Under the pieces are notes generated by a model, which saw nothing but the letters and a program-made list of their open reading frames with translations, was not told the origin of the DNA and did no database searches. A stretch of 64,000 bases of DNA from the NCBI GenBank assembly GCA_025360385.1, contig JANYCG010000164.1:1-64000 (forward strand), written 5' to 3'. Positions 1-64,000 of this stretch are shown here, in pieces. Source of the DNA: Burkholderiales bacterium. Its GTDB lineage: Bacteria; Pseudomonadota; Gammaproteobacteria; Burkholderiales; Burkholderiaceae_C. A program made the position numbers and the translations under genes. Positions within the stretch are counted from its first letter, which is position 1; every line of letters begins with the position of its first letter.

Positions 1-3000
1 GTGGGCGGCAATCTGGCAATGTTTGGCGGGTCCAATGGCGACACTTTGGGTGGTTCGCGTATTGGCGGGCTAAGCACCACCAATACCGATCTGGTGCTCA
101 ATGTGGCGGGCAATTTGACCTTGACTGCTGGCAACTCCAGCGGCCTGGCGATTGGCGCGTCGCCAACGACGACCGGTTTCACCAATGTCATTGATATCAG
201 CACCGGTGGAGACCTCGTCATGACCCCGAGTGCCACTCAAGGCGTTCGCATCGGGTCGCACCCGAATGACGTGGAAACAGGCCTGATTACCATCACGGCG
301 GGCGGCAACGTCACCATGAACAGTGGTGGTGGCACCGGCGTGGCGGGAATCCGCACACTCGGGAACGTTGGAATTACATCCAATAGCTCTGGCAAAACCA
401 TTACGCAGGCTGCTGACAGCGTGATTTTGGCCGCTGAACTTTCTACCGAAGCGGACAGCCACATCAGCTTGCCTGGCAATAACAAAGTCGCAATATTCAA
501 TGCCACCACCAACACCGGCAACATCACGTTTAACAACACGCAATCGCTGTTGCTTGGCGCGGTCGGCACAGGCTCTGGTACGCAAAGCGTGAATATCACG
601 GCGGTGGGCGGCAGTTCCGACCTTACCCTCGGTGCGTTCGGTGGCTACGCTACGGACGACAACTGGACGCTGATATCGGGCGGCAACATGTCACTGGTCA
701 ATGGCTTCAGCGGCAACAACGTCGACATGACAGGCAAATCAATCGCTCTGTCCGGCAATTTGACTGTCGCTGGCAATTTGAACCTGATCGCCAATGGCAA
801 TACTGGAATCGGCATCAGCCAAAGCGGTGGAGCCGTGGTCGTGGCTGGCGCAACCACTGTGAGCGCTGGCAGTGACTCGGTGAGCTTGTTAAGCGTCAAC
901 AATGATTTCAACACCTTTGGCGGTACAGCCGGGTCAATTGATGTGCGGGATTCCAATTCGATTGCTCTGGACAACATCGCCTCAATTGCACTGAACGTGT
1001 CCGCCGTTGGTGCCATCACCCAAGTGCCCTTCACCACCTTGCAAGTGGACAGCGCATCGTTGAACTCGATGGGCCTGGCTGACATCACCGTCGCCAATGC
1101 GGGCAACCTGATCAACGCATTGGCAGTAGGGTATGGCGGCGCAGTGACGGTCGCCAACACCTCGTCGTCCATGGTGCTTCACGGCATCACCGCGAATTCC
1201 TTCAATCTGGTGTCCACAGGGGATATTCGAAGCGATGGCAGTTTCCTCAACACCACTGGCGGGGCGCTGAATATTGAATCGACCGCTGGCATGATTGACT
1301 TGAACGCTGGTGGCGCCGCAACACTGTCTTCGGGTGCGGGCATCTTGCTCCGAGCGCAAGGCGACATCCATGTTCAGAACGCGGCGATGACCGCCAACAA
1401 CGGCGGCAACATTGTGATTTCCTCCACAGCCGGTCGGTTGTCAGCGGCAGCGGGGTACGGCGGCGGCGTGACTTTGAATGGCGGTGGTCGTTGGATCACT
1501 TACCTGACAAACCCCAATGCCGGGCATGATTTGGGCATGTTCGCGGCACCAGATTTCAGGCAAGTCAACGCGCCGTTTGGAACGACGCCAGTGGCGGCAG
1601 GCAATGCTGGCATGTGGTCTGACGTGCCTGCCAATGTCACCATCACCCTGGGTGGCGCGGTGAACAAACGGTACGACGCCACGACTGGAATCAACATGGC
1701 TGGGGCCTCTGTTGATTCAGCTGTCGGCTTGTTGTTCAATGAAACGGCCGTGAGTTTGGGGGTGCAGCCAGGCGTTTTGGCGGACAAAAACGTTGGGCTT
1801 GGCAAAGCCGTGACGGTAGCGGCTGCCAATATTGGTTCGGTGGCCGACTCAAATGGCATCCCGACGTATGGCTACGTGTTTAATGCCGCAAGCGGCAACA
1901 TTGCCAACGTGTCAAAAGCCGACATTGCGTCGGTCACCGGCATCACTGCTGTGAACAAAACATATGACGCCACGACCTTGGTAGCTTTGGTCACCATCGG
2001 CGCTGGATTTGGCGGTTTGCTGGCGGGTGACGTTGTAACGGTTGCCTCGGCAGCGGGCGCGTTCGTTGACAAAAACGCAGGCCTTGCCAAACCTGTCAAC
2101 GTCACCGGCATCACATTGACGGGTGCTGACGCAGGCAACTACAACCTGCTCAGCAACACCGCCAGCGCGGTGGCGGACATCAGCAAAGCCAACGTCGCCA
2201 GCGTCAACGGCATCACCGGCGTGAACCGCGCGTATGACGCGACCACCGTGGTTGGCCTCAACACCGCTGGCGCAAGCTTCAGCGGCATTCTGCCCGGTGA
2301 TACTTTGCTGGTAGCAAGTGCCGCAGGCAGCATGGTTGACAAAAACGCGGGTCATGGAAAACTCGTCAACATCAGTGGCATTGGCCTTGCTGGCGCAGAT
2401 GCGGTCAACTACAACTTGTTGAGTAACACGGCTGCGGGTTCTGTGGATATTGCAAAGGCAGCCATCACAAGTGTGACCGGTATCACCGTGGCCAACAAAG
2501 TCTATGACGGGTCATCCGGCGCTACGCTCAATACTTCAGGTGCGACGTTTGTTGGCCTGGTACCAGGAGACAGCGTCACTGTTACGGGTGGCACTGGCGG
2601 TTTTGCAGACGCGAATGTCGGCAGCGCCAAACCAGTGAACGTGGCGGGTTTGAGCATTGGCGGGGCCGATGGCGGCAACTACACCGTGGGCGTTTTGTCT
2701 GTCAACGGCGGCGCAGACATCACGGTTCGGCCGTTGTCCGTCTGGCAAGGCGCAGCCAGTGGGAATTGGAGCAACCCGGCCAATTGGGATGCATTGCCCA
2801 GTTTGTCCAACGTGTTGGCGGTGTCCATTCCGGCCAATGTTGTGGTGACCTATGACGCTGGCGCAGGCACTACGCAGCTGCAAAACCTCACCAGCGCCGG
2901 ACGATTGAACCTTACCGCCGGCAATCTCAACGTCAATGACACCGCAAGAGCCTTCCAATATGGCCAGAACGGTGGTTTGCTGGACGGGGCTGGCAAGTTG

Positions 3001-3873
3001 ATTGTTGAGAACGCCTTCAGTAAATCAGGTGGCAACATCAATATGGGCGGCACGGTGGACATTACCCAGGCTGTTGGCAGCCTGACAGCGGGTGGAATTC
3101 GTGCCGCCAGTATTTTGCTGGCTGCAGGCAGTGGCGACATTAACCAAAACGGGGCACTAGTGACCACCGGCTTGTTGCGCGCCATCGCAAGCAATGGGGT
3201 GGTGCTCAATGATTCTGGCAATCGCGTGAGCAGCTTTGGCGCCGCTAGCGCCAATGGCAATATCGAATTGACAAATGTCGGCAAGCTCAATGTGGTCGGC
3301 CTAGGTGCGGCCAACGGAAACATCACGGTTGACAACACGGGTGGCATCACGACGTCGGGGCCTGTCAAGGCACCAAATGGCAATGTCAAGATGACGGCGC
3401 ACAGCCCTTTGACCGTTGGCGCTGACGGCATTAGCGCTGGTGGCAACATAGAATTAAAAGCAGAAAATATCAGTGACGGAAATATGGTGATTGTTGGCAA
3501 TCTGGTTTCTGGCGGTGGTGGCATCACGCTGGATGCCGGTAATAACCTTGTGCAAAATGGCAATCTCGTGGCAGCACTGGGCATTAACGTCAATTCAGGT
3601 ATTGCGCCAACCTATGGCCCCGGGGCTATATCGAGCGGCAATCCGGTGAGCTATAGCGTTCACGGGTCGCCTGTGGCGGCACCGCCGGGCAGCGTGGGCG
3701 ATTTGTTCGCACGCAACACCAACGGAAACACCAGCGGCAACCAGGTGGTGCAGTTTTTGACCAAGTTCACGGATGCACTTTCGGCGCAGGATGTGACGGA
3801 TGCAGACCCAGCCAAAAAGAAAGACAAAAACAACGGCAATGTGGTGCTGGAGGGCGAAACATGCAAGCCTTAA
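1..3873 (+). CDS. Two-partner-secretion adhesin with YDG repeats (5' partial)
   Basis: The window opens inside this gene; 1290 residues up to the TAA are visible. The first ~500 residues are Gly/Asn/Thr/Ser-rich and repetitive, as in right-handed beta-helix exoproteins of the filamentous haemagglutinin class. From about residue 550 come four YDG-type units, each opening with a VNKxYDAT-like motif (near bases 1661, 1951, 2221 and 2491) and carrying DKNAG and GNYNL motifs; the last three starts are 270 bp apart. A further beta-helix-like part and a short Lys/Asp-rich tail follow. The protein is probably exported by the TpsB-type transporter encoded 1.4 kb downstream. The N-terminal signal and TPS domain would lie left of the window, so the TPS assignment rests on context and repeat type. 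The 3' end overlaps the next gene by 13 bases. Confidence 0.85.
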   Translation: MGGNLAMFGGSNGDTLGGSRIGGLSTTNTDLVLNVAGNLTLTAGNSSGLAIGASPTTTGFTNVIDISTGGDLVMTPSATQGVRIGSHPNDVETGLITITAGGNVTMNSGGGTGVAGIRTLGNVGITSNSSGKTITQAADSVILAAELSTEADSHISLPGNNKVAIFNATTNTGNITFNNTQSLLLGAVGTGSGTQSVNITAVGGSSDLTLGAFGGYATDDNWTLISGGNMSLVNGFSGNNVDMTGKSIALSGNLTVAGNLNLIANGNTGIGISQSGGAVVVAGATTVSAGSDSVSLLSVNNDFNTFGGTAGSIDVRDSNSIALDNIASIALNVSAVGAITQVPFTTLQVDSASLNSMGLADITVANAGNLINALAVGYGGAVTVANTSSSMVLHGITANSFNLVSTGDIRSDGSFLNTTGGALNIESTAGMIDLNAGGAATLSSGAGILLRAQGDIHVQNAAMTANNGGNIVISSTAGRLSAAAGYGGGVTLNGGGRWITYLTNPNAGHDLGMFAAPDFRQVNAPFGTTPVAAGNAGMWSDVPANVTITLGGAVNKRYDATTGINMAGASVDSAVGLLFNETAVSLGVQPGVLADKNVGLGKAVTVAAANIGSVADSNGIPTYGYVFNAASGNIANVSKADIASVTGITAVNKTYDATTLVALVTIGAGFGGLLAGDVVTVASAAGAFVDKNAGLAKPVNVTGITLTGADAGNYNLLSNTASAVADISKANVASVNGITGVNRAYDATTVVGLNTAGASFSGILPGDTLLVASAAGSMVDKNAGHGKLVNISGIGLAGADAVNYNLLSNTAAGSVDIAKAAITSVTGITVANKVYDGSSGATLNTSGATFVGLVPGDSVTVTGGTGGFADANVGSAKPVNVAGLSIGGADGGNYTVGVLSVNGGADITVRPLSVWQGAASGNWSNPANWDALPSLSNVLAVSIPANVVVTYDAGAGTTQLQNLTSAGRLNLTAGNLNVNDTARAFQYGQNGGLLDGAGKLIVENAFSKSGGNINMGGTVDITQAVGSLTAGGIRAASILLAAGSGDINQNGALVTTGLLRAIASNGVVLNDSGNRVSSFGAASANGNIELTNVGKLNVVGLGAANGNITVDNTGGITTSGPVKAPNGNVKMTAHSPLTVGADGISAGGNIELKAENISDGNMVIVGNLVSGGGGITLDAGNNLVQNGNLVAALGINVNSGIAPTYGPGAISSGNPVSYSVHGSPVAAPPGSVGDLFARNTNGNTSGNQVVQFLTKFTDALSAQDVTDADPAKKKDKNNGNVVLEGETCKP

Positions 3874-5234
3874 AAATCATAGCAAACTATGCAGTAATTG
3901 CAGGGACTTTCACCCTATTTGGGTTGATAGACGTGGCCCGAGCGCAAAGTCAGCCCGCGACGCTGCCGGTTGGTGAAGTGGAGTTTGCCCGGGGAGCGGG
4001 ATTTGCCCAGGGAGCCAATCAGACGCCGCGCACGCTCGGCAAGGGGTTGGCATTGAACGAGGGGGACCGGCTGACAACTTCAGACGGTGCGGCTGCCATC
4101 ATCAAGTTGGCTGACGGCACGCGCATGACGGTGCGCCCCAATTCCGAGATCGTCATCCAGCAGTACCAGTTCAAAGAAAACGCCACTGACAACAGCATGG
4201 TGATGAGCCTGCTGCGTGGCGGCATGCGTGCCATCACGGGTTTGATTTCCAAAAATTCGCCTGAGGCTGCCAAATTGCGCACCAGCACGGCGACGATTGG
4301 CATTCGAGGCACTGATTTTGACGCGCGCATTTGCCTCAAAGACTGTGGAACCGAATCCACCAAAGTTACGGAAAAATCCGTCGCCAATTCGGTGCAGGCC
4401 AGTGCAAAACTAGTGGGTGTGCAAGGCGAAATCAACGCCGTGGACGGCGCAGGCTCGCGTCGCCGTCTGGTTGATGGCGGCAGCATCTACCCTGGCGAAA
4501 CGGTCGAAACCGGCAGCCTTGCCAAAGGCGTGCTGGCATTTCGGGACGACAGCCGCTTGACGCTGGGTGCCCAAACGCGGTTTCGGGTCGACAACTTTGT
4601 ATATGACGAAAAAAACCCATCTGAAGGGCGTTTTTTGGTGTCTCTGCTGAGGGGTTCCGTGCGTGCGCTGACCGGGTTGATTGGAAAGGCCAACACCAAA
4701 AACGTCGGCTTTGCCACCAGCACAGCCACGGTGGGCATTCGCGGCACCGGCCTGGACATGGATTGCGCCAGTGAAGGAAGCTGTAGCTTTTTCACCTGGC
4801 TCGGGGCCATCGAAGTGACTCAAAACGGGCAAACCGCCTTGCAGGTGTTGCAGGCTGGCAATGGCTTGATCGTCACGCCCACCGGGATTCGTCCGATGTC
4901 TGCGCCAGCGCCCGTCATGCAGGACATCCCTCGGCCTGACCTGGTGCCAGTCAATACCAAACAATTGTTTGGTGAAGCTGCCGTGAAAGATGACGAGCCG
5001 GGCCTGTTTGTGTTTGTCCGTGACGGCCATATTGAAGTCACCACCAACCGCGAGACCATCCATCTGGGCAAAGGTGAAACCGGTTTTGCAGGCGACAATG
5101 GCGACGCCATTCGGCCATTGCTCAAACCACTTTTCATCGAGTTTGACAAAATACCCATGCCAAACAGCAAAAATCCACTTTTGGTCAGCGTATTGGGCGA
5201 TTCGGGGGTGCGTTCCTCCAACCAATGCAAGTAA
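3861..5234 (+). CDS. Protein with two FecR-type domains
   Basis: 457 residues. A predicted signal peptide (residues 1-29, ending near ARAQS) precedes two similar FecR-like domains, about residues 35-155 and 190-320. Both carry the same signature, SLLRGxxRAxTGLI followed by TSTATxGIRGTxxD. A poorly defined C-terminal part may include a third, weaker copy. FecR domains are best known from periplasmic sensing by anti-sigma regulators, but no sigma-factor gene or cytoplasmic anti-sigma region is visible. A stand-alone secreted FecR protein in a TPS operon more likely assists or accompanies the adhesin (inference). The ATG at 3861 is supported by GGAGGG six bases upstream and overlaps the adhesin end, implying coupled translation. 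The signal peptide is encoded by a copy of the AT-rich dispersed repeat. Confidence 0.8.
   Translation: MQALKIIANYAVIAGTFTLFGLIDVARAQSQPATLPVGEVEFARGAGFAQGANQTPRTLGKGLALNEGDRLTTSDGAAAIIKLADGTRMTVRPNSEIVIQQYQFKENATDNSMVMSLLRGGMRAITGLISKNSPEAAKLRTSTATIGIRGTDFDARICLKDCGTESTKVTEKSVANSVQASAKLVGVQGEINAVDGAGSRRRLVDGGSIYPGETVETGSLAKGVLAFRDDSRLTLGAQTRFRVDNFVYDEKNPSEGRFLVSLLRGSVRALTGLIGKANTKNVGFATSTATVGIRGTGLDMDCASEGSCSFFTWLGAIEVTQNGQTALQVLQAGNGLIVTPTGIRPMSAPAPVMQDIPRPDLVPVNTKQLFGEAAVKDDEPGLFVFVRDGHIEVTTNRETIHLGKGETGFAGDNGDAIRPLLKPLFIEFDKIPMPNSKNPLLVSVLGDSGVRSSNQCK
3872..3930 (+). repeat. AT-rich dispersed repeat, copy 1 (signal peptide of FecR-domain gene)
   Basis: Contains AAAAATCATAGCAAACTATG, CAGTAATTGCAGGGACTTTC, ACCCTATTTGG. 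It encodes the hydrophobic core KIIANYAVIAGTFTLFG of the signal peptide. Confidence 0.65.
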
Positions 5235-5321
5235 CACATGGCGAAGTAGGATACGTCGAAGTAGGCTAGAGTGGACGACGAGTCGGGTGGCAATAAATTA
5301 CAAAAAATGGGTGAGTCAATC

Positions 5322-6974
5322 ATGGTGAAACTTAGACTGTTTGCGCGGCGGGCCCTATTGAGTCCCAGGCTCATGCCGCTGTCAAGATGGGCGGCGATCT
5401 TGGCTGCTGGACTACTCACGCAGCAAGCAGCTTTGGCACAAGCTGCGGCCAATCCTGACCCGGCCAGCCAAGCCAGTCAGCCCAGTCCTGTCTTCGTCAT
5501 CAAAGGGTTCAATATCCAGGGGGAAAACCCATTGCCGCAAGGCGAAACTACCCGTGTACTGGCACCATTTTTGCGTGCTGACGCGACGCTTGAAACTTTG
5601 CAAAAAGCCACCCAAGCACTTGAGTCAGCCCTGCGGGAAAAAGGTTTTGCGCTGCATCGTGTGGCGCTGCCACCCCAGGAAATAGGTGCAACCGTCACCT
5701 TGAACATCGTCAAGTTTGTTATTGGTAAAGTCACCATCGAGGGGCGCGAAAAACTGACTGAATCCAACGTTCGCAACAGCCTGCCCGAGTTGGTCGAAGG
5801 CCAGGCCCCCAACTTCCGAACCCTTGCTGTGCAAACTGCCATTGCCAATGAAAACCAGGGAAAGAATGTTCAAGTGGCTTTGAAGGAGGCAGAGGAGGCC
5901 GACCAGATTGATGCCCGCATCGTTGTCAAGGAATCCAAGCCCTGGAACTTCAACACCAGCCTTGCCAACTCAGGTTCTGCCAGCACTGGGGCAGACCGAT
6001 TCACGCTGGCGGGTACCCACGCGAACGTGTTCGGCCTTGACCATCAATTCACCGGCGCCTACACGACCTCGCTTGAACGCATTTCCGACGTGAAACAAAT
6101 TGGTTTGAACTACCGCATTCCCATGTACCGATGGGGTGGCGTGATTGGCTTGAACTACACCAAGAGTGACGTCGTCGGCAATAACGGCGCGTTCACGAGT
6201 ACCGGTGCGGGTAGCACCATGGGCATCAATTACAACTATTATTTGCCCCCCGATGGCGGTTACCGCGGCTATTTCAACCTTGGGCTGGATGACAAGGTAT
6301 TTGCGGTCACCCTGATCAACGGCGTGCCTATCGCAGGGCAGGTGGATCGCCGCAGCCGACCGTTGACGGTGGGCTACTATGCCAAGGCGGAGTCTGACAC
6401 GTCAGTGTGGGGTTACAACGCCGATCTGGCCTTCAACGTAGCTGGCGGCGCGGGCAATGATCTTGCTGCGTACAGAACAGAAGATGTGCGCATCACCAAT
6501 GCCAACTGGAGCGCAGTGCGGGGCGGCGCCAACTACCTGAGCAGTTTCGCCGGCGGCTGGTTATGGAGCATGAGGGGCAATTTCCAGTACAGTCCAGATG
6601 CTTTGATTTCTGGCGAACAGTTTGGCCTGGGTGGTTCGACGTCCGTGCGGGGGACGACCGAGCGCCCGATTGCCGGTGACAGTGGCTTGTTTGCCTCGAC
6701 CGAAATCAGCACAAAAGAGCTGATGCCGGGCCTGCGTTTGTTGGGGTTTGTAGATGCTGGCTGGCTGACCAACAAAGACCCAAACGCCAATCCAAAACCA
6801 GCGTCTGACAGTTTGAGCAGCGTTGGGCTCGGGCTTCGATTTTCATCACCCGCGGGTTATGCGATTTCAGCTGACTTTGCTCGTTTGATGTCAGGTAGCG
6901 TGTTGCCAATCAATACAGGTATTCCCCAAGCGGGCGACCAGCGGCTTCACATTAATTTCACGGCACGTTTTTGA
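5322..6974 (+). CDS. ShlB/FhaC/HecB family TpsB transporter
   Basis: About 550 residues. A long basic signal peptide (MVKLRLFARR..., cleavage near ALAQA) is followed by POTRA-type segments in the first ~200 residues (FVIKGFNIQGENPL, then VIGKVTIEGREKLTESNVRNS) and a C-terminal beta-barrel ending in INFTARF, a typical terminal aromatic beta-strand. This is the outer-membrane partner of two-partner secretion, which recognises the TPS domain of an exoprotein and threads it outward. It is the last gene of an apparent three-gene operon with the adhesin and FecR-domain gene, so those are the likely partners. The ATG at 5322 is preceded by GGTGAG; in-frame ATGs at 5271 and 5307 would only lengthen the N-terminus. 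Confidence 0.88.
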   Translation: MVKLRLFARRALLSPRLMPLSRWAAILAAGLLTQQAALAQAAANPDPASQASQPSPVFVIKGFNIQGENPLPQGETTRVLAPFLRADATLETLQKATQALESALREKGFALHRVALPPQEIGATVTLNIVKFVIGKVTIEGREKLTESNVRNSLPELVEGQAPNFRTLAVQTAIANENQGKNVQVALKEAEEADQIDARIVVKESKPWNFNTSLANSGSASTGADRFTLAGTHANVFGLDHQFTGAYTTSLERISDVKQIGLNYRIPMYRWGGVIGLNYTKSDVVGNNGAFTSTGAGSTMGINYNYYLPPDGGYRGYFNLGLDDKVFAVTLINGVPIAGQVDRRSRPLTVGYYAKAESDTSVWGYNADLAFNVAGGAGNDLAAYRTEDVRITNANWSAVRGGANYLSSFAGGWLWSMRGNFQYSPDALISGEQFGLGGSTSVRGTTERPIAGDSGLFASTEISTKELMPGLRLLGFVDAGWLTNKDPNANPKPASDSLSSVGLGLRFSSPAGYAISADFARLMSGSVLPINTGIPQAGDQRLHINFTARF

Positions 6975-6979
6975 CCATC

Positions 6980-7393
6980 ATGGCTGGTTTGCAAAATTTC
7001 ACCCCAACCCCTTTAGACTTGACGGTGCACAGTCAATCACGTGTGCTGGAGATCAGCTATTCAGACGGGGCAAACTTCCGGATTCCTTTTGAATTGATGC
7101 GGGTCTATTCCCCGTCTGCGGAAGTGCAGGGCCACGGGCCGGGACAAGAGGTGCTGCAGACCGGGAAACGTGGCGTCGAACTGGCGGCATTAGATCCGGT
7201 AGGCAATTACGCCGTGCAACCCCGATTTTCTGACGGACATGAAAGCGGCATTTTTTCCTGGGATTACCTGTACTTTTTGGGGTCTCAGCAAGAAAAACTT
7301 TGGGCCGACTACAACACCCGTTTGGATGCGGCTGGCGTGGCCCGTGACACTCCCATGATCGACAACGCTGCCCACTCCTGCGCAAATCATTAA
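6980..7393 (+). CDS. DUF971 (gamma-butyrobetaine hydroxylase N-terminal-like) protein
   Basis: A 137-residue cytoplasmic protein beginning MAGLQNFTPTPLDLTVHSQS. It shows the DUF971 pattern: LEISYSDGANFRIPFELMRVYSPSAE, then a central YAVQPRFSDGHESGIFSWDYLY. The domain also occurs at the N-terminus of gamma-butyrobetaine hydroxylases and as a stand-alone protein. Its stand-alone role is not settled, although links to iron-sulfur cluster handling have been proposed. In related genomes it commonly sits immediately upstream of ubiE, as here. The ATG at 6980 lies just after the TpsB stop; an in-frame TTG at 6971 would overlap that stop. Confidence 0.85.
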   Translation: MAGLQNFTPTPLDLTVHSQSRVLEISYSDGANFRIPFELMRVYSPSAEVQGHGPGQEVLQTGKRGVELAALDPVGNYAVQPRFSDGHESGIFSWDYLYFLGSQQEKLWADYNTRLDAAGVARDTPMIDNAAHSCANH

Positions 7394-7476
7394 ACGGCCT
7401 TCGCCGTTGCCATGCCTGAAATTGCCATGGCGTCGGCTTAGACGTTCTCAACCCTGGTGAGAGCCATCCAGTGACT

Positions 7477-7508
7477 GTTGTGCCAACTGGCGTCACCGTG
7501 GGCACAAC
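7477..7508. repeat. Inverted repeat upstream of ubiE
   Basis: The arms GTTGTGCC (7477-7484) and GGCACAAC (7501-7508) are perfect 8-bp complements around a 16-base loop, in the 176-base gap between the DUF971 gene and ubiE. There is no T-run, so it is not a typical intrinsic terminator. It could be an operator or an mRNA leader hairpin. The rest of the gap shows nothing I can name. Confidence 0.4.
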
Positions 7509-7569
7509 GCTACAAATGCCCCGCCTAAGCGCAAGGTTGTCCCGGGGCGAACGTCGGTTTGGCCCTAAT

Positions 7570-8310
7570 ATGTCAAACATGACGTCAACCCACTTCGGTT
7601 TTGAAACTGTAGATTCGGCCACCAAGGCCGCGCGGGTGCGCGGTGTTTTTGATTCGGTCGCCCCCAAGTATGACGTGATGAACGATCTTATGTCGATGGG
7701 CCTGCACCGCGTCTGGAAAGCCTATACCGTGATGGTCGCCAATTTGCGTGAAGGACAACGGGTGCTGGATATCGCAGGCGGAACCGGCGACCTGGCGCTG
7801 GCATTTGCCAAAAAAGTCGGGAAATCAGGCAAGGTGGTACACACTGATATCAATGAGGCCATGCTCAAAACAGGGCGCGACCGCCTGCTTGATGCGGGGG
7901 TCAGCTTGCCCACATTGGTGTGTGATGCTGAAAAATTGCCATTCCCTACTGGCTATTTTGATGTTGTCAGCGTGGCATTTGGCCTGCGCAACATGACCCA
8001 CAAAGACGCGGCACTGGCTGAGATGAGCCGGGTGCTTAAACCGGATGGAAAACTGCTGGTGCTGGAGTTTTCGAAAGTTGCCAAGCCGCTTGAAAAGACC
8101 TATGACTGGTACTCTTTCAAGGTCTTGCCAGCACTGGGGAAACTCGTTGCCGGCGACGACGCAAGTTACCGCTATCTGGCCGAATCGATCCGCATGCACC
8201 CGAGCCAAGATGAACTCAAAGCATTGATGCAACAACAAGGTTTTGGTCATGTGGACTATCACAACATGACCGGCGGTCTGGTGGCCCTGCATGTTGGCAT
8301 CAAGTGTTAA
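7570..8310 (+). CDS. ubiE: Ubiquinone/menaquinone biosynthesis C-methyltransferase UbiE
   Basis: About 246 residues, typical for UbiE, which performs the SAM-dependent C-methylation of the benzoquinol ring (and of demethylmenaquinol where present). The SAM-binding glycine motif [11 protein letters not shown] is near residues 65-75. Family signatures THFGFETVD at the start, [15 protein letters not shown], and a C-terminal [17 protein letters not shown] are all present. The start is at one of two nearby ATGs (7570 or 7579), since homologues begin just before THFGF; the in-frame sequence upstream is unlike the family. It opens a quinone-biosynthesis cluster with ubiJ and ubiB downstream. Confidence 0.96.
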
Positions 8311-8380
8311 ACGGCAAGCCTATTGCTGGGGCTTGAATTTCGTGGATTTGCATTGATTTAATGGATACTTTGGAGGCTTT

Positions 8381-9412
8381 ATGAAAATTTGGGCTTTGGT
8401 TTTTGCGGGTGTGCTCGCGTTTGGCGGATTCAACGCTGAGGCGGCCAAACGAATGGGCGGCGGCAAGTCGGTTGGACAACAATCGAGCAATGTCACGAAA
8501 CGCGAGTCTGCGCCGGCTGCCGCCCCCGCGCCAGCCAATGCCCAGAACGCAGCCAAACCCGCTACGCCAGCCGCACCGCCGGTCGCCCCCAAGAAACCTT
8601 GGGGTGCCATGTTGGGGGGTCTGGCGGCAGGCTTGGGCTTGGCCTGGTTGGCGCATTCGCTGGGCCTGGGTGGCGCATTAGGCAACTTGTTGATGTTTGG
8701 CCTGCTGGCGATTGGCATCATGATGGCGGTCGGCTGGTTCATGCGCCGCAAAGCGCAAGGTGCCAACACCAGCCAAAACGCGACACCATTCGCGTTTGGG
8801 GGGGCGTCAGCGGGTGCTGGCAACCCGTCCGTTCCAGTGGCGTCGCCTGCTTTGTATCGCCCTGAAAATGTCGGCAATGATGCTTCTGCCCGTCCCTGGG
8901 AGCGCAGCATCGGGATGCCGCTTGAAGCCGGGCATCAATCAAATGGGTCGATGATTGGCGCGGGGCTGGGCTCGAACGCGGGCGGGAGCGGCGTATCGGC
9001 CCTGTCGGGTTCGCAATCCTGGGGCGTGCCGGCCGACTTTGACACCGCTGGTTTCCTCAGTGCTGCCAAAGGCAATTTTGTGACGCTTCAAGCTGCGTGG
9101 GACAAATCAGATATCAATGCCCTGAAGGTGATGATGACCGACGGAATGCTCAAAGAAATCCAGACGCAGCTGAATGATCGTGAAACCCACACTGGCGGCC
9201 CGGCAAATCACACGGAGGTCGTGATGATTGAAGCCCAGCTGCTCGGCATTGAAGACTTGGGGCAGGATTACATGGCCAGCGTCGAATTCTCCGGCATGAT
9301 CAAGGAAGACCCATCCGCCGGAGCCAGCCCGTTTCGTGAAGTCTGGAACATGACCAAGCCTAAAAGTGGCAGCACAGGCTGGCTGGTTGCCGGAGTTCAA
9401 GCGCTGGCGTAG
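8381..9412 (+). CDS. Tim44-like domain protein
   Basis: 343 residues, with GGAGG a few bases before the ATG. An N-terminal signal-like segment (MKIWALVFAGVLAFGGFNAEA) leads into an Ala/Pro-rich linker. Hydrophobic segments at about residues 78-120 end in FMRRK, and a soluble C-terminal domain (about 215-343) resembles the Tim44/MlaC-like fold, with GMLKEIQTQLNDRE and a C-terminal REVWNMTKPKSGSTGWLVAGVQ. Bacterial Tim44-like proteins are membrane-associated and poorly characterised; calling this a translocase subunit would overstate it. Its place between ubiE and ubiJ suggests co-expression with quinone genes. Confidence 0.85.
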   Translation: MKIWALVFAGVLAFGGFNAEAAKRMGGGKSVGQQSSNVTKRESAPAAAPAPANAQNAAKPATPAAPPVAPKKPWGAMLGGLAAGLGLAWLAHSLGLGGALGNLLMFGLLAIGIMMAVGWFMRRKAQGANTSQNATPFAFGGASAGAGNPSVPVASPALYRPENVGNDASARPWERSIGMPLEAGHQSNGSMIGAGLGSNAGGSGVSALSGSQSWGVPADFDTAGFLSAAKGNFVTLQAAWDKSDINALKVMMTDGMLKEIQTQLNDRETHTGGPANHTEVVMIEAQLLGIEDLGQDYMASVEFSGMIKEDPSAGASPFREVWNMTKPKSGSTGWLVAGVQALA

Positions 9413-9437
9413 CAAGACCCTGTATTCAGGGAATAAT

Positions 9438-9475
9438 CGGGGGCTATGGCAACACAGTCCCCGTTTTTGTTTTTT
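9438..9475 (+). terminator. Terminator-like hairpin overlapping the ubiJ start
   Basis: The arms CGGGGGCT (9438-9445) and AGTCCCCG (9456-9463) pair over 8 bp with one G-U pair, with a 10-base loop, followed directly by TTTTTGTTTTTT. This has the form of an intrinsic terminator for the Tim44-like gene ending at 9412. Unusually, the ubiJ ATG (9446-9448) is the first three bases of the loop, and the T-tract encodes Phe/Leu codons of UbiJ. Confidence 0.5.
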
Positions 9476-10039
9476 GAACGCTTTTTGCGTACGGCCAACC
9501 CCTCGGGCTGGCCTGCGCTTGAAATGCCTCACTGGCTGGCGGCTGAGCTGCGGCAGCGCCTGATCCTGCTGCTCAATCACGTTCTTTTGCAAGAGCCTGC
9601 TGCCTGTGATCGTTTGAAGCGCCTTAAAGGCCAGATAGTCCTTGTCAAATGGCACTTTATAGATATTAAATTTGTAGCAACTCCAGCAGGTCTCCTGGAC
9701 ATAGCGGCAGCTGGCATTCCACCTGACCTGAGCTTGTGGCTGACGCAGGATTCTCCGTTGGATCTTGCCCTAACCCTCTTTCGAGGCGGCAAACCAGGTG
9801 TTCGAATCGAAGGAGACGTGCAACTTGCAGCAGAGGTGAACTGGCTGGCAGACCACGTCAAGTGGGACATTGAGGAGGATATTTCTCGATTGATTGGCGA
9901 CGTGCCGGCACACACCCTGATGCAGACGATGCGCCAAGTGGCGGATGCCTTGCGGCATTTTGCAGAGCCGAAGTCAGAGTCGGCCGCACGCCACGGTCCA
10001 GAGTCCAGCGTGGGTTTAAAAGCGGACATGTCGGTTTGA
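9446..10039 (+). CDS. ubiJ: Ubiquinone biosynthesis accessory protein UbiJ (SCP2-like)
   Basis: A 197-residue soluble protein. The N-terminal half has the SCP2 sterol-carrier-like pattern, with strands IVLVKWHFIDIKFVATPAG and the FRGGKPGVRIEGDVQLAAEVNWL segment. The C-terminal half is helical (DISRLIGDVPAHTLMQTMRQVADAL), as in UbiJ. In E. coli UbiJ works with UbiK and the hydroxylases of the soluble Ubi complex to solubilise quinone intermediates. The position between ubiE and ubiB matches E. coli ubiE-ubiJ-ubiB. Bases 9629-9682, within the SCP2-like part, are a reverse-oriented copy of the AT-rich dispersed repeat. The start codon lies in a terminator-like hairpin. Confidence 0.85.
   Translation: MATQSPFLFFERFLRTANPSGWPALEMPHWLAAELRQRLILLLNHVLLQEPAACDRLKRLKGQIVLVKWHFIDIKFVATPAGLLDIAAAGIPPDLSLWLTQDSPLDLALTLFRGGKPGVRIEGDVQLAAEVNWLADHVKWDIEEDISRLIGDVPAHTLMQTMRQVADALRHFAEPKSESAARHGPESSVGLKADMSV
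9629..9682 (-). repeat. AT-rich dispersed repeat, copy 2 (in ubiJ)
   Basis: Read on the minus strand it contains GTTGCTACAAATTTAATATC, then CCATTTGACAAGGACTATC, matching the family pattern GCTAC...AATAGCT...TTGACAGGGACAT. It lies wholly inside ubiJ without disrupting the frame. Confidence 0.6.
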
Positions 10040-10091
10040 CTCAAGATGTTGTGCTGTTTAAAAACTTGACCCGAAAAGCCAACTCAAAAAT

Positions 10092-11657
10092 ATGACGCGA
10101 CTATTTCGGGGTGCCTTCATTGTGATCGTCATCCTGCGGTTTGGGCTGGATGAATTGTTTTTGACAAGTTTCCAAAAGCCCTGGCTGCGAGTCTTTGCCC
10201 GCGTGGTATCGGTAGGGCGCGATCTAAAGGCGCCACGGGGCCAACGCCTGCGGGAGGCGCTGGAGAGCCTGGGCCCGATTTTTGTCAAATTCGGACAGGT
10301 CCTGTCCACCCGCCGTGATCTGCTGCCCATGGACATTGCAGACGAGCTTGCGCGCCTGCAAGATCGGGTCCCCCCTTTTAGTTCTGATCTGGCCGTGGTG
10401 CTGATCGAGAAAGCCTTTGGACGGCCCTTGCACGCTATTTTTTTGAGTTTTGACCGGGTTCCGATCGCTAGCGCGTCCATCGCGCAAGTGCATTTCGCCA
10501 AACTGTTGGATCGTGCCGGCGTTGAACGTGATGTCGCGGTCAAGGTTTTGCGCCCGGGCATGGTGATTGCTATCGAAAAAGACCTGAGCCTCATGCGCAT
10601 GATGGCAGGCTGGGTTGATGGCCTGTCTGCCGACGGCAAACGGCTCAAGCCCAAAGAAGTGGTGGCCGAATTCGACAAATACCTGCACGATGAGCTTGAC
10701 CTGGTGCGTGAAGCGTCGAGCGCAGCCCAGCTTCGGCGCAACATGGCCGGGCTCGATCTGGTGTTGATCCCTGAAATGTATTGGGACTATTGCACGACGG
10801 ACGTGATCGTCATGGAACGCATGGTGGGTGTGCCGATCAGCCAGGTGGCCCGGCTGCGCGAGGCGGGTGTAGACATTCCAAAACTCGCCCGCGATGGCGT
10901 CACGCTGTTTTTCACGCAAGTCTTCCGCGACGGGTTTTTCCATGCCGACATGCACCCCGGCAATATTCAAGTCAGCCTGGATCCCAAGACATTTGGGCGA
11001 TATATCTCCCTGGACTTCGGGATCGTGGGCACTCTGACAGAGGTTGACAAGGAATACCTGGCGCAAAACTTCACCGCGTTTTTTCGCCGTGACTACAAGC
11101 GTGTTGCCGAACTGCACATTGAATCTGGATGGGTGCCGCCGGCAACCCGGGTGGACGAGCTGGAAAGTGCCATTCGGGCCGTTTGTGAGCCCTATTTTGA
11201 TCGCCCACTGAAGGAGATATCCCTCGGATTGGTGCTGATGCGGCTTTTTCAGACATCCAGGCGCTTTTCGGTCGAAATTCAGCCGCAACTGGTGTTGCTG
11301 CAAAAAACCCTCCTCAACATTGAGGGCCTAGGCCGCCAGCTAGATCCGGACTTGGATTTGTGGAACAGCGCCAAGCCGTTTCTTGAAAAATGGATGCTGG
11401 AGCAGGTTGGGCCGCAAAAACTGCTCAATCAGCTCAAAGATCAGGCGCCGCAGTACGCTAGTTTGCTTCCAGAATTACCTAGGCTGTTGCACGACTTCCT
11501 GAAAACCCGCCCCGGCAGCCAGCAGCGCCAGCTTGAAGAGCTTTTGGCGGAACAAAAACGCACCAATAAACTTCTGCAGGCGTTGCTATACGCGGGCATA
11601 GGATTTGCTCTAGGCTTGCTGGCCATGCAGATCATCGTACGGGTGCGGCTTTTCTGA
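10092..11657 (+). CDS. ubiB: UbiB, ubiquinone biosynthesis atypical kinase/ATPase
   Basis: 521 residues, typical of UbiB. ABC1/ADCK/UbiB family motifs occur in order: the KxGQ signature in [15 protein letters not shown], the Ala-rich loop ASIAQVHFA, the ATP-site lysine in [18 protein letters not shown], catalytic HADMHPGNI and DFGIVG. The C-terminal hydrophobic stretch ([19 protein letters not shown]) is the usual membrane anchor. UbiB proteins are membrane-associated ATPases that support ubiquinone synthesis, probably by extracting lipid intermediates for the Ubi complex. The gene follows ubiJ by 52 bases and is probably co-transcribed with it. Confidence 0.95.
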
Positions 11658-11671
11658 AGCGTCATGGCCCC

Positions 11672-11692
11672 AAGCCCTATAATTGAGGGCTT
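11672..11692 (+). promoter_or_regulatory. Candidate -10 (TATAAT) within an inverted repeat, upstream of fmdB
   Basis: A consensus TATAAT lies at 11678-11683, 70 bases before fmdB, inside a 7-bp inverted repeat (AAGCCCT / AGGGCTT, loop ATAATTG). No clear -35 was found at 17-bp spacing. It may be the promoter of the fmdB-DUF502 pair, and possibly of aspS. Confidence 0.35.
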
Positions 11693-11753
11693 TGCGGTCG
11701 TCAGTAGCCCTCTGGGGCGGTCGTCGGCAATTTCACTGCAACAGCCCGGAACC

Positions 11754-12206
11754 ATGCCAATTTACGCTTATAAATGTGAGTCGTGCGGACACGCAAAAGA
11801 CGTTTTGCAAAAAATGTCTGATCCGCTGCTGACGCAATGTCCAGTCTGCGGTGCGCCGACATTCAAAAAACAACTGACGGCAGCAGGATTCCAGCTCAAG
11901 GGGTCGGGCTGGTATGTCACCGATTTCAAAGGCGGCGACGCTGCGCCCATGGGTCTGGCGCCGGGCAAGGCGACGGGTGAAGAAAGTTCTTCCAAAGCAG
12001 ACACAAAATTGTCCGATGCATCACCTGCAAAGGCCGCTGAAGCCGGCTCTGCCAGCAAGTCTGGTGACAGCGCCCCGACCAAGTCCAACCCCGCATCCAG
12101 TGGGGCAAGTGCATCGGGCGGGGTCAGCAGTCCTGCAAGCGGATCGCCCAGTTCGGCTTCAGCCACCAAATTGACTTCCTCAAGCAACGCAACGCCCAGC
12201 CCGTAA
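11754..12206 (+). CDS. FmdB family zinc ribbon protein
   Basis: About 150 residues. The N-terminal 45 residues form the FmdB/CxxC zinc ribbon: MPIYAYKCESCGHAKDVLQK, then CPVCG, with two Cys pairs to bind zinc. The middle FQLKGSGWYVTDFK is a recurrent FmdB feature, and the rest is a low-complexity Ser/Ala/Thr tail. The molecular role is not established; the family is named after a putative formamidase regulator. The ATG at 11754 is chosen because the family always begins MPxYxYxC. Its stop overlaps the next start (TAATG), so translation is probably coupled. Confidence 0.9.
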   Translation: MPIYAYKCESCGHAKDVLQKMSDPLLTQCPVCGAPTFKKQLTAAGFQLKGSGWYVTDFKGGDAAPMGLAPGKATGEESSSKADTKLSDASPAKAAEAGSASKSGDSAPTKSNPASSGASASGGVSSPASGSPSSASATKLTSSSNATPSP

Positions 12207-12826
12207 TGGCCGCAATTCGCAAATGGCTGCTGGCCGGCCTGCTGGTAATCGTTCCTGTCGCGATCACCATTTGGGTGCTGGAATGGATCATCAGCACGCT
12301 GGACAAAACCCTGCTGATTTTGCCCAGTGGGTGGCAGCCCGACAAGCTTTTGGGCTTCCATCTCCCAGGCTTTGGCGTTTTGTTGGCCTTGGCCATTTTG
12401 CTGTTGCTGGGGGCCACGGCCAGCAATTTTTTCGGTAACAAACTGCTCAAGTGGTGGGACGCAATGCTCAACCGGATTCCGATCGTCCGCTCGATCTATT
12501 CGGGCGTCAAACAAGTGTCGGACACGCTGTTTTCTGAATCTGGCAATGCCTTTCGCAAGGCCGTTTTGGTGCAATGGCCCAGGCAGGATGTTTGGACGAT
12601 TGCATTTGTCACTGGCGCACCGGGCGGTGACGCGGCCAACTACCTGAAGGGTGATTACCTCAGCGTCTATGTGCCGACCACGCCCAATCCGACGGGCGGA
12701 TATTTCGTCATGCTCAAAAGCAGCGATTGCATCGAACTCAAAATGAGTGTGGACGAAGCGCTTAAGTACATCGTGTCGATGGGTGTCGTGATCCCAGAGC
12801 GCATGCCCCAAACCTTGATCAAATAA
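12206..12826 (+). CDS. DUF502 family membrane protein
   Basis: 206 residues with two predicted membrane segments near the N-terminus (WLLAGLLVIVPVAITIWVLEW and FGVLLALAILLLLGATASNFF), then a conserved soluble part with IPIVRSIYSGVKQVSDTLF and YVPTTPNPTGGYFVML, the hallmark of DUF502. Function unknown. It starts one base into the fmdB stop codon (TAATG) and precedes aspS by 24 bases. The same fmdB-DUF502-aspS order is common in betaproteobacteria. Confidence 0.9.
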   Translation: MAAIRKWLLAGLLVIVPVAITIWVLEWIISTLDKTLLILPSGWQPDKLLGFHLPGFGVLLALAILLLLGATASNFFGNKLLKWWDAMLNRIPIVRSIYSGVKQVSDTLFSESGNAFRKAVLVQWPRQDVWTIAFVTGAPGGDAANYLKGDYLSVYVPTTPNPTGGYFVMLKSSDCIELKMSVDEALKYIVSMGVVIPERMPQTLIK

Positions 12827-12850
12827 CTTTTTGCAGAAACAAGAGCATTT

Positions 12851-14686
12851 ATGGCCATGCGTTCCCACTATTGCGGTCTAGTGACCGAAGCCCTGATGGG
12901 GCAAACTGTTTCTTTGTGCGGCTGGGTCAACCGCCGTCGGGACCATGGCGGTGTCATTTTTGTCGATTTGCGGGATCGCGAGGGTTACGTGCAAATTGTT
13001 TGTGACCCAGACCGCGCCGACATGTTCAAGGTGGCTGAAGGCCTGCGCAACGAGTTTTGCATCCAGGTCAAAGGCATTGTGCGGGCACGCCCAGACGGCA
13101 CCGTGAACGGAAGCCTTAAAAGTGGAAAAATCGAGGTTCTGTGCCATGAAATGATGGTGCTCAACCCGTCGGTTACGCCACCGTTCCAACTCGATGAAGA
13201 AAACCTAAGCGAAACCACGCGCCTGACGCACCGCGTGCTGGACTTGCGCCGCCCCTACATGCAAAACAACCTGATGCTGCGCTACCGCGTGTCGATGGAA
13301 GTGCGCAAGTTCCTCGATGCCAATGGTTTTGTCGACATAGAAACCCCCATGCTGACCAAGTCCACTCCGGAAGGCGCGCGGGATTACCTGGTGCCCAGCC
13401 GCGTGCACGCCGGCATGTTTTTTGCGCTGCCTCAAAGCCCACAACTCTTCAAGCAGTTGTTGATGGTGGCTGGTTACGACCGTTACTACCAGATCACCAA
13501 ATGTTTCCGCGACGAAGACTTGCGTGCCGACCGCCAGCCAGAGTTCACGCAGATCGATATTGAGACCTCCTTCATGGGAGAAGAGGAAATACGCGACCTG
13601 TTCCAGGGCATGATCACCACCGTGTTCAAAAACACCATGGGTGTTGACTTGGGCGAATTCCCGGTTATGCCATATACCCAAGCCATGCATTTCTACGGCT
13701 CCGACAAACCGGATTTGCGCGTCAAGCTCGAGTTTTCAGAGGTCACCGACGTGATGAAGGATGTCGACTTCAAGGTCTTCTCAGGCGCCGCCAACATGAA
13801 GGACGGTCGGGTGGTGGCTCTGCGGATTCCCGCCGGTGCCAAAGAAGACGGCGGCCTGAGCCGGGGCGATATTGACGCCTATGCCGAATTCGTCAAAATT
13901 TATGGCGCGAAAGGGCTGGCCTACATCAAGGTCAACGATGTCAGCAAAGGTCCGGGTGAAAAAGCGGCAAGATGGCCTGGCCTGCAAAGCCCTATCGTCA
14001 AGAACCTGCATGACACAGCCATCAGCGAAGTGCTGGCCCGCACCGCTGCGCAAGACGGCGACCTGATTTTCTTTGGCGCCGACAAGGAAAAAATTGTCAA
14101 CGATGCCATGGGAGCCCTGCGCGTCAAGATTGGCCTGAGCGAGTTTGGCAAACGCAGCGGCCTGTTTGAAAAAGGCTGGCGTCCGCTGTGGGTAGTGGAC
14201 TTTCCGATGTTCGAGTTTGACGAGGAAAACCAGCGTTACACCGCTACACACCACCCCTTTACAGCCCCTAAAGACGGCCATGAAGACTGGATGGTCACAG
14301 CCCCCGAAAAATGCATCTCCAAAGGCTATGACATGGTCTTGAACGGCTGGGAGATGGGTGGCGGCTCGGTTCGTATCCACAGGGCTGACGTGCAACAAAA
14401 AGTGTTTGACGCACTCAAGATTTCACCTGAAGAAGCGCAGGAAAAATTTGGCTTCCTGCTGGACGCTCTTCAATATGGTGCCCCGCCCCACGGCGGCTTG
14501 GCTTTTGGTCTGGATCGCATCGTCACCTTGATGACCGGTGCCGAGTCAATTCGCGATGTGATTGCTTTCCCCAAAACACAGCGTGCGCAATGTTTGCTGA
14601 CGCAGGCACCGTCGCCTGTTGACGAAAAACAATTGCGTGAACTGCACATCCGACTGCGCGGGTCGGACGCCGCCAAAGCCGCCTGA
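12851..14686 (+). CDS. aspS: Aspartyl-tRNA synthetase
   Basis: 611 residues, full length for a bacterial-type AspRS. The N-terminal OB-fold anticodon-binding domain ([24 protein letters not shown]) is followed by the class II catalytic core: motif 2 in [17 protein letters not shown] near residue 217, the GAD insertion in the middle, and motif 3 [16 protein letters not shown] near residue 547. It charges tRNA-Asp, and in species lacking AsnRS may also mischarge tRNA-Asn for GatCAB; this window cannot tell which. The ATG at 12851 or that at 12857 is possible. Confidence 0.97.
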
Positions 14687-14794
14687 TCAACGCTTGTCCT
14701 GAGCCACACTGGCCTGCATGGCTGGCGGTGGTTCGTTTGGAGGTAAGGCTGCTTGGGGCAGAATCAATGGGCGCAGGATTTTGCGCCTTTCCCC

Positions 14795-15280
14795 ATGCCG
14801 CAAATTTTCAAGATCCCCGAGTCTGTTCTGGTCGTGATTTACACGCCTGCGCTGGATGTTTTGTTGATCCGGCGTACGGACGGCGACCCTGCTGCGCCAG
14901 CCTTCTGGCAGTCGGTCACCGGCAGCAAAGACGGTTTGCAGGAGTCTTTCGCCCACACAGCCATGCGCGAGGTGCAGGAGGAGACGGGCATTGACTGTGG
15001 CCCGGGCAGCCCGCTTGAAGGACAGCTTCAGGATTGGCATCTGGAGAATGTGTTCAACATCTACCCGCGGTGGCTGCATCGGTATGCCCCTGGCGTATTG
15101 CGTAACACCGAACATTTGTTCAGCCTCAAGGTGTCCGCACCCAGGTTTGTTACCCTGAACCCACGCGAGCACACTGCTTGGCAATGGTTGCCTTGGCGCG
15201 AGGCCGCGCAGGCGTGTTATTCAGCCTCGAACGCGGAAGCGATTCTGATGTTGCCGCGGTTCATCGGCCAAAATTTTTGA
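14795..15280 (+). CDS. nudB: Dihydroneopterin triphosphate diphosphatase (Nudix)
   Basis: About 161 residues. The opening MPQIFKIPESVLVVIYTPALD and WQSVTGSKDG resemble NudB, which removes pyrophosphate from dihydroneopterin triphosphate in folate synthesis. The Nudix box reads GSKDGLQESFAHTAMREV then QEETGI; the catalytic REVQEE core is intact, and the spacing from the first Gly to the first Glu is one residue longer than the textbook pattern. The ATG at 14795 is preferred; a TTG at 14753 is the main alternative. folE, encoding an earlier step of the same pathway, is about 2.1 kb downstream. Confidence 0.85.
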   Translation: MPQIFKIPESVLVVIYTPALDVLLIRRTDGDPAAPAFWQSVTGSKDGLQESFAHTAMREVQEETGIDCGPGSPLEGQLQDWHLENVFNIYPRWLHRYAPGVLRNTEHLFSLKVSAPRFVTLNPREHTAWQWLPWREAAQACYSASNAEAILMLPRFIGQNF

Positions 15281-15289
15281 CGTTTCCAA

Positions 15290-16036
15290 ATGTCCGCAAA
15301 GCCCAACAGCCTTCGCGTTGCCACCTACAACATCCATAAAGGGGTTCAGGGCATCGGCTTGCGCAAGCGGCTCGAAATCCACAACCTGGGCCATGCGGTC
15401 GAGCAGTTCGACGCTGACATCGTGTGTTTGCAGGAGGTGCGAAAAATGCACCGCCGAGAAGCCCGAAAATTCACCCACTGGCCCAATATGGGCCAGGCTG
15501 AATATTTGGCGCCATTGGGGTATGAATCGGTGTACCGCACCAATGCCATCACACGCCATGGCGAACATGGCAACGCACTGCTGTCGCGCTGGCCAGTGGT
15601 GGCTCACCAGCATGAAGACATGTCAGACCACCGCTTCGAGCAGCGCGGGTTGCTGCATGTGGAAGTGCTGGTCCATGGCCTGAGCGTCCACGTGCTGGTG
15701 CTCCATCTGGGTTTGATACGCGCCAGCCGGGTACGCCAACTCGCCCAGTTGATGCAGTTCATCGAGCGCGAGATCCCGGCAGAGTCGCCTTTGCTGGTGG
15801 CGGGCGATTTCAACGACTGGGGCAGCCTTGCAACGCAGTCCCTTATGGCCATCGGATTGCGCTCGTTTGAAGCGACAGCGCATTGCACTTTTCCGTCCCG
15901 CCTGCCGCTGGTTCAACTGGACTATGTATACGCGCGAGGGCTGCTGCCTATCGGCATCCAAGTTCCCAGCGGTACGATTTGGGGTCAGATGTCCGATCAC
16001 TTGCCTCTGATCGCCGAATTTTCCATGTCAAGCTGA
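15290..16036 (+). CDS. Endonuclease/exonuclease/phosphatase family protein
   Basis: 248 residues with the EEP metallophosphoesterase signatures: LRVATYNIHKGVQGIG at the N-terminus, the metal-binding Glu in CLQEVRKMHRREAR, GDFNDWG near residue 170, and a C-terminal SDHLPLIAEF. No signal peptide. The substrate cannot be told from sequence: the family spans DNases, sphingomyelinases and inositol phosphatases. It lies two bases before clsB; this pairing with cardiolipin synthase recurs in beta- and gammaproteobacteria and suggests a phospholipid-related role (inference). Confidence 0.88.
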   Translation: MSAKPNSLRVATYNIHKGVQGIGLRKRLEIHNLGHAVEQFDADIVCLQEVRKMHRREARKFTHWPNMGQAEYLAPLGYESVYRTNAITRHGEHGNALLSRWPVVAHQHEDMSDHRFEQRGLLHVEVLVHGLSVHVLVLHLGLIRASRVRQLAQLMQFIEREIPAESPLLVAGDFNDWGSLATQSLMAIGLRSFEATAHCTFPSRLPLVQLDYVYARGLLPIGIQVPSGTIWGQMSDHLPLIAEFSMSS

Positions 16037-16038
16037 CC

Positions 16039-17310
16039 ATGTCCATGCTCAACCTGCAAGATGGCCATGCGCTGCAGTTGTTGGCGGGCGGCGAGTCATT
16101 TTTTACGGCCTTGGTGCTGGACATTGACCAATGTCGCCATGAGTTGCGGCTCGAAACCTACATTTTCAACCTTGATGCTTCCGGCCAGCGGGTGGCCGAC
16201 GCGTTGATCCGGGCAGCCGATCGTGGCGTCGCGGTGTACTTGGTGATGGACGGGGCTGGAACGCCTGAATTGCCGCTTGAACTCACCCGGCGTTTTGACA
16301 AGGCAGGCGTGCATTGGCGCATCTTTTCACGCCTGAGCGGTTTTGGTTGGTTCATGCCGAGCCGATGGCGCCGCCTCCACCGCAAACTGTGCGTGTTGGA
16401 CGGACGCATTGCCTACTGCGGCGGCATCAACGTGCTGGATGATTTATACGATCCTAACCATGGTGTTTTGACCGCCCCGCGTTTTGACTTTGCGGTGCGC
16501 GCGCAGGGACCGTTGGTGCGCGACGTGATGGAAACCATGAGCCTGTTTTGGTGGCGCTTGAAAGCCGCCAAAGAAGCCAGGGATCTGGATTTCCCCTCGG
16601 CCTGGGCGGCCCTGGAGTCGGTTGTTCGCCTGGGCTTGGGCACCACTGGCGAAAGCGCGGCGAACATTGAGGTTCGGGCTGACTTGCAAGGCCAGGCCGA
16701 CAAAGTCCACACGTTGTCAAAAGCGGTAGCCCATACCGCCAAAGCCAGCCTGGTGTTGCGCGACAACCTGCGCCGACGCACACAGATAGAGCGCGCTTAC
16801 CTGAAAGCGATTGGCGAAGCGCGTCAGGAAATTATCATCGCCAACGCGTATTTCGTGCCTGGCGGACGTTTGCGCCGGGCGCTGGTCCATGCGGCCCGGC
16901 GTGGCGTGCGCGTGCGGCTGTTGCTGCAGGGACGTTACGAATATTTCATGCAATACCACGCAGCGCGCCCGGTTTTCGGCGTTCTGCTGGCGGCTGGTGT
17001 TGAAATCCACGAATATGCGCCGAGCTTTTTGCATGCCAAAGTCGCCGTCATCGACCGCCAGTGGGCCACCGTGGGCTCGTCCAATCTTGACCCCTTGAGT
17101 TTGCTGCTGGCACGTGAGGCCAACATCGTCGTGGTCGATACAGAGTTTGCCAATGACTTGCGCGAGCGGCTGGTCATTGCCCTGGCGCAGCAGGGCCAGG
17201 GGATAGACCCGGAAAAATACGCCCAACGTCCTTTGTTCCAGCGTGGGCTGGACTGGTTTGCCTTTGGCTTGATGCGCCTGATGCTGTTTTTGGCCGGGAG
17301 TCGATATTGA
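16039..17310 (+). CDS. clsB: Cardiolipin synthase ClsB
   Basis: About 423 residues. Two phospholipase D motifs are visible: HRKLCVLDGRIAYCGGIN near residue 114 and HAKVAVIDRQWATVGSSN near residue 331, each with the HxK(x)4D pattern. There is no long N-terminal membrane region as in ClsA, which fits ClsB. It forms cardiolipin from phosphatidyl donors at the inner membrane. The ATG at 16039 follows the upstream TGA by two bases; further in-frame sequence back to 15883 overlaps the upstream gene and is not family-like. Confidence 0.92.
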   Translation: MSMLNLQDGHALQLLAGGESFFTALVLDIDQCRHELRLETYIFNLDASGQRVADALIRAADRGVAVYLVMDGAGTPELPLELTRRFDKAGVHWRIFSRLSGFGWFMPSRWRRLHRKLCVLDGRIAYCGGINVLDDLYDPNHGVLTAPRFDFAVRAQGPLVRDVMETMSLFWWRLKAAKEARDLDFPSAWAALESVVRLGLGTTGESAANIEVRADLQGQADKVHTLSKAVAHTAKASLVLRDNLRRRTQIERAYLKAIGEARQEIIIANAYFVPGGRLRRALVHAARRGVRVRLLLQGRYEYFMQYHAARPVFGVLLAAGVEIHEYAPSFLHAKVAVIDRQWATVGSSNLDPLSLLLAREANIVVVDTEFANDLRERLVIALAQQGQGIDPEKYAQRPLFQRGLDWFAFGLMRLMLFLAGSRY

Positions 17311-17315
17311 ACTCA

Positions 17316-17376
17316 CTGCTCCTAAATGAAGAGCAAACTATGCAGGTAGTATGGGGACATTCGACATAAAACATAC
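17316..17376 (+). repeat. AT-rich dispersed repeat, copy 3 (upstream of folE)
   Basis: Contains GCTCCTAAATGAAGAGCAAA, CTATGCAGG, then GGGGACATTCGACATAAAAC, which align with the family. It fills most of the 96-base gap between clsB and folE, so it may contribute leader or promoter sequence to folE. Confidence 0.65.
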
Positions 17377-17406
17377 CTCTTACGGGCCTTTGCACAGGCT
17401 GGTAAG

Positions 17407-18153
17407 ATGGGTTCCATGCTGATGAAAACAGACAACCCCACAAGCGCTCCCGCTACTGGCACTCATGCCGATCAGGGAACCCCCGTCTCCGTCAAGATTC
17501 GTGAGCGACTTGAAGCCGGCCGCAAACGCTTCAACGCCAATGACAATATCGCGGAATTTATTGAGCCTGGCGACCTGGAGAAAATGCTGGACGAAGTGGC
17601 CGACAAAATGCAGGGCGTTTTGGACAGCCTGGTGATCGACACCGCGGGCGACCACAACACGCGCAACACGGCGCGGCGTGTGGCCAAAATGTTTGTCAAC
17701 GAAGTGTTCAATGGCCGTTACATCAAGGGTCCAGTTGTCACCGAGTTCCCCAACGCCGAGCATTTGAACGAGTTGATGATTGTTGGACCCATCACAGTGC
17801 GCAGCGCCTGCTCGCACCATTTTTGCCCGGTGATTGGCAAAATCTGGATTGGCGTGATGCCCAACGAACACACCAACGTGATTGGCCTGTCCAAATACGC
17901 CCGCCTGGCTGAATGGATCATGGGCCGCCCGCAAATTCAGGAAGAAGCCGTAGTCCAACTGGCTGACCTCATCATGGAAAAAACCCAGCCCGACGGCCTG
18001 GCCATCGTCATGGAGGCCAGCCACTACTGCATGGCCTGGCGCGGCGTCAAAGACATGGACAGCAAGATGATCAACTCAGTGATGCGCGGCGTGTTTTTGA
18101 AAGACCCGAACCTGCGCCGCGAGTTTCTGTCCCTGATTCCCAAGAAAGGCTGA
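17407..18153 (+). CDS. folE: GTP cyclohydrolase I
   Basis: 248 residues with a short disordered N-terminus and the full FolE domain. The zinc-binding and catalytic segments are CSHHFCPVIGKIWIG (near residue 134) and ASHYCMAWRGVKD, with GDHNTRNTARRVAKMF before them. The enzyme converts GTP to 7,8-dihydroneopterin triphosphate, the first step of folate and pterin synthesis; NudB encoded upstream acts on that product. In-frame ATGs at 17407, 17416 and 17422 compete as start. A BLUF-domain gene begins two bases after the stop, so the two are probably co-transcribed. Confidence 0.95.
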   Translation: MGSMLMKTDNPTSAPATGTHADQGTPVSVKIRERLEAGRKRFNANDNIAEFIEPGDLEKMLDEVADKMQGVLDSLVIDTAGDHNTRNTARRVAKMFVNEVFNGRYIKGPVVTEFPNAEHLNELMIVGPITVRSACSHHFCPVIGKIWIGVMPNEHTNVIGLSKYARLAEWIMGRPQIQEEAVVQLADLIMEKTQPDGLAIVMEASHYCMAWRGVKDMDSKMINSVMRGVFLKDPNLRREFLSLIPKKG

Positions 18154-18155
18154 CC

Positions 18156-18578
18156 ATGCTTGTCCGTTTGCTTTACGCCAGTCGCGCTGTCGATCCCGGA
18201 CCTACAGCCATCGAGGCGATTTTGACCCACTCGCGCCAGTCCAACCCGTCCTCGGGCATCACTGGCATTCTTTGCTATAGTGGCGCGATTTTTTTGCAGG
18301 CGATCGAAGGCGGGCGCATGGCAGTCAGCGAGCTGTATGGCCACATTCAAAAAGACCCACGCCACAAAGACGTGGTGTTGCTGCACTACGAAGAAATCTC
18401 CGAACGGCGTTTTGGCGGATGGACCATGGGCCAGGTCAACATGTCCAAACTCAACCATTCCATCTTGCTCAAATATGCCGAAAAGCCCGAGCTTGACCCG
18501 TATGCCGTTTCTGGCAAGGTGTCGCTGGCGCTGCTTGAGGAATTGATGGCCACCGCCGCGATCATCGGCCGCGCCTGA
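18156..18578 (+). CDS. BLUF-domain blue-light sensor
   Basis: 140 residues: a BLUF domain of about 95 residues with a ~45-residue helical C-terminal cap and no fused output domain. The flavin-switch residues are present: Tyr7 in RLLYAS, Asn30 in SRQSNPSSGITG, Gln48 in FLQAIEG, and the Trp89-x-Met91 pair in FGGWTMG. BLUF proteins bind FAD and respond to blue light by a hydrogen-bond switch around the Tyr/Gln pair. Short BLUF proteins signal through partner proteins, and none can be identified here. It sits two bases after folE. Confidence 0.92.
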   Translation: MLVRLLYASRAVDPGPTAIEAILTHSRQSNPSSGITGILCYSGAIFLQAIEGGRMAVSELYGHIQKDPRHKDVVLLHYEEISERRFGGWTMGQVNMSKLNHSILLKYAEKPELDPYAVSGKVSLALLEELMATAAIIGRA

Positions 18579-18582
18579 ACGG

Positions 18583-19046
18583 ATGCCCGCTGAAGCCCTG
18601 GCGCTGGTCCTGGTCGCCCGGCTCTGATCAAAGGCATGGCCTACGGCCTGCTGACGGGTGTCTTCATTGCCTCGTACACACTGGTGGACGGTTATGCCGT
18701 CAAGTTCGTGCTCATGTCGCCAATCCTGCTCGACTACGTCGGCAATCTGGTGCGCATGTTACTGCTGGCCCCGGCCGTGCTGCGAGACCGCGTCGCGACG
18801 CTTCAACACTGGCAAATGCAATGGAAATATGCCGTGTTTGTCGGCATCGTCAGCCCCGTTTCATATGTGCTTGTGCTCTACGCCGTCAAAATCGCGCCGC
18901 TGTCGCACGTGGCGCCTGCGCGCGAGGTGTCGATGTTGTTCGCCGCATTGCTGGGCGGCCAGTTGCTGGGTGAAGGTGACCGGCTGGCGCGCCTGTTGGG
19001 TGCCGCCCTGATTGCCGTGGGCGTGATGGCGCTGGCGTTGACATGA
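18583..19046 (+). pseudogene. EamA/DMT transporter remnant (N-terminal half deleted)
   Basis: An ATG at 18583 begins MPAEALALVLVARL and then stops. This resembles the first residues of DMT/EamA permeases, which have about 10 membrane segments. After a frame change the sequence continues as the C-terminal half of such a transporter (GMAYGLLTGVFIASYTLVDG ... ending GAALIAVGVMALALT, four or five membrane segments). The ~130 residues normally between these parts are absent. The pattern is a large internal deletion plus frameshift. A truncated 136-residue product from the ATG at 18636 is possible but unlikely to be functional. Confidence 0.75.
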
Positions 19047-19087
19047 AAGTTGCGCTGTTGAGATTCCACCATTGAAATTGTCTGACC

Positions 19088-19915
19088 ATGACAACACCCT
19101 TGCTCTTGGGTTGCGACTTCAGCAGCCGCCCCACTCGCCAAAAATCGATAGTGATTGCCATTGGATCCCTGTCAAATGGACGTATTCAGCTATTAAAAAT
19201 AGAGCGTCTTGATTCGGCGCTGGTGTTTGACCGCTATTTGCAGTCAACGCCGCACTGGCTCGGCGGCTTTGATTTTCCGTTTGGTTTGCCGCGCGAAGCA
19301 GTCAATAACCTGGGCTGGCCATTGGCCTGGAAAGCCTGCATCGACCACTACGCCAGTTTGAGCCGCGCAGAAATCCGCAACAGCTTCGCCGCGTTTTGCG
19401 ATGCCCGGCCAAGCGGGCAAAAATTCGCCCACCGCGCCACAGACCTGCTGGCCAAATCCAGCCCCTCGATGAAGTGGGTCAACCCGCCAGTCGCCTACAT
19501 GATGCATGCGGGTGTGCCCGCTTTGTTGCGGGCAGGCGCGCACCTGCCGGGTCTGCATGAAGGTGACAGGAGCCGGGTTGCGCTGGAGGCCTACCCCGGC
19601 ATGTTGGCGCGGGAGGTTTTGGGCAACACAAGTTATAAAAGTGATGACAAGGCCAAACACACGCCAGGGCGGCTGATTGCCCGCAAAGACCTGATCAACG
19701 CGCTGGAACACGGCCAGACCCGGCTGCACATGCGCCTGAAATTGACCCACGCCCAGCGAGATGTGCTGGCCGACGACGCCAGTGGCGATGCGCTGGATGC
19801 CGTGTTGTGTTTGATGCAGGCCGCGTGGGCGCTGGTGCAGCACGACGCCGGTGCGCCGCTGTACGGCCTGAACCCCGAGCTTGACCCGCTGGAAGGCTGG
19901 ATCATCAGCAGTTGA
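19088..19915 (+). CDS. DUF429 domain protein
   Basis: 275 residues beginning MTTPLLLGCDFSSRPTRQK, the nuclease-like DUF429 opening with a conserved Asp. It continues with GGFDFPFGLPRE, a central EAYPGMLAR motif and a C-terminal DDASGDALDAVLCLMQAAW, where acidic residues suggest an RNase H-like fold. Biochemical function is not established. It follows the EamA remnant and converges with the ABC permease remnant four bases away. Bases 19157-19208 (residues ~24-40) are a reverse copy of the AT-rich repeat. Confidence 0.8.
   Translation: MTTPLLLGCDFSSRPTRQKSIVIAIGSLSNGRIQLLKIERLDSALVFDRYLQSTPHWLGGFDFPFGLPREAVNNLGWPLAWKACIDHYASLSRAEIRNSFAAFCDARPSGQKFAHRATDLLAKSSPSMKWVNPPVAYMMHAGVPALLRAGAHLPGLHEGDRSRVALEAYPGMLAREVLGNTSYKSDDKAKHTPGRLIARKDLINALEHGQTRLHMRLKLTHAQRDVLADDASGDALDAVLCLMQAAWALVQHDAGAPLYGLNPELDPLEGWIISS
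19157..19208 (-). repeat. AT-rich dispersed repeat, copy 4 (in DUF429 gene)
   Basis: Minus-strand reading gives CTCTATTTTTAATAGCTGAA then CCATTTGACAGGGATCCAAT, close to the family core. It lies inside the coding region near its 5' end and keeps the frame open. Confidence 0.65.
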
Positions 19916-19918
19916 GCC

Positions 19919-20308
19919 TTATTTGTTTTTGTTGTAGGCATCGACACAAACGGCGGCCCGCAAAACCACGCCTTTGATGACCTGTTGCCAGTCAATGCCA
20001 ATGCCCATGATGGATATGCCATTGTTCATCACGCCCATGATGAACGCACCAATCACGGCGCCCAGCACTTTACCCACACCCCCCGATGCCGAAGCGCCGC
20101 CGATGAAGCAAGCGGCGATCACATCCAGCTCAAAACCCACACCGGCTTTGGGTGTGGCTGTGTTCAAACGGGCTGAAAAAATCAGGCCGACCAACGCAGC
20201 CAGCACACCCCTGTTGATGAAGGCATAGAAGGTTAGCCGTTCGGTTTTGACGCCTGACAGCCGAGCCGATTTTTCATTGCTGCCCAGCGCATAAATCCAA
20301 TAGGTAAT
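19919..20308 (-). pseudogene. Sugar ABC permease (GguB/XylH-type), C-terminal fragment
   Basis: Translation ends like monosaccharide ABC permeases of the GguB/XylH group: YALGSNEKSARLSGVKTERL, FELDVIAACFIGGASASGGV and GIGIDWQQVIKGVVLRAAV, stopping after YNKNK. The matching upstream part lies beyond an IS200-type element at 20309-20955, which cuts the gene between the TTI- and TYWIYALG-coding parts. The fragment has no start of its own. No ATP-binding or sugar-binding subunit gene is in the window. Confidence 0.8.
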
Positions 20309-20309
20309 C

Positions 20310-20326
20310 CCCCGGCTATGCCGGGG
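20310..20326. repeat. Left-end hairpin of the IS200-type element
   Basis: Perfect 7-bp stem CCCCGGC/GCCGGGG with a TAT loop, the expected subterminal recognition hairpin for a Y1 transposase. Confidence 0.7.
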
Positions 20327-20419
20327 TGACAGTAGAAGTTTGACATTTGCTTTGGTATGGGTGTCCATCGCAGAAACTTCCAATCGTGAGCCGCCAAGCA
20401 AACGAAAGGAAAAGACGCG

Positions 20420-20851
20420 ATGGACAAGATAGAAAGCCTAAACCACACGAAGTGGGACTGCAAGTACCACGTAGTGTTCATACCGAAGGGTCGAAGGAAA
20501 GTACTGTACGGACAATTGAGAGTGCACCTCGGAGAAGTATTTCGGGGACTGGCCCAGCACAAGGAGAGCCAGATAGAGGAAGGGCATTTGATGGCCGATC
20601 ATGTGCACATGATGATATCGATACCGCCGAAATATGCGGTGTCCAACGTAGTGGGTTACATCAAGGGGAAAAGCGCGATACACCTGGCCCGGGTGTACGG
20701 GGAGAGAAAGAGGAATTTCACGGGGCAAAGCTTCTGGGCGCGGGGGTACTTTGTCTCCACCGTAGGGAGAGACGAGGAGGTGATTCGGAACTACATCCGC
20801 AATCAGGAGCGAGAAGACGAACGCCTGGAGCAGCTGGGGCTGTGGAGATAG
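20420..20851 (+). CDS. tnpA: IS200/IS605-type Y1 transposase TnpA
   Basis: 143 residues, normal for the family. The metal-binding HUH motif is His61-Val-His63 (ADHVHMMIS), and the probable nucleophile is Tyr125 in VIRNYIRNQE. The start HTKWDCKYHVVFIPKGRRK and FWARGYFVSTVG are typical of IS200 TnpA. It catalyses strand-specific excision and insertion of single-stranded DNA during replication. No tnpB/IscB-type accessory gene accompanies it. The frame is intact, so it may still be active. Confidence 0.93.
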   Translation: MDKIESLNHTKWDCKYHVVFIPKGRRKVLYGQLRVHLGEVFRGLAQHKESQIEEGHLMADHVHMMISIPPKYAVSNVVGYIKGKSAIHLARVYGERKRNFTGQSFWARGYFVSTVGRDEEVIRNYIRNQEREDERLEQLGLWR

Positions 20852-20854
20852 GCG

Positions 20855-20922
20855 GCCACCGAGTCGGTGGCACCAAGAGTTGGGGCCGCGTTAGCGACCC
20901 CGTTTAGCCGCTTTGAGCGGCT
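20855..20922 (+). other. Three consecutive hairpins between tnpA and the IS right end
   Basis: Directly after the tnpA stop are: a 7-bp hairpin, GCCACCG/CGGTGGC with loop AGT (20855-20871); a stem GGGG-CGC/GCG-CCCC with one mismatch (20882-20901); and a 7-bp hairpin, AGCCGCT/AGCGGCT with loop TTG (20906-20922). These precede the right-end hairpin. They could be a structured 3' UTR, a transcription barrier or an element-encoded small RNA; the sequence does not decide. Confidence 0.5.
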
Positions 20923-20936
20923 CACAATATTGAAAA

Positions 20937-20955
20937 CCCCCGGCTTTGCCGGGGG
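20937..20955. repeat. Right-end hairpin of the IS200-type element
   Basis: Perfect 8-bp stem CCCCCGGC/GCCGGGGG with a TTT loop, almost identical to the left-end hairpin. Confidence 0.7.
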
Positions 20956-21345
20956 ATGGTTATTGCGCCGGCGGATCGTGGTTTGGGACGTGGCAAAGTC
21001 ATACGCCAGCATCAGCAGCAACATGACAACCAGCCCATTGGGCAGGCCCTTGTAGGACGACAATAAATAACTGAAGGCGACAATCATTGCGGCAAACGCC
21101 AGGTTTTTCACAGCGAAAAAGACAGTGGGTTCGTTGTCCATGCCATGTTTGACACGGTCAGCCCGGCTGCGTATTTTGACCACCAGCAGCGCCAGGGCCA
21201 GCAGCAGGCCGACCACCCGCGAAGTGACGCGCAGGCTCTCGCCGCCAAACGGGTCAGGTCACCAGGCAGATCAGGGTGGCCAGCACATCGTGCACCTGGT
21301 ACTCGACCATCAGCACTGCCGCCACGCCGCCAATCAAAGTCGAAA
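20956..21345 (-). pseudogene. Sugar ABC permease (GguB/XylH-type), N-terminal/middle fragment
   Basis: On the minus strand this encodes VKNLAFAAMIVAFSYLLSSY, GLPNGLVVMLLLMLAYDFAT and SQTTIRRR, up to the IS insertion point. Further upstream, LIGGVAAVLMVEYQVHDVLA appears in another frame and runs into a stop, so there is at least one frameshift besides the IS. The expected N-terminus is missing. The locus was therefore decaying independently of the IS. The remaining sequence up to 21456 shows no intact gene. Confidence 0.7.
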
Positions 21346-21456
21346 ATGAATCAGCCGGTCTTGTGCAAACCCGCCATCTTGTTCAAGCTCAGGTTGACCC
21401 TTGAAAACCAGGCGGTAATTTATTTTCCTGCAACAACGCAATGAGCGCCTGAAAAC

Positions 21457-22269
21457 TCAATTCCAGCCGGCGTCCACCTTGAACTCTTGCGCTGTACACA
21501 TGGCCGCATCATCCGAAGCCAAAAAAAGCGCCATGCGCGCCACGTCGGACGGCTGCAACTTGTCGGGCAAACACTGGTTGCGCTTGATGGACTCTTCGCC
21601 CTCGGCATTCAGCCAGAGCTTGATTTGCCGCTGTGTCATCACCCAGCCGGGCGAGACGGTGTTGACGCGGATGCGGTGTGGCCCCAGGCTGCCCGCCAAG
21701 CCCCGGGTGAGCCCGTTGACGGACGATTTGGCGATGGCGTAGCAGGGGTAGTCGCTGCCCTTGGTTTGCCAGCCGGTGGAGCCAAAGTTGATGATGGAGC
21801 CGCCGCCCAGGCGCTTCATGCCCGGCACGATGGACTGGATGGCAAAAAAGGCCGGCCGCTGGTTGACGGCCATGCGTTCGTCCCAGTACTCGGGCGTAAC
21901 AGATTCAATGCTGTGGCGGTCATCCCGCGCCACGTTGTTGACCAGGGTCGAGAAGTCGCCCAGCTCGGCGCAGGCCGCCGCTATCGCGGCTTGCAACGCT
22001 GCCACATCACGCACGTCGCACAGCCGCCACCACGGCGCGGGATGGCCGGCCGCGCTGATGTCATGCACCAAGACCTCGCTTTCATCCTGCGCCAAGTCGA
22101 CAAATGCCACCTGCGCGCCTTGCTGTGCAAATGCCGTGACGATGGCCGCTCCAATACCGGTGCCGCCCCCGGTGACAAACACCCGCTGGCCGCGCAGGCT
22201 GGGGTAGTGGGCCAACTTGGCAGAAATCGGTGGAAGCGCAGGAGGCGTTGAAGGTGCCGGGTTTGTCAT
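21457..22269 (-). CDS. SDR family dehydrogenase (sugar 1-dehydrogenase-like)
   Basis: About 270 residues, classical short-chain dehydrogenase: cofactor motif VTGGGTGIGAA, Asp at the end of the second beta-strand (AFVDLAQD) suggesting NAD(H), LVNNVARDDRH, and the catalytic Ser and Tyr-x-x-x-Lys in FGSTGWQTKGSDYPCYAIAK. The PSLRG start, DDRH segment, YWDERMAVN and C-terminal EFKVDAGWN resemble the Caulobacter D-xylose 1-dehydrogenase group, so an aldose (xylose, arabinose or galactose) oxidation role is likely. The neighbouring sugar permease remnant supports this. The ATG at 22269 overlaps the SulP stop as ATGA, favouring it over the ATG at 22281. Confidence 0.82.
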   Translation of the reverse strand: MTNPAPSTPPALPPISAKLAHYPSLRGQRVFVTGGGTGIGAAIVTAFAQQGAQVAFVDLAQDESEVLVHDISAAGHPAPWWRLCDVRDVAALQAAIAAACAELGDFSTLVNNVARDDRHSIESVTPEYWDERMAVNQRPAFFAIQSIVPGMKRLGGGSIINFGSTGWQTKGSDYPCYAIAKSSVNGLTRGLAGSLGPHRIRVNTVSPGWVMTQRQIKLWLNAEGEESIKRNQCLPDKLQPSDVARMALFLASDDAAMCTAQEFKVDAGWN

Positions 22270-24017
22270 GGGGAAATCCATTGGTCAGTGTTCAGGGAGT
22301 TAAAAAATGCCAGCGCCTCGGCGTCGGTGCGGTACATGCGCAACAGCGGGCCGTGCTTGAGCGCGTCGCCACGGTGCAGCACGGCTTCAACCGGCAGTTT
22401 GATGCCACTGATGTGCAGGATGATGCCGTACTCAGTGAGCGATTTGCGCAGTGCGACAAATGCTTCAACCCCGGTCACGTCGACCCGGTTGATGGCGTTG
22501 GCAAACAGGCAGACATGGGCCACATCCGGGTGGCTTGCCAGATGCTCCAGAATGTTTCGTTCGAAGCTGCTGGCCGCTGCAAAGTCAAGCTCGGCATCCA
22601 TGCGCAGGGCATACAGGCGCGGTGCCAGGGGCGGCAGCTTCCACAGGTTGCGGTCGCGCAGGCTGCCGTCGGGGTGCAGGCCGATTTCAATGATGCGCGG
22701 GTGCAGACGGTAGTTGAGGAAATAACTCAAGCCCATCAACACGCCCGCCAGCACGCCCCAGTAAATTTTGGGCGCTGTCACCAGCGTGATGGCAAAGGTC
22801 AAGCCGCTGGTGGCGGCCTCGATGCGCGAGATGCGCCACAGATGCACAAAGGCGGCGGGTTTGAGCAAGCCCATCACCGCTGCCACCACCACGGCCGCCA
22901 GAATGGCGCGTGGCACATGGTGCAGGGCCGGCGTCAAAAACAGCAGCGCCAGAAGCACTAGCGCCACCGTCGCCAGCGTGCTCCAGCCGGTGCGCGCCCC
23001 CGCATACAGGGTGATGGCCGCACGTGAGAACGAGGTGCTGGTCGGGAAACTGCCGCACAGGCCTGAGGCCAGTTTGGCCAGGCCCTGGCCGATCAGGTCC
23101 TGGTTGTCGTCCCAGCGTTTGCCGTCTTGCTGGCTTTCTATCTTGGCGCTGGACGCGGTTTCAACAAAACTCACCAGCGCAATCATCATGGCCGGCATGA
23201 AGAGGGCGCTCAAGCGCTCCCAGGGCAGCCAGACGGGCATTTGCAGGGCTGGCAAGCCAGATGGCAGGCTGCCCACAACCGGGCCGCCACGGCCTTCAAA
23301 ACCGCTGGCGTAACTGATGGCGGCCGCGCCCACCACCACCACCATGATCATCGGCAGATGGGGCCACAGGCGTTTGCCCAGCAGCAGTAAACCCAGGCCA
23401 CCCAAACCGAAAGCGGCGGCAAACCCGTTGACGTGGGGCTGGGCGAGCAAACTTGACAGCGGCCCGTCCAGGCCTAGCAAGGCGGGCAGTTGCGAGGCAA
23501 TGATGAGCAGCGCCGCCGCCTGGGTAAAACCCGTCAGCACAGGCGAGCTGATGAGGTTGAGCAACCAGCCCCACTTGGCAATGCCCAGCGCCAGTTGCAA
23601 GCCACCCGACAGAATCGCCAGCCAGACCGCCAGCAGCACCCATTGTGGACTGCCCGGCTCGGCCAGGCCGGTGATGGACGCGCCAATCAGCAGGCAAGTC
23701 AGGGCGGTAGGTCCCACCGACAGGCGGGTGGAGGCGCTCCACAACACGGCCACCAGGGTGGGCAAGAGCGAGGCATAAAACCCGGTCACCAGGGGCATGC
23801 CGGCCAGCGCGGCGTAGGCCACGGTTTGCGGCACCATGATGAGCGCCACCGTCAGCCCGGCCAGCACTTCGACGCGCAGCAAGGCGGCATTGGGCCGGGG
23901 CCAGGCCAGAAAAGGGAACCAACGACTGAGGCGGTTTTTGTTCAAGGGGTCAACCGCGACGGCGGCGCAAAGGTTAATAGGTGAAAGGGTGGCGGTCTTG
24001 AGTCGGCGCGGTGCCAC
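22266..24017 (-). CDS. SulP family inorganic anion transporter
   Basis: 583 residues. About 10-12 membrane segments are followed by a C-terminal STAS domain (residues ~445-575). SulP motifs include VALIMVPQTVAYAALAGMPLVTGFYASLLP near residue 55 and the substrate-site GPTALTCLLIGASITG. SulP proteins carry sulfate, bicarbonate, molybdate or other anions, and the substrate cannot be assigned from sequence alone. The start is uncertain: GTG at 24017 is the furthest, and later starts before RWFPFLAW are possible. The 3' end is coupled (ATGA) to the SDR gene. Confidence 0.88.
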   Translation of the reverse strand: MAPRRLKTATLSPINLCAAVAVDPLNKNRLSRWFPFLAWPRPNAALLRVEVLAGLTVALIMVPQTVAYAALAGMPLVTGFYASLLPTLVAVLWSASTRLSVGPTALTCLLIGASITGLAEPGSPQWVLLAVWLAILSGGLQLALGIAKWGWLLNLISSPVLTGFTQAAALLIIASQLPALLGLDGPLSSLLAQPHVNGFAAAFGLGGLGLLLLGKRLWPHLPMIMVVVVGAAAISYASGFEGRGGPVVGSLPSGLPALQMPVWLPWERLSALFMPAMMIALVSFVETASSAKIESQQDGKRWDDNQDLIGQGLAKLASGLCGSFPTSTSFSRAAITLYAGARTGWSTLATVALVLLALLFLTPALHHVPRAILAAVVVAAVMGLLKPAAFVHLWRISRIEAATSGLTFAITLVTAPKIYWGVLAGVLMGLSYFLNYRLHPRIIEIGLHPDGSLRDRNLWKLPPLAPRLYALRMDAELDFAAASSFERNILEHLASHPDVAHVCLFANAINRVDVTGVEAFVALRKSLTEYGIILHISGIKLPVEAVLHRGDALKHGPLLRMYRTDAEALAFFNSLNTDQWISP

Positions 24018-24085
24018 CAGACCTGAATGGTAATGGCGCGGCGCAGCAGTTTCGCAATAACGGTTTTTTAGACTTTGAAGGCACC

Positions 24086-24664
24086 ATGAAAATTTTATTG
24101 ATCGCTATTTTATTAATAGCTAATAACGCATATTCTGCAGGGACTCGGGCCATTTCAAGTGGTTCAAGGTCATATTCAAGCTGGAGTGGAGCCGTCACCC
24201 ACGTGACCGATGGCGACACGTTGTGGGTGCAGCCGGCCAGCGGGGGCGACGCAGTCAAAGTCCGCATTGAGGGTATTGATGCGCCGGAAATCTGCCAGAG
24301 TTATGGCGACACGGCCCGTGCCGCGCTGGCTGGCCTGGTGCTGCACCAGGCGGTGCAAGTACAAACCCGCGCCCATGACAAATATGGCCGGGCGGTCGGG
24401 CGCATTCGCGTTTCAAGCGGTGTCGATGTGGGCGAATGGATGGTCGCCCAGGGCCATGCGTGGACTAATCGCTACAAGCGTTTTGCCGGGCTGTATGGCA
24501 TGCAGCAACAGCAGGCGCAAGCGGGTAGGCGGGGCTTGTTTGCCAATGCCGACGCCCAAAACCCGGCAGATTTCCGCAAGCGCCATGGCACCTGCCATGC
24601 AGGCGGCGCACCTGACGGGCCCCCGCATGGCGTGGCCAGGCGGGGGATGAAGAAACGCGTGTGA
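24086..24664 (+). CDS. Secreted thermonuclease (SNase) family protein
   Basis: About 192 residues: a hydrophobic signal peptide (MKILLIAILLIANNAYSAG) and an SNase-like OB-fold domain. Motifs are VTHVTDGDTLWV (metal-binding Asp), RIEGIDAPE with the catalytic Arg region, KYGRAVGRIRV, and a Trp/Tyr-rich WMVAQGHAWTNRYKR. The fold hydrolyses DNA and RNA with calcium and is expected in the periplasm or outside the cell. The signal peptide is encoded by a copy of the AT-rich repeat (24101-24162). The gene diverges from SulP with about 70 bases between starts. Confidence 0.88.
   Translation: MKILLIAILLIANNAYSAGTRAISSGSRSYSSWSGAVTHVTDGDTLWVQPASGGDAVKVRIEGIDAPEICQSYGDTARAALAGLVLHQAVQVQTRAHDKYGRAVGRIRVSSGVDVGEWMVAQGHAWTNRYKRFAGLYGMQQQQAQAGRRGLFANADAQNPADFRKRHGTCHAGGAPDGPPHGVARRGMKKRV
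24101..24162 (+). repeat. AT-rich dispersed repeat, copy 5 (signal peptide of SNase gene)
   Basis: Contains ATCGCTATTTTATTAATAGC, TAATAACGCATATTC and TGCAGGGACTCGGGCCATT. It supplies codons ~6-26 of the nuclease precursor, in the same frame as copies 1, 7 and 14. Confidence 0.65.
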
Positions 24665-24719
24665 AGGGCCCGGAGCCTGGACGGGGCTGAATCCATCCGG
24701 CAAAAGGCGGGTAAGATAA

Positions 24720-24739
24720 TACTGTTTTTTTAATCAGTA
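24720..24739. promoter_or_regulatory. LexA (SOS) box upstream of imuA
   Basis: A 20-base site of the form TACTG-N10-CAGTA (CTG at 24722-24724, T/A-rich spacer, CAG at 24735-24737), matching the E. coli-type LexA consensus at all core positions. It lies 5 bases before the imuA ATG, so bound LexA would block transcription of imuA-imuB until DNA damage. Confidence 0.88.
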
Positions 24740-24744
24740 TTTGT

Positions 24745-25611
24745 ATGAAACCTATACCTATTAAGCCATTGCAAGGTATTGCCGATATCTGGCAGGCCAG
24801 CGAACTGGCCACGTCGCAAGGCCAGGCTGTGCCCACGGGCAGCGCTGAGCTGGACGCCCAGTTGCCTGGCGGCGGCTGGCCCGTCGGCGCATTGGTGGAA
24901 GTTTTGCAGGCGCAAACCGGACACAACGACTGGCGGCTGCTGCTGCCGGCTTTGTGTCGGGCGCAAGGGCTGCGTCACGGCCCTGCGCAGGCTCAGGTGC
25001 CGGGCCAAGGACAAACTCACGTTCAGGCCCACATTCAGGCCAGTGTGGCCGGCGTGGTGGTGATGGTGGGTGCACCGCACGCGCCTTTTGCGCCGGGGCT
25101 GGCCGGCCAGGGCCTGGATCCGGCGCGGCTGCTGTGCGTGCAAACCGCTCCCCCAGCCAGCCGCATGTGGGCCGCCGAGCAGGCGCTGCGCTGCAAAGAC
25201 GTGGCCGCCGTGCTGGCCTGGTTGCCGCAAGCGCGGGCCGATGCCTTGCGCCGCCTGCAAATATCGGCCGCAGAGCACCGCAAGTTGCTGTTTGTGATGC
25301 GCCCGGTCAAAGCCCAACACGAGTCATCGCCGGCGGCGCTGCGTCTGATCACGTCGAATGCGCCAGATGGCGATGCGCTGTTGATCCACATCCTGAAGCG
25401 ACGCGGCCCGCCACTGGCGCAGCCGCTCACGCTGGCGGCGCGGCCTGCGCGGCTGGGGGTGTTGCTGGCGCTGGGCGGGAAAGCGGCGGGGCAAATTGCC
25501 GCTCTGACCCCAATTTGCCCCGCCGCTTCCTGCGCCTCAGGCGCAGCCCTGCTGGACTTCCCACCACAGGGGCCAAGGCATGCGCTGGATCGCCTTGCAG
25601 CCGTTGCGTGA
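24745..25611 (+). CDS. imuA: ImuA, SOS translesion synthesis cassette protein
   Basis: 288 residues, RecA/SulA-related but short. The opening GIADIWQASELATSQGQAVPTG and AELDAQLPGGGWPVGALVEVL is the ImuA signature, followed by a degenerate Walker-like region. ImuA pairs with ImuB and DnaE2 in damage-induced mutagenesis. A LexA box lies 5 bases upstream, indicating SOS control. Its end overlaps imuB by 32 bases, implying translational coupling. dnaE2, often the third gene of the cassette, is not adjacent here. Confidence 0.92.
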   Translation: MKPIPIKPLQGIADIWQASELATSQGQAVPTGSAELDAQLPGGGWPVGALVEVLQAQTGHNDWRLLLPALCRAQGLRHGPAQAQVPGQGQTHVQAHIQASVAGVVVMVGAPHAPFAPGLAGQGLDPARLLCVQTAPPASRMWAAEQALRCKDVAAVLAWLPQARADALRRLQISAAEHRKLLFVMRPVKAQHESSPAALRLITSNAPDGDALLIHILKRRGPPLAQPLTLAARPARLGVLLALGGKAAGQIAALTPICPAASCASGAALLDFPPQGPRHALDRLAAVA

Positions 25612-27031
25612 GGTGCCAGTGCCGGGTGAGGGCCTTGATGCCCTTGCGGACGATCTGACCGCCCTGGGCTGGTGCGCTTTGCAGTTCACGCCCAAGGTGG
25701 CGCGGGTGGGCATCTGTGTGGCTGGAAATCCGCGCGAGGCGCTGGTGATGGAGCTGTCTGCCAGCGAACGGTTGTTTGGCGGCTCAAAACAGGTTTTTGA
25801 GCACATAAAAAAGCAAAATGCACTGTATGTTCCTGTCCAATATGCACATGCAGCTACATCTTTGGTAGCGCTGGCAAATTTGACTGGGGTTGGCGCTGGG
25901 CCAATCGGGGGCGAAGCGGCAATTGACGATCTGCCCCTAAGCGCCCTCGCTGCTGCCACGGCGCATCTGGCCACGCTGGCGCGCCTGGGTTGCACAAGCT
26001 GGGGTGATTTGCGGGCCTTGCCGCGTGGCGGTGTGTCGCGGCGGTTTGGAGCGGGCTTGCTCGACGCGCTGGACTGCGCCTATGGGTGCAAGCCCGAAAT
26101 CTACCCCTGGCTGATTTTGCCCGAGGTGTTCGAGGCCAAGCTGGAGCTGCAAGCCCAAGTGGAAACTGCAGCTGCGTTGATGTTTGGCGCGCAGCGGCTG
26201 CTCAAGCAACTCCAAATTTGGTTGCAGTTGCGCCATTGCGGGGTGGCGGCGCTGGAACTGGGCTGGACCATGGACGCGCGGCGCAACGTGGCCAGCCAAG
26301 GTAAATTGTTGTTGCGCACCGCCCAGGCGACGCAAGACATCATCCATTTGCAGCGCCTGCTGGCTGAAAACCTGGCCCGCATCACCCTGCCCGCGCCAGC
26401 CTTGTATGTGAGTCTGCGCACGGTGCAAACTGAACAACTCTCAGGTGCCAGCGCCAGCTTGCTGCTCGAAGATATCCAAAAAGGCGACAACCTGTACCAG
26501 ATGGCGGAGCGCTTGGGCGCACGGCTTGGCGTCCAGAGCGTGTTGCAGTGGCAAGCCAGGGCTGACCATCGACCAGAACAGATGCAAGTTTGGCAACCCG
26601 CGATTTTTGAGGGTTTGGAAAATACTTCAAAATTAATAGCTAACTATCCAGTCTTGACAGGGACATACGGCATAAATGGTTCAAAAAATCTGGGAAAAAC
26701 AAGCCAGCGACCAAAAAACAGGCCGTCCAAAGCCAGGGTTCATGCCGACGTGCTTTACCCGACCTGGTTGCTGGCGCAGCCGCTGCCCCTGGCGGTGCTG
26801 CGCAATGTGCCGCTTTACCAGGGCCCGCTGACCTTGCTGGCTGGGCCGCAACGGGTTGAAGTGGGGGCGGGTACTCCCCCCTCAGCCCCCGCCCTGCGCG
26901 ACTACTTTTTGGCGCGCAGCGAACAGGCGGGGCTGTTGTGGATTTACCGGGAAAGATTAAGCGGGCAGAGCAGGCGGGGGCGCAAGGCTGAGGTGCTGCC
27001 GAATTGGTACTTGCACGGGCTGTTTGCCTGA
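25580..27031 (+). CDS. imuB: ImuB, catalytically inactive Y-family polymerase homologue
   Basis: 483 residues. The start MRWIALQPLR replaces the metal-binding DxDxFFA motif of active Y-family polymerases, as in ImuB, which acts as a scaffold linking DnaE2 and the beta clamp. FTPKVARV, ELSASERLFGG, a little-finger-like region and a C-terminal LLWIYRERLSGQSRRG tail fit the family. Two copies of the AT-rich repeat interrupt the conserved sequence in frame, at 25803-25870 (minus) and 26621-26680 (plus); the latter encodes KLIANYPVLTGTYGING. The protein is otherwise open and full length. Confidence 0.92.
   Translation: MRWIALQPLREVPVPGEGLDALADDLTALGWCALQFTPKVARVGICVAGNPREALVMELSASERLFGGSKQVFEHIKKQNALYVPVQYAHAATSLVALANLTGVGAGPIGGEAAIDDLPLSALAAATAHLATLARLGCTSWGDLRALPRGGVSRRFGAGLLDALDCAYGCKPEIYPWLILPEVFEAKLELQAQVETAAALMFGAQRLLKQLQIWLQLRHCGVAALELGWTMDARRNVASQGKLLLRTAQATQDIIHLQRLLAENLARITLPAPALYVSLRTVQTEQLSGASASLLLEDIQKGDNLYQMAERLGARLGVQSVLQWQARADHRPEQMQVWQPAIFEGLENTSKLIANYPVLTGTYGINGSKNLGKTSQRPKNRPSKARVHADVLYPTWLLAQPLPLAVLRNVPLYQGPLTLLAGPQRVEVGAGTPPSAPALRDYFLARSEQAGLLWIYRERLSGQSRRGRKAEVLPNWYLHGLFA
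25803..25870 (-). repeat. AT-rich dispersed repeat, copy 6 (in imuB)
   Basis: Minus-strand reading: GCTACCAAAGATGTAGCTGC, ATGTGCATATTGGACAGGAA, then CATACAGTGCATTTTGC. It lies in the N-terminal third of imuB and inserts about 22 codons in frame. Confidence 0.7.
26621..26680 (+). repeat. AT-rich dispersed repeat, copy 7 (in imuB)
   Basis: The clearest copy: AAATTAATAGCTAACTATCC, AGTCTTGACAGGGACATACG, then GCATAAATGG. It is oriented opposite to copy 6, about 800 bp away in the same gene. Confidence 0.75.
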
Positions 27032-27047
27032 ATTTCTCTTGACCTGT

Positions 27048-28310
27048 TCAAAATGCGTAAAACGGCCCGGTGCCCATATTGGCGACGGTTTTGCCTTCAA
27101 TTCCAAAAAAGACCTTGCGTCCATAGAAAAACGGCAGTCCCCAGTCAAAGGTCTGGGCGCTGCCAATGTCCCCTGCCAGTGTTGGCAGCACGGCCATGCC
27201 GCCAGCTGAAAACAGGGTTAAGGCGTTGTCGACCTGGAATGAAACGCTGACATTGGTGGCGTCGCTGCCGATGAGGCTGGCTGACAGGGGCGTCGTGGCG
27301 CTGGGGCAATAAAATCCGGTCAGGTTGCCCGGTGAACACAATGGCAAGGTCGCCGAATCAAAAAACAGGCCGTTGGAACCCGTGTCCAGATAACTGGTGC
27401 GCAGGGTTCGGCCTGAAAATTGCGTCGTGACATACCCCAGCGCGTTGGCCAGCAGCACTTTGCCACTGGTAAATTGGTTGTTGGTTTGAGTGCCAATGCC
27501 AAAAATCAGGCTGCCGGCCAGGCTGGCCATGGCGTTGCCGCTGACGGCGGGCAAGTCAATCAGGATGCCATTGTTGTCAACCGGGAACAAGGCTACCGGA
27601 TTCTGGATTTGCTGGCTGACCGGCACCACGGTTCCCACTGCGGACAAACACGCTGCATTGGCGCAGGTGAAATAGGCTTTGTTATTGGGAACTGTGGCAC
27701 AGGCGGTGCCGCAGTCTTGCTTGAACAGCCCGACGCCCAAAATGCCGTTTCCACCAAGCGAGGCCACCGAGCTGACGGCGGTTCCGCTGGAACAGGCTGA
27801 CGACAGCGCATTGAACGTGGGGTCCGCAATCACCTGAATCGGCGTGGCAGTGGCCGTCTCGCCGCCGAGTTTGACATCCGCCACCGAGACCGGGCCCCAG
27901 GCAAAAGTGCCGTCAACAAATCGCGCACAGTCCAGCAGCGGCTGTCCGGATGCCGCTTTGACCCGTGGCAAGGCCAGGCCCGGTTGCAACACACTGGACA
28001 GCAGCCGCAGGCCGGTGGAGCCGGTGTCAACCACGACATGGTCAATCGTTTGGCACAGGCTTGTGTTGCCCGGCTGGCATACCGTCACTTCAGCATAAAG
28101 CCGGTTGACGTTGCCAGTGGCACCTGTGGGGCCGGCATCGACGACCACCGCCAGCACATTGGGCAAAGCAAGCGTTTGCAGCGTTCCGCCAGCGCCAGCG
28201 GCACTGCCACCGCTACTGCCGCCGCCACATGCGGCCAAGCAAAAGGCGCAAGCCAGCCAGAAAATTCGCACGGCAGCCTTGAACAATGCGCCCACCAGCG
28301 TCAAACGCAA
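27048..28310 (-). CDS. DUF3443 family lipoprotein
   Basis: About 420 residues. A hydrophobic leader with a lipobox-like [13 protein letters not shown] points to an outer-envelope lipoprotein. The body has the DUF3443 pattern: VVVDAGPTG near the start, [25 protein letters not shown] and [14 protein letters not shown]. The two DTGS-x-G segments recall pepsin-like aspartic proteases, but peptidase activity is not shown for the family. The start is uncertain: TTG at 28310, TTG at 28304 (TTGA overlap with the aroB stop) or GTG at 28295. It is the last gene of the minus-strand pil-aro series. Confidence 0.85.
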
Positions 28311-29428
28311 CTGGCGTCGATGACGGCCCGCACCATCGCATCCGGCGCGGGTCGAACCGATGCCTGTCCAAGCCCGTCCAGAACGACAAACCTGATCTCG
28401 CCGCCTTCGCTTTTTTTGTCCGTGCGCATCAGCTCCAGGTAACGGAGCGAATTTGCCGAGCCGCCTTCTGCATTGCCCTGCGCCAGCAGCGGCCCCCGCA
28501 CCGGCAGGCCCGCTCTGGCGATCAAGGCTGTCAGCCGCTGCACCAGCCCGTGGTCAACCAGCCCAAGCTGTTGAGAAAGGCGGGCGGCCATCACCATGCC
28601 ACAACCAACGGCCTCGCCGTGCAACCACTGGCCAAACCCGAGGCCAGTCTCGATGGCATGGCCAAAGGTATGGCCAAAATTGAGCGTGGCACGAAGGCCG
28701 TGGTCGCGTTCGTCCTGCGCCACCACGGCAGCCTTGACCTCGCAACTGCGTTTGGCGGCATGGGCCAAAGCCGCAGGTTCACGGCGCAGCAAGGCGTCGA
28801 TGTTGGTCTCGATCCAGGCAAAAAAAACAGGGTCGGTGATGGGTCCGTATTTGATGACCTCGGCCAGCCCTGCGGCCAGTTCGCGCGCAGGCAAAGTGTG
28901 CAATGTCGCCAAATCACAGACCACCTTGAGCGGCTGGTAAAACGCGCCAATCATGTTTTTGCCCAGCGGGTGATTGATGGCGGTTTTGCCACCCACGGAT
29001 GAATCGACCTGGGCCAGCAGCGTGGTGGGGATTTGGACAAACGGCACGCCGCGCATATAACTTGCCGCAGCGAAGCCCGTCATGTCGCCGACCACCCCAC
29101 CGCCCAGCGCAAACAGGATGGTCTTGCGGTCACATTCGTTCGACAGCAAGGCGTCAAACACCAAGTTCAGGGACTGCCAGGTTTTAAACGCCTCGCCATC
29201 GGGCAACTCAAGCACAAGCACCCGTTGGAACCTGGTGCGCAGCGTGTCGGCAAGCCGCTTGCCATACAGCGGTGCAACGGTGGTATTGGTGACGATCAGC
29301 GCAGTTGTGGCGGCAGGAAGGTCAGCCCAGATTGTTGAGTCATCCATCAGTCCCAAGCCAATCAGGATCGGGTAACTTCGGTCACCCAGGTGGATGTCGA
29401 CTTGGTCGATTTTCTTTGTGGCTTGCAT
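28301..29428 (-). CDS. aroB: 3-dehydroquinate synthase
   Basis: 375 residues, normal length. NAD- and metal-binding signatures include [33 protein letters not shown], the substrate-site [20 protein letters not shown], and zinc ligands in [12 protein letters not shown] and HGEAVGCGM. It converts DAHP to 3-dehydroquinate, the second step of the shikimate pathway. It follows aroK in the same direction with a 59-base gap, the common aroK-aroB arrangement downstream of pilQ. Confidence 0.97.
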
Positions 29429-29487
29429 AGTCGCCGAGTTTAGGCCATGCCTTGGCCAGTGGCTGGCGGCATTGCCACTTAACCCGG

Positions 29488-30006
29488 CTATGTCGGCGTG
29501 ATGCCTGCCAGGTCAAGCTGCATCACAATCATGTTGACAAGGGTCGCCACCGAGGGGCGGCCCGTTTCGAGGGTGAAATGTGCAGTTTCCCGGTACAGCG
29601 GGTCACGCACAGCAAAGAGGTCACGCAGGCGCTGCATTGGGTCGGATACTTGCAGCAGAGGTCGGTTCAAATCATGGCGCAGGCGCCGGAAAAGCTCGTC
29701 CGGGGATGATTTCAAATAGATAACGTGGCCACGGTCTTTGAGGTTTTTGCGATTTTGCAGTCGCAACACCGAGCCACCGCCGGTTGACAGAACGCCTTGG
29801 CTGTTGCGCGACAAATCATCGAGGACGCTTTGCTCCACATCACGGAAGCGGTCTTCCCCTTCGCGTTCAAAATACTCACGGATTGAGCAGCCCAGTTGGG
29901 CCTCGATCGCGTGGTCAGAATCTACGAAGGAAAGCTGGAGCCGACGCGCAAGTTGCCGGCCAACCGTGGATTTGCCTGAACCGGGCAGGCCGACCAAGCA
30001 AATCAA
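29488..30006 (-). CDS. aroK: Shikimate kinase
   Basis: About 172 residues. The Walker A motif GLPGSGKST lies at the extreme N-terminus, followed by [18 protein letters not shown] (shikimate-binding Asp), [12 protein letters not shown], the STGGG motif and the lid with RPLLQVSDP. It phosphorylates shikimate with ATP. A TTG at 30006 overlaps the upstream stop as TTGA and yields an N-terminus right before [12 protein letters not shown] as in homologues. An in-frame ATG at 30072 would add 22 atypical residues and overlap the previous gene by 70 bases. Confidence 0.93.
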
Positions 30007-31964
30007 AATCCCGCAGTGGTGGCGCTGCCACTCGGAGTGGTCACTGTAACGTTGACACGTGCAGTCAGGCAAGTAGGGTCGCTGTTGAGTGAAATAACAT
30101 GATTTCCTGCATTAGGGGAATTGAACACCGGGTTAGGGCTTGTGCTTAATACCGCACAGGCGACCCCGGCTGTTGCAACAGCCGCTGAAACTGTAGTTCC
30201 TGTCGGCATGGCGTTCCCATTTTGATCGGCAACATGCACTGCAAATCCGCTAAGTGATCGAGCACTTACCGCCGTTATATTGGCAAACGCTGTAGCCAAC
30301 GCAATCGTAATCTGGCGGCGAACCCGAATATTGTTACTCCAGGTGGCGGCATTGCAGGTGTTGACAACTGACGGATAGGAGAAAGTAGCAGCTGCACAGG
30401 CTGCCGTGCCGATTGTTCCACCCGGATAGGTTTGCTCTGTGCCCGCATCATAGGTGCCATTCTCATTGTCGTCACGGAATAACTGGCCAACTGGATAAAA
30501 TGTTTCACCCGCATCCCAAATGTTGTTTCCGTTTGCATCAATGAAACTTTCCTCTCCATCCATGTAGGCCAGAATGATCGCACGGCCACTGGCGGGACGC
30601 AGCCCTTGGCTCGTGAAGGCCACTGTGCAGGACGAGGCTGTATCCAGTGTGCAAGTGCCTTGTACTTGTCCACCCGCGCCGGCAACAAAATTGACGACAG
30701 AGCCGACTGGCACCGGATTGCCTTGGCGGTCTGCGACCCGGAATGTCAGTTTGGCAACCACACCATCGACGTTGAAGGCTTCCAAACTTAATTTGTCAGC
30801 CGCCAGTGACGCTGCGTTTTGAGTCGCATTGCCCGCAGTCACCACAATCCCGGTAGACGACGCGAACACGGTGGGGCTGCTTACCAACGCGGCAGTCACA
30901 ATCACGGGCGTAGGCAAGCTGCCAGAGGAAACCGTGACGGACGCATTGCCGCTGGCGTCGGTCGTTACGGTTTGTGGCGCTTGGGTATTCACACCGCCAA
31001 CTGAAAAACTCACACCGGCGCTGATGGTAGATGGAGCGAGCGTCAAGCTGACATTCTGTGCCGCCATTCCGTTCCCACCGCTGTCGACCACCTGGAACAC
31101 CAAAGTGGATTGCTTGACGCCACCGGAAGCCGCAGACGACACCAAGATGCTAGGAGTCGCAGACTTGAACACAATATTGGACGCAACGGCCGCCGCAACA
31201 GTGACCGTAGCCGTCACGGGCGTCGCACCCGCTGTTGTTGCCGTCAAGGTGACTGGCCCACTGCACAAGGCAGTTGATTGAAAGGTTGAGGTGATTGTCC
31301 CGGAACCGTTGGTGCTGGCGTTTGCCGGGCTGAAAGTGCCGCAAGTTGCGGAAAAATTGGCCGTGACTACACCATTGCCCGCTGCAACGCCATTGACTAA
31401 CCCATTGACTGTCACTGCGGTGGATTGCAACGCACTAATAGAGGCGTTTGCCGGGGTCAACGCAGACAAGCTGACGTTCGCAGCAGACGTTTGGTAGCTG
31501 ATCGTGTTGGTAATTGCGATGGTGTCAACAGTGACTGAAGCGCCTACGTTCCCGGCTTTCGTAGTCACCAAACTGACAGGAGAAATCCTGACTTTAACGG
31601 TGCCCGCAGCGTCAGTCAGTGCAGTCAGCTGACTCAAATTGACGATTGTCGGATCAGCGGTAAACGTCACCAACTGGTTGGCTGACGGGCTGCCAGCAGC
31701 GGTCAATACGACGGCTTTTACGTAAAATGTCGCGCCACTACCAATAGAATTGGTTGAAACGAATACAAAATTTGCATCAACAATTGTCAATGTGACCGTT
31801 GGGGTCGCGGCTGTAGCACCGGTTCCAGCTGCTGCCGAAGCAGCAGCTGACGCAGCCGACGCGGCACCGCTAGCTGCCGTGGTTCCAGCACTTCCGCCGC
31901 CGCCGCCACAGGCGGCCAATGTGGCGACCAACAACACACCAACTAAATGTTTGAAAATATTCAT
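30003..31964 (-). CDS. Ig-like repeat lipoprotein with calcium-loop motifs
   Basis: About 653 residues. MNIFKHLVGVLLVATLAACGG is a lipoprotein signal with lipobox LAAC. A poly-Gly/Ala/Ser stretch follows, then several Ig-like beta-sandwich units with the bacterial Ig (Big-1-like) pattern, for example TDAAGTVKVRI, TNGSGTITSTF and TDASGNASVTV. Near residues 470-510 two EF-hand-like acidic loops occur: FIDANGNNIWDAGE and FRDDNENGTYDAGTE. It is probably surface-exposed and anchored by lipid. It lies between pilQ and aroK, close to both, so a role linked to type IV pili or adhesion is plausible but unproven. Confidence 0.75.
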   Translation of the reverse strand: MNIFKHLVGVLLVATLAACGGGGGSAGTTAASGAASAASAAASAAAGTGATAATPTVTLTIVDANFVFVSTNSIGSGATFYVKAVVLTAAGSPSANQLVTFTADPTIVNLSQLTALTDAAGTVKVRISPVSLVTTKAGNVGASVTVDTIAITNTISYQTSAANVSLSALTPANASISALQSTAVTVNGLVNGVAAGNGVVTANFSATCGTFSPANASTNGSGTITSTFQSTALCSGPVTLTATTAGATPVTATVTVAAAVASNIVFKSATPSILVSSAASGGVKQSTLVFQVVDSGGNGMAAQNVSLTLAPSTISAGVSFSVGGVNTQAPQTVTTDASGNASVTVSSGSLPTPVIVTAALVSSPTVFASSTGIVVTAGNATQNAASLAADKLSLEAFNVDGVVAKLTFRVADRQGNPVPVGSVVNFVAGAGGQVQGTCTLDTASSCTVAFTSQGLRPASGRAIILAYMDGEESFIDANGNNIWDAGETFYPVGQLFRDDNENGTYDAGTEQTYPGGTIGTAACAAATFSYPSVVNTCNAATWSNNIRVRRQITIALATAFANITAVSARSLSGFAVHVADQNGNAMPTGTTVSAAVATAGVACAVLSTSPNPVFNSPNAGNHVISLNSDPTCLTARVNVTVTTPSGSATTAGF

Positions 31965-32000
31965 ATTTACCTCTTGCACTTTGTGACTCAGCAGAGAAAC

Positions 32001-34139
32001 CTAGCGCGACTCCCTGTCAACGACCATTCTGGGCGTGATGAAAACCAGCATTTCCTGCTTGTTTGAAATTCTCTGTTTGGTTTTGAACAGATTGCCTATC
32101 CCCGGCAAATCTCCCAAAAACGGCACCTTGGTTTCACTTTCACTTTCGTTGAGTTCAAAAATTCCACCAATCACAACCGTGCCGCCATTCTCAACCAACA
32201 CCTGCGTCTTGATATGTTTGGTGTTGATCGCAAAGCCGGCAGCGGTAGCCTGGCCCACGGTGTCTTTGCTGACATCCAGGTCAAGTATGACATTGCCTTC
32301 CGGTGTTATTTGCGGCGTTACCTCCAGTTTCAGGTTGGCTTTTCTGAAGGCAATCGACGTCGCTCCACTGGAGGTTGCGACCTGATACGGCAACTCGGTT
32401 CCCTGCTCGATCAGGGCCTTGACTTGGTCCGCAGTGACTACCCTAGGGCTGGACACCACTTTGCCTTTGCCGTCGGCTTCCAACGCGGAGATTTCCAGAT
32501 TAAGAAATCGATTGGCCGCAGAACTGAAGATGGAAACCGCGAGCGTGGCTGGGTTGTAACCCCCCTGTCCCAAGGCAGGCAAGTTGACAAAATTGCTGGT
32601 CAAATCTGCCGTGCCGCCCGCGCCGGTGGCAGCTACCACGTTACCGTAATTGGTGCCGAAGGCCACCCGGTTTTCTCCGCCAAGACTATAGCCGCCATCG
32701 CCGCCATTTTGGGCCCGCTGGTCAGTGCCGCCAAGGCGAACCCCCAAGGATTTGCCAAAGGTGTCGGATGCCTCAACGATTCGCGCTTCAATCAAAACCT
32801 GCCGTACCGGCACGTCCAGCTTCGCGATCAACTGCTGAACCTGTTCAAGTTTGCTCCCAACGTCGGTGACAAACAACTGGTTGGTGCGTACTTGGGCAAT
32901 CGCGCTGCCCCTGGGGCTTAATATTCTGGCGGCGATGGCCGTTCCGGTCCCAACAAGACTGACGGCAATTTCGGCTGCCTTGGCGTAGTTCATCTGGAAG
33001 GATTGGGTCCGCAGTGGCTCCAGCCCTTCCAAGGCCACTGTTGACTCGCGTTCCAATTTTTCCTTGGCGGCAATTTCATCACGGGGCGCAATCCACAACA
33101 CATTGCCGGTTTTTCGAACCCCAAGACCTTTTGCTTGCAAAATGATTTCCAAAGCCTGGTCCCAAGGCACTTCTTGCAAGCGAAGCGTGACCGCGCCTGA
33201 CACCGAGTCTGATGTGACGATATTGAAGTTGGTGAAATCGGCAATCACCTGCAGCAAAGAGCGGACTTCAATATTCTGAAAATTGAGGGACAGTTTTTGT
33301 CCGTTGAAAGTAGGCCCCTGGGTCAATTTGTTGGGGTCGATTTTCTGGGGTTTGACTTCCACCACGAATTGCTCGTCACTCTGGTAGGCGCTATGCTCCC
33401 AGACGCCTTTGGGTTCGATCACGACGCGCACGCGGTCGCCACTTTGGAAGGTCGTGATGGTTTGAACCGGGGTTCCAAAATCGGCGACGTCCAAGCGCCT
33501 TCTGAGGCCCTCAGGCAAGGTGGACTTCATGAATTCGACGACCAGAGTTTGCCCTTGCTGGCGAATGTCAACGCCAACTTGGTTGTTGGGCAATGCCACA
33601 ATAATTCTCCCCGCCCCATCTGTCCCCCGGCGGAAATCAATGTCTTTAAGCGCCTGGGAGTCTCGGCTCTGACTGCTCGCGAACGTCGGGATAGCCGCTA
33701 CTGAAGGCGTCGCTGTGGCCCTGGCAACCGCGGCGTCCAGCACCACCACAAGAGACTTGCCCTGTATTTGAGCTTTGTAAGCCGTCGCCTGCTTGAGGTT
33801 CAGCACAACCCTGGTGCGGTCACCGGCCTGCACCACACTGACAGATTTCAAATTGCCCTGATTGATTTCAACTGTCGAACGGCCCATGCCGTTGGCGACG
33901 CCAGGGAAATCCAGCGCGATTCGCGCCGGCGACTGAATCGTAAAACCGGTCGGCACAGCCGTCAGAGGCTGGGACAAATCGATGCGAATGACTTCAGCGC
34001 CACCCTGAATCGATCCAGACACAGCCTCGATGGCGGCTTGGGCATGGGCCTGGCCGTAGCTCAAGCCAAACAGCACCGCGACGGCGACAAAAAATTTGTT
34101 CCACATTCGATTCGCCATAGTCCAGTTTTTATGATTCAT
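32001..34139 (-). CDS. pilQ: Type IV pilus secretin PilQ
   Basis: About 712 residues. A signal peptide (ending AQAA near residue 34) is followed by two AMIN-type domains binding peptidoglycan (IRIDLSQPLTAVPTGF; VVALPNNQVGVDIRQQGQ), an STN/secretin N-terminal region (LNFQNIEVRSLLQVIADFTN) and the C-terminal secretin domain with VPFLGDLPGIGNLFKTKQ and EMLVFITPRMV. It forms the outer-membrane pore for the pilus. The ATG at 34139 overlaps the pilP stop as ATGA, so it is preferred to an upstream in-frame start at 34184. Confidence 0.95.
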   Translation of the reverse strand: MNHKNWTMANRMWNKFFVAVAVLFGLSYGQAHAQAAIEAVSGSIQGGAEVIRIDLSQPLTAVPTGFTIQSPARIALDFPGVANGMGRSTVEINQGNLKSVSVVQAGDRTRVVLNLKQATAYKAQIQGKSLVVVLDAAVARATATPSVAAIPTFASSQSRDSQALKDIDFRRGTDGAGRIIVALPNNQVGVDIRQQGQTLVVEFMKSTLPEGLRRRLDVADFGTPVQTITTFQSGDRVRVVIEPKGVWEHSAYQSDEQFVVEVKPQKIDPNKLTQGPTFNGQKLSLNFQNIEVRSLLQVIADFTNFNIVTSDSVSGAVTLRLQEVPWDQALEIILQAKGLGVRKTGNVLWIAPRDEIAAKEKLERESTVALEGLEPLRTQSFQMNYAKAAEIAVSLVGTGTAIAARILSPRGSAIAQVRTNQLFVTDVGSKLEQVQQLIAKLDVPVRQVLIEARIVEASDTFGKSLGVRLGGTDQRAQNGGDGGYSLGGENRVAFGTNYGNVVAATGAGGTADLTSNFVNLPALGQGGYNPATLAVSIFSSAANRFLNLEISALEADGKGKVVSSPRVVTADQVKALIEQGTELPYQVATSSGATSIAFRKANLKLEVTPQITPEGNVILDLDVSKDTVGQATAAGFAINTKHIKTQVLVENGGTVVIGGIFELNESESETKVPFLGDLPGIGNLFKTKQRISNKQEMLVFITPRMVVDRESR

Positions 34140-34678
34140 TTTGATCTCTCTTGCAACTGCAAAGTTGTCGGACGCTCTATCCACTCGCCTACTGCATCTT
34201 GCACAATCTCACGCAATATCACTTCAGTTTCAGCGACTTTTGTCACCCGCCCATAATTTTGACCAAGGTAATTGCCCGGACGTACCTGATACAGCAAGTT
34301 GTCTACTTTGACGATGGCAACCGGCAGGCCGTCCTTTACAAAACTGCCCACCATTGACACGGTGTCCAACGGGAAAGATTCCAGCGCCTCTTTGCGGCGC
34401 ACCAGTTCAGGCGCAATCAATGCGCCGTTTGAACTTGCCTGGACGGATTCGCCTTTGAGCGCTTGCGTCAGTTTTTCTTTGCTGAACGGTTCTACTACCC
34501 CGCCTTGTGTATAAGCTTCTGGCTTGAATTGCTTGGGCTCGGCCAAAGCGGACACCTTGGGACGGGTCTGGTTCTTTTGTTCGGCCATCCACCCGCGCAA
34601 ATCCGACTCGGTGCTGGAGCCGCAAGCTACCAGCAGTGCAGCCATAACCATCAAACCGACATGACTCAAGCGCGTCAT
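34136..34678 (-). CDS. pilP: Type IV pilus inner-membrane lipoprotein PilP
   Basis: 180 residues. The lipobox LLVACGSS is near residue 18. It continues with LRGWMAEQKNQTRPKVSALAEPKQFKPEAYT, the PilP signature, and a C-terminal beta-domain (FVKDGLPVAIVKVDNLLYQVRPGNYLGQNYG) that contacts PilQ. PilP links the PilMNO inner-membrane complex to the secretin. It overlaps both pilO and pilQ by ATGA, so expression is coupled. Confidence 0.95.
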   Translation of the reverse strand: MTRLSHVGLMVMAALLVACGSSTESDLRGWMAEQKNQTRPKVSALAEPKQFKPEAYTQGGVVEPFSKEKLTQALKGESVQASSNGALIAPELVRRKEALESFPLDTVSMVGSFVKDGLPVAIVKVDNLLYQVRPGNYLGQNYGRVTKVAETEVILREIVQDAVGEWIERPTTLQLQERSK

Positions 34679-35355
34679 TTGGCACCTGCCTTGGGCGCTG
34701 TCGCCTTGCGTTGCGAAGCGACTTCGTCAGAATCAAGATAACGGAACGTTTTGGCGGTTGCCTCCATTGACAAGGTGCCTTCGCGGCCACTGACGGGGGA
34801 AACCTTGAGGTTGTTAAGCGTCACAATTCTGGAAAGATTTGCCACGTCAGAAGCAAATGCACCCATGTCGTGGTAACGCCCTGTGACTTTGATCGCAATT
34901 GGAAGCTCTGCGTAATAGTCCTTGACGGCGACCTGGCCAGGAATAAATGCGTCGAACAAAAGGCTGCGCCCAAGGCCGGCCTGGTTGATGTCAGACAAAA
35001 GCGCATCCATTTCTGCCTTGCTCGGCAATTGCTTTTCCAGCTGGGTGACATATTGCAGGACTTGTTCGCGTTGTTTTTTGAGCGCGTCAAGATTGACGGC
35101 TTTGACTAGTTTTGTCTTGTAATCTTCACGCAGTTTCAACTCTTTGGCCTGTTCCGCGACCAACTCGGTTTCAGAGCTGTTGAGCCAGGCAAACCAGAGT
35201 GCTACGACCACGATGACGCAGGTCAAAATCAGCAAAGCGTTCTTAGGAAAACTGGGCCAGGCTGCCGGATCTTTCGGGTCGAGATTCCGAAACTGGCTGG
35301 CGATTTTCTCTTGCAGTGCTGCAAAGTCAATCGAGGGGAGGGATTTAGTCGCCAT
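34675..35355 (-). CDS. pilO: Type IV pilus protein PilO
   Basis: 226 residues: a cytoplasmic N-terminus, one membrane segment (LLILTCVIVVVALWFAWLN, residues ~44-62), a coiled coil (LREDYKTKLVKAVNLDALKKQREQVLQYVTQLE) and a C-terminal ferredoxin-like domain (YYAELPIAIKVTGRYHDMGAFA). It dimerises with PilN in the alignment complex. An Ala/Lys tail follows FRYLDSDEV. Its stop overlaps the pilP start (ATGA). Confidence 0.94.
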   Translation of the reverse strand: MATKSLPSIDFAALQEKIASQFRNLDPKDPAAWPSFPKNALLILTCVIVVVALWFAWLNSSETELVAEQAKELKLREDYKTKLVKAVNLDALKKQREQVLQYVTQLEKQLPSKAEMDALLSDINQAGLGRSLLFDAFIPGQVAVKDYYAELPIAIKVTGRYHDMGAFASDVANLSRIVTLNNLKVSPVSGREGTLSMEATAKTFRYLDSDEVASQRKATAPKAGAK

Positions 35356-35367
35356 ATAACTGGTTCT

Positions 35368-36015
35368 CTATTTCTTGAGTCCCGCGGGGCCGGCCGGCGA
35401 TTCTGCCACCGGTGGCACGGCGACCCCGCCAAGCGTCACGGGCTTTGCCGTTTCGCTGGAGCGCATCACTCGCACGCGAATTTTGAAATTCGAAATTCGT
35501 TTTTGCTCTCTGGGGCTCACAGCCACATTGCCGGCCACAATTTCCACCAGCTCTGGTTTTGAAAATCGCGGCGTGTTATTGGCCAAGTTGCGCAGCAACT
35601 CTGACACCCGTTCATTGGACTGCGCAATGCCTTGCAAAGTGACAATTTGATTCTCTTGATTCATTGACGACACATAGACGCCGTCCGGCAGCTGTTTTAC
35701 CAATTCGCTGAGCAAGTGGACGGGTTGATTTCTGTCGGCCTGCAAGTCTTCTACGGCCTGCTGCCGGGCTCGCAGCGCGGCAATCTCGCCTTCCAGGCCA
35801 GCGATGTCCTTGATTTGTCCTTCGAGCAGCTTGATTTCATTCGACAGGACAAGGTTTTTGCCCTGCTGTGTTGATATTTGGGATTGGTACCACAGGAATA
35901 TGGCTCCGGCAATCAATCCGCCCAGCAAGGCCGATATACCCAACGTCACATTGAAGAAATCTCGCCGCTGCTTTCGGGCAGCTTCTCGGTGAGGCAGCAG
36001 GTTGATCAGAATCAT
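35368..36015 (-). CDS. pilN: Type IV pilus protein PilN
   Basis: About 215 residues beginning MILINLLPHREAARKQRRDF, the conserved PilN N-terminus that inserts into a groove of PilM. One membrane segment (GISALLGGLIAGAIFLWYQ), a coiled coil (LSNEIKLLEGQIKDIAGLEGEIAALRARQQ) and a periplasmic domain (LPDGVYVSSMNQENQIVTLQG) follow. The ATG at 36015 overlaps the pilM stop as ATGA; sequence upstream to 36045 is out of family. Confidence 0.95.
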   Translation of the reverse strand: MILINLLPHREAARKQRRDFFNVTLGISALLGGLIAGAIFLWYQSQISTQQGKNLVLSNEIKLLEGQIKDIAGLEGEIAALRARQQAVEDLQADRNQPVHLLSELVKQLPDGVYVSSMNQENQIVTLQGIAQSNERVSELLRNLANNTPRFSKPELVEIVAGNVAVSPREQKRISNFKIRVRVMRSSETAKPVTLGGVAVPPVAESPAGPAGLKK

Positions 36016-37091
36016 TGCAGAAACCTTCGCAATGCCAGTCCGCAAGACGTCAAGTAAGACGGTGCTTCGCGCGTCATCCGTTTGAGTTTGACGCCGCTGC
36101 CCATTTCCATGCCGTCAAAAGGGTTCACCAGATTGCAAGGAAATGTCGTGTGTTGCGTCACTGCGGCGGTCAGGCCAGGCAAGGCCGACGAACCGCCAGC
36201 CAGCAAGATGTAGTCGACCTTGTTGTGCGGCGTGCTGGTGAAAAAGAATTGAAGGGCGCGCCCGATTTCCTGAACCATGCTTTCAACGAAAGGGCGCAAA
36301 ACGGCCGATTCGTAATCATCGGGCAATTCACCACTGCGTTTTTTTACTTCAGCTTCTTCGACCGAAAAGCCATATTGCCGGACGATCAGCTGAGTCAATT
36401 GGGCACCGCCAAAAGCCTGATCCCTGTCATACAACACTTCGTCGTCCCGGATCACCTGCATGCTGGTCGTCAGTGCCCCAACTTCAAACAGCGCCACTAT
36501 GGTTCCTGCTCCTTTGTTGGGCAAACTTTCAATCAATCGCGCTGTCGCCAGCCGTGACGCATAGGACTCGACATCCACAACGACTGGCTTTAGCCCTGCC
36601 GCCTCAGCCAAGCCCTGGATATCCTGGACTTTCTCGCGCCGCGAAGCCGCAATCAGCACGTCCAGGTCGCCGATTGACGCGTTGCTGGCACCCACTACAC
36701 AAAAATCAAGGCTCACCTCTTCAAGCGGAAACGGAATGTACTGGTTGGCCTCGGCCTGCACCTGCAGTTCAAGTTCGATATCAGACAAGCCCCCGGGCAA
36801 AATGATTTTTTTCGTGATGACGGCCGAAGGCGGCAGTGCCATCGCGACATTTTTCGTTTTGGTGCCGCTCTTTTTGACTAACCGCCGCACCGCTTCGGCA
36901 ACTTCGTCGAATTTTTCGATGTTACCGTCAGTGATCCAGCCGCGTTCCAATGGCTCCATCGCACAGCGTTCCAACACCAGATTGCCGCCCTTGTCACGAC
37001 TTAGCTCCACCAGCTTGACACTGGAGGAACTGATGTCCAAACCCAACATGGGCGCAGGCTGGCGGCTAAACAAAGACCCCAAAGAGATCAA
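36012..37091 (-). CDS. pilM: Type IV pilus assembly ATPase-like protein PilM
   Basis: 359 residues with the actin-like fold (FtsA/PilM): the N-terminal phosphate-1 region LGLDISSSSVKLVELSRD, VDVESYASRLA, the adenosine region ILLAGGSSALPGLTAAV and a C-terminal CGLALRRFLQ. It sits on the cytoplasmic face and binds the PilN N-terminus. The start appears to be TTG (37091), preceded by AGGGGA; homologues begin similarly just before SLGSLF. It is the first gene of pilMNOPQ, divergent from the PBP1A gene. Confidence 0.95.
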   Translation of the reverse strand: MISLGSLFSRQPAPMLGLDISSSSVKLVELSRDKGGNLVLERCAMEPLERGWITDGNIEKFDEVAEAVRRLVKKSGTKTKNVAMALPPSAVITKKIILPGGLSDIELELQVQAEANQYIPFPLEEVSLDFCVVGASNASIGDLDVLIAASRREKVQDIQGLAEAAGLKPVVVDVESYASRLATARLIESLPNKGAGTIVALFEVGALTTSMQVIRDDEVLYDRDQAFGGAQLTQLIVRQYGFSVEEAEVKKRSGELPDDYESAVLRPFVESMVQEIGRALQFFFTSTPHNKVDYILLAGGSSALPGLTAAVTQHTTFPCNLVNPFDGMEMGSGVKLKRMTREAPSYLTSCGLALRRFLQ

Positions 37092-37358
37092 AACTATCCC
37101 CTGAAACAGGCCAATTTGGAATCGGCGAAACTTAAGACTTCACTTGAATGCTATCAGTAAGCACCTTGTCACGCAAAGGTTTTTTCTTGTTTTGGGGTAT
37201 TCCAGCGTTGCCAAAAGCAGACGCTTCAAACCGAGCATGGGCGACAAGGGACACTCATTTTGACCTAAAAATGGATTTGCTTTGGATTGCAGCCCGTTCT
37301 TGGGGAAAATGGTAAACCGCGCATTTTTATAGTGTTCACGCGATCTTACGAATTTTCT
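37092..37358. promoter_or_regulatory. Intergenic region between divergent pilM and mrcA
   Basis: This 267-base region must hold promoters for both directions. A TATAGT at 37328-37333 lies 26 bases before the mrcA ATG as a possible -10, without a good -35. A short hairpin (ACCTT/AAGGT, 37163-37167 and 37176-37180) is followed by TTTTTCTTGTTTT and could be a weak attenuator or the end of a short RNA. Nothing firmer is visible. Confidence 0.3.
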
Positions 37359-39791
37359 ATGCCCGCCAAACCCCCCAGCAACACCCCCGATGCCGAGTCC
37401 GGCCCCATGGGCAATCCCGCCAAACCTGGCGGTGCTTTCAGCCTGGGCGGCTGGGCAACACGCTTGGCGTTTTGGGCGGTGGGGCTGGCAGTGGCTGGGG
37501 TTTTGGCCGTCCTGATGGTGATAGCGATAGCGCTGGCGGTGGCATTTCCCAATCTACCGGATATCTCTGACCTTTCCAATTACCGCCCGATACTGCCGCT
37601 TCGGGTGTTCACAACCGATAACGTCCTGATTGGCGAGTTTGGTGAAGAGCGACGCAACCTGACCCCCATCAAGGACATCCCAAAAGTCATGATTGATGCG
37701 GTGTTGGCCATAGAGGACACCGAGTTTTACCAGCACAGCGGCGTCTCGTACAAAGGCTTTGTCCGTGCGGCGATGGCCAATTTGGGCCGGGCCAAGAGCC
37801 AGGGCGCATCCACCATCACCATGCAGGTGGCACGTAATGTGTACTTGTCATCGGAGAAAAATTACATGCGCAAAATTTATGAGGTTTTGCTCACGTTCAA
37901 ACTTGAGCACTTGCTCAGCAAAGACCAGATTCTCGAAATCTACATGAATCAGATTTTTCTGGGCAACCGCGCTTATGGGTTTGCCGCTGCTGCCGAAGCC
38001 TATTTCGACAAACCGCTGAAAAACGTCACCATCGCCGAAGCGGCCATGTTGGCAGGGCTGCCCAAGGCGCCGTCTGCCTACAACCCGATCAGCAACCCCA
38101 AACGTGCGCGGATCCGCCAGTTGCACATCATTGACCGCATGGTTGAAAGCGGTTTTATCAGCGCCGACCAGGCCCAGCTTGCCAAAAAGCAGGAGCTGAA
38201 TGTCAAACTCAGCACGGACAGCAGCCGCGTGCATGGAGAGTACGTGGCTGAAACTGTGCGCCAGTTGATGTTTGGCCAGTATGGCACCGAGACCTACACG
38301 CGGGGACTCAACGTGTATACCACCGTGAATGCTGTCGATCAGGACGTCGCATATAAAGCCTTGCGCCGGGGTATCATGGATTTTGAGCGCAAGCAGATTT
38401 ACCGTGGGCCCGAGAAATTTGTCGAGTTACCCGCCGCTGGGGCCGAACTGGAAGAAGCCATTGACGAAGCGCTCGATGACCACCCGGACAACGGCGATGT
38501 CATGTCTGCCATTGTGCTGGACGCCAGCCCCAAAAAAATCAGCGCCATCCGGCAAAACGGCGAGGCCATTGAAATCACCGGGGAGGGGCTTAAACCTGCC
38601 CAGTCCGGGCTGGCTGACAAGGCCCCGCCCAACATCAAGGTACGGCGCGGCGCTGTGATCCGGGTCGCCAAAACCGGCAAGGACACTTGGGAGATCACCC
38701 AATTGCCGGAAGTGGAGGGTGCTTTTGTCGCCCTTGACCCGCGCAGCGGCGCCATCAGGGCCATGGTGGGTGGTTTTGATTTTGAGAAAAACAAATTTAA
38801 CCACGTGACGCAGGCCTGGCGCCAGCCCGGCTCCAGCTTCAAGCCATTCATTTATTCTGCGGCGCTGGAAAAAGGCTTCACGCCTGCCACCGTGATCAAC
38901 GATGCGCCTTTGTTTTTTGACGCAGGCGTCACCGGCAGCCAGCCCTGGGAGCCCAAAAATTACGATGGAAAATTTGAAGGTCCGATGTCCATGCGGCGCG
39001 CCCTGGCGGCTTCGAAAAACATGGTGTCCATCCGGATTTTGCGGGCCATTGGGCCGCAATACGCGCAAGAATGGATCAGCAATTTTGGTTTTGAGCCAGA
39101 AAAACACCCGGCCTACCTCACCATGGCGCTGGGCGCAGGGTCGGTGACGCCCATCCAGATGGCCACGGCCTATTCGGTGTTTGCCAATGGCGGTTACCGC
39201 ATCAACCCCTGGCTGGTGGCCAAAGTCACCGAGCAAAAAGGCAAGGTGCTGGCACAAACCAAACCGCCCGTGCTTGACGAATCCATGCGCGCCATCGACG
39301 CCCGCAATGCGTTTATTATGAGCAGCCTCTTGCAGGAAGTGACCCGCTCCGGCACGGCAGCCAAGGCCAAAGTGGCGCTCAAGCGGTCGGACATCTACGG
39401 CAAAACGGGCACCACCAATGACTCGATCGATGCCTGGTTCGCCGGCTACCAGTCCACCCTGGCGGCGGTCACCTGGATCGGCTACGACAATCCGCGCAAA
39501 ATGGGCGGCGGCAGTGGTGAAACTGGCGGCGGCCTGAGCCTTCCGATTTGGATCAGCTTCATGCAGCATGCTCTCAAAGGCGTGCCGGAACAGGAATACA
39601 ACCCGCCCGAAGGCGTCGTCAACTCGGGCGGCGAGTGGTTTTACGACGAGTTTGCCAAGGGCACAGGCGTGCGTAGTTTGGGGCTGGATAGTGATGCATC
39701 AAGTGGCTCGCCAATACCCGCCGTGATGCCCGTGCAGGCCCCGGCACCTGCGGACGAAAAAAAGCGGATTCTGGATTTGTTCAAGAACTGA
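37359..39791 (+). CDS. mrcA: Penicillin-binding protein 1A (bifunctional)
   Basis: About 810 residues: a cytoplasmic Pro-rich start and one membrane anchor (FWAVGLAVAGVLAVLMVIAIAL). The glycosyltransferase domain has catalytic AIEDTEFYQHSGV and GASTITMQVARN, then EIYMNQIFLGNRAYGF. The transpeptidase domain has SxxK in QPGSSFKPF, the SxN motif in AASKNMVS and KTGTTND. It polymerises and cross-links peptidoglycan. Divergence from pilMNOPQ is a conserved arrangement. The ATG at 37359 is chosen; a TTG at 37287 would add an unlikely leader. Confidence 0.96.
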   Translation: MPAKPPSNTPDAESGPMGNPAKPGGAFSLGGWATRLAFWAVGLAVAGVLAVLMVIAIALAVAFPNLPDISDLSNYRPILPLRVFTTDNVLIGEFGEERRNLTPIKDIPKVMIDAVLAIEDTEFYQHSGVSYKGFVRAAMANLGRAKSQGASTITMQVARNVYLSSEKNYMRKIYEVLLTFKLEHLLSKDQILEIYMNQIFLGNRAYGFAAAAEAYFDKPLKNVTIAEAAMLAGLPKAPSAYNPISNPKRARIRQLHIIDRMVESGFISADQAQLAKKQELNVKLSTDSSRVHGEYVAETVRQLMFGQYGTETYTRGLNVYTTVNAVDQDVAYKALRRGIMDFERKQIYRGPEKFVELPAAGAELEEAIDEALDDHPDNGDVMSAIVLDASPKKISAIRQNGEAIEITGEGLKPAQSGLADKAPPNIKVRRGAVIRVAKTGKDTWEITQLPEVEGAFVALDPRSGAIRAMVGGFDFEKNKFNHVTQAWRQPGSSFKPFIYSAALEKGFTPATVINDAPLFFDAGVTGSQPWEPKNYDGKFEGPMSMRRALAASKNMVSIRILRAIGPQYAQEWISNFGFEPEKHPAYLTMALGAGSVTPIQMATAYSVFANGGYRINPWLVAKVTEQKGKVLAQTKPPVLDESMRAIDARNAFIMSSLLQEVTRSGTAAKAKVALKRSDIYGKTGTTNDSIDAWFAGYQSTLAAVTWIGYDNPRKMGGGSGETGGGLSLPIWISFMQHALKGVPEQEYNPPEGVVNSGGEWFYDEFAKGTGVRSLGLDSDASSGSPIPAVMPVQAPAPADEKKRILDLFKN

Positions 39792-39831
39792 TGCCAGCAG
39801 CGTGGCCCCGCGAGGACACAGCGCCAACAAG

Positions 39832-40161
39832 TCACACCGAAAAGATCAGCGCCTGGCCTGCCTGCTCGCTCGAAAAATGCGACAAATTCTCGAAAAACTC
39901 ACTGGAGTCCCTGGTATCTCTCCATAGTTCGCTACTAAATTTATAGTGATGTCCGCCCGATCTGGCAGCCAACCAGATCTCGTGCAGGGGCTTTTGGAGG
40001 TTGATGACAATCTGGCTCTTGTTGGCAAACACCAATGTGACCATGCCCCCCGTGCGTTGGTTGTCGATGTCCGCGTCTGTCGTGTCGTTGATGCGGTCGC
40101 AACTGGCCTCCACCGCCCGTAGAACACTTTCAGCCCGGTCCAGGAATTCTGGGTCAGTCAT
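39832..40161 (-). CDS. cyaY: Frataxin-like iron donor CyaY
   Basis: About 109 residues, standard frataxin length. An acidic first helix ([22 protein letters not shown]) for iron binding is followed by the beta-sheet with [19 protein letters not shown] and [17 protein letters not shown], then [15 protein letters not shown]. It modulates iron-sulfur cluster assembly. The ATG at 40161 is 13 bases from the start of the divergent lptM. Part of the C-terminal half (39901-39952) resembles the AT-rich dispersed repeat, yet still encodes a recognisable frataxin segment. Confidence 0.92.
39901..39952 (-). repeat. AT-rich dispersed repeat, copy 8 (in cyaY)
   Basis: Minus-strand reading: CACTATAAATTTAGTAGCGA, ACTATGGAGAGATACCAGGG, ACTCC. 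The core matches, but the frame is shifted relative to copies 1, 5, 7 and 14, and the encoded residues still fit frataxins. Chance similarity is therefore possible. Confidence 0.45.
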
Positions 40162-40174
40162 TACAATTTCACAG

Positions 40175-40396
40175 ATGATGAACAAGGTGTCAATTCTATT
40201 CAGGGCGTTTGCCCGCGTCGCGGGCGCAGGTTCTGTGGCGTTCGCGCTGGTGGCCTGCGGGCAGACCGGCAATCTTTATTTGCCAACCGGGGCAGCTGCG
40301 GCCAACCGTGCGTCATTGGGGCAATCCCTGCTTCCCGAAACTGCGTTTGCGGCCCAACCCGCTTCGGGGGCGTCCGGTCCAGCGCCAGCGCGCTAA
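40175..40396 (+). CDS. lptM: LptM (YifL-type) small lipoprotein
   Basis: 73 residues: a signal with lipobox [15 protein letters not shown]. The CGQxGxLYLP motif is the signature of LptM/YifL, a small lipoprotein that binds the LptDE LPS translocon and aids its oxidative maturation. An Ala/Pro-rich tail follows. It lies upstream of lysA, as YifL lies upstream of dapF in E. coli. Two adjacent ATGs (40175, 40178) are possible. TACAAT at 40162-40167 is a candidate -10 only 7 bases before the first ATG. Confidence 0.85.
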
Positions 40397-40444
40397 GCGC
40401 CTGGTCGTGCGCTCTGGTGTTTTCAAACCAACGTCACATCCGCC

Positions 40445-40465
40445 AATCCCCAATCCCCAATCCCC
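40445..40465. repeat. Short tandem repeat (AATCCCC)x3
   Basis: Three exact 7-bp units lie between lptM and lysA, 37 bases before the first possible lysA start. They could vary by slippage; no coding effect is expected. Confidence 0.6.
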
Positions 40466-40507
40466 AACTGCCAACCGCCTGTTGCAAGGCTTTCTAACCT
40501 CGTGCAC

Positions 40508-41794
40508 ATGACCTCAAACCAACTCTCCGGCCAGCCGTTTTTCAGTTTTAAAGACCAATCCCTTTGGGTCGAGGGCCTGGCGCTGAACAGCCTGGCCCAG
40601 GCCCATGGCACCCCACTGTTTGTCTATTCCAAAGCGGCCATGCTCTCGGCTTTGGCGGCCTACCAGCGTGGCTTTGCAGGGCGCAAGTCGCAGGTCTGCT
40701 ATGCCATGAAGGCCAACCCGGCGCTGGGCGTGATCCAGGTATTTGTGCAGGCTGGCTGCGGTTTTGACATTGTCTCGGGCGGCGAGCTTGAGCGCGTGCT
40801 GGCGGCGGGGGCCGACGCTGCCAAGGTGATTTTTTCAGGCGTCGGCAAAACACGGGCAGAAATACGGCAAGCGCTTGAGGCGGGCATAGGCTGCTTCAAT
40901 GTTGAGAGCGAAGCCGAGCTTGAAGTGCTGAACGGCGTGGCGCTGGGCCTGGGCAAAGTGGCCCCAGTCAGCATCCGGGTGAATCCCAACGTGGATCCCA
41001 AAACCCACCCCTACATTTCGACCGGCCTCAAAGGCAACAAGTTTGGCGTGGCGCACGAGCGGGTGCTGCAAACCTACCAGCGCGCCGCCGCCTTGCCGGG
41101 TTTGCAGGTGGTGGGCATTGACTGCCACATCGGCTCCCAAATCACGCTCGAAAGTCCCTACCTGGACGCGGTCGACCGCGTGCTGGACTTGGTGCAGGCC
41201 ATCGAGGCCGCTGGCATCCACTTGCATCACCTGGACTTTGGCGGGGGCTTGGGCATCAATTACGGCGGCAGCGCCGACGCTGAACCACCCGCTGCCGACG
41301 CCTTGTGGGCCAAGCTGCTGGCCAAACTCGATGCCAGAGGTTATGGCCAGCGCCTGTTGATGATCGAGCCTGGGCGCTCGCTGGTGGGCAATGCCGGCAC
41401 GTGTGTGACGGAAGTCCTCTACCTCAAGCCGGGTGAGCAAAAAAACTTCTGCGTCATTGACGCGGCCATGAACGATTTGCCGCGCCCCGCCATGTATCAG
41501 GCGTTTCATCAGATCGTGCCGTTGGTCAATCGCCCAGAGGCCACCACGACGCTTTACGAAGTGGTCGGCCCAATTTGTGAAAGCGGTGACTGGATCGGGC
41601 ATGACCGCAATTTGGCCGTGAAACAAGGCGACCTGCTGGCCGTCATGTCCGCAGGTGCCTACTGCATGGGAATGGCCAGCAATTACAACTCGCGTGGCCG
41701 CGCCGCCGAGATTCTGGTGGACGGCACCCAGGCCCACGTGATTCGCGAGCGCGAGACGACGGCCGATCAAATGCGAAATGAGCGGCTGGTTTGA
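40508..41794 (+). CDS. lysA: Diaminopimelate decarboxylase
   Basis: About 428 residues, class III PLP decarboxylase (alanine racemase-like barrel). The PLP-lysine is in VCYAMKANPALGV, with GCGFDIVSGGELERVL, HIGSQI, the glycine-rich phosphate site LDFGGGLGINY and the active-site Cys in VGPICESGDW. It makes L-lysine from meso-DAP, the last step of lysine synthesis. A GTG at 40502 precedes the ATG at 40508 by two codons. It follows lptM by about 110 bases. Confidence 0.96.
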   Translation: MTSNQLSGQPFFSFKDQSLWVEGLALNSLAQAHGTPLFVYSKAAMLSALAAYQRGFAGRKSQVCYAMKANPALGVIQVFVQAGCGFDIVSGGELERVLAAGADAAKVIFSGVGKTRAEIRQALEAGIGCFNVESEAELEVLNGVALGLGKVAPVSIRVNPNVDPKTHPYISTGLKGNKFGVAHERVLQTYQRAAALPGLQVVGIDCHIGSQITLESPYLDAVDRVLDLVQAIEAAGIHLHHLDFGGGLGINYGGSADAEPPAADALWAKLLAKLDARGYGQRLLMIEPGRSLVGNAGTCVTEVLYLKPGEQKNFCVIDAAMNDLPRPAMYQAFHQIVPLVNRPEATTTLYEVVGPICESGDWIGHDRNLAVKQGDLLAVMSAGAYCMGMASNYNSRGRAAEILVDGTQAHVIRERETTADQMRNERLV

Positions 41795-41809
41795 AGCGAA
41801 GGACTCATG

Positions 41810-41846
41810 CCGCCAAGCGAAGCCGGGTCTTGCACGGCTTTGGCGG
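41810..41846. terminator. Bulged hairpin between convergent lysA and msrQ
   Basis: CCGCCAA (41810-41816) and AGCCG (41821-41825) pair with CGGCTTTGGCGG (41835-41846), giving 12 bp with a GCGA bulge and a 9-base loop. It lies 15 bases after the lysA stop. There is no T-run, so it may be a rho-dependent 3' end or an mRNA stabiliser rather than an intrinsic terminator. Confidence 0.4.
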
Positions 41847-41860
41847 GTGACTTATTGACA

Positions 41861-41916
41861 AATGCCCGGTAAGTTCCCGCCAGTGCTGAATAGTTAGCTA
41901 TATAAATAGAAGCATT
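41861..41916 (-). repeat. AT-rich dispersed repeat, copy 9 (between lysA and msrQ)
   Basis: Minus-strand reading: GCTTCTATTTATATAGCTAA, CTATTCAGCACTGGCGGGAA, then CTTACCGGGCATTTG. One of three intergenic copies; it lies between two convergent genes. Confidence 0.7.
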
Positions 41917-41933
41917 TCAAGGCGACGCCGGCT

Positions 41934-42683
41934 TCAATTCTCAGGTCGATTCACCCGTTTCTTGCGTCTGAATTCAAGCACCCGCCAGCCCAGCAAAACC
42001 AGCAAGACTGACGCATAGGCAAACACTTCGGAAAAATTGTTTTTGCCGGCGCGCATCCAGAAAAAATGCAGGATGCCCAAACCGGCGACGATGTAGACCA
42101 GCTTGTGCAGCCATTGCCAGAGCTTTGCGCCCAAGGCCTTGATGGCACGATTAAAGGACGTGGCGGCAAGGGGCGTCAGCAGCACAAAGGCGCTGAAGCC
42201 GACCAGGATGAAAGGCCGCTTGGCGATGTCTTTGGTGATGTCGGCCAGGTCGAAATTCATGTCAAACCAGCTGTAACTCAGCAGGTGCACGACGACGTAA
42301 AAATACACAAACAAACCCAGCATGCGCCTGAAACGGGCCAGTGCGGGGGTTTGGGTGACGACGCGAAGGGGCGTGACGGCCAGCACCAGGCACAGGGCGC
42401 GCAGCGTCCAGTCGCCGGTGGCGCGCACCAGCGCCTCGGCCGGGTTGGCACCCAGTTTGTTGGCGAATGCGGCGTAGACCAGCCACATGAAAGGCGTGAG
42501 CCAAAGCATGAAAACAATGGGTTTGCCCGAGGGGCGAAGCAGCATCCTGGCGAACCGGCCGGGTTGGGCCCGTGTCGCGGCTTGCGCCCTGCCGCGCGGC
42601 GCGGGCGGGGTGGCCGATGTGGACGTGGCTGCACTGGCTGAAGCGGCCGATGTAATCGACGGTGTAGACGGAGCGGCCATCAT
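41934..42683 (-). CDS. msrQ: MsrQ, haem-binding membrane subunit of methionine sulfoxide reductase
   Basis: About 249 residues. A Pro/Ala/Ser-rich N-terminus precedes six predicted membrane segments of the ferric-reductase-like (YedZ) family, with LVRATGDWTLRALCLVLAVTPLR, RRMLGLFVYFYVVVHLLSY (haem-ligand His) and WLHKLVYIVAGLGILHFFW. MsrQ passes electrons from the quinone pool to periplasmic MsrP. It follows msrP by about 40 bases. The start is uncertain: ATG at 42683 or 42680, with a further in-frame start at 42707. Confidence 0.93.
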   Translation of the reverse strand: MMAAPSTPSITSAASASAATSTSATPPAPRGRAQAATRAQPGRFARMLLRPSGKPIVFMLWLTPFMWLVYAAFANKLGANPAEALVRATGDWTLRALCLVLAVTPLRVVTQTPALARFRRMLGLFVYFYVVVHLLSYSWFDMNFDLADITKDIAKRPFILVGFSAFVLLTPLAATSFNRAIKALGAKLWQWLHKLVYIVAGLGILHFFWMRAGKNNFSEVFAYASVLLVLLGWRVLEFRRKKRVNRPEN

Positions 42684-42722
42684 TTTTGGCTCAAAAATAC
42701 AAGTCACGCGGATTCGCTGCGC

Positions 42723-43727
42723 CTAGAAGTTTTTCTTCAAGTCCAGGCCCGCATACATCTGCCCCACCTGGGCTTCGTAACCGTTGAACATCAGGGTTTT
42801 GCGCTTTTTGGCGAACAGGCCGCCTTCTTCGCCGATGCGCCGCTCGGTGGCCTGGCTCCAGCGCGGGTGGTCCACATTCGGGTTGACATTGGAATAGAAA
42901 CCATATTCATTGGCGGCCGCTTTGTTCCAAGCGGTTTTGGGTTCTTTGTCGGTGAATCGGATTTTGACCAGGCTCTTGCCGCTTTTAAAGCCGTATTTCC
43001 AAGGCACCACCAGGCGCACCGGCGCTCCGCTCTGGTTGGGTAACACCTCGCCATACATGCCAAAAGACAGCAAGGTGAGCGGGTTCATGGCCTCGTCCAG
43101 GCGCAGGCCTTCCACATACGGCCACTCCAACACGCGCGAGCCGACAAACGGCATGGTTTTGGGGTCGGCCAGGCTGACAAACTCCACAAACTTGGCGTTG
43201 CTGGCGGGTTCAACTTTTTTAATGAGTTCTGACAGTGAATATCCCACCCACGGAATCACCATGGACCAGCCTTCCACGCAACGCAGGCGATAAACGCGCT
43301 CTTCCTGAGCGCTGAGCTTGAGCAAGTCTTCCAGCGTGTATTTGGCCGGTTTTTTGACCAGGCCCTCGACCTCCACAGTCCAAGGCGTGGTTTTGAGCGT
43401 ATGGGCGTTTTGCGCCGGATCGGCCTTGTCAGTGCCGAATTCGTAAAAGTTGTTGTAGCTGCTGGCGTCTTTGTAGTCGGTAGTCTTTTCCATGGTGATC
43501 GCGCCCGCGACGTTGGACTTGGCCCCGGCCAGCGCTGCCAGTTTGCCAGGCCGAACGGTGACGGACTGCGCTAGCGCGTCTCGCGCCGCCCAGCTGGCCA
43601 TGGCCGCGCCCGCCATGCCGGTGGCCATTAAACGCATCAGCTCGCGCCGGTTTTGATAGACCGATACGGGCGTGATGTCGCTTGAAAAAACATGCTGGAA
43701 ACCGTTGCTGCCTGTCTTGATCAACAT
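42723..43727 (-). CDS. msrP: MsrP, periplasmic methionine sulfoxide reductase catalytic subunit
   Basis: 334 residues. A twin-arginine-type leader ([19 protein letters not shown], cleavage near ALAQ) precedes a sulfite-oxidase-like molybdopterin domain. The Mo-ligand Cys is in [17 protein letters not shown], followed by [20 protein letters not shown]. MsrP repairs oxidised methionines in periplasmic proteins. Its electron donor MsrQ is encoded next. The gene starts 46 bases after ccsB ends. Confidence 0.95.
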
Positions 43728-43772
43728 GAAAACTCCTTGGGATGGGGCTCAGTCGGCAGGCCCCGCTGGTTC

Positions 43773-45119
43773 TTACAAAGTGCCGTAGCTGTGCAGTCCT
43801 GACAAAAACATGTTCACGCCCAAAAACGCAAACGTTGTCACTGCCAGGCCCGTCAGCGCCCACCAGGCCGCGACGGTGCCACGCAGGCCCTTCATGAGGC
43901 GCATGTGCAACCAGGCGGCGTAGTTGAGCCAGACGATCAACGCCCAGGTTTCTTTGGGGTCCCAGCTCCAGTAACCACCCCAGGCTTCGGCCGCCCACAA
44001 GGCGCCCAACACGGTGGCAATGGTGAAAAAGGCAAACCCGACGGCGATGGATTTGTACATCACATCGTCCAGTACATTCAAATCCGGCAGTTTTGCGGCG
44101 ATGCGTTTGCGGCCAAACAAGATGCTGGCGATGATCAAGGCAGCGATGCCAAAGTAGATTGCCCAGTAGTTGCTGCCATTGGCGACAGCTTTGGTGCGAA
44201 AGACGACGGGCTCAAAACACAAAACAATGCCCAGCAGCCACAGTGGCGCGAGTTTGTACCAGCGCGCTTCGGTGGCGTGTGATTTGATCAGGTAGGCAAA
44301 CGCCACCATCGCAGACAGGGCAAAGGTGCCGTAGCCGATGAAGTTGGCGGGCACGTGCAGTTTCATCCACCAGCTCTTCAAAGCGGGCACCAGGGGCTGG
44401 ATTTCGTGGGCTTCACGCACCACCGTGTACCACAGCAAAAACCCCACCGCCGCGCTGACGACCAGCATGACAAAGGCACCCAGGGAACGGGTTTTATATT
44501 GCGCCTCAAAGTAGAGGTAAAACGTCGCCGTCAGCCAGCAAAACAGCACAAATACTTCGTACAGATTGCTCACCGGAATGTGGCCGATGTCCGCGCCCAG
44601 CAAATAACTTTCATACCAACGCACCAGGGTGCCCGTGAGCGCCATGCCAACCGCCACCCAGACCAGGCGCGAGCCGATCAAGGCCATCGTGTCGCTTTCG
44701 CCTTTGGCAAAAATGCCGAGCCAGTAAAAAGCGGTGCTCATGAAAAACAACATGCTCATCCACAAAATGGCAGACTGGCTGGAGAGGAAGTATTTGAGCC
44801 AGAACACGGTCTCAGCGTTGGCCAGATTGCCTTGGTAGGCGTTGATGCCCAACAGCGCCGCGGCGGCCACCGCCAGCATCAACACACGCAGGGGCCGCCA
44901 AAACCAGGCCAAGGCGATTGACGATGGAATGGCCGCCAGCAAAATGCCTTTTTCGTAAACATCCATCGCAGCCGAATACCGTGAAAACGCGAAGGCGACG
45001 CCACTTGCGACCAAAAGTGCAAACAACCAGTCAAACCCATTGCGTTTGGCGAAAAAGCCTTCATTCAGGCGCATGCTGGCCATAGCAGCGGGCGGCGCGG
45101 TCGTGGTGGCGGTGTTCAT
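43773..45119 (-). CDS. ccsB: CcsB/CcsA-type cytochrome c biogenesis protein
   Basis: 448 residues with about 10 membrane segments. The WWD haem-handling motif is WGGYWSWDPKETWALIVWLN near residue 380, with conserved His residues in HVPANFIGYGTF and AWLHMRLMKG. With ResB it forms the System II cytochrome c synthase, which exports haem and attaches it to CxxCH sites. It starts 12 bases after the resB stop, forming an operon. The downstream-encoded MsrP needs no haem c, but the cytochrome c4 just upstream does. Confidence 0.92.
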   Translation of the reverse strand: MNTATTTAPPAAMASMRLNEGFFAKRNGFDWLFALLVASGVAFAFSRYSAAMDVYEKGILLAAIPSSIALAWFWRPLRVLMLAVAAAALLGINAYQGNLANAETVFWLKYFLSSQSAILWMSMLFFMSTAFYWLGIFAKGESDTMALIGSRLVWVAVGMALTGTLVRWYESYLLGADIGHIPVSNLYEVFVLFCWLTATFYLYFEAQYKTRSLGAFVMLVVSAAVGFLLWYTVVREAHEIQPLVPALKSWWMKLHVPANFIGYGTFALSAMVAFAYLIKSHATEARWYKLAPLWLLGIVLCFEPVVFRTKAVANGSNYWAIYFGIAALIIASILFGRKRIAAKLPDLNVLDDVMYKSIAVGFAFFTIATVLGALWAAEAWGGYWSWDPKETWALIVWLNYAAWLHMRLMKGLRGTVAAWWALTGLAVTTFAFLGVNMFLSGLHSYGTL

Positions 45120-45131
45120 GGTGTCAGTCTT

Positions 45132-47327
45132 TCAGGCACGTTTCAAATCCAGCAACCGGTCTTTGAGCGCATCAAATTCGCGGTCGGTGTCCATGGTTTT
45201 GCGGTTGGTCGAGAGTGCCATTGTGGCCCGAGTGCCCAAGCCTGCGTCGCTTTGAGGGGCAAGCCAGACCCAGACCCGCCGCTCGCGAATGTAAAGCATG
45301 GCAAATATTCCCAAAATCAACAAGGCGCAACCCAGGTAGACGATGTTTTTGCCCGGCGCCCGCGCCACCTGGAACACGCTGGCCTGCACCTGGTTGAAGC
45401 TTGCCAGTTGCATCGCCATCGGGGCCGGGTAGAGCGGCGCGTCGCTCAAGGCCAGCACCGCCTGCATCATGAAGCCCTGCGTTTTTTCATTCGGTTCCAG
45501 CGGTTTGAGGCCAGCCTGTTCCCGCGAGAGTTGGGCCAGTTCAAACAAGGCACCGTTCAAAATCCGCACCAACACCTCACCTGCTTTGGCACGTTCGGCT
45601 TCGGGCACGTTGGTCTCCAGAAAATCCGAGACGGCCTGCAGACCCGAATTAACTTTGCCGCCTGTATCGGTTTTGACGCCTTGGTCGCTCTGCGCGCCCG
45701 AAAAAATCTCCAGAACCCTGGCGGCTGAGGCTGCCAGTTGCCCGCTCAGCGCAGGGCGCGCCGGATCAATGGCCTGGTCGGCATAGCGCTTGACGGCCTG
45801 TTTACGCATCAAGGGGTCGTCCAGCGCCCGGCGCAAGAGCGCAAAGCCGTCCAGCGCGCCGTTCTCGTCTGCCGGCAAACGCAGGTAGCGAAACGGCTCT
45901 GACGGGCTGTCGCGGGAGCCGAACAGAAAAACCGGCAAACCGTCGCCCGTGTCCACCGGCAGCATGTAATTTTGGAATTCGCGCGCCTGGCCAGACGCGT
46001 CGCGCAGTTTGTAGCTAATGCTGGGCCCGACGTTGCGCAGGGTTTTTTTGGTGCTGACTTTGTTGGCGGCACCCAAACGCGCATCAATTGATTCACGCAG
46101 ATCGACTTTTCGGACATCCACGCCTGAGCCACTGGCCGCGCCGTTGTCGCCAAAATTTTCAACGTTGATCACTCGCAGGGCGGTGTACTCCAGTGTCATT
46201 TTTTCGGCATCGACAGGCGGGGTGCCGGCCGCATTTTTGACCAGTTGGGAGCTGCTGCCAATCGTGCCCTCAATCTCGAACGGTTTTGCAGTGGCCCCTT
46301 GCGCCTTCATGGGAAATGACCGCAGCCTGACGGTCGAGCCGCCGTCGTCAAAACTTGACTGGTAAATCTCCACGCCCTTGTAATTGGCCGGGTGGTTGAC
46401 CTCGACCCGCGCGGGCGTCTGTTCACCCGTTTGGAGGTCGTGGATGACGATCTCGCTGGCAAACAGTTTGGGCATGCCGGTGGAGTAGTACTCGACGATG
46501 AATTTTTTAAGCTCCACTGCAAATGGCAAATCCTGGATCAAGACGCCTTTGGGCTGGTTCAAAATGGCAGCGCTGGCCCGTGTACCCTCGGCCACCAGCA
46601 GGTTGGCGCGAAAGGTCGGGTTGGACTGGGCCAGACGATGCTCCGGTTTAACATCGGCAATCATGCCGCCGCCCGAATACGCGGTCTTGCCATGGAGCAA
46701 CATTTGCGCCCGCACGATCAGGTCGCCGTCCAGCAGTCCGCCAATGCATACCAGCACAATGGCGCTGTGGGCGGCCAGGTAGCCAATTTTGTTCGCGGCA
46801 CCCGCCTTGGCGGCCACCATCCAGCCCGGACTGGTACCGTTCGGCCCCGATGGGCGCGACTGGAGTTTGACCCTCCAGCCTCCGCCCGCCAACATGGCTC
46901 CAATGCGTCGGGCGGCTGCGTCGGGTGTTTCGTTCAGCACTGTCTCGGCCCGGTGCCCAAAGGCCTGCAAACTTTGTTCGCGGATGTTTTCTTTGAAGGT
47001 TTTCAGATCGACAAAAATCTTGGGGGCGTTGCGGGCGATGCACAGGGACGTACTGGTAACCAAAAACGCCAGGATCAACAAGAACCACCAGGCGCTGTAG
47101 AGCGAATACAAACCCACAGCAGAAAAAAATTCGGCCCAGAACGGACCAAACTGGTTGACATAGTTGGGGTAAGGCTCGCCCTGCTTGAGCACCGTGCCGA
47201 TGATGGAGGCGATGCAAATCAGGCTCAAGAGCGAAATTGAAAACCGCATCGACGACAGCAGTTCGACCGCCGCACGCAGGGCGCGCGGGCCGGTTCTAAG
47301 TCCTATGCCTTCAGTGGAGGCCGTCAT
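45132..47327 (-). CDS. resB: ResB-like cytochrome c biogenesis protein
   Basis: 731 residues. Three N-terminal membrane segments (FSISLLSLICIASIIGTVL; WWFLLILAFLVTSTSLCIA; LAAHSAIVLVCIGGLLDG), a large periplasmic domain, and a final membrane segment (IVYLGCALLILGIFAMLYIRERRVWVWL) ending in a short cytoplasmic tail. This topology and GYLAAHSAIVL are typical of ResB/Ccs1, the apocytochrome-binding partner of CcsB/CcsA. A 133-base gap separates it from cytochrome c4 upstream; these three genes recur together in betaproteobacteria. Confidence 0.93.
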   Translation of the reverse strand: MTASTEGIGLRTGPRALRAAVELLSSMRFSISLLSLICIASIIGTVLKQGEPYPNYVNQFGPFWAEFFSAVGLYSLYSAWWFLLILAFLVTSTSLCIARNAPKIFVDLKTFKENIREQSLQAFGHRAETVLNETPDAAARRIGAMLAGGGWRVKLQSRPSGPNGTSPGWMVAAKAGAANKIGYLAAHSAIVLVCIGGLLDGDLIVRAQMLLHGKTAYSGGGMIADVKPEHRLAQSNPTFRANLLVAEGTRASAAILNQPKGVLIQDLPFAVELKKFIVEYYSTGMPKLFASEIVIHDLQTGEQTPARVEVNHPANYKGVEIYQSSFDDGGSTVRLRSFPMKAQGATAKPFEIEGTIGSSSQLVKNAAGTPPVDAEKMTLEYTALRVINVENFGDNGAASGSGVDVRKVDLRESIDARLGAANKVSTKKTLRNVGPSISYKLRDASGQAREFQNYMLPVDTGDGLPVFLFGSRDSPSEPFRYLRLPADENGALDGFALLRRALDDPLMRKQAVKRYADQAIDPARPALSGQLAASAARVLEIFSGAQSDQGVKTDTGGKVNSGLQAVSDFLETNVPEAERAKAGEVLVRILNGALFELAQLSREQAGLKPLEPNEKTQGFMMQAVLALSDAPLYPAPMAMQLASFNQVQASVFQVARAPGKNIVYLGCALLILGIFAMLYIRERRVWVWLAPQSDAGLGTRATMALSTNRKTMDTDREFDALKDRLLDLKRA

Positions 47328-47460
47328 GGGGGGCTTGGGTGTTGCAAGGGTTAGGGTTGGCGGCCAGCACGCGCCGCTGAATCAGAATGGCACCATCAAA
47401 AAAGGCAGGCCAACCTGAAATTGGCCCGCCTTGCTTAGGCACACAAAATCTGGAAAAGTT

Positions 47461-48156
47461 CTATCGCAAACCGGCCATGTAGTCGGCGACAGCCTTGATT
47501 TCACGGTCATTCAATTTGGCGGCCACCTGTGCCATCACCACATTGTTTTTACGTGTGCCGTCCCGAAAACCCGTCAACTGCGCGACCGTGTAGTCAGCGT
47601 GCTGACCCGACAGGCGGGGGTACACCGACGGCATGCCCGCGCCATTCGGGCTGTGGCAGCCCGCACAGGCAGGCACCTGGCGATCCGAGATGCCCCCGCG
47701 GTAAATGTGTTCACCCAGCGCCACCAGGTCTTTTTCTTTGGCAAAACCGGTCTTGGCTTTCTTGGATGTCAGCCAATAGGAAATATTGCGCATGTCGTCG
47801 GCGCTCAAGGCCGAGGCGAAACCTTTCATGACGGCGTTGTTGCGTTTGCCCGACTTGAAGCCGTCGAGCTGCGCCATCAGGTACTGCGGATGTTGCTGCG
47901 CCAATTTTGGATTGGCGGGGGTGCCCGAGTTGCCGTCGGCGCCGTGGCAGGCTGCGCAGGTGGCCGAGAACAGGGCTTCACCTTTGGCCAGATCCGGTTT
48001 TGCCGGTTTGGCAGGTGCAGGCTTGGACTCAGCCTTGGTCTCAGAATGGTTTGCTGCCTTGGCCTCTTGCGCAACCGCAGAAATCGGCAAAAAAACCGCT
48101 GAAACCAAGACGGTGGAAATGACGGAGGAAAGCAAAAATTGAGCAGTGAGCTTCAT
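47461..48156 (-). CDS. Di-haem cytochrome c4
   Basis: About 231 residues. A signal peptide (MKLTAQFLLSSVISTVLVSAVFLPISAVAQ) and a charged Ala/Pro/Lys-rich linker precede two class I c-type domains. The haem sites are CAACHGADGNS and CAGCHSPNGAGMPSVYPRLSGQ; likely Met ligands lie in AVMKGFASALS and NNVVMAQVAAKL. It is a periplasmic electron carrier between the bc1 complex and terminal oxidases (family knowledge). The ATG at 48156 is preferred over one at 48192. It diverges from engB. Confidence 0.93.
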   Translation of the reverse strand: MKLTAQFLLSSVISTVLVSAVFLPISAVAQEAKAANHSETKAESKPAPAKPAKPDLAKGEALFSATCAACHGADGNSGTPANPKLAQQHPQYLMAQLDGFKSGKRNNAVMKGFASALSADDMRNISYWLTSKKAKTGFAKEKDLVALGEHIYRGGISDRQVPACAGCHSPNGAGMPSVYPRLSGQHADYTVAQLTGFRDGTRKNNVVMAQVAAKLNDREIKAVADYMAGLR

Positions 48157-48230
48157 AGGAATAGAGTGTCGAGTCGGGGGGCGCAAAACCATGTGATTCT
48201 ACAATGCCTGCACGGGATTCCCGCCAAACC

Positions 48231-48896
48231 ATGACTCAAAGCACAATCCCTCCCAACCCCACCGTTGTCGCCACAGGCTGGCTGCACACCGCCAAATTTC
48301 TGACAACAGCGCCTGAACTGCATTTTTTGCCACCGCTGGCGGTGCCTGAAATCGCCTTTGTTGGGCGCAGCAACGCCGGTAAATCGACCTGCATCAACAC
48401 CTTGACCCAGCAAAAGCAGCTCGCATTTGCCTCCAAAAAACCAGGCCGCACGCAACACATCAACCTGTTTACGCTGGGCAAGCAAGGCGTTACGGACGCC
48501 GTGCTGGCCGATTTGCCGGGTTACGGTTACGCCGCAGTGCCCAAGGCTGACAAAATCCGCTGGCAACAGGTCATGGCCAACTACCTGGTCACGCGCGAGA
48601 ACCTCAAAGCCATTGTGCTGATGTGTGACCCGCGCCATGGCCTGACGGACCTGGACGAAATTTTGCTCGACGTGGTGCGCCCGCGCGTGGCCGAAGGCCT
48701 GAAGTTTTTGGTGATCTTGACCAAGGCCGACAAGCTGAACCGCGCTGAACAGACCAAAGCCCTGTCCATCATGAAGCTGCAAGCCGGGGGCGGCGAAGTG
48801 CGGCTGTTTTCTGCGACCAAACGCATTGGGGTGGATGACGTCTCACGCTTGCTGTGGCAGTGGGTGCATCCTGAAACGCCGGTCATTGAGGTGTGA
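48231..48896 (+). CDS. engB: Ribosome biogenesis GTPase EngB/YsxC
   Basis: About 221 residues, TRAFAC-class GTPase: G1 FVGRSNAGKST, G2 region PGRTQHINLFTL, G3 DLPGYGYAAVPK, G4 LTKADKL and G5 SATKRIG. It assists late assembly of the 50S subunit. The ATG at 48231 (MTQSTIPPNP) is more family-like than that at 48204. The cytochrome c4 gene diverges with a 74-base gap; TACAAT at 48200-48205 is a candidate -10. Confidence 0.95.
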   Translation: MTQSTIPPNPTVVATGWLHTAKFLTTAPELHFLPPLAVPEIAFVGRSNAGKSTCINTLTQQKQLAFASKKPGRTQHINLFTLGKQGVTDAVLADLPGYGYAAVPKADKIRWQQVMANYLVTRENLKAIVLMCDPRHGLTDLDEILLDVVRPRVAEGLKFLVILTKADKLNRAEQTKALSIMKLQAGGGEVRLFSATKRIGVDDVSRLLWQWVHPETPVIEV

Positions 48897-48930
48897 AAGT
48901 TTGCCTCCGTCAGCCGCATCAGAGTTTTCA

Positions 48931-48990
48931 GTTGCTTCATATTACATAGCTAACTATGTAATATTGACGGGGATATATAGCGTAATTTAC
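48931..48990 (+). repeat. AT-rich dispersed repeat, copy 10, with internal palindrome
   Basis: Contains GTTGCTTCATATTACATAGC, TAACTATGTAATATTGACGG, then GGATATATAGCG. Positions 48939-48964 form a perfect 11-bp inverted repeat (ATATTACATAG / CTATGTAATAT, loop CTAA). It lies between convergent engB and an acyltransferase gene and may serve as a bidirectional 3' end signal. Confidence 0.7.
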
Positions 48991-49000
48991 TTCTGAAAAG

Positions 49001-49900
49001 TCAATACGGCGGTTTTTCTCCGTCAGGGCGGTCTTTGAAGCGTTTGTGCACCCAGTAGTATTGCGCAGGCATCGCGTTGACATAGGTCTCAAGCTGCTGG
49101 TTCATCAACCTCGTATCCTGCTCCACGTCGTCGCTTGGAAAGTCTGGCCAAGCGGGCAACACCTGAACGTCGTAGCCGCTTGCGGTCATTCGCGTGACCA
49201 CGGGAACCACTTTGGCACGACCGAGCCTGGCAAACCTGGACAGTGAGGTGACCGTTGCGGCAGGCACACCGAAAAAGGGCACAAACACCGAGTCTTTCGG
49301 GTCGTAATTCATGTCGGGCAGCAGGTACAGCGCCCGCCTGGCGCGAAGTGCGGTCACCAGCACTTTGGGGCCGTCATTTCGGTCAAACAGCTGGGTGCTG
49401 CCAAACCGGCTTCGGCCTTGGCGCACCCATTCGTCCACATCGGCATTGGTCTGGTGGGTATAAATCGTGGTGAAATTGCGTTGGATCTGCTGGGTCAGCG
49501 CCGTCCAGCCTGCGTCCAGCCCGACAAAATGTGGCGCAAAAATCACCACTGGCCGGTCGTCTAGCAGGACATCGACAACGCCAGTGAGTCGCAAACGCGT
49601 CCGAGTTGTTTGGGGGCTGCTGTGCCACAGCCAGCCCCGGTCCAGCCAGGCCTGGGCAAAATAAACAAAGGTCTGGACCGCAGTGGCGCGGCGTTGTTGC
49701 GCCGTCCAGTGCGCAAAACACAAGGCCAGGTTCACTTGAACGACGTTCCTGCGGGATGCCGCCACGCCATACAACACCCAACCGAGCAAGCGACCCAAGC
49801 CGCGCACCCATGGCAATGGCAAGTGACTCAGCAGCCGCATGAACGCGATGCCGCCCTGGCTTGCAAACCGGCTGGCGAACCTAAGGATGGCCGGTTTCAA
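49001..49900 (-). CDS. Lysophospholipid/lipid A acyltransferase (LpxL/LpxM-like), second copy
   Basis: About 299 residues, one N-terminal membrane anchor region (WVRGLGRLLGWVLYGVAA). The catalytic HxxxxD is HFVGLD in VVIFAPHFVGLDAGW, with LLPDMNYDPKDSVFVPFFGVPAAT and QYYWVHKRFKDRP near the end, as in the HtrB/LpxL family. It transfers secondary acyl chains onto lipid A. A TTG at 49900 overlaps the upstream stop (TTGA); ATG at 49840 is the alternative. In-frame sequence further upstream is a shadow of the neighbouring gene. Confidence 0.9.
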   Translation of the reverse strand: MKPAILRFASRFASQGGIAFMRLLSHLPLPWVRGLGRLLGWVLYGVAASRRNVVQVNLALCFAHWTAQQRRATAVQTFVYFAQAWLDRGWLWHSSPQTTRTRLRLTGVVDVLLDDRPVVIFAPHFVGLDAGWTALTQQIQRNFTTIYTHQTNADVDEWVRQGRSRFGSTQLFDRNDGPKVLVTALRARRALYLLPDMNYDPKDSVFVPFFGVPAATVTSLSRFARLGRAKVVPVVTRMTASGYDVQVLPAWPDFPSDDVEQDTRLMNQQLETYVNAMPAQYYWVHKRFKDRPDGEKPPY

Positions 49901-50760
49901 ATTTCCACCTTGGGCGGCTTGTAACGCGCATAACCCCACAGGTACTGCTGCGGGCAGGTGCGGATCAGGCCTTCCATCGCCGCGTTGACCTGGCGTACGG
50001 CACCTTCCAGGTCCGCGGCCAGTCCATTGCCCGTCAACGGGGTATCGCTTGCGCCTTCGGGCCGTTGCAGCGGCATCACATGCACGGTGTAGCCCCGTCC
50101 CCAAGACAAACGCTCGGCCCAAGCGATCACGATCGTCGAGTTGGTTTGCAATGCCAGGCGGACCGACAAGGTCATGGTGTAGGCGCTTCGGCCAAAAAAC
50201 GGTGACCAGATGCCTTGTCCGGCCGGGGGCACCTGGTCGGGCAGCAGGCCGACACATTCGCCGTTTTTCAGCGCCTTGATCATTTGTTTGACACCCGCCA
50301 GGGTGGTCGGCGCCGTGGCCAGGCCGGGCCGTGCGCGGGCTGTCGTCACCAGTTCGATCAGCCAGGTTTTGCGGGGCGGTCTAAACAGCACCGTCATGGG
50401 TTTGGCCACGCCATACCGCGTGGCATAGGTTTGGGCGGCAATTTCAAAACACCCCATGTGCGGCGTGAGGAAAACAATGCCTTTGCCGCGCGCCAATGCT
50501 GCGTCAACATGAGCAGAGCCGAGCAATTGCACCGGTAAAGGTCGGCCAAACCACAAACGCGGCAGTTCAGCCGTCAACTGGCCGGCCGCTCCCACCGCGC
50601 CCAGCCATTGCCGCCAGCCCATACCAGCCTGCCGCGCGTTGGCCAAAAAACGCTGGCGATACACGCCTGACACCCCAAATGCGGCCCAACCCATCAGCCA
50701 GCCGATGGCGTGGGCCAGCCACAATGGCAGGGCAGAAAATAGTTTGAAAAGGCGAATCAT
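49897..50760 (-). CDS. Lysophospholipid/lipid A acyltransferase (LpxL/LpxM-like), first copy
   Basis: About 287 residues beginning MIRLFKLFSALPLWLAHAIGW. The catalytic HxxxxE is HMGCFE in FLTPHMGCFEIAAQTYA, with RPPRKTW, LLPDQVPPAGQGIWSPFFG and CPQQYLWGYARYK typical of LpxL/HtrB. With the next gene it gives a tandem pair, perhaps adding different secondary acyl chains. The ATG at 50760 lies in the divergent promoter region of metK; the longer frame from 50844 overlaps the metK leader and is unlikely. Confidence 0.91.
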   Translation of the reverse strand: MIRLFKLFSALPLWLAHAIGWLMGWAAFGVSGVYRQRFLANARQAGMGWRQWLGAVGAAGQLTAELPRLWFGRPLPVQLLGSAHVDAALARGKGIVFLTPHMGCFEIAAQTYATRYGVAKPMTVLFRPPRKTWLIELVTTARARPGLATAPTTLAGVKQMIKALKNGECVGLLPDQVPPAGQGIWSPFFGRSAYTMTLSVRLALQTNSTIVIAWAERLSWGRGYTVHVMPLQRPEGASDTPLTGNGLAADLEGAVRQVNAAMEGLIRTCPQQYLWGYARYKPPKVEI

Positions 50761-50772
50761 CAGTGCGATAAA
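50744..50772 (+). promoter_or_regulatory. Candidate sigma-70 promoter for metK
   Basis: TTGAAA (50744-50749), a 17-base spacer and GATAAA (50767-50772) make a plausible promoter overlapping the start of the divergent acyltransferase gene. Transcription from it would give a metK leader of about 215 bases. No other good promoter was seen closer to metK. Confidence 0.45.
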
Positions 50773-50995
50773 ATGGCCGAGTCGCTGAGTTATGGAACTA
50801 CTTGCAGGGCGACGAACACCATGGCAGCTTGCAAAGGCTGTCATTGTGCCTTGTCAACTTTGGACGCGCGCTTCATCGAGCCGCCTGCGCCAAAATTGCC
50901 AAATCTGCTAAAGCGTTCGCTCGCGGCCCCAAAGCTCAAGGCAACGCAAACTTAGTGACGGTAGCGGTTGTCTCAAACTTATATGGAGCTTCAAT

Positions 50996-52183
50996 ATGGC
51001 GAACGATTTTCTTTTTACCTCTGAATCTGTCTCTGAGGGCCACCCTGACAAGGTGTCAGACCAGATTTCAGACGCAATCCTCGACGCGATTTTCAAGCAA
51101 GACCCCAAATCCCGCGTGGCTGCTGAGACCTTGTGCAACACCGGCCTGGTGGTGTTGGCAGGCGAGATCACCACCAACGCCCATGTGGACTACATCCAGG
51201 TGGCGCGTGACACCATCAAGCGCATCGGTTATGACAACACCGACTACGGCATTGACTACCGCGGCTGCGCCGTGCTGGTGGCCTACGACAAGCAATCCAA
51301 CGACATCGCCCAGGGCGTGGACCATGCGTCTGACGACCACCTGAACACCGGTGCTGGCGACCAGGGTTTGATGTTTGGTTACGCCTGCAATGAGACGCCT
51401 GAGCTGATGCCCGCGCCGATTTATTATGCCCACCGCCTGGTCGAGCGCCAGGCGCAATTGCGCAAAGACGGCCGCATGCCCTTTTTGCGCCCCGATGCCA
51501 AAAGCCAGGTCACCATGCGTTATGTTGATGGCAAGCCGCACAGCATCGACACCGTTGTCTTGAGCAGCCAGCACGACCCAAGCCAGAGTGAATCACCGAC
51601 CAAGATGAAGGCCTCTTTCATTGAAGCGGTGATCGAAGAAATCATCAAGCCGGTTCTGCCCAAAGAGTGGTTGGTGAACACGCGTTATTTGATCAACCCG
51701 ACCGGGCGTTTCGTCATTGGCGGCCCGCAAGGCGATTGCGGCCTGACCGGGCGCAAGATCATCGTCGACACCTACGGCGGTGCCTGCCCCCATGGCGGCG
51801 GCGCGTTCAGCGGCAAAGACCCGAGCAAGGTGGACCGTTCTGCCGCCTACGCCGCACGTTATGTGGCCAAGAACATTGTGGCCGCGGGTCTGGCCAAACA
51901 ATGCCAGATTCAAGTCGCCTACGCTATTGGTGTGGCGCAACCCATGAACATCACTGTCTACACCGAAGGCACGGGCGTGATTTCAGACGAAAAATTATCG
52001 GCCATTGTTTCGCGCGGTGACATCTTTGACCTGCGTCCCAAAGGCATCATCCAGATGCTCGACCTGCTGCGCCCGATCTACGAAAAAACCGCAGCTTATG
52101 GTCACTTTGGCCGTGAAGAGCCTGAGTTCACCTGGGAGCGCACGGACAAGATTGCGGCGTTGAAGGCCGCTGCGGGGCTGTAA
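50996..52183 (+). CDS. metK: S-adenosylmethionine synthetase
   Basis: 395 residues, full length. Signatures: [20 protein letters not shown] at the N-terminus, [16 protein letters not shown] (the conserved hexapeptide region), and [19 protein letters not shown], the phosphate-binding loop. It makes SAM from methionine and ATP. A GGAG lies 9 bases before the ATG. It is preceded by an unusually long non-coding leader, and followed 27 bases later by a glycosyltransferase gene. Confidence 0.97.
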
Positions 52184-52210
52184 GCCTTTATTGAAGCGCC
52201 CACAAGCCGG

Positions 52211-53440
52211 ATGCAAATCAAGACCCAACGCTGGATAGACCGCTGGATTGGCCAGCTTCTGTGTGGCGCAGTGTCCTTGTGGGTGCGGCTGGCGGGTTCG
52301 TTGCGGCCCGCACCAAAGCTTGCCAAAGAGCCCAAACACATCCTCATCATCCTGCTCAGTGAAATGGGCAGTATCGTGCTGGCCGGGCCGATGTTCAAGG
52401 CCTTGCACGCGCGTTTTCCCGGCGCGACGCTGCATGTCTTGCAGCTCAAGCGCAACCAGGAAGTCGCCAAACTGCTGCAGCTGGCAGACCTGAAAAATTT
52501 TCACGCGCTTGACGACCGCTCGGGCCTGGAACTGCTCAAGGATGTCTGGCGCGTCTGGCGCGCCATGCGCCAACTGCCGCTGGACGTGGTGATTGACTGC
52601 GAGCTGTTCTCGCGCATCAGCAGCCTGATGGCTTTTGTCGTGGGTGCGCCGCTGCGTGTTGGCTTCACGCCGCACACGCAAGAGGGCCTGTACCGCGGCA
52701 GCCACATCAACCGCGCCATCCCCTACAACCCTTACCAGCACATCAGCAAGCAGTTTTTGTCTTTGGTGGACGCCTTGGACGGTGATGCAGCCATGCCGCG
52801 CAACAAGGCGGCGCCGGTCCGAGACATGCCGCCTGAAACCGCGCTGTCGGTAAACTTCAACCCGGATGAACTGCTTCGTTACCGTCAAAATTTATTGACG
52901 GATTTTCCGGTGGCTGCGGGCCGCAAAATTGTGCTGCTCTACGCTGGCGGAGGCTTGCTGCCTGAGCGCGCCTGGCCCGCCGCGCATTACGCCCGCGTGG
53001 CGCGTGGTCTGTGTGCCGCAGGCCATGCCGTGGGTTTGATTGGCCTGCGCGAGGACGCAGAGCTGGCACATGGCCTGCAACAACAAACAGCCAGTGAGTT
53101 GTGTCTGGACCTGACGGGTTACACCAAGAGCATCCGCGAGCTGCTGATGTTGTTCCACGCTGCAGACCTGCTCATCACCAACGACGGGGGCCCGGGCCAC
53201 TTTGCCAGTTTGACGCCGATCCAAACCTTCGTTTTTTTTGGCCCTGAAACCAGCAGGCTCTACGGCCCCCTGGGGGGCACATTTGGGGCCCAGGCCCGCA
53301 GTTATGAGTCCGGCATCGCCTGCTCGCCCTGCCTGTCTGCCTACAACCACCGCCAGACGTTTTGCGATGGTGACAACCAGTGCCTGCAACGCATAGCGCC
53401 TGACCCGGTGCTGGCAGACGCGCTGGCGGCCCTGGCATGA
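52211..53440 (+). CDS. Glycosyltransferase family 9 (heptosyltransferase-like)
   Basis: 409 residues, GT-B fold. The N-terminal Rossmann half has HILIILLSEMGSIVLAGPMFKALHARFPGA; the C-terminal half has KIVLLYAGGGLLPERAWPAAHYA and the sugar-nucleotide site LITNDGGPGHFASLTPIQTFVFFGPE, as in ADP-heptose:LPS heptosyltransferases. Acceptor and donor are not determinable. It probably acts on LPS core or a related glycan at the cytoplasmic face. GtrA and GT39 genes follow in the same direction. Confidence 0.88.
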   Translation: MQIKTQRWIDRWIGQLLCGAVSLWVRLAGSLRPAPKLAKEPKHILIILLSEMGSIVLAGPMFKALHARFPGATLHVLQLKRNQEVAKLLQLADLKNFHALDDRSGLELLKDVWRVWRAMRQLPLDVVIDCELFSRISSLMAFVVGAPLRVGFTPHTQEGLYRGSHINRAIPYNPYQHISKQFLSLVDALDGDAAMPRNKAAPVRDMPPETALSVNFNPDELLRYRQNLLTDFPVAAGRKIVLLYAGGGLLPERAWPAAHYARVARGLCAAGHAVGLIGLREDAELAHGLQQQTASELCLDLTGYTKSIRELLMLFHAADLLITNDGGPGHFASLTPIQTFVFFGPETSRLYGPLGGTFGAQARSYESGIACSPCLSAYNHRQTFCDGDNQCLQRIAPDPVLADALAALA

Positions 53441-53467
53441 GCTGCAGTGAGCAAGCGACAATGGGGC

Positions 53468-54010
53468 ATGCGTTCTGACACTGGCCTGCCGGCAAAACTA
53501 TTCGCCTTGATTGAATGGCTCAAGCGCCTGCGATACGTCAAATTTGGCATCGTCGGTGCCAGTGGCACGGTCGTCAACATCGCGGTCTTGTACGTCGCCA
53601 AAACTTGGCTCTTCGATTGGGTTGAGCCGATGCAGCTGCGCCTGGGGTTAGCCCTTGCCTTGGCGATTTTGATTGCGACTTTGAGCAACTTCACCTGGAA
53701 CCGGCTGTGGACTTGGGCCGACCGCCGTGCCGCGCTGGACATTGAACAAGGCGCGCCGCAGGCACCCTTGGTGCGCCGGGTGGTTAACGAATTTGGACGT
53801 TACTGCGCGGCCTCGTGGTTTGGCATGGCGTTCCAGTTTGGCGCAACGATCTGGCTGTCGCATTACATGGACTATCGGCTGGCCAATGTGGCGTCGATTG
53901 TGCTGGCCAGCGTCATTAATTTTTTGGCCAATGACCGCTGGACTTTCAAACTGCGGCGCAACGCCAAACAAGCTGGGCCGGCAGCGACACAGCCGCCAGC
54001 GGGCCAATGA
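53468..54010 (+). CDS. GtrA family membrane protein
   Basis: About 180 residues with four predicted membrane segments, beginning LKRLRYVKFGIVGASGTVVNIAVLYVAKTW, the GtrA signature, and ending SVINFLANDRWTF. GtrA proteins are thought to flip polyprenyl-linked sugars across the inner membrane for O-antigen or cell-wall glycosylation. Its place between a GT9 and a GT39 gene fits: cytoplasmic transferase, flippase, periplasmic transferase. A GTG at 53447 is an alternative start. Confidence 0.87.
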   Translation: MRSDTGLPAKLFALIEWLKRLRYVKFGIVGASGTVVNIAVLYVAKTWLFDWVEPMQLRLGLALALAILIATLSNFTWNRLWTWADRRAALDIEQGAPQAPLVRRVVNEFGRYCAASWFGMAFQFGATIWLSHYMDYRLANVASIVLASVINFLANDRWTFKLRRNAKQAGPAATQPPAGQ

Positions 54011-54052
54011 CACCCGCTCGTTTTGTTTTTGCCGGGGTCCAAAGTTTGTCAA

Positions 54053-54110
54053 GTTGCTACTAACGTGATAGCTGTCTACTCATATTTAAAGCGGAAATCG
54101 GGCATTGTTA
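54053..54110 (+). repeat. AT-rich dispersed repeat, copy 11 (start of GT39 gene)
   Basis: Contains GTTGCTACTAACGTGATAGC, TGTCTACTCATATTTAAAGC, GGAAATCGGGCATTG. The candidate GTG start of the glycosyltransferase (54065) lies within it. Confidence 0.65.
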
Positions 54111-55936
54111 TCCTTTGGAGCTGTGTCTTTTTGGGTGTCCTGGTGTATGCCCTGGGTCTGGGCGGCCAGAACATCCCCACCAATGGCGACGAGCTGGTTT
54201 ACCTGCACATCGCACGGCTGACGGCAGCCTCAGAGCACTGGCTGCCGCTGGCGTCAGAACTCCACGCCATGCGCAATACCAAGCCGCCCTTGCTGTTCTG
54301 GCAGGCCATGGTGGCAAGTCAATGGGGGCAAGACTGGACGCTGTTTGCCCTGCGCCTGCCCAGCCTGGTTTACACCCTGCTGCTGACGGCGTTGATCGCG
54401 TTTTCCGTTCACGGTATCAGCCAAAACTTGAAGGCAGCCCTGACAGCTGCTTGCGCCTACCTGTGCTTCTTTTGCACCTTTCGCTACGGGCGGCCCTACC
54501 TCACCAGCGCGGCCGAAAGCTTCTGGCTGGACTTGCCGATGTTTTATGCCCTGTGGTTGAGCCGCGCCCATTTGGACGTTGGGGCCCTGAAACCTCATTC
54601 CAGCCAGATTCGGGGTAAAAAAGTGACTTATGTCCCCATGGGTGCTCAATTGTTTGATATTAAAAGCATAGCAATTTGGATTTTGATTGGCATCAGCTGG
54701 GGCCTGGGTTCTGCCTACAAATCCTTCGCGCTGATTGCGCCGGCGGCGGCGGCGTTCTGGTGTGCCGCCTTGCTGTCAAGGCCGGGGCTGGACTGGCGTG
54801 TCTTTTTCAAATTGTCAATCGGCTGCAGCATTGCAAGCGTTCTGGCCTTAGCGATTTTTGCGCTGTGGTTTGTGCTCGACCCCGACCCTGGCGCCGTGTG
54901 GCGCGAGTTCGTTGTGGGTGAAAACGCCGGCAAGCTGAATGACGCGCAAGGCTATTGGCATGAAGCCCTGTATGGTGGCGGCTCCAGCCTGTGGGCGCAG
55001 TTGCTGGCTTACGTGGAGAACGCAGGGCTGCTGGCGTTTGCTGTGCTGGGTCTGGCAATGGCAGGCGTGTCCGCCTGGCGCAGAAAGTTGTCTGATGGTC
55101 AGCGCCTGGTGATTCCCGCGCACCTGTGGGTTTTGCTGGCCTGGCTTGCTGTCTGGCTGGTCGTGTTTTGCATCCCCAGCCAGCGTTCGGCCCGGTATGT
55201 CATCCCAGCCATGCCCGCGTTGGCCATGGTTCTGGCGCTGCAATGGGAGCGGATTGGCCGCGCCTGGTTTATGGCCACGCTGGCGCTGGTGGGCATCGCG
55301 TTGCTGGCATTCGCGCGCCTTGCCTGGGTGGAACACAGCCTGGGCATTGCCACCTTGGCCCAGGGGTGGCTGGCGATGGGATTGGCGCTGGCGGGGGCGC
55401 TGGCCGTGTTGGCCGGTCTGTCCAAAGCGGCCTGGACGCGCACCGCCACCTTGCTGGCCTGTATGACCTTCTACGCCTGTTTCAACGCCACCCTGGCCCC
55501 GCTGGACGGCCCGCAAGGTGTGTTTGCTTCAAATCCGGCAATGCCATTGCGGGGCAAAAGCATCGCCGTGCCGAACAATTTCAACGCGCAATTTGAACGT
55601 TTTGAATTTTTGCTGAACCGCCAGCATGAGGCGAACAAATTTGTGCCTTTTGACATGGCCATTCTGTCTGAGGGCGAGGCCGCGCAGGGCAAACTCGGTG
55701 ACCTGCTGAAGCGCTTCGATGCGGTGGTCTGGGCGTCCACCCGCGCCGACGAAACCCAGGCCCCTTGCCTTCAATCTGAGCGCAACTTCGGCCCTGCCTT
55801 TTGTCAGTTGCTCGCCCAGCGCTGGACTATCAAGGGCCGCCACAAAAGCGGTGAAATCAATTGGGGCAACCTCTGGCAGCCGCAAGACTGGCTGTTCAGC
55901 CGGGAGTGGCTCCTGGCGGCGTTGCCACCGGCTTGA
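54065..55936 (+). CDS. ArnT-like glycosyltransferase (family 39), polytopic membrane protein
   Basis: About 620 residues with ~12 membrane segments. The first periplasmic loop GQNIPTNGDELVYLHIARLT holds the conserved acidic residue of GT39/ArnT enzymes, followed by HAMRNTKPPLLFWQAMVA. It uses a polyprenyl-phosphate sugar donor to modify lipid A, core or other glycans on the periplasmic side. The start is uncertain (GTG 54065 or TTG 54023). Two AT-rich repeat copies touch the gene; that at 54613-54676 falls in a loop between membrane segments. The 3' end overlaps a convergent gene by ~41 bases. Confidence 0.82.
   Translation: MIAVYSYLKRKSGIVILWSCVFLGVLVYALGLGGQNIPTNGDELVYLHIARLTAASEHWLPLASELHAMRNTKPPLLFWQAMVASQWGQDWTLFALRLPSLVYTLLLTALIAFSVHGISQNLKAALTAACAYLCFFCTFRYGRPYLTSAAESFWLDLPMFYALWLSRAHLDVGALKPHSSQIRGKKVTYVPMGAQLFDIKSIAIWILIGISWGLGSAYKSFALIAPAAAAFWCAALLSRPGLDWRVFFKLSIGCSIASVLALAIFALWFVLDPDPGAVWREFVVGENAGKLNDAQGYWHEALYGGGSSLWAQLLAYVENAGLLAFAVLGLAMAGVSAWRRKLSDGQRLVIPAHLWVLLAWLAVWLVVFCIPSQRSARYVIPAMPALAMVLALQWERIGRAWFMATLALVGIALLAFARLAWVEHSLGIATLAQGWLAMGLALAGALAVLAGLSKAAWTRTATLLACMTFYACFNATLAPLDGPQGVFASNPAMPLRGKSIAVPNNFNAQFERFEFLLNRQHEANKFVPFDMAILSEGEAAQGKLGDLLKRFDAVVWASTRADETQAPCLQSERNFGPAFCQLLAQRWTIKGRHKSGEINWGNLWQPQDWLFSREWLLAALPPA
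54613..54676 (-). repeat. AT-rich dispersed repeat, copy 12 (in GT39 gene)
   Basis: Minus-strand reading: TTGCTATGCTTTTAATATCA, AACAATTGAGCACCCATGGG, GACATAAGTCACTTTTTT. It encodes a polar insert (KKVTYVPMGAQLFDIKSIA) between predicted membrane helices. Confidence 0.6.
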
Positions 55937-56603
55937 AGATAAGGGCAAGCCAACGTACCAGCCATACGTGCAACCAGGCCCACAGCCAAGGGTCGATCAG
56001 CGCGTCAAACACGTTGCCAGTGGGCAATCGTGTCAGCACATACAGCGCCAGCACCAGCCACAACAAACCGGGCAGGCGCAGTGGCAAGGCCCTGCCGGCT
56101 TCACCCGGCTTGGCCCACGCTCCCAAGCCCACCCAAAACCCCATCGCCAGCAAGGCCGCCACGGCCAATGCTGCCGAACCAAACCCCAGGCGATACACCG
56201 CGAACGGCAGCAGGCCAAAGGTGTCGAGCAACAGAACCCAGCCCAACATCAGGCCGGCCAGCGGCAGACCTATCGCCACCTTGGAACGGCCATCCGCTGG
56301 ACCCGGTTCATGACCAGCCAATCCACACAAACACAAGGCCATGGTCATCAAACTGGGCAATTGAAACGCCAGCCCCAACCAATAGGTGGGCGCCCAGGGG
56401 CCAGGTAAAAAACACCACAAGGCCCCTGCCGCGAGCACCCAGGCCGGCACGCCTGTTTTGCCTGGTGGTTTGATCCGCCGAGCGCCATACAGGCCCAAAA
56501 ATGCCAGCATCATGGCCCAAAACAAAGGCATCGCCCAACGCAACACCAATGCATCCGGCAGCACCGGGGTGAAGCTGCTCGCTTGTTGTCCAAGCCAATC
56601 CAT
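55896..56603 (-). CDS. Uncharacterised polytopic membrane protein
   Basis: About 235 residues with six or seven predicted membrane segments (for example WAMPLFWAMMLAFLGLYGA, GLPLAGLMLGWVLLLDTFG and ALAVAALLAMGFWVGLG). I do not recognise a family. It overlaps the upstream sialidase-like gene (TGATG), so the two are translated together. Its 3' end runs ~41 bases into the end of the convergent GT39 gene. Probably a membrane component of the three-gene minus-strand operon. Confidence 0.65.
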   Translation of the reverse strand: MDWLGQQASSFTPVLPDALVLRWAMPLFWAMMLAFLGLYGARRIKPPGKTGVPAWVLAAGALWCFLPGPWAPTYWLGLAFQLPSLMTMALCLCGLAGHEPGPADGRSKVAIGLPLAGLMLGWVLLLDTFGLLPFAVYRLGFGSAALAVAALLAMGFWVGLGAWAKPGEAGRALPLRLPGLLWLVLALYVLTRLPTGNVFDALIDPWLWAWLHVWLVRWLALIFKPVATPPGATPG

Positions 56604-57802
56604 CACGGTTTGGCCCCCGTCTCAAGGCTTTGCCAGGCGAAACGTTGCCAGGCAATGTGCTCCCGGCCGTCGGTGTAGCTGACCCATAAGCTGCCGTCGG
56701 CCCAGGCCAGCGACGGATAAGAAAACTCGGCTGGCTGGCCGCTGGCGGTCACGGCGTCGTTGCTGGCAGCAGCCAGGGTCTGGCTGCGGTTCCAGTCAAT
56801 GCCGTTGGCGGATTCGCTCAGGTCAAGCACCCGGCGTGAGTGGGGTGATGAGTTGTGGGCCAGCACAAACTGCCAGGTGCCAATGGTCAAAGCAGCAATT
56901 GACGCGTCTGGGTTGCTGAGGGACAGGTCCGGCAAATCGCGCCAGGTCTCACCGCCGTCGCCAGTCTGGGTGACGGCCACGTGGCCATTGATCCGGTTGT
57001 CACGCATCAGCGCCAGCCAATGCCGCTCGTTGAACGCAATCAAGGCAGGCTGCAAGATTTGACGGCGGCTTGACATGCGCGCCAGGCCCATCAGGTTGCC
57101 GTCGGCGTCAAATCTGAGCGCGACCGGGTACTTGAGCCCCAATTCAAAATAGACCGGCAGCACCATGCCGCCATCCTGCAAGGCCAAGGGCGCGCCACGC
57201 ACCAGAAAACTGGTATTCCATAACCAGGACAGCGGCAACACGCGCGGCTGTGCAAATTGCAAAATGGCCGCATCGGTGCCCGGCGGTGATTGCCGCAAAT
57301 GCACAATGCGAGAAGCCGCCCAACCGCCCAGGCCGGTGGCCACCACAAACAGATGCACCCTTCCTTGCGCGTCCAGCCAGGCCACCGGGTTGCCCAGACG
57401 GCGCAGCCCAAAGCCCAACACCGCGCCAAAATCCGCGCGATTCACCACCCACTGGGCGACGCTCCATTGCTGGGTGCTGCGTTCGTAACACGACTGCGCT
57501 ACCTGCACATCGGGGGCGCTTTCGCGCGTGCCGGCAAACCAGAACGCCATGAGGGCGCAGCGGTGGCCCGCCGGCATGGCGAGCAAGTTGCTTGCATGGG
57601 CGCTGGGCGTGTTGGCAGGCATGGGAATATGCCCCTGCGCCAAGACGGTGAGTTTGGCGCTGGCCGGGGGCAGCGGGCCCCCGTTCATCACCGCTTTGGG
57701 CGGTGCCGGGTTTGGGCCGCGGTGCAACAGATCAAGGCCCACCAGGGCGGCCCCCATCACCAGCCCCCACACAACACGCTGGCGCAAAAGCATGAAGAGC
57801 AT
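56603..57802 (-). CDS. Exo-alpha-sialidase-like (BNR/Asp-box) protein
   Basis: About 399 residues. An N-terminal hydrophobic signal or anchor (LLRQRVVWGLVMGAALVGLDLL) is followed by a six-bladed-propeller-like body with an Asp-box, TQTGDGGETWRDL, and other WxxxxxL strands. Family members include sialidases, but true sialidases need an Arg triad and catalytic Tyr/Glu that I cannot confirm, so enzymatic activity is doubtful. Expected location is periplasm or membrane surface. It is flanked by two small membrane protein genes with gaps of 0-5 bases. Confidence 0.75.
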   Translation of the reverse strand: MLFMLLRQRVVWGLVMGAALVGLDLLHRGPNPAPPKAVMNGGPLPPASAKLTVLAQGHIPMPANTPSAHASNLLAMPAGHRCALMAFWFAGTRESAPDVQVAQSCYERSTQQWSVAQWVVNRADFGAVLGFGLRRLGNPVAWLDAQGRVHLFVVATGLGGWAASRIVHLRQSPPGTDAAILQFAQPRVLPLSWLWNTSFLVRGAPLALQDGGMVLPVYFELGLKYPVALRFDADGNLMGLARMSSRRQILQPALIAFNERHWLALMRDNRINGHVAVTQTGDGGETWRDLPDLSLSNPDASIAALTIGTWQFVLAHNSSPHSRRVLDLSESANGIDWNRSQTLAAASNDAVTASGQPAEFSYPSLAWADGSLWVSYTDGREHIAWQRFAWQSLETGAKP

Positions 57803-57807
57803 CAAGA

Positions 57808-58254
57808 CTAGGACACTGCTGAAAACAGCAGCATCAACGCCAACAATACGGCATAGGGGAACGCCACCGTCGGCCGGACAGCATTGGCCAGGTATTCAGC
57901 GACGATGGTGATGCCCCCTGGCCGCACCGCCTGCCAGGCGCTGTGCAGTTGAAAAGCTGCACCTTGCGGCGCTGGCACCGATGCGCTTGAGGCCGCATGG
58001 TGAAGCTGGTCGACCCAGGCTTCAATTTGCAGAATGCGCTGGCCAATGCGCGACTGGAAAGTCCGCAAAATGCCTTCCTGAAACCACAGCACCAGCAGCA
58101 GGAAACCCAGGTAAAAACTGTTCACCTCAAAGGCCAGCCCCAGCATCAGCAAGGCGACTGCAAACAGCTTGACGACCAGGGCGTTGCGTTCATGCTGCTC
58201 AAAATTATTTTGTAGCGTCATCCATTCCTGACCCAAGCGGTCTGCGCTGTTCAT
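57808..58254 (-). CDS. Small membrane protein of unknown function
   Basis: 148 residues beginning MNSADRLGQEWMTLQNNFEQHERNALVVK. Two hydrophobic segments follow (LFAVALLMLGLAF and FYLGFLLLVLWFQ), then a soluble stretch with ILQIEAWVDQL and a C-terminal membrane segment (VAFPYAVLLALMLLFSAVS). Family not recognised. It is the first gene of the operon with the sialidase-like and polytopic proteins. Confidence 0.65.
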   Translation of the reverse strand: MNSADRLGQEWMTLQNNFEQHERNALVVKLFAVALLMLGLAFEVNSFYLGFLLLVLWFQEGILRTFQSRIGQRILQIEAWVDQLHHAASSASVPAPQGAAFQLHSAWQAVRPGGITIVAEYLANAVRPTVAFPYAVLLALMLLFSAVS

Positions 58255-58421
58255 AAATTTATGCGGACGTGAATCGTCGTCATCGGTTTGATAATAGGGG
58301 GCACGCTTGGCAATCGCCGTTGCCGTCGCAGCGACAATCCGTCAAGTCTAACGCTACGGCTGTTGTGCCTTTTTTTCCAATCCATGCGGGTCTTTGCTGA
58401 ATTTTTTTGACGCTTAAACCC

Positions 58422-59012
58422 ATGCACCGCACCATCTTCGACACGCCCGTGGTCAACACTCTGCTGCGGGCCTTTTCATTGATGTTCCTGAAAATTATGG
58501 GCTGGAAGGTGCAAGGCCGCCTTCCGCCCAATGGCCAGAAAAGCGTATTGATTGCCGCCCCCCACACCAGCAACTGGGACTTGCCCTACCCGCTGATGGT
58601 GGCGTTTGTGCTGCGCCTGAATATTCACTGGATGGGCAAGGAAGAAATTTTCAAACCCCCGTTTCGCGGCCTGATGGTCTGGCTGGGTGGCATTCCCGTA
58701 CACCGGGACAAATCCACCAATCTGGTGGCTGCATCCGTCGAAGCCATCAAGGCGGCAACCGGCCCGGTGCAGCTCATCGTGCCGCCGGAGGGCACGCGCA
58801 GCGGCACCCGTTTCTGGAAGACCGGTTTTTATTACATTGCCGTGGGTGCGCAGGTGCCCATCGTGATGGCCTACATGGACTATGACAAGAAAATCAGCGG
58901 CCTGGGCCCGGTGTTCCAGCCCACTGGCGACATTGAGGCCGACATGGCGGCCGTCAAGGCGTTTTACGCGCCGTTCAAAGGCCGGCACCCGGACCGGTTT
59001 GAGGCTGGGTAA
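58422..59012 (+). CDS. 1-acyl-glycerol-3-phosphate acyltransferase-like protein
   Basis: About 196 residues, PlsC superfamily. The catalytic HxxxxD is HTSNWD in LIAAPHTSNWDLPYPLM, with the KEEIFKPPFRGLMVWLGGIPV motif and the phosphate-binding PPEGTRSG. There is no long membrane anchor beyond the amphipathic N-terminus (NTLLRAFSLMFLKIMGWKV). It acylates a lysophospholipid or similar acceptor; the exact substrate is unknown. The ATG at 58422 is preferred to the TTG at 58407. Confidence 0.87.
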   Translation: MHRTIFDTPVVNTLLRAFSLMFLKIMGWKVQGRLPPNGQKSVLIAAPHTSNWDLPYPLMVAFVLRLNIHWMGKEEIFKPPFRGLMVWLGGIPVHRDKSTNLVAASVEAIKAATGPVQLIVPPEGTRSGTRFWKTGFYYIAVGAQVPIVMAYMDYDKKISGLGPVFQPTGDIEADMAAVKAFYAPFKGRHPDRFEAG

Positions 59013-59030
59013 GTTTGACGCAGGCTATTG

Positions 59031-59066
59031 CCAACCCATTGCCCAGCCCATTGTCCAACCCATTGC
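59031..59066. repeat. 12-bp tandem repeat, three units
   Basis: Three units of CCAACCCATTGC, with two substitutions in the middle unit, lie in the gap between convergent plsC-like and PfkB kinase genes. Function unknown; such units can vary by slippage. Confidence 0.6.
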
Positions 59067-59071
59067 CTAAG

Positions 59072-60106
59072 CTAGGTTCCCGCCCTCACAAACTGCTCAA
59101 ACTGGGTTTTGATCTGCGCCATCGCCGCCAGGCCCAGGCGGTTGCCATACTGGCTGACGACCTGCCCCGCCGCCTGGTTGGCCAGCCAGGCCGCCTGCGC
59201 ATGGTTGTGGCCCTGCGTAGCGGCGTACAGGAAGGCGCCGGCAAACATGTCGCCCGCGCCATTGGTGTCCACCGCCTTGACTTTGGCCGCGGGCACGTCG
59301 GTCTGGCTGCCGTTCTCAATCACCAGGCAACCTTTGGCGCTGCGGGTCAGGCACACGGTTTTGGCCAGTTGGCCAACTTGGGCAACGATGGCCGCGAGGT
59401 CTTTGCTGCCGCACCAGGTCTGCGCCTCTTCTTCGTTGCAAAACAGGTAGTCGATGCCGTCGCCGACCATGGCCTGCAGGCCAGGGCGGCAAAAATTGAT
59501 CATGCTCATGTCGGACAGCGTGGTGGCGAGTTTCACGCCTGCTGCCCGTGCCAGGGCACGGCCTTTGAGCGCGGCATCCAGCCCGGTGGGTGACGCGGCC
59601 AGGTAACCTTCCATGTAATAAATTTTTGAAGCTTGCAGCGCGTCGGAATTCAGGGCGGTGTAGTCCAGTTCTGCGGTGGCACCCAGAAAGGTGCTCATGC
59701 TGCGTTCTGCGTCCGGCGTCACCATCACCATGCAGTCGCCGGTTTGGCCCGGTGCGCCCAGCGCTGCCAGGTTGGCCGGTGTGAGGTTGCTGTCCACGCC
59801 GTTGGCCTGCAAATCTGCCGCGTAAAACGCACCCAAATCATCGTGGGCCACCCGGCAGGAATAAAAGCCCCTGCCGCCGAGCTGCGCCACCGCCACGATG
59901 GTATTGCCGGCCGAGCCGCCGCCGCTTTTGCGCGAGTGGATGCCCTTCACGTGCACCAGCAATTCGGCGCGGCGCGGGGTGTCAATCAGGGTCATGTGGC
60001 GCTTCTCGACCTGCATCGCGCTGAGCTGGGCATCGCTCACTTCGTATTCGGAATCCACCAGCGCGTTGCCGATGGCGTAGATGTCATATTTGTGGTGGCT
60101 TGTCAT
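59072..60106 (-). CDS. PfkB family carbohydrate/adenosine kinase
   Basis: About 344 residues beginning MTSHHKYDIYAIGNALVDSE. PfkB signatures: GGGSAGNTIVAVAQLGG near the N-terminus and the anion-hole/catalytic DTNGAGDMFAGAFLYA near residue 285. Close bacterial relatives are annotated adenosine kinase, but ribokinase-like specificity cannot be excluded. The ATG at 60106 matches homologues; 60166 would add 20 residues. It is cytoplasmic. Confidence 0.86.
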   Translation of the reverse strand: MTSHHKYDIYAIGNALVDSEYEVSDAQLSAMQVEKRHMTLIDTPRRAELLVHVKGIHSRKSGGGSAGNTIVAVAQLGGRGFYSCRVAHDDLGAFYAADLQANGVDSNLTPANLAALGAPGQTGDCMVMVTPDAERSMSTFLGATAELDYTALNSDALQASKIYYMEGYLAASPTGLDAALKGRALARAAGVKLATTLSDMSMINFCRPGLQAMVGDGIDYLFCNEEEAQTWCGSKDLAAIVAQVGQLAKTVCLTRSAKGCLVIENGSQTDVPAAKVKAVDTNGAGDMFAGAFLYAATQGHNHAQAAWLANQAAGQVVSQYGNRLGLAAMAQIKTQFEQFVRAGT

Positions 60107-60192
60107 GGGGATGGAAAGACGCATTGAAAATGCTGGCAAGTGTAATTGCCCCTGTTGATTTGCCAATTCCGATGTCAGATCATTCGTGAAAG

Positions 60193-60969
60193 TCAGCGCT
60201 TGCGGTTGATGAATGCCTGCATGTAGGCCTGCGGTTCGCCGGTTGCAAAGGCTTGGCCAAACTCGGGCACGGTGGCCTCAATGGCGGCGTCGGGTGCGAG
60301 GTGTTGCCAACTGCGCATCAACTGTTTTTGTTGCTTGAGGGCAGCGGCGCCAAACCCCGCCAGGCGACTGGCCAGCGCGGCAATGCGGCCATCCAGCTGG
60401 TCCAGCGCGCACACCTCGTGCACCAGGCCCCATTGCAAGGCCGTTGCGGCATCAATGGACTCGCCCGTCATCAAGAGCCAGGTCGCGCGCGATTGCCCCA
60501 CCAGCATGGGCAGCAGCACCGCGTGGATCACCGACGGGATGCCGACGGCCACCTCGGGCATGCCATACACGCCGGTGTTGCTGCTGATGCGCAGGTCACA
60601 CGCGGCGGCCACCTCTAGCCCGCCGCCCAGTGTGAAACCCGACAGCCGCGCGACCACGGGTGCCGGAAAGCTGCGCACGGCCTCGCACAGGTCTTTCAGC
60701 CGGGTGATGAAGGCCTCGGCCAAGGGCGGTGTCAACGCCGCCATTTCATAAATGTCCGCGCCGCCGATGAAAGCCTTGTCGCCCGCGCCGCGCAGGATGA
60801 GCACACGCACATCGCCACGGACTTTCAGGGTGTCGATAGCCTGCGTGAGCTCAAGAATCGCGGGTGTACCGACGATGTTGAGCGACTTGGCATTGCGCAG
60901 CGTCAGCGTGGCGATGCCAGCGGCGTTGAGCGTGGCGGTGGTGTGGTGGGTGTCGATGAGGGCGTTCAT
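60193..60969 (-). CDS. Enoyl-CoA hydratase/isomerase family protein
   Basis: 258 residues, crotonase fold. The oxyanion-hole segments are GAGDKAFIGGADIYEMAAL and SGFTLGGGLEVAAACDLRISS. A catalytic Glu is plausible in GMPEVAVGIPSVIHAVLLP. Likely acts in beta-oxidation or amino acid catabolism; the substrate is not determinable and no fatty-acid genes are adjacent. 67 bases separate its start from the dnaE2 stop upstream. Confidence 0.88.
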   Translation of the reverse strand: MNALIDTHHTTATLNAAGIATLTLRNAKSLNIVGTPAILELTQAIDTLKVRGDVRVLILRGAGDKAFIGGADIYEMAALTPPLAEAFITRLKDLCEAVRSFPAPVVARLSGFTLGGGLEVAAACDLRISSNTGVYGMPEVAVGIPSVIHAVLLPMLVGQSRATWLLMTGESIDAATALQWGLVHEVCALDQLDGRIAALASRLAGFGAAALKQQKQLMRSWQHLAPDAAIEATVPEFGQAFATGEPQAYMQAFINRKR

Positions 60970-61035
60970 GAATTCGAGTATCGCAGTCCCAACCTGGCTT
61001 ATGGTTTTTAATCAGGCAAACCTGCTTTCAGCAAC

Positions 61036-64000
61036 TCAATGGAAGTCCCGGCTCGCCGTGGCCAAACCACCCAACAGGGGTGTCAGGTCCTTAAGGCGGC
61101 GCGCCACCAGATGGCGCACCTGGCCCCCGCTTTCGGTATCACGCTGCCATTCGCCATACACCGCCATCAGGCGTGACTTGAGCAGCTCGGCGCGTTGCGT
61201 TTCGCGCAGGTTTTTCCAGACGATCACGTTGACGCTGCCGGTTTCGTCTTCGAGCGTGACAAAAACCACGCCCTTGGCGGTTTGCGGCTGCTGGCGCATG
61301 GTGACGATGCCGCAGGCCGCCACGTGTCGGCCGCTGGGCAGATCGTGCAGTTGTGCGGACGTTTGCAAGGGTTTGACAAGTTTTATTTTTGATAGCTGTC
61401 CACGCAATATGGCCAAAGGATGGCGGCGCAATGTCAACCCGGTGGCGGCGTAGTCGAAAACCACTTCTTCACCTTCGCTGGCGGCGGGCAGTTCGAGAAG
61501 CTCTTCCTCGACGGGCACCGCTTTGAACAGTGGCGGGGCAGCTTTGAGAGCCGATGCGTCCCACACTTGCTGGCGGCGGTGGCCCGACAGGGCCATGAGC
61601 GCGTCGGCGCTGGCCAGGGCTTTTAAATCGCCAGCGTCCAGACTTGCGCGCAGGGCCAGGTCTTCGGTGCTGGTGAAGGGAGATTCGGTGCGCGCTTTTG
61701 TGATGCGTGCAGCAACGCCTTGACTCAGGCCACTGACCATTCTTAAACCGAGGCGCACGACTTGCCGCCCTTCGTGGTTTTGCGTCGCCAACCCGCAATC
61801 CCATTCACTGGCCGTCACGTCCACCGGCAACACCACAACCCCATGGCGCTTGGCGTCCTGCACCAGCTGGGCGGGCGGGTAAAAACCCATGGGCTGGGAA
61901 TTGAGCAAAGCCGTCAAAAAACAGGCGGGTTCGTGGCATTTGAGCCAGCTGCTCACGTAAGCCAGTTGCGCAAAACTGGCGGCGTGGCTTTCGGGGAATC
62001 CGTATTCCCCAAAGCCCAGCATCTGCTTGAAGATGGCCTCGGAAAACTCAAGCGTGTAGCCGTTCTTGACCATCTGGCCCACCAGCCGGCCGTGAAACTT
62101 GTGCACGCCGCCTGAGCGTTTCCACGCGGCCATGGAGCGGCGCAGTTCGTCGGCCTCGCCGGGGCTGAAGTCAGCCGCCAGCATGGCGATCTCCATCACC
62201 TGTTCCTGGAAAATGGGCACGCCCAGCGTGCGGCCCAGCGCCGCTTGCAGCGCGTCGCTCGGGTACTTCACGTTCTTAGGGTCTTTGCGCGCCTTGAGGT
62301 AGGGGTGCACCATGCCGCCCTGGATCGGGCCGGGGCGCACGATGGCCACCTGGACCACCAGGTCATAAAACCGGCGCGGCCGCAGGCGCGGCAACATGCT
62401 CATCTGTGCCCGGCTCTCGATCTGGAACACGCCCACCGTGTCGGCAGCGCAGATCATGTCGTAGGTGGCCACATCTTCGCGCGGGACATCCTGCATGCGG
62501 AATTCAACGCCACGCTGCCGGCCGACGAGGTGCAGGCAGCGGCGGATGGCGCTGAGCATGCCCAGGGCCAGCACGTCCACCTTGAGCAGGCCCAAGGCAT
62601 CGAGGTCGTCCTTGTCCCACTGGATGATGGACCGGTCCGCCATGGCCGCGTTTTCCACCGGCACCAGGCGCGTGAGCTTGCCCTGCGTCAGCACAAAACC
62701 GCCCACATGCTGGCTCAGGTGGCGTGGAAAGCCCGTGATCTGCCGGGACAGCTCCAGCCACTGGCGAACCTGATGCGGGTTGGGTTGCAGCACTGAGGGT
62801 TGACCGTTCGCCCTGAGCCTGTTGAAGCCGGTCGGCCCTTCGACAGGCTCAGGGCGAACGGATAAAAGTTCGGCAAGTCGCTCTTGCAGCACCGCGTCAT
62901 CGACCACGCCGCCGTCAAACCAGTGATGGTCTTTGGCCACGGCATCCACCAGCGCGGCCTCCACACCCAATGCCATGCCCACATCGCGGATCGCGCTCCT
63001 GCTGCGGTAGGTGACCACGGCGGCGGCAATGGCGGCGCGTTCGCGGCCATATTTTGTGTAGATGTACTGGATGACTTCCTCACGCCGGTCGTGTTCAAAG
63101 TCCACATCGATGTCGGGCGGCTCGTTGCGCTCGCGGCTGATGAAGCGCGCAAACAGCAGCCGGCTGTCTGCCGGGTTCACTTCGGTGATGCCCAGGCAAT
63201 AACACACTGCAGAATTGGCTGCCGAGCCGCGCCCCTGGCACAAAATGCCCACGCTGCGGGCGAAGCGCACGATGTCAAACACGGTCAAAAAGTACATCTC
63301 GTATTTCAGCTCGGTGATCAGCGCCAGCTCGCGCTCCACCTGCTGCTGTACGGCGATGGGCGTGCCCTGTGGCAGATACCGGCCCCGTGCGCCGGCATCA
63401 GTGAAGTGCCTCAAAGTCTGGGCGGCATCCATGCCGGGCAAGATGGTTTCCACCGGGTACTGGTAACGCAGCTCGTCCAGGCTGAAGCTGCAACGGCTGG
63501 CCACGGTGAGGGTATTGGCCAGCCATTCAGCCGGGTAAATTTGCGCCAGCCGTTCGCGCGATCGCAGGTGCGCCTCGGCGTTGGGTTGCAAGCCGAAACC
63601 ACATTCAGACACTGGCACGCCCAGGCGCACCGCCGTGACCACATCTTGCAGCGGCTTGCGCGAGCGCACATGCATGTGCACATGGCCTGCGGCCACCAGC
63701 GGCACGCCGGTGTGTTGCGAGAGGTTTTGAAGCGTATGTTGCCACAAGGAATCGTCCAAACCGTGCCACAACTCCGCCAAAAGCCATAAATGGGAGCCAA
63801 ATAGGGAGAATATCCCTGTCAGAGCTGAATAGTATGCTTCATAAGTTGTAGCATTTTCAGGCAAGCTTGAAGTATCAGTTTGCTCGGCGCGCGGCAACGC
63901 CAGCAGTACTTCACAGTCTTGCAGCGCCGCCCAGTCGCTGTCTTGCCAGCTCAGCTCATAACTGCCCTTGGGGGCGGCCCGGCGTGCCGCCGTGATGAAC
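61036..64000 (-). CDS. dnaE2: Error-prone DNA polymerase DnaE2 (5' truncated by window)
   Basis: About 987 codons are visible; the frame stays open to the window edge, so the N-terminus with most of the PHP domain lies to the right. Pol III alpha-type motifs are present: GILCQGRGSAANSAVCYCLG, the catalytic PPDIDVDFEHDRREEVIQYI, the FQIESRAQMSMLPRLRPR region, GFGEYGFPESHAASFAQLAY and a C-terminal OB-fold (VVFVTLEDETGSVNVIVW). It performs SOS-induced translesion synthesis with ImuA/ImuB. Three repeats interrupt it in frame: AT-rich copies at 61381 and 63784 and a palindromic repeat at 62804. Confidence 0.95.
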   Translation of the reverse strand, partial: FITAARRAAPKGSYELSWQDSDWAALQDCEVLLALPRAEQTDTSSLPENATTYEAYYSALTGIFSLFGSHLWLLAELWHGLDDSLWQHTLQNLSQHTGVPLVAAGHVHMHVRSRKPLQDVVTAVRLGVPVSECGFGLQPNAEAHLRSRERLAQIYPAEWLANTLTVASRCSFSLDELRYQYPVETILPGMDAAQTLRHFTDAGARGRYLPQGTPIAVQQQVERELALITELKYEMYFLTVFDIVRFARSVGILCQGRGSAANSAVCYCLGITEVNPADSRLLFARFISRERNEPPDIDVDFEHDRREEVIQYIYTKYGRERAAIAAAVVTYRSRSAIRDVGMALGVEAALVDAVAKDHHWFDGGVVDDAVLQERLAELLSVRPEPVEGPTGFNRLRANGQPSVLQPNPHQVRQWLELSRQITGFPRHLSQHVGGFVLTQGKLTRLVPVENAAMADRSIIQWDKDDLDALGLLKVDVLALGMLSAIRRCLHLVGRQRGVEFRMQDVPREDVATYDMICAADTVGVFQIESRAQMSMLPRLRPRRFYDLVVQVAIVRPGPIQGGMVHPYLKARKDPKNVKYPSDALQAALGRTLGVPIFQEQVMEIAMLAADFSPGEADELRRSMAAWKRSGGVHKFHGRLVGQMVKNGYTLEFSEAIFKQMLGFGEYGFPESHAASFAQLAYVSSWLKCHEPACFLTALLNSQPMGFYPPAQLVQDAKRHGVVVLPVDVTASEWDCGLATQNHEGRQVVRLGLRMVSGLSQGVAARITKARTESPFTSTEDLALRASLDAGDLKALASADALMALSGHRRQQVWDASALKAAPPLFKAVPVEEELLELPAASEGEEVVFDYAATGLTLRRHPLAILRGQLSKIKLVKPLQTSAQLHDLPSGRHVAACGIVTMRQQPQTAKGVVFVTLEDETGSVNVIVWKNLRETQRAELLKSRLMAVYGEWQRDTESGGQVRHLVARRLKDLTPLLGGLATASRDFH
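61381..61424 (+). repeat. AT-rich dispersed repeat, copy 13 (in dnaE2, partial)
   Basis: Contains TTTTATTTTTGATAGCTGTC, CACGCAATATGGCC, which aligns with the 5' half of the family best. It lies in the region before the C-terminal OB-fold. Confidence 0.45.
62804..62861. repeat. Palindromic repeat inserted in dnaE2
   Basis: Arms of 24 bp (62804-62827 and 62838-62861) are complementary with a single mismatch, around a 10-base GC-rich loop. The arm core is TTCGCCCTGAGCCTGT. In the dnaE2 frame it encodes SVRPEPVEG and FNRLRANGQ, residues foreign to DnaE2, so it looks like a REP-like element inserted in frame. Similar CCCTGAGCCTG palindromes are familiar in beta/gammaproteobacterial genomes (from memory). 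Confidence 0.8.
63784..63855 (-). repeat. AT-rich dispersed repeat, copy 14 (in dnaE2)
   Basis: Minus-strand reading: AATGCTACAACTTATGAAGC, ATACTATTCAGCTCTGACAG, GGATATTCTCCCTATTTGG. In dnaE2 it encodes TYEAYYSALTGIFSLFG, in the same frame as copies 1, 5 and 7. Confidence 0.7.

Follow-up and report, generated by a model that had tools for sequence, protein, structure and literature searches.

A probable REPIN-like palindromic element tolerated in frame within dnaE2 of a Burkholderiales bacterium

Palindromic repeats in bacteria and the repeat at this locus

Among the palindromic repeats described in bacteria, the REPs and REPINs stand closest to the element considered here. These are dispersed, many-copy, short imperfect hairpin units of 20-40 nt that also occur as inverted pairs, and their spread is usually explained by RAYTs (TnpAREP). 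The E. coli TnpAREP is reported to require GTAG along with a mismatch bulge (PMC8266576), and canonical REPs are linked to GT[AG]G feet, atypical classes also being mentioned (PMC6006769). PMC3733652 describes 24 GTAG and 4 CGTC REP families, the CGTC REPs apparently being without a transposase, and reports intragenic REPs of families other than the present one, including copies in DnaE2, UvrA, UvrD and tRNA synthetases. The in-frame palindromes of Rickettsia (RPE), about 150 bp long, are treated in a review, PMC10969869.

The palindrome discussed here lies in a window of 64,000 nucleotides, the whole stretch of DNA that was analysed, from a Burkholderiales bacterium. Its repeat resembles REPs and REPINs in its many dispersed copies and inverted pairing, in a possible mismatch zone in the stem, and in having copies inside genes, including those for DnaE2, UvrA, UvrD and tRNA synthetases, as in PMC3733652 and PMC8266576. 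However, its foot is CCGTTC in place of GTAG or GTGG, both in the window and in the listed dimers (117 in number, where the foot follows from the search pattern, which requires CGTTCG), and, unlike the RAYT-linked REPs, it flanks no RAYT gene among 76 fetched Y1 loci. It shares with the CGTC REPs of PMC3733652 the common occurrence of dimers and alpha-proteobacterial as well as intragenic members. The CGTC REPs are reported to want a dedicated transposase, and none linked to the present repeat was found in the 76 Y1 loci. The consensus in that paper has a CGTC (TGTC, CCTC) end, A/T at stem positions 1-2 and CCA tails, whereas the present repeat has the CCGTTC foot and varying stem pairs that are mostly CC/GG; it is set apart by that paper's text description.

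Similarly, the repeat is like RPE in forming palindromes in frame in core genes, but its dimers span 48-60 bp between the outermost searched bases, as against the ~150 bp of RPE in rickettsial genes, and its listed hosts are not Rickettsia. It is like MITEs in being apparently non-autonomous with inverted ends and seems unlike them in that no clear target duplication was seen in 110 copies, and both halves appear to be hairpin units with no internal region. Judged by its letters, with no GTAG or CGTC tag and no flanked RAYT in the 76 loci, the repeat is not a canonical REP. Since intragenic REPs, including those in DnaE2, are already on record in PMC3733652, an in-frame palindrome in dnaE2 is not new in kind; the repeat differs in its foot, in the want of a flanked partner gene among the fetched loci and in being read in a single frame. 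A literature search with the sequence strings of the repeat found no paper, which is weak evidence of novelty, as repeat letters often sit in figures.

The palindrome within dnaE2

The original prediction had described a 58-base palindrome at 62804-62861 with 24-bp arms and one mismatch. The arm search bears this out, the arms 62804-62827 and 62838-62861 (24 nt each) pairing at 23 of 24 positions (96%). When 24-bp arms with at most one mismatch and a spacer of 3-30 nt were sought, this was the sole site in the 64-kb window to pass, and the same scan returned none in three simulated first-order Markov windows. The 16-mer TTCGCCCTGAGCCTGT, the arm core that had been proposed for searching, occurs without mismatch in the window in the two arms only. 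For the coding-strand RNA of the palindrome, the computed folding energy is -48.2 kcal/mol; shuffles average -20.9 (z -9.6), and 0/200 came out that low. Rfam gave eight matches at the palindrome up to E 1, all under the gathering score and mostly to microRNA models. The features are collected in Table 1.

Table 1. Coordinates of dnaE2, the palindromic element and its parts in the window
Feature	Position	Strand	Basis
dnaE2, error-prone DNA polymerase; frame open, start past the window end	61036..63999	-	Open reading frame
60 nt encoding S VRPEPVEGPTGFNRLRAN G (residues 380-399, ORF numbered from 63999)	62803..62862	-	
Whole palindromic element, two inverted units, REPIN-like	62804..62861	.	Arm search and sequence
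Left unit: foot CCGTTC, then hairpin	62804..62829	+	Compared with family dimers
10-nt spacer separating the 24-nt arms	62828..62837	.	Arm search
Right unit, canonical, CC...GG stem intact	62836..62861	-	Compared with family dimers

The palindrome adds about 20 in-frame residues to DnaE2, and the reading frame is uninterrupted on both sides. The gene stays open as had been claimed, and the translation agrees with the predicted peptide, SVRPEPVEG...FNRLRANGQ. A search of 80 family genomes yielded 30 dnaE2 loci (the window's own and 29 others), which were aligned. None of the 29 relatives has the 20-residue stretch; 27 show a clean 20-column gap, and the other two (L198 and L207) carry four unrelated residues at its position. 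The loop varies in length among the relatives, and in G001, the sole other genome of the same genus that was compared, dnaE2 lacks the stretch and has an even shorter loop. An AlphaFold2 model of 456 residues, of moderate quality (mean pLDDT 69) and used solely to tell loop from helix, places the stretch in a loop between helices 174-186 and 214-227, with residues 192-202 at pLDDT below 50. The model and the alignment agree with the predicted location in a poorly conserved loop. Conservation of the same residues in distant DnaE2 proteins, which had been named as the finding that would speak against an insertion, did not occur in the aligned relatives. The insertion is thereby read from absence in the relatives, at the level of the alignment and not of the single base.

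The dnaE2 genes of G001 (L238) and G028 (L205) have no palindrome and contain other extra stretches with GSDP-containing peptides. From these, dnaE2 seems to accept several kinds of insert.

A dispersed family of repeats

The core CTGAGCYTGTCGAAG occurs 38 times exactly in the source genome, as against none for the reversed pattern, so that the genome search suggested by the original prediction turned up a multicopy repeat; at up to two mismatches, 85 cores were found against 13 for the reversed control. With a stricter dimer pattern, at least 117 dimers in at least 116 stretches were obtained from GTDB. The hosts among the listed matches, taken from record titles, include Comamonadaceae, other Burkholderiales, Aromatoleum, Thiobacillus, Crenothrix, Sphingobium and others; they are beta-, gamma- and alphaproteobacteria other than Rickettsia. 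At least one exact core is present in 76 of 200 family genomes, single matches being near the level of the reversed control, and at least ten are present in 26. The copy number splits sharply within single genera (0 vs 222, 0 vs 84, 7 vs 142 and 0 vs 86), which looks like recent expansion and loss. The top count seen was that of Crenothrix polyspora (G005), with 420 exact cores in ~3.9 Mb, several of its copies (L038 and others) having long conserved outer flanks in common. Among plasmids, 17 records matched, 13 of them from Sphingobium, with a query coverage of at most 35%. The viral collection contained four stretches with the repeat, and viral spread was rejected.

The 117 listed dimers were reduced to 111 by dropping same-flank copies and those with a spacer below 2 nt, and to 110 by keeping those with long enough flanks. 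When the terminal C/G are left aside, the flanks match over at least 4 nt in none of the 110 copies; with the terminal C/G counted, three copies reach 4 nt and none reaches 5 or more. A clean empty site was sought in the Sphingobium plasmids and none was found, the sites being rearranged or having lost one unit, and the three genomes in the genus of G148 all share the occupied site. Two of the Sphingobium plasmid loci (L263 and L264) keep one unit at the site where others, such as L249, have the dimer, and single units may accordingly arise by the loss of one half, as this comparison of sequences suggests.

The unit within each arm

Covariation was scored in the 111 dimers. The two free bases after the foot complement the two beyond the core in 102 left and 101 right units (203/222), while within-unit shuffles, which ignore relatedness, gave means of 30.4 and 33.5 with maxima of 47 and 50. 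Ten pair types make up this complementarity, the variable stem pairs being CC/GG in 156/222 units, and at a third stem position, facing a fixed G, 159/178 units have C or T. Complementarity from arm to arm at the same positions was seen in 15/111 dimers, below the shuffle mean of 31.2. Since the pairing is within units and not between arms, the covariation shows each arm to be a predicted hairpin of its own; the constrained unit would then be the arm hairpin, and the dimer would be built like a REPIN, a pair of REPs. That so many pair types occur speaks for compensatory change having happened repeatedly.

The proposed unit would measure ~26 nt and consist of the CCGTTC foot and a small imperfect hairpin with about five stem pairs at the foot. 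Its conserved part might contain GA/GA mismatches, a single G-C pair and the loop CYTGT; the conserved GA..GA zone above the stem could represent tandem G-A mismatches. The energy model gives single units weak folds that do not surpass those of shuffles (z -0.7 to -0.8), which counts against the hairpin-unit proposal. A further CTGAGC or GCTCAG lies ~8 nt outside the foot in L077, L078, L087, L103, L119 and L149, as though the element also existed in a longer, nested version.

The left unit of the dnaE2 copy departs from the family, as its own stem is broken (CC opposite CC) and it reads TTGAAG where the family has TCGAAG. The arms of this copy pair with each other over 24 positions in place of the left unit's own stem. 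In copies with a like spacer (L080, L090 and L122), the left arm carries GG where the dnaE2 copy has CC. The GG may have been replaced in dnaE2 by CC templated from the other arm, through quasipalindrome repair, and for this reason the long perfect arms, and with them the long hairpin, look secondary.

Search for a mobiliser

The original prediction had also pointed to a RAYT-type transposase as a partner to look for, and in this it was not supported: the source genome has three Y1_Tnp matches, none of them flanked by the repeat. The same was observed on a wider scale. In 76 Y1/RAYT loci fetched from a longer list of Y1 matches (31 plus 45, with at least three places seen twice), no locus was flanked by the repeat, whether as a dimer or as a match with at most one mismatch; five rows, representing four places, had one isolated two-mismatch match each. 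RAYT-type genes (NF047646, E up to 0.001) are present in 177 of 200 family genomes, and ten or more copies of the repeat occur in 23/177 RAYT-positive and 3/23 RAYT-negative genomes (Fisher p 1.0). The presence of a RAYT does not predict expansion of the repeat. PF01797 found no match in the expanded genomes G211 (86 copies) and G119 (20), where an assembly gap may hide one or a distant relative may have escaped the search. With no flanked locus among the 76 fetched and no tie to copy number, a RAYT was not supported as the linked mobiliser of the repeat.

A GGGGTCnGA-like repeat lies anywhere in the locus at 41 of 63 Y1 loci, a count made without a background control, and GTAG-containing inverted flanks are present at L209, L210 and L212. 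Partner repeats of Y1 genes can thus be detected by inspecting the locus. On contig C320 of the source genome, a RAYT-like gene just below the NF047646 cut-off (L032, 1406-2260) sits between inverted copies of AATTAATTGGGGTCAGATTCCAATTA, a repeat other than that of the dnaE2 palindrome.

The window itself contains, at 20306-20957, an IS200-type transposase tnpA (20420-20851) with its own inverted ends, and it is unrelated to the repeat as a mobiliser. It directly follows a minus-strand ORF (19919-20401) with the C-terminal portion of a BPD_transp_2 transport permease and so probably interrupts the permease gene. The ORF beyond it (20803-21216, minus strand) had no Pfam match.

Intragenic copies and the reading frame

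By codon composition, 39 of the 111 dimers lie in a coding-like frame. All open frames extending 50 residues or more beyond a dimer on both sides, 53 in number from 43 loci, were scanned with Pfam, which confirmed 22 copies as genic, with domains on both sides of the element or spanning it. Their hosts are PutA, an AMP-binding enzyme, MmeI, three orthologous FAD/Fe-S proteins, a beta-eliminating lyase, RecJ, a methylmalonyl-CoA mutase fusion, two Tex proteins, DnaX, GcvP, a molybdopterin oxidoreductase, a carboxyltransferase, ValRS, UvrD, PurL, IleRS, a nitrite-reductase-like protein, UvrA (L140) and a pyridine-nucleotide oxidoreductase. L119, which has the same frame, was excluded, as one side matches GIY-YIG and the other MeaB, which are unrelated, and L097 (UvrA), with listed domains on one side only, was counted in the length classes (23 copies) and not among the 22.

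All 22 confirmed copies, and the dnaE2 copy as well, are read as VRxExVEx, one of two open frames. For the second, PFxLSLSK, the Pfam support is one-sided (L065 and L130), as it is for seven more copies in the VR frame (L039, L074, L102, L110, L127, L129 and L133). One site is common to the three FAD proteins and another to the two Tex proteins, leaving at most 19 independent sites; 19/19 against an even split gives p = 4e-6 by arithmetic, assuming equal chances of insertion into the two open phases. The lengths of intragenic copies are also filtered: modulo 3 (classes 0, 2 and 1), they number 16, 7 and 0 in the 23 genic copies against 25, 26 and 36 in the remaining 87. This latter set comprises non-coding as well as unconfirmed sites and includes related copies. 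The dnaE2 copy belongs to class 1, which is empty in the other 23.

Six of the products, including DnaE2, act in replication or repair (RecJ, DnaX, UvrD, UvrA and the second UvrA, L097; Tex and MmeI are left out of the count). Long genes are simply bigger targets, and this is a plain tally. Copies of the repeat are spread over many genes unrelated to one another and over non-coding DNA, the stretches with the repeat in G205 and G186 being mostly non-coding. In three orthologous FAD/Fe-S genes (L048, L099 and L121), the copies share a site and have their GG/CC stems exchanged, as if the element had been inverted or re-inserted. In a Tex gene (L103), tandem repeats with PSVRPEP and ARTVAGP units are present at the element, from which it appears that the insertion of a copy can give rise to tandem repeats in coding sequence.

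Origin of the palindrome

The palindrome in dnaE2 probably represents a mobile, non-autonomous element of REPIN-like build, which consists of two inverted ~26-nt units and is tolerated in the gene as a passenger. This is in line with the REP-like element in frame in dnaE2 that had been predicted, as the repeat forms a multicopy, dispersed family of paired hairpin units and the palindrome is absent from the relatives. A nuclease or transposase supplied in trans would recognise the units in single-stranded hairpin form, and copies of the dimer would go to new sites. In dnaE2, the element would have entered a flexible linker. It would owe its persistence there to the open frame and the tolerance of the loop, and not to any service to the gene.

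A REP family in the usual sense, moved in trans by a resident RAYT or by one since lost, would treat the absent GTAG tag as a mere variant, and the REP-like build and size of the repeat, as well as the wide presence of RAYT-type genes in the family, agree with it. However, such an origin is unlikely: the 76 fetched Y1 loci are not flanked by the repeat and many carry the GGGGTCnGA-like one somewhere in the locus, expansion is spread evenly over genomes with and without RAYT-type genes, and G211 and G119 are expanded with no PF01797 match. Far less plausible is a selected regulator, in which the hairpin in the dnaE2 mRNA slows ribosomes or stabilises the RNA and so tunes the error-prone polymerase. 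The very stable RNA fold is what one would expect of it, but the palindrome is absent from DnaE2 relatives, and arm-to-arm pairing is not what the family conserves. With the arm's own hairpin as the apparently constrained unit and the same repeat present in unrelated genes and non-coding DNA, the covariation of the family points away from a selected long hairpin, and a function of the palindrome in dnaE2 is unlikely. That the palindrome arose by chance or from an assembly join is hardly credible; the loop does vary in length among relatives and the source assembly consists of 337 contigs, yet both arms match the repeat on contigs of many organisms and the dnaE2 frame continues on both sides.

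A broader proposal is put forward tentatively, namely that the REPIN-like copy in dnaE2 represents an undescribed palindromic mobile family that lacks its own transposase and is spread in beta-, gamma- and alphaproteobacteria. Where such a family persists in genes, it would do so in one coding phase, adding VR(P/A)E(P/L)VE(G/A), repeatedly in replication, repair and tRNA-charging enzymes. If true, the one-phase rule would stem either from the specificity of insertion or from strong selection on the peptide.

A widespread and unevenly expanded REP-like family without the tag or a linked RAYT raises the question of what else moves such hairpins. Furthermore, its single-frame copies in large enzymes form a natural set of tolerated peptide insertions, and they allow a clear test between insertion bias and selection.
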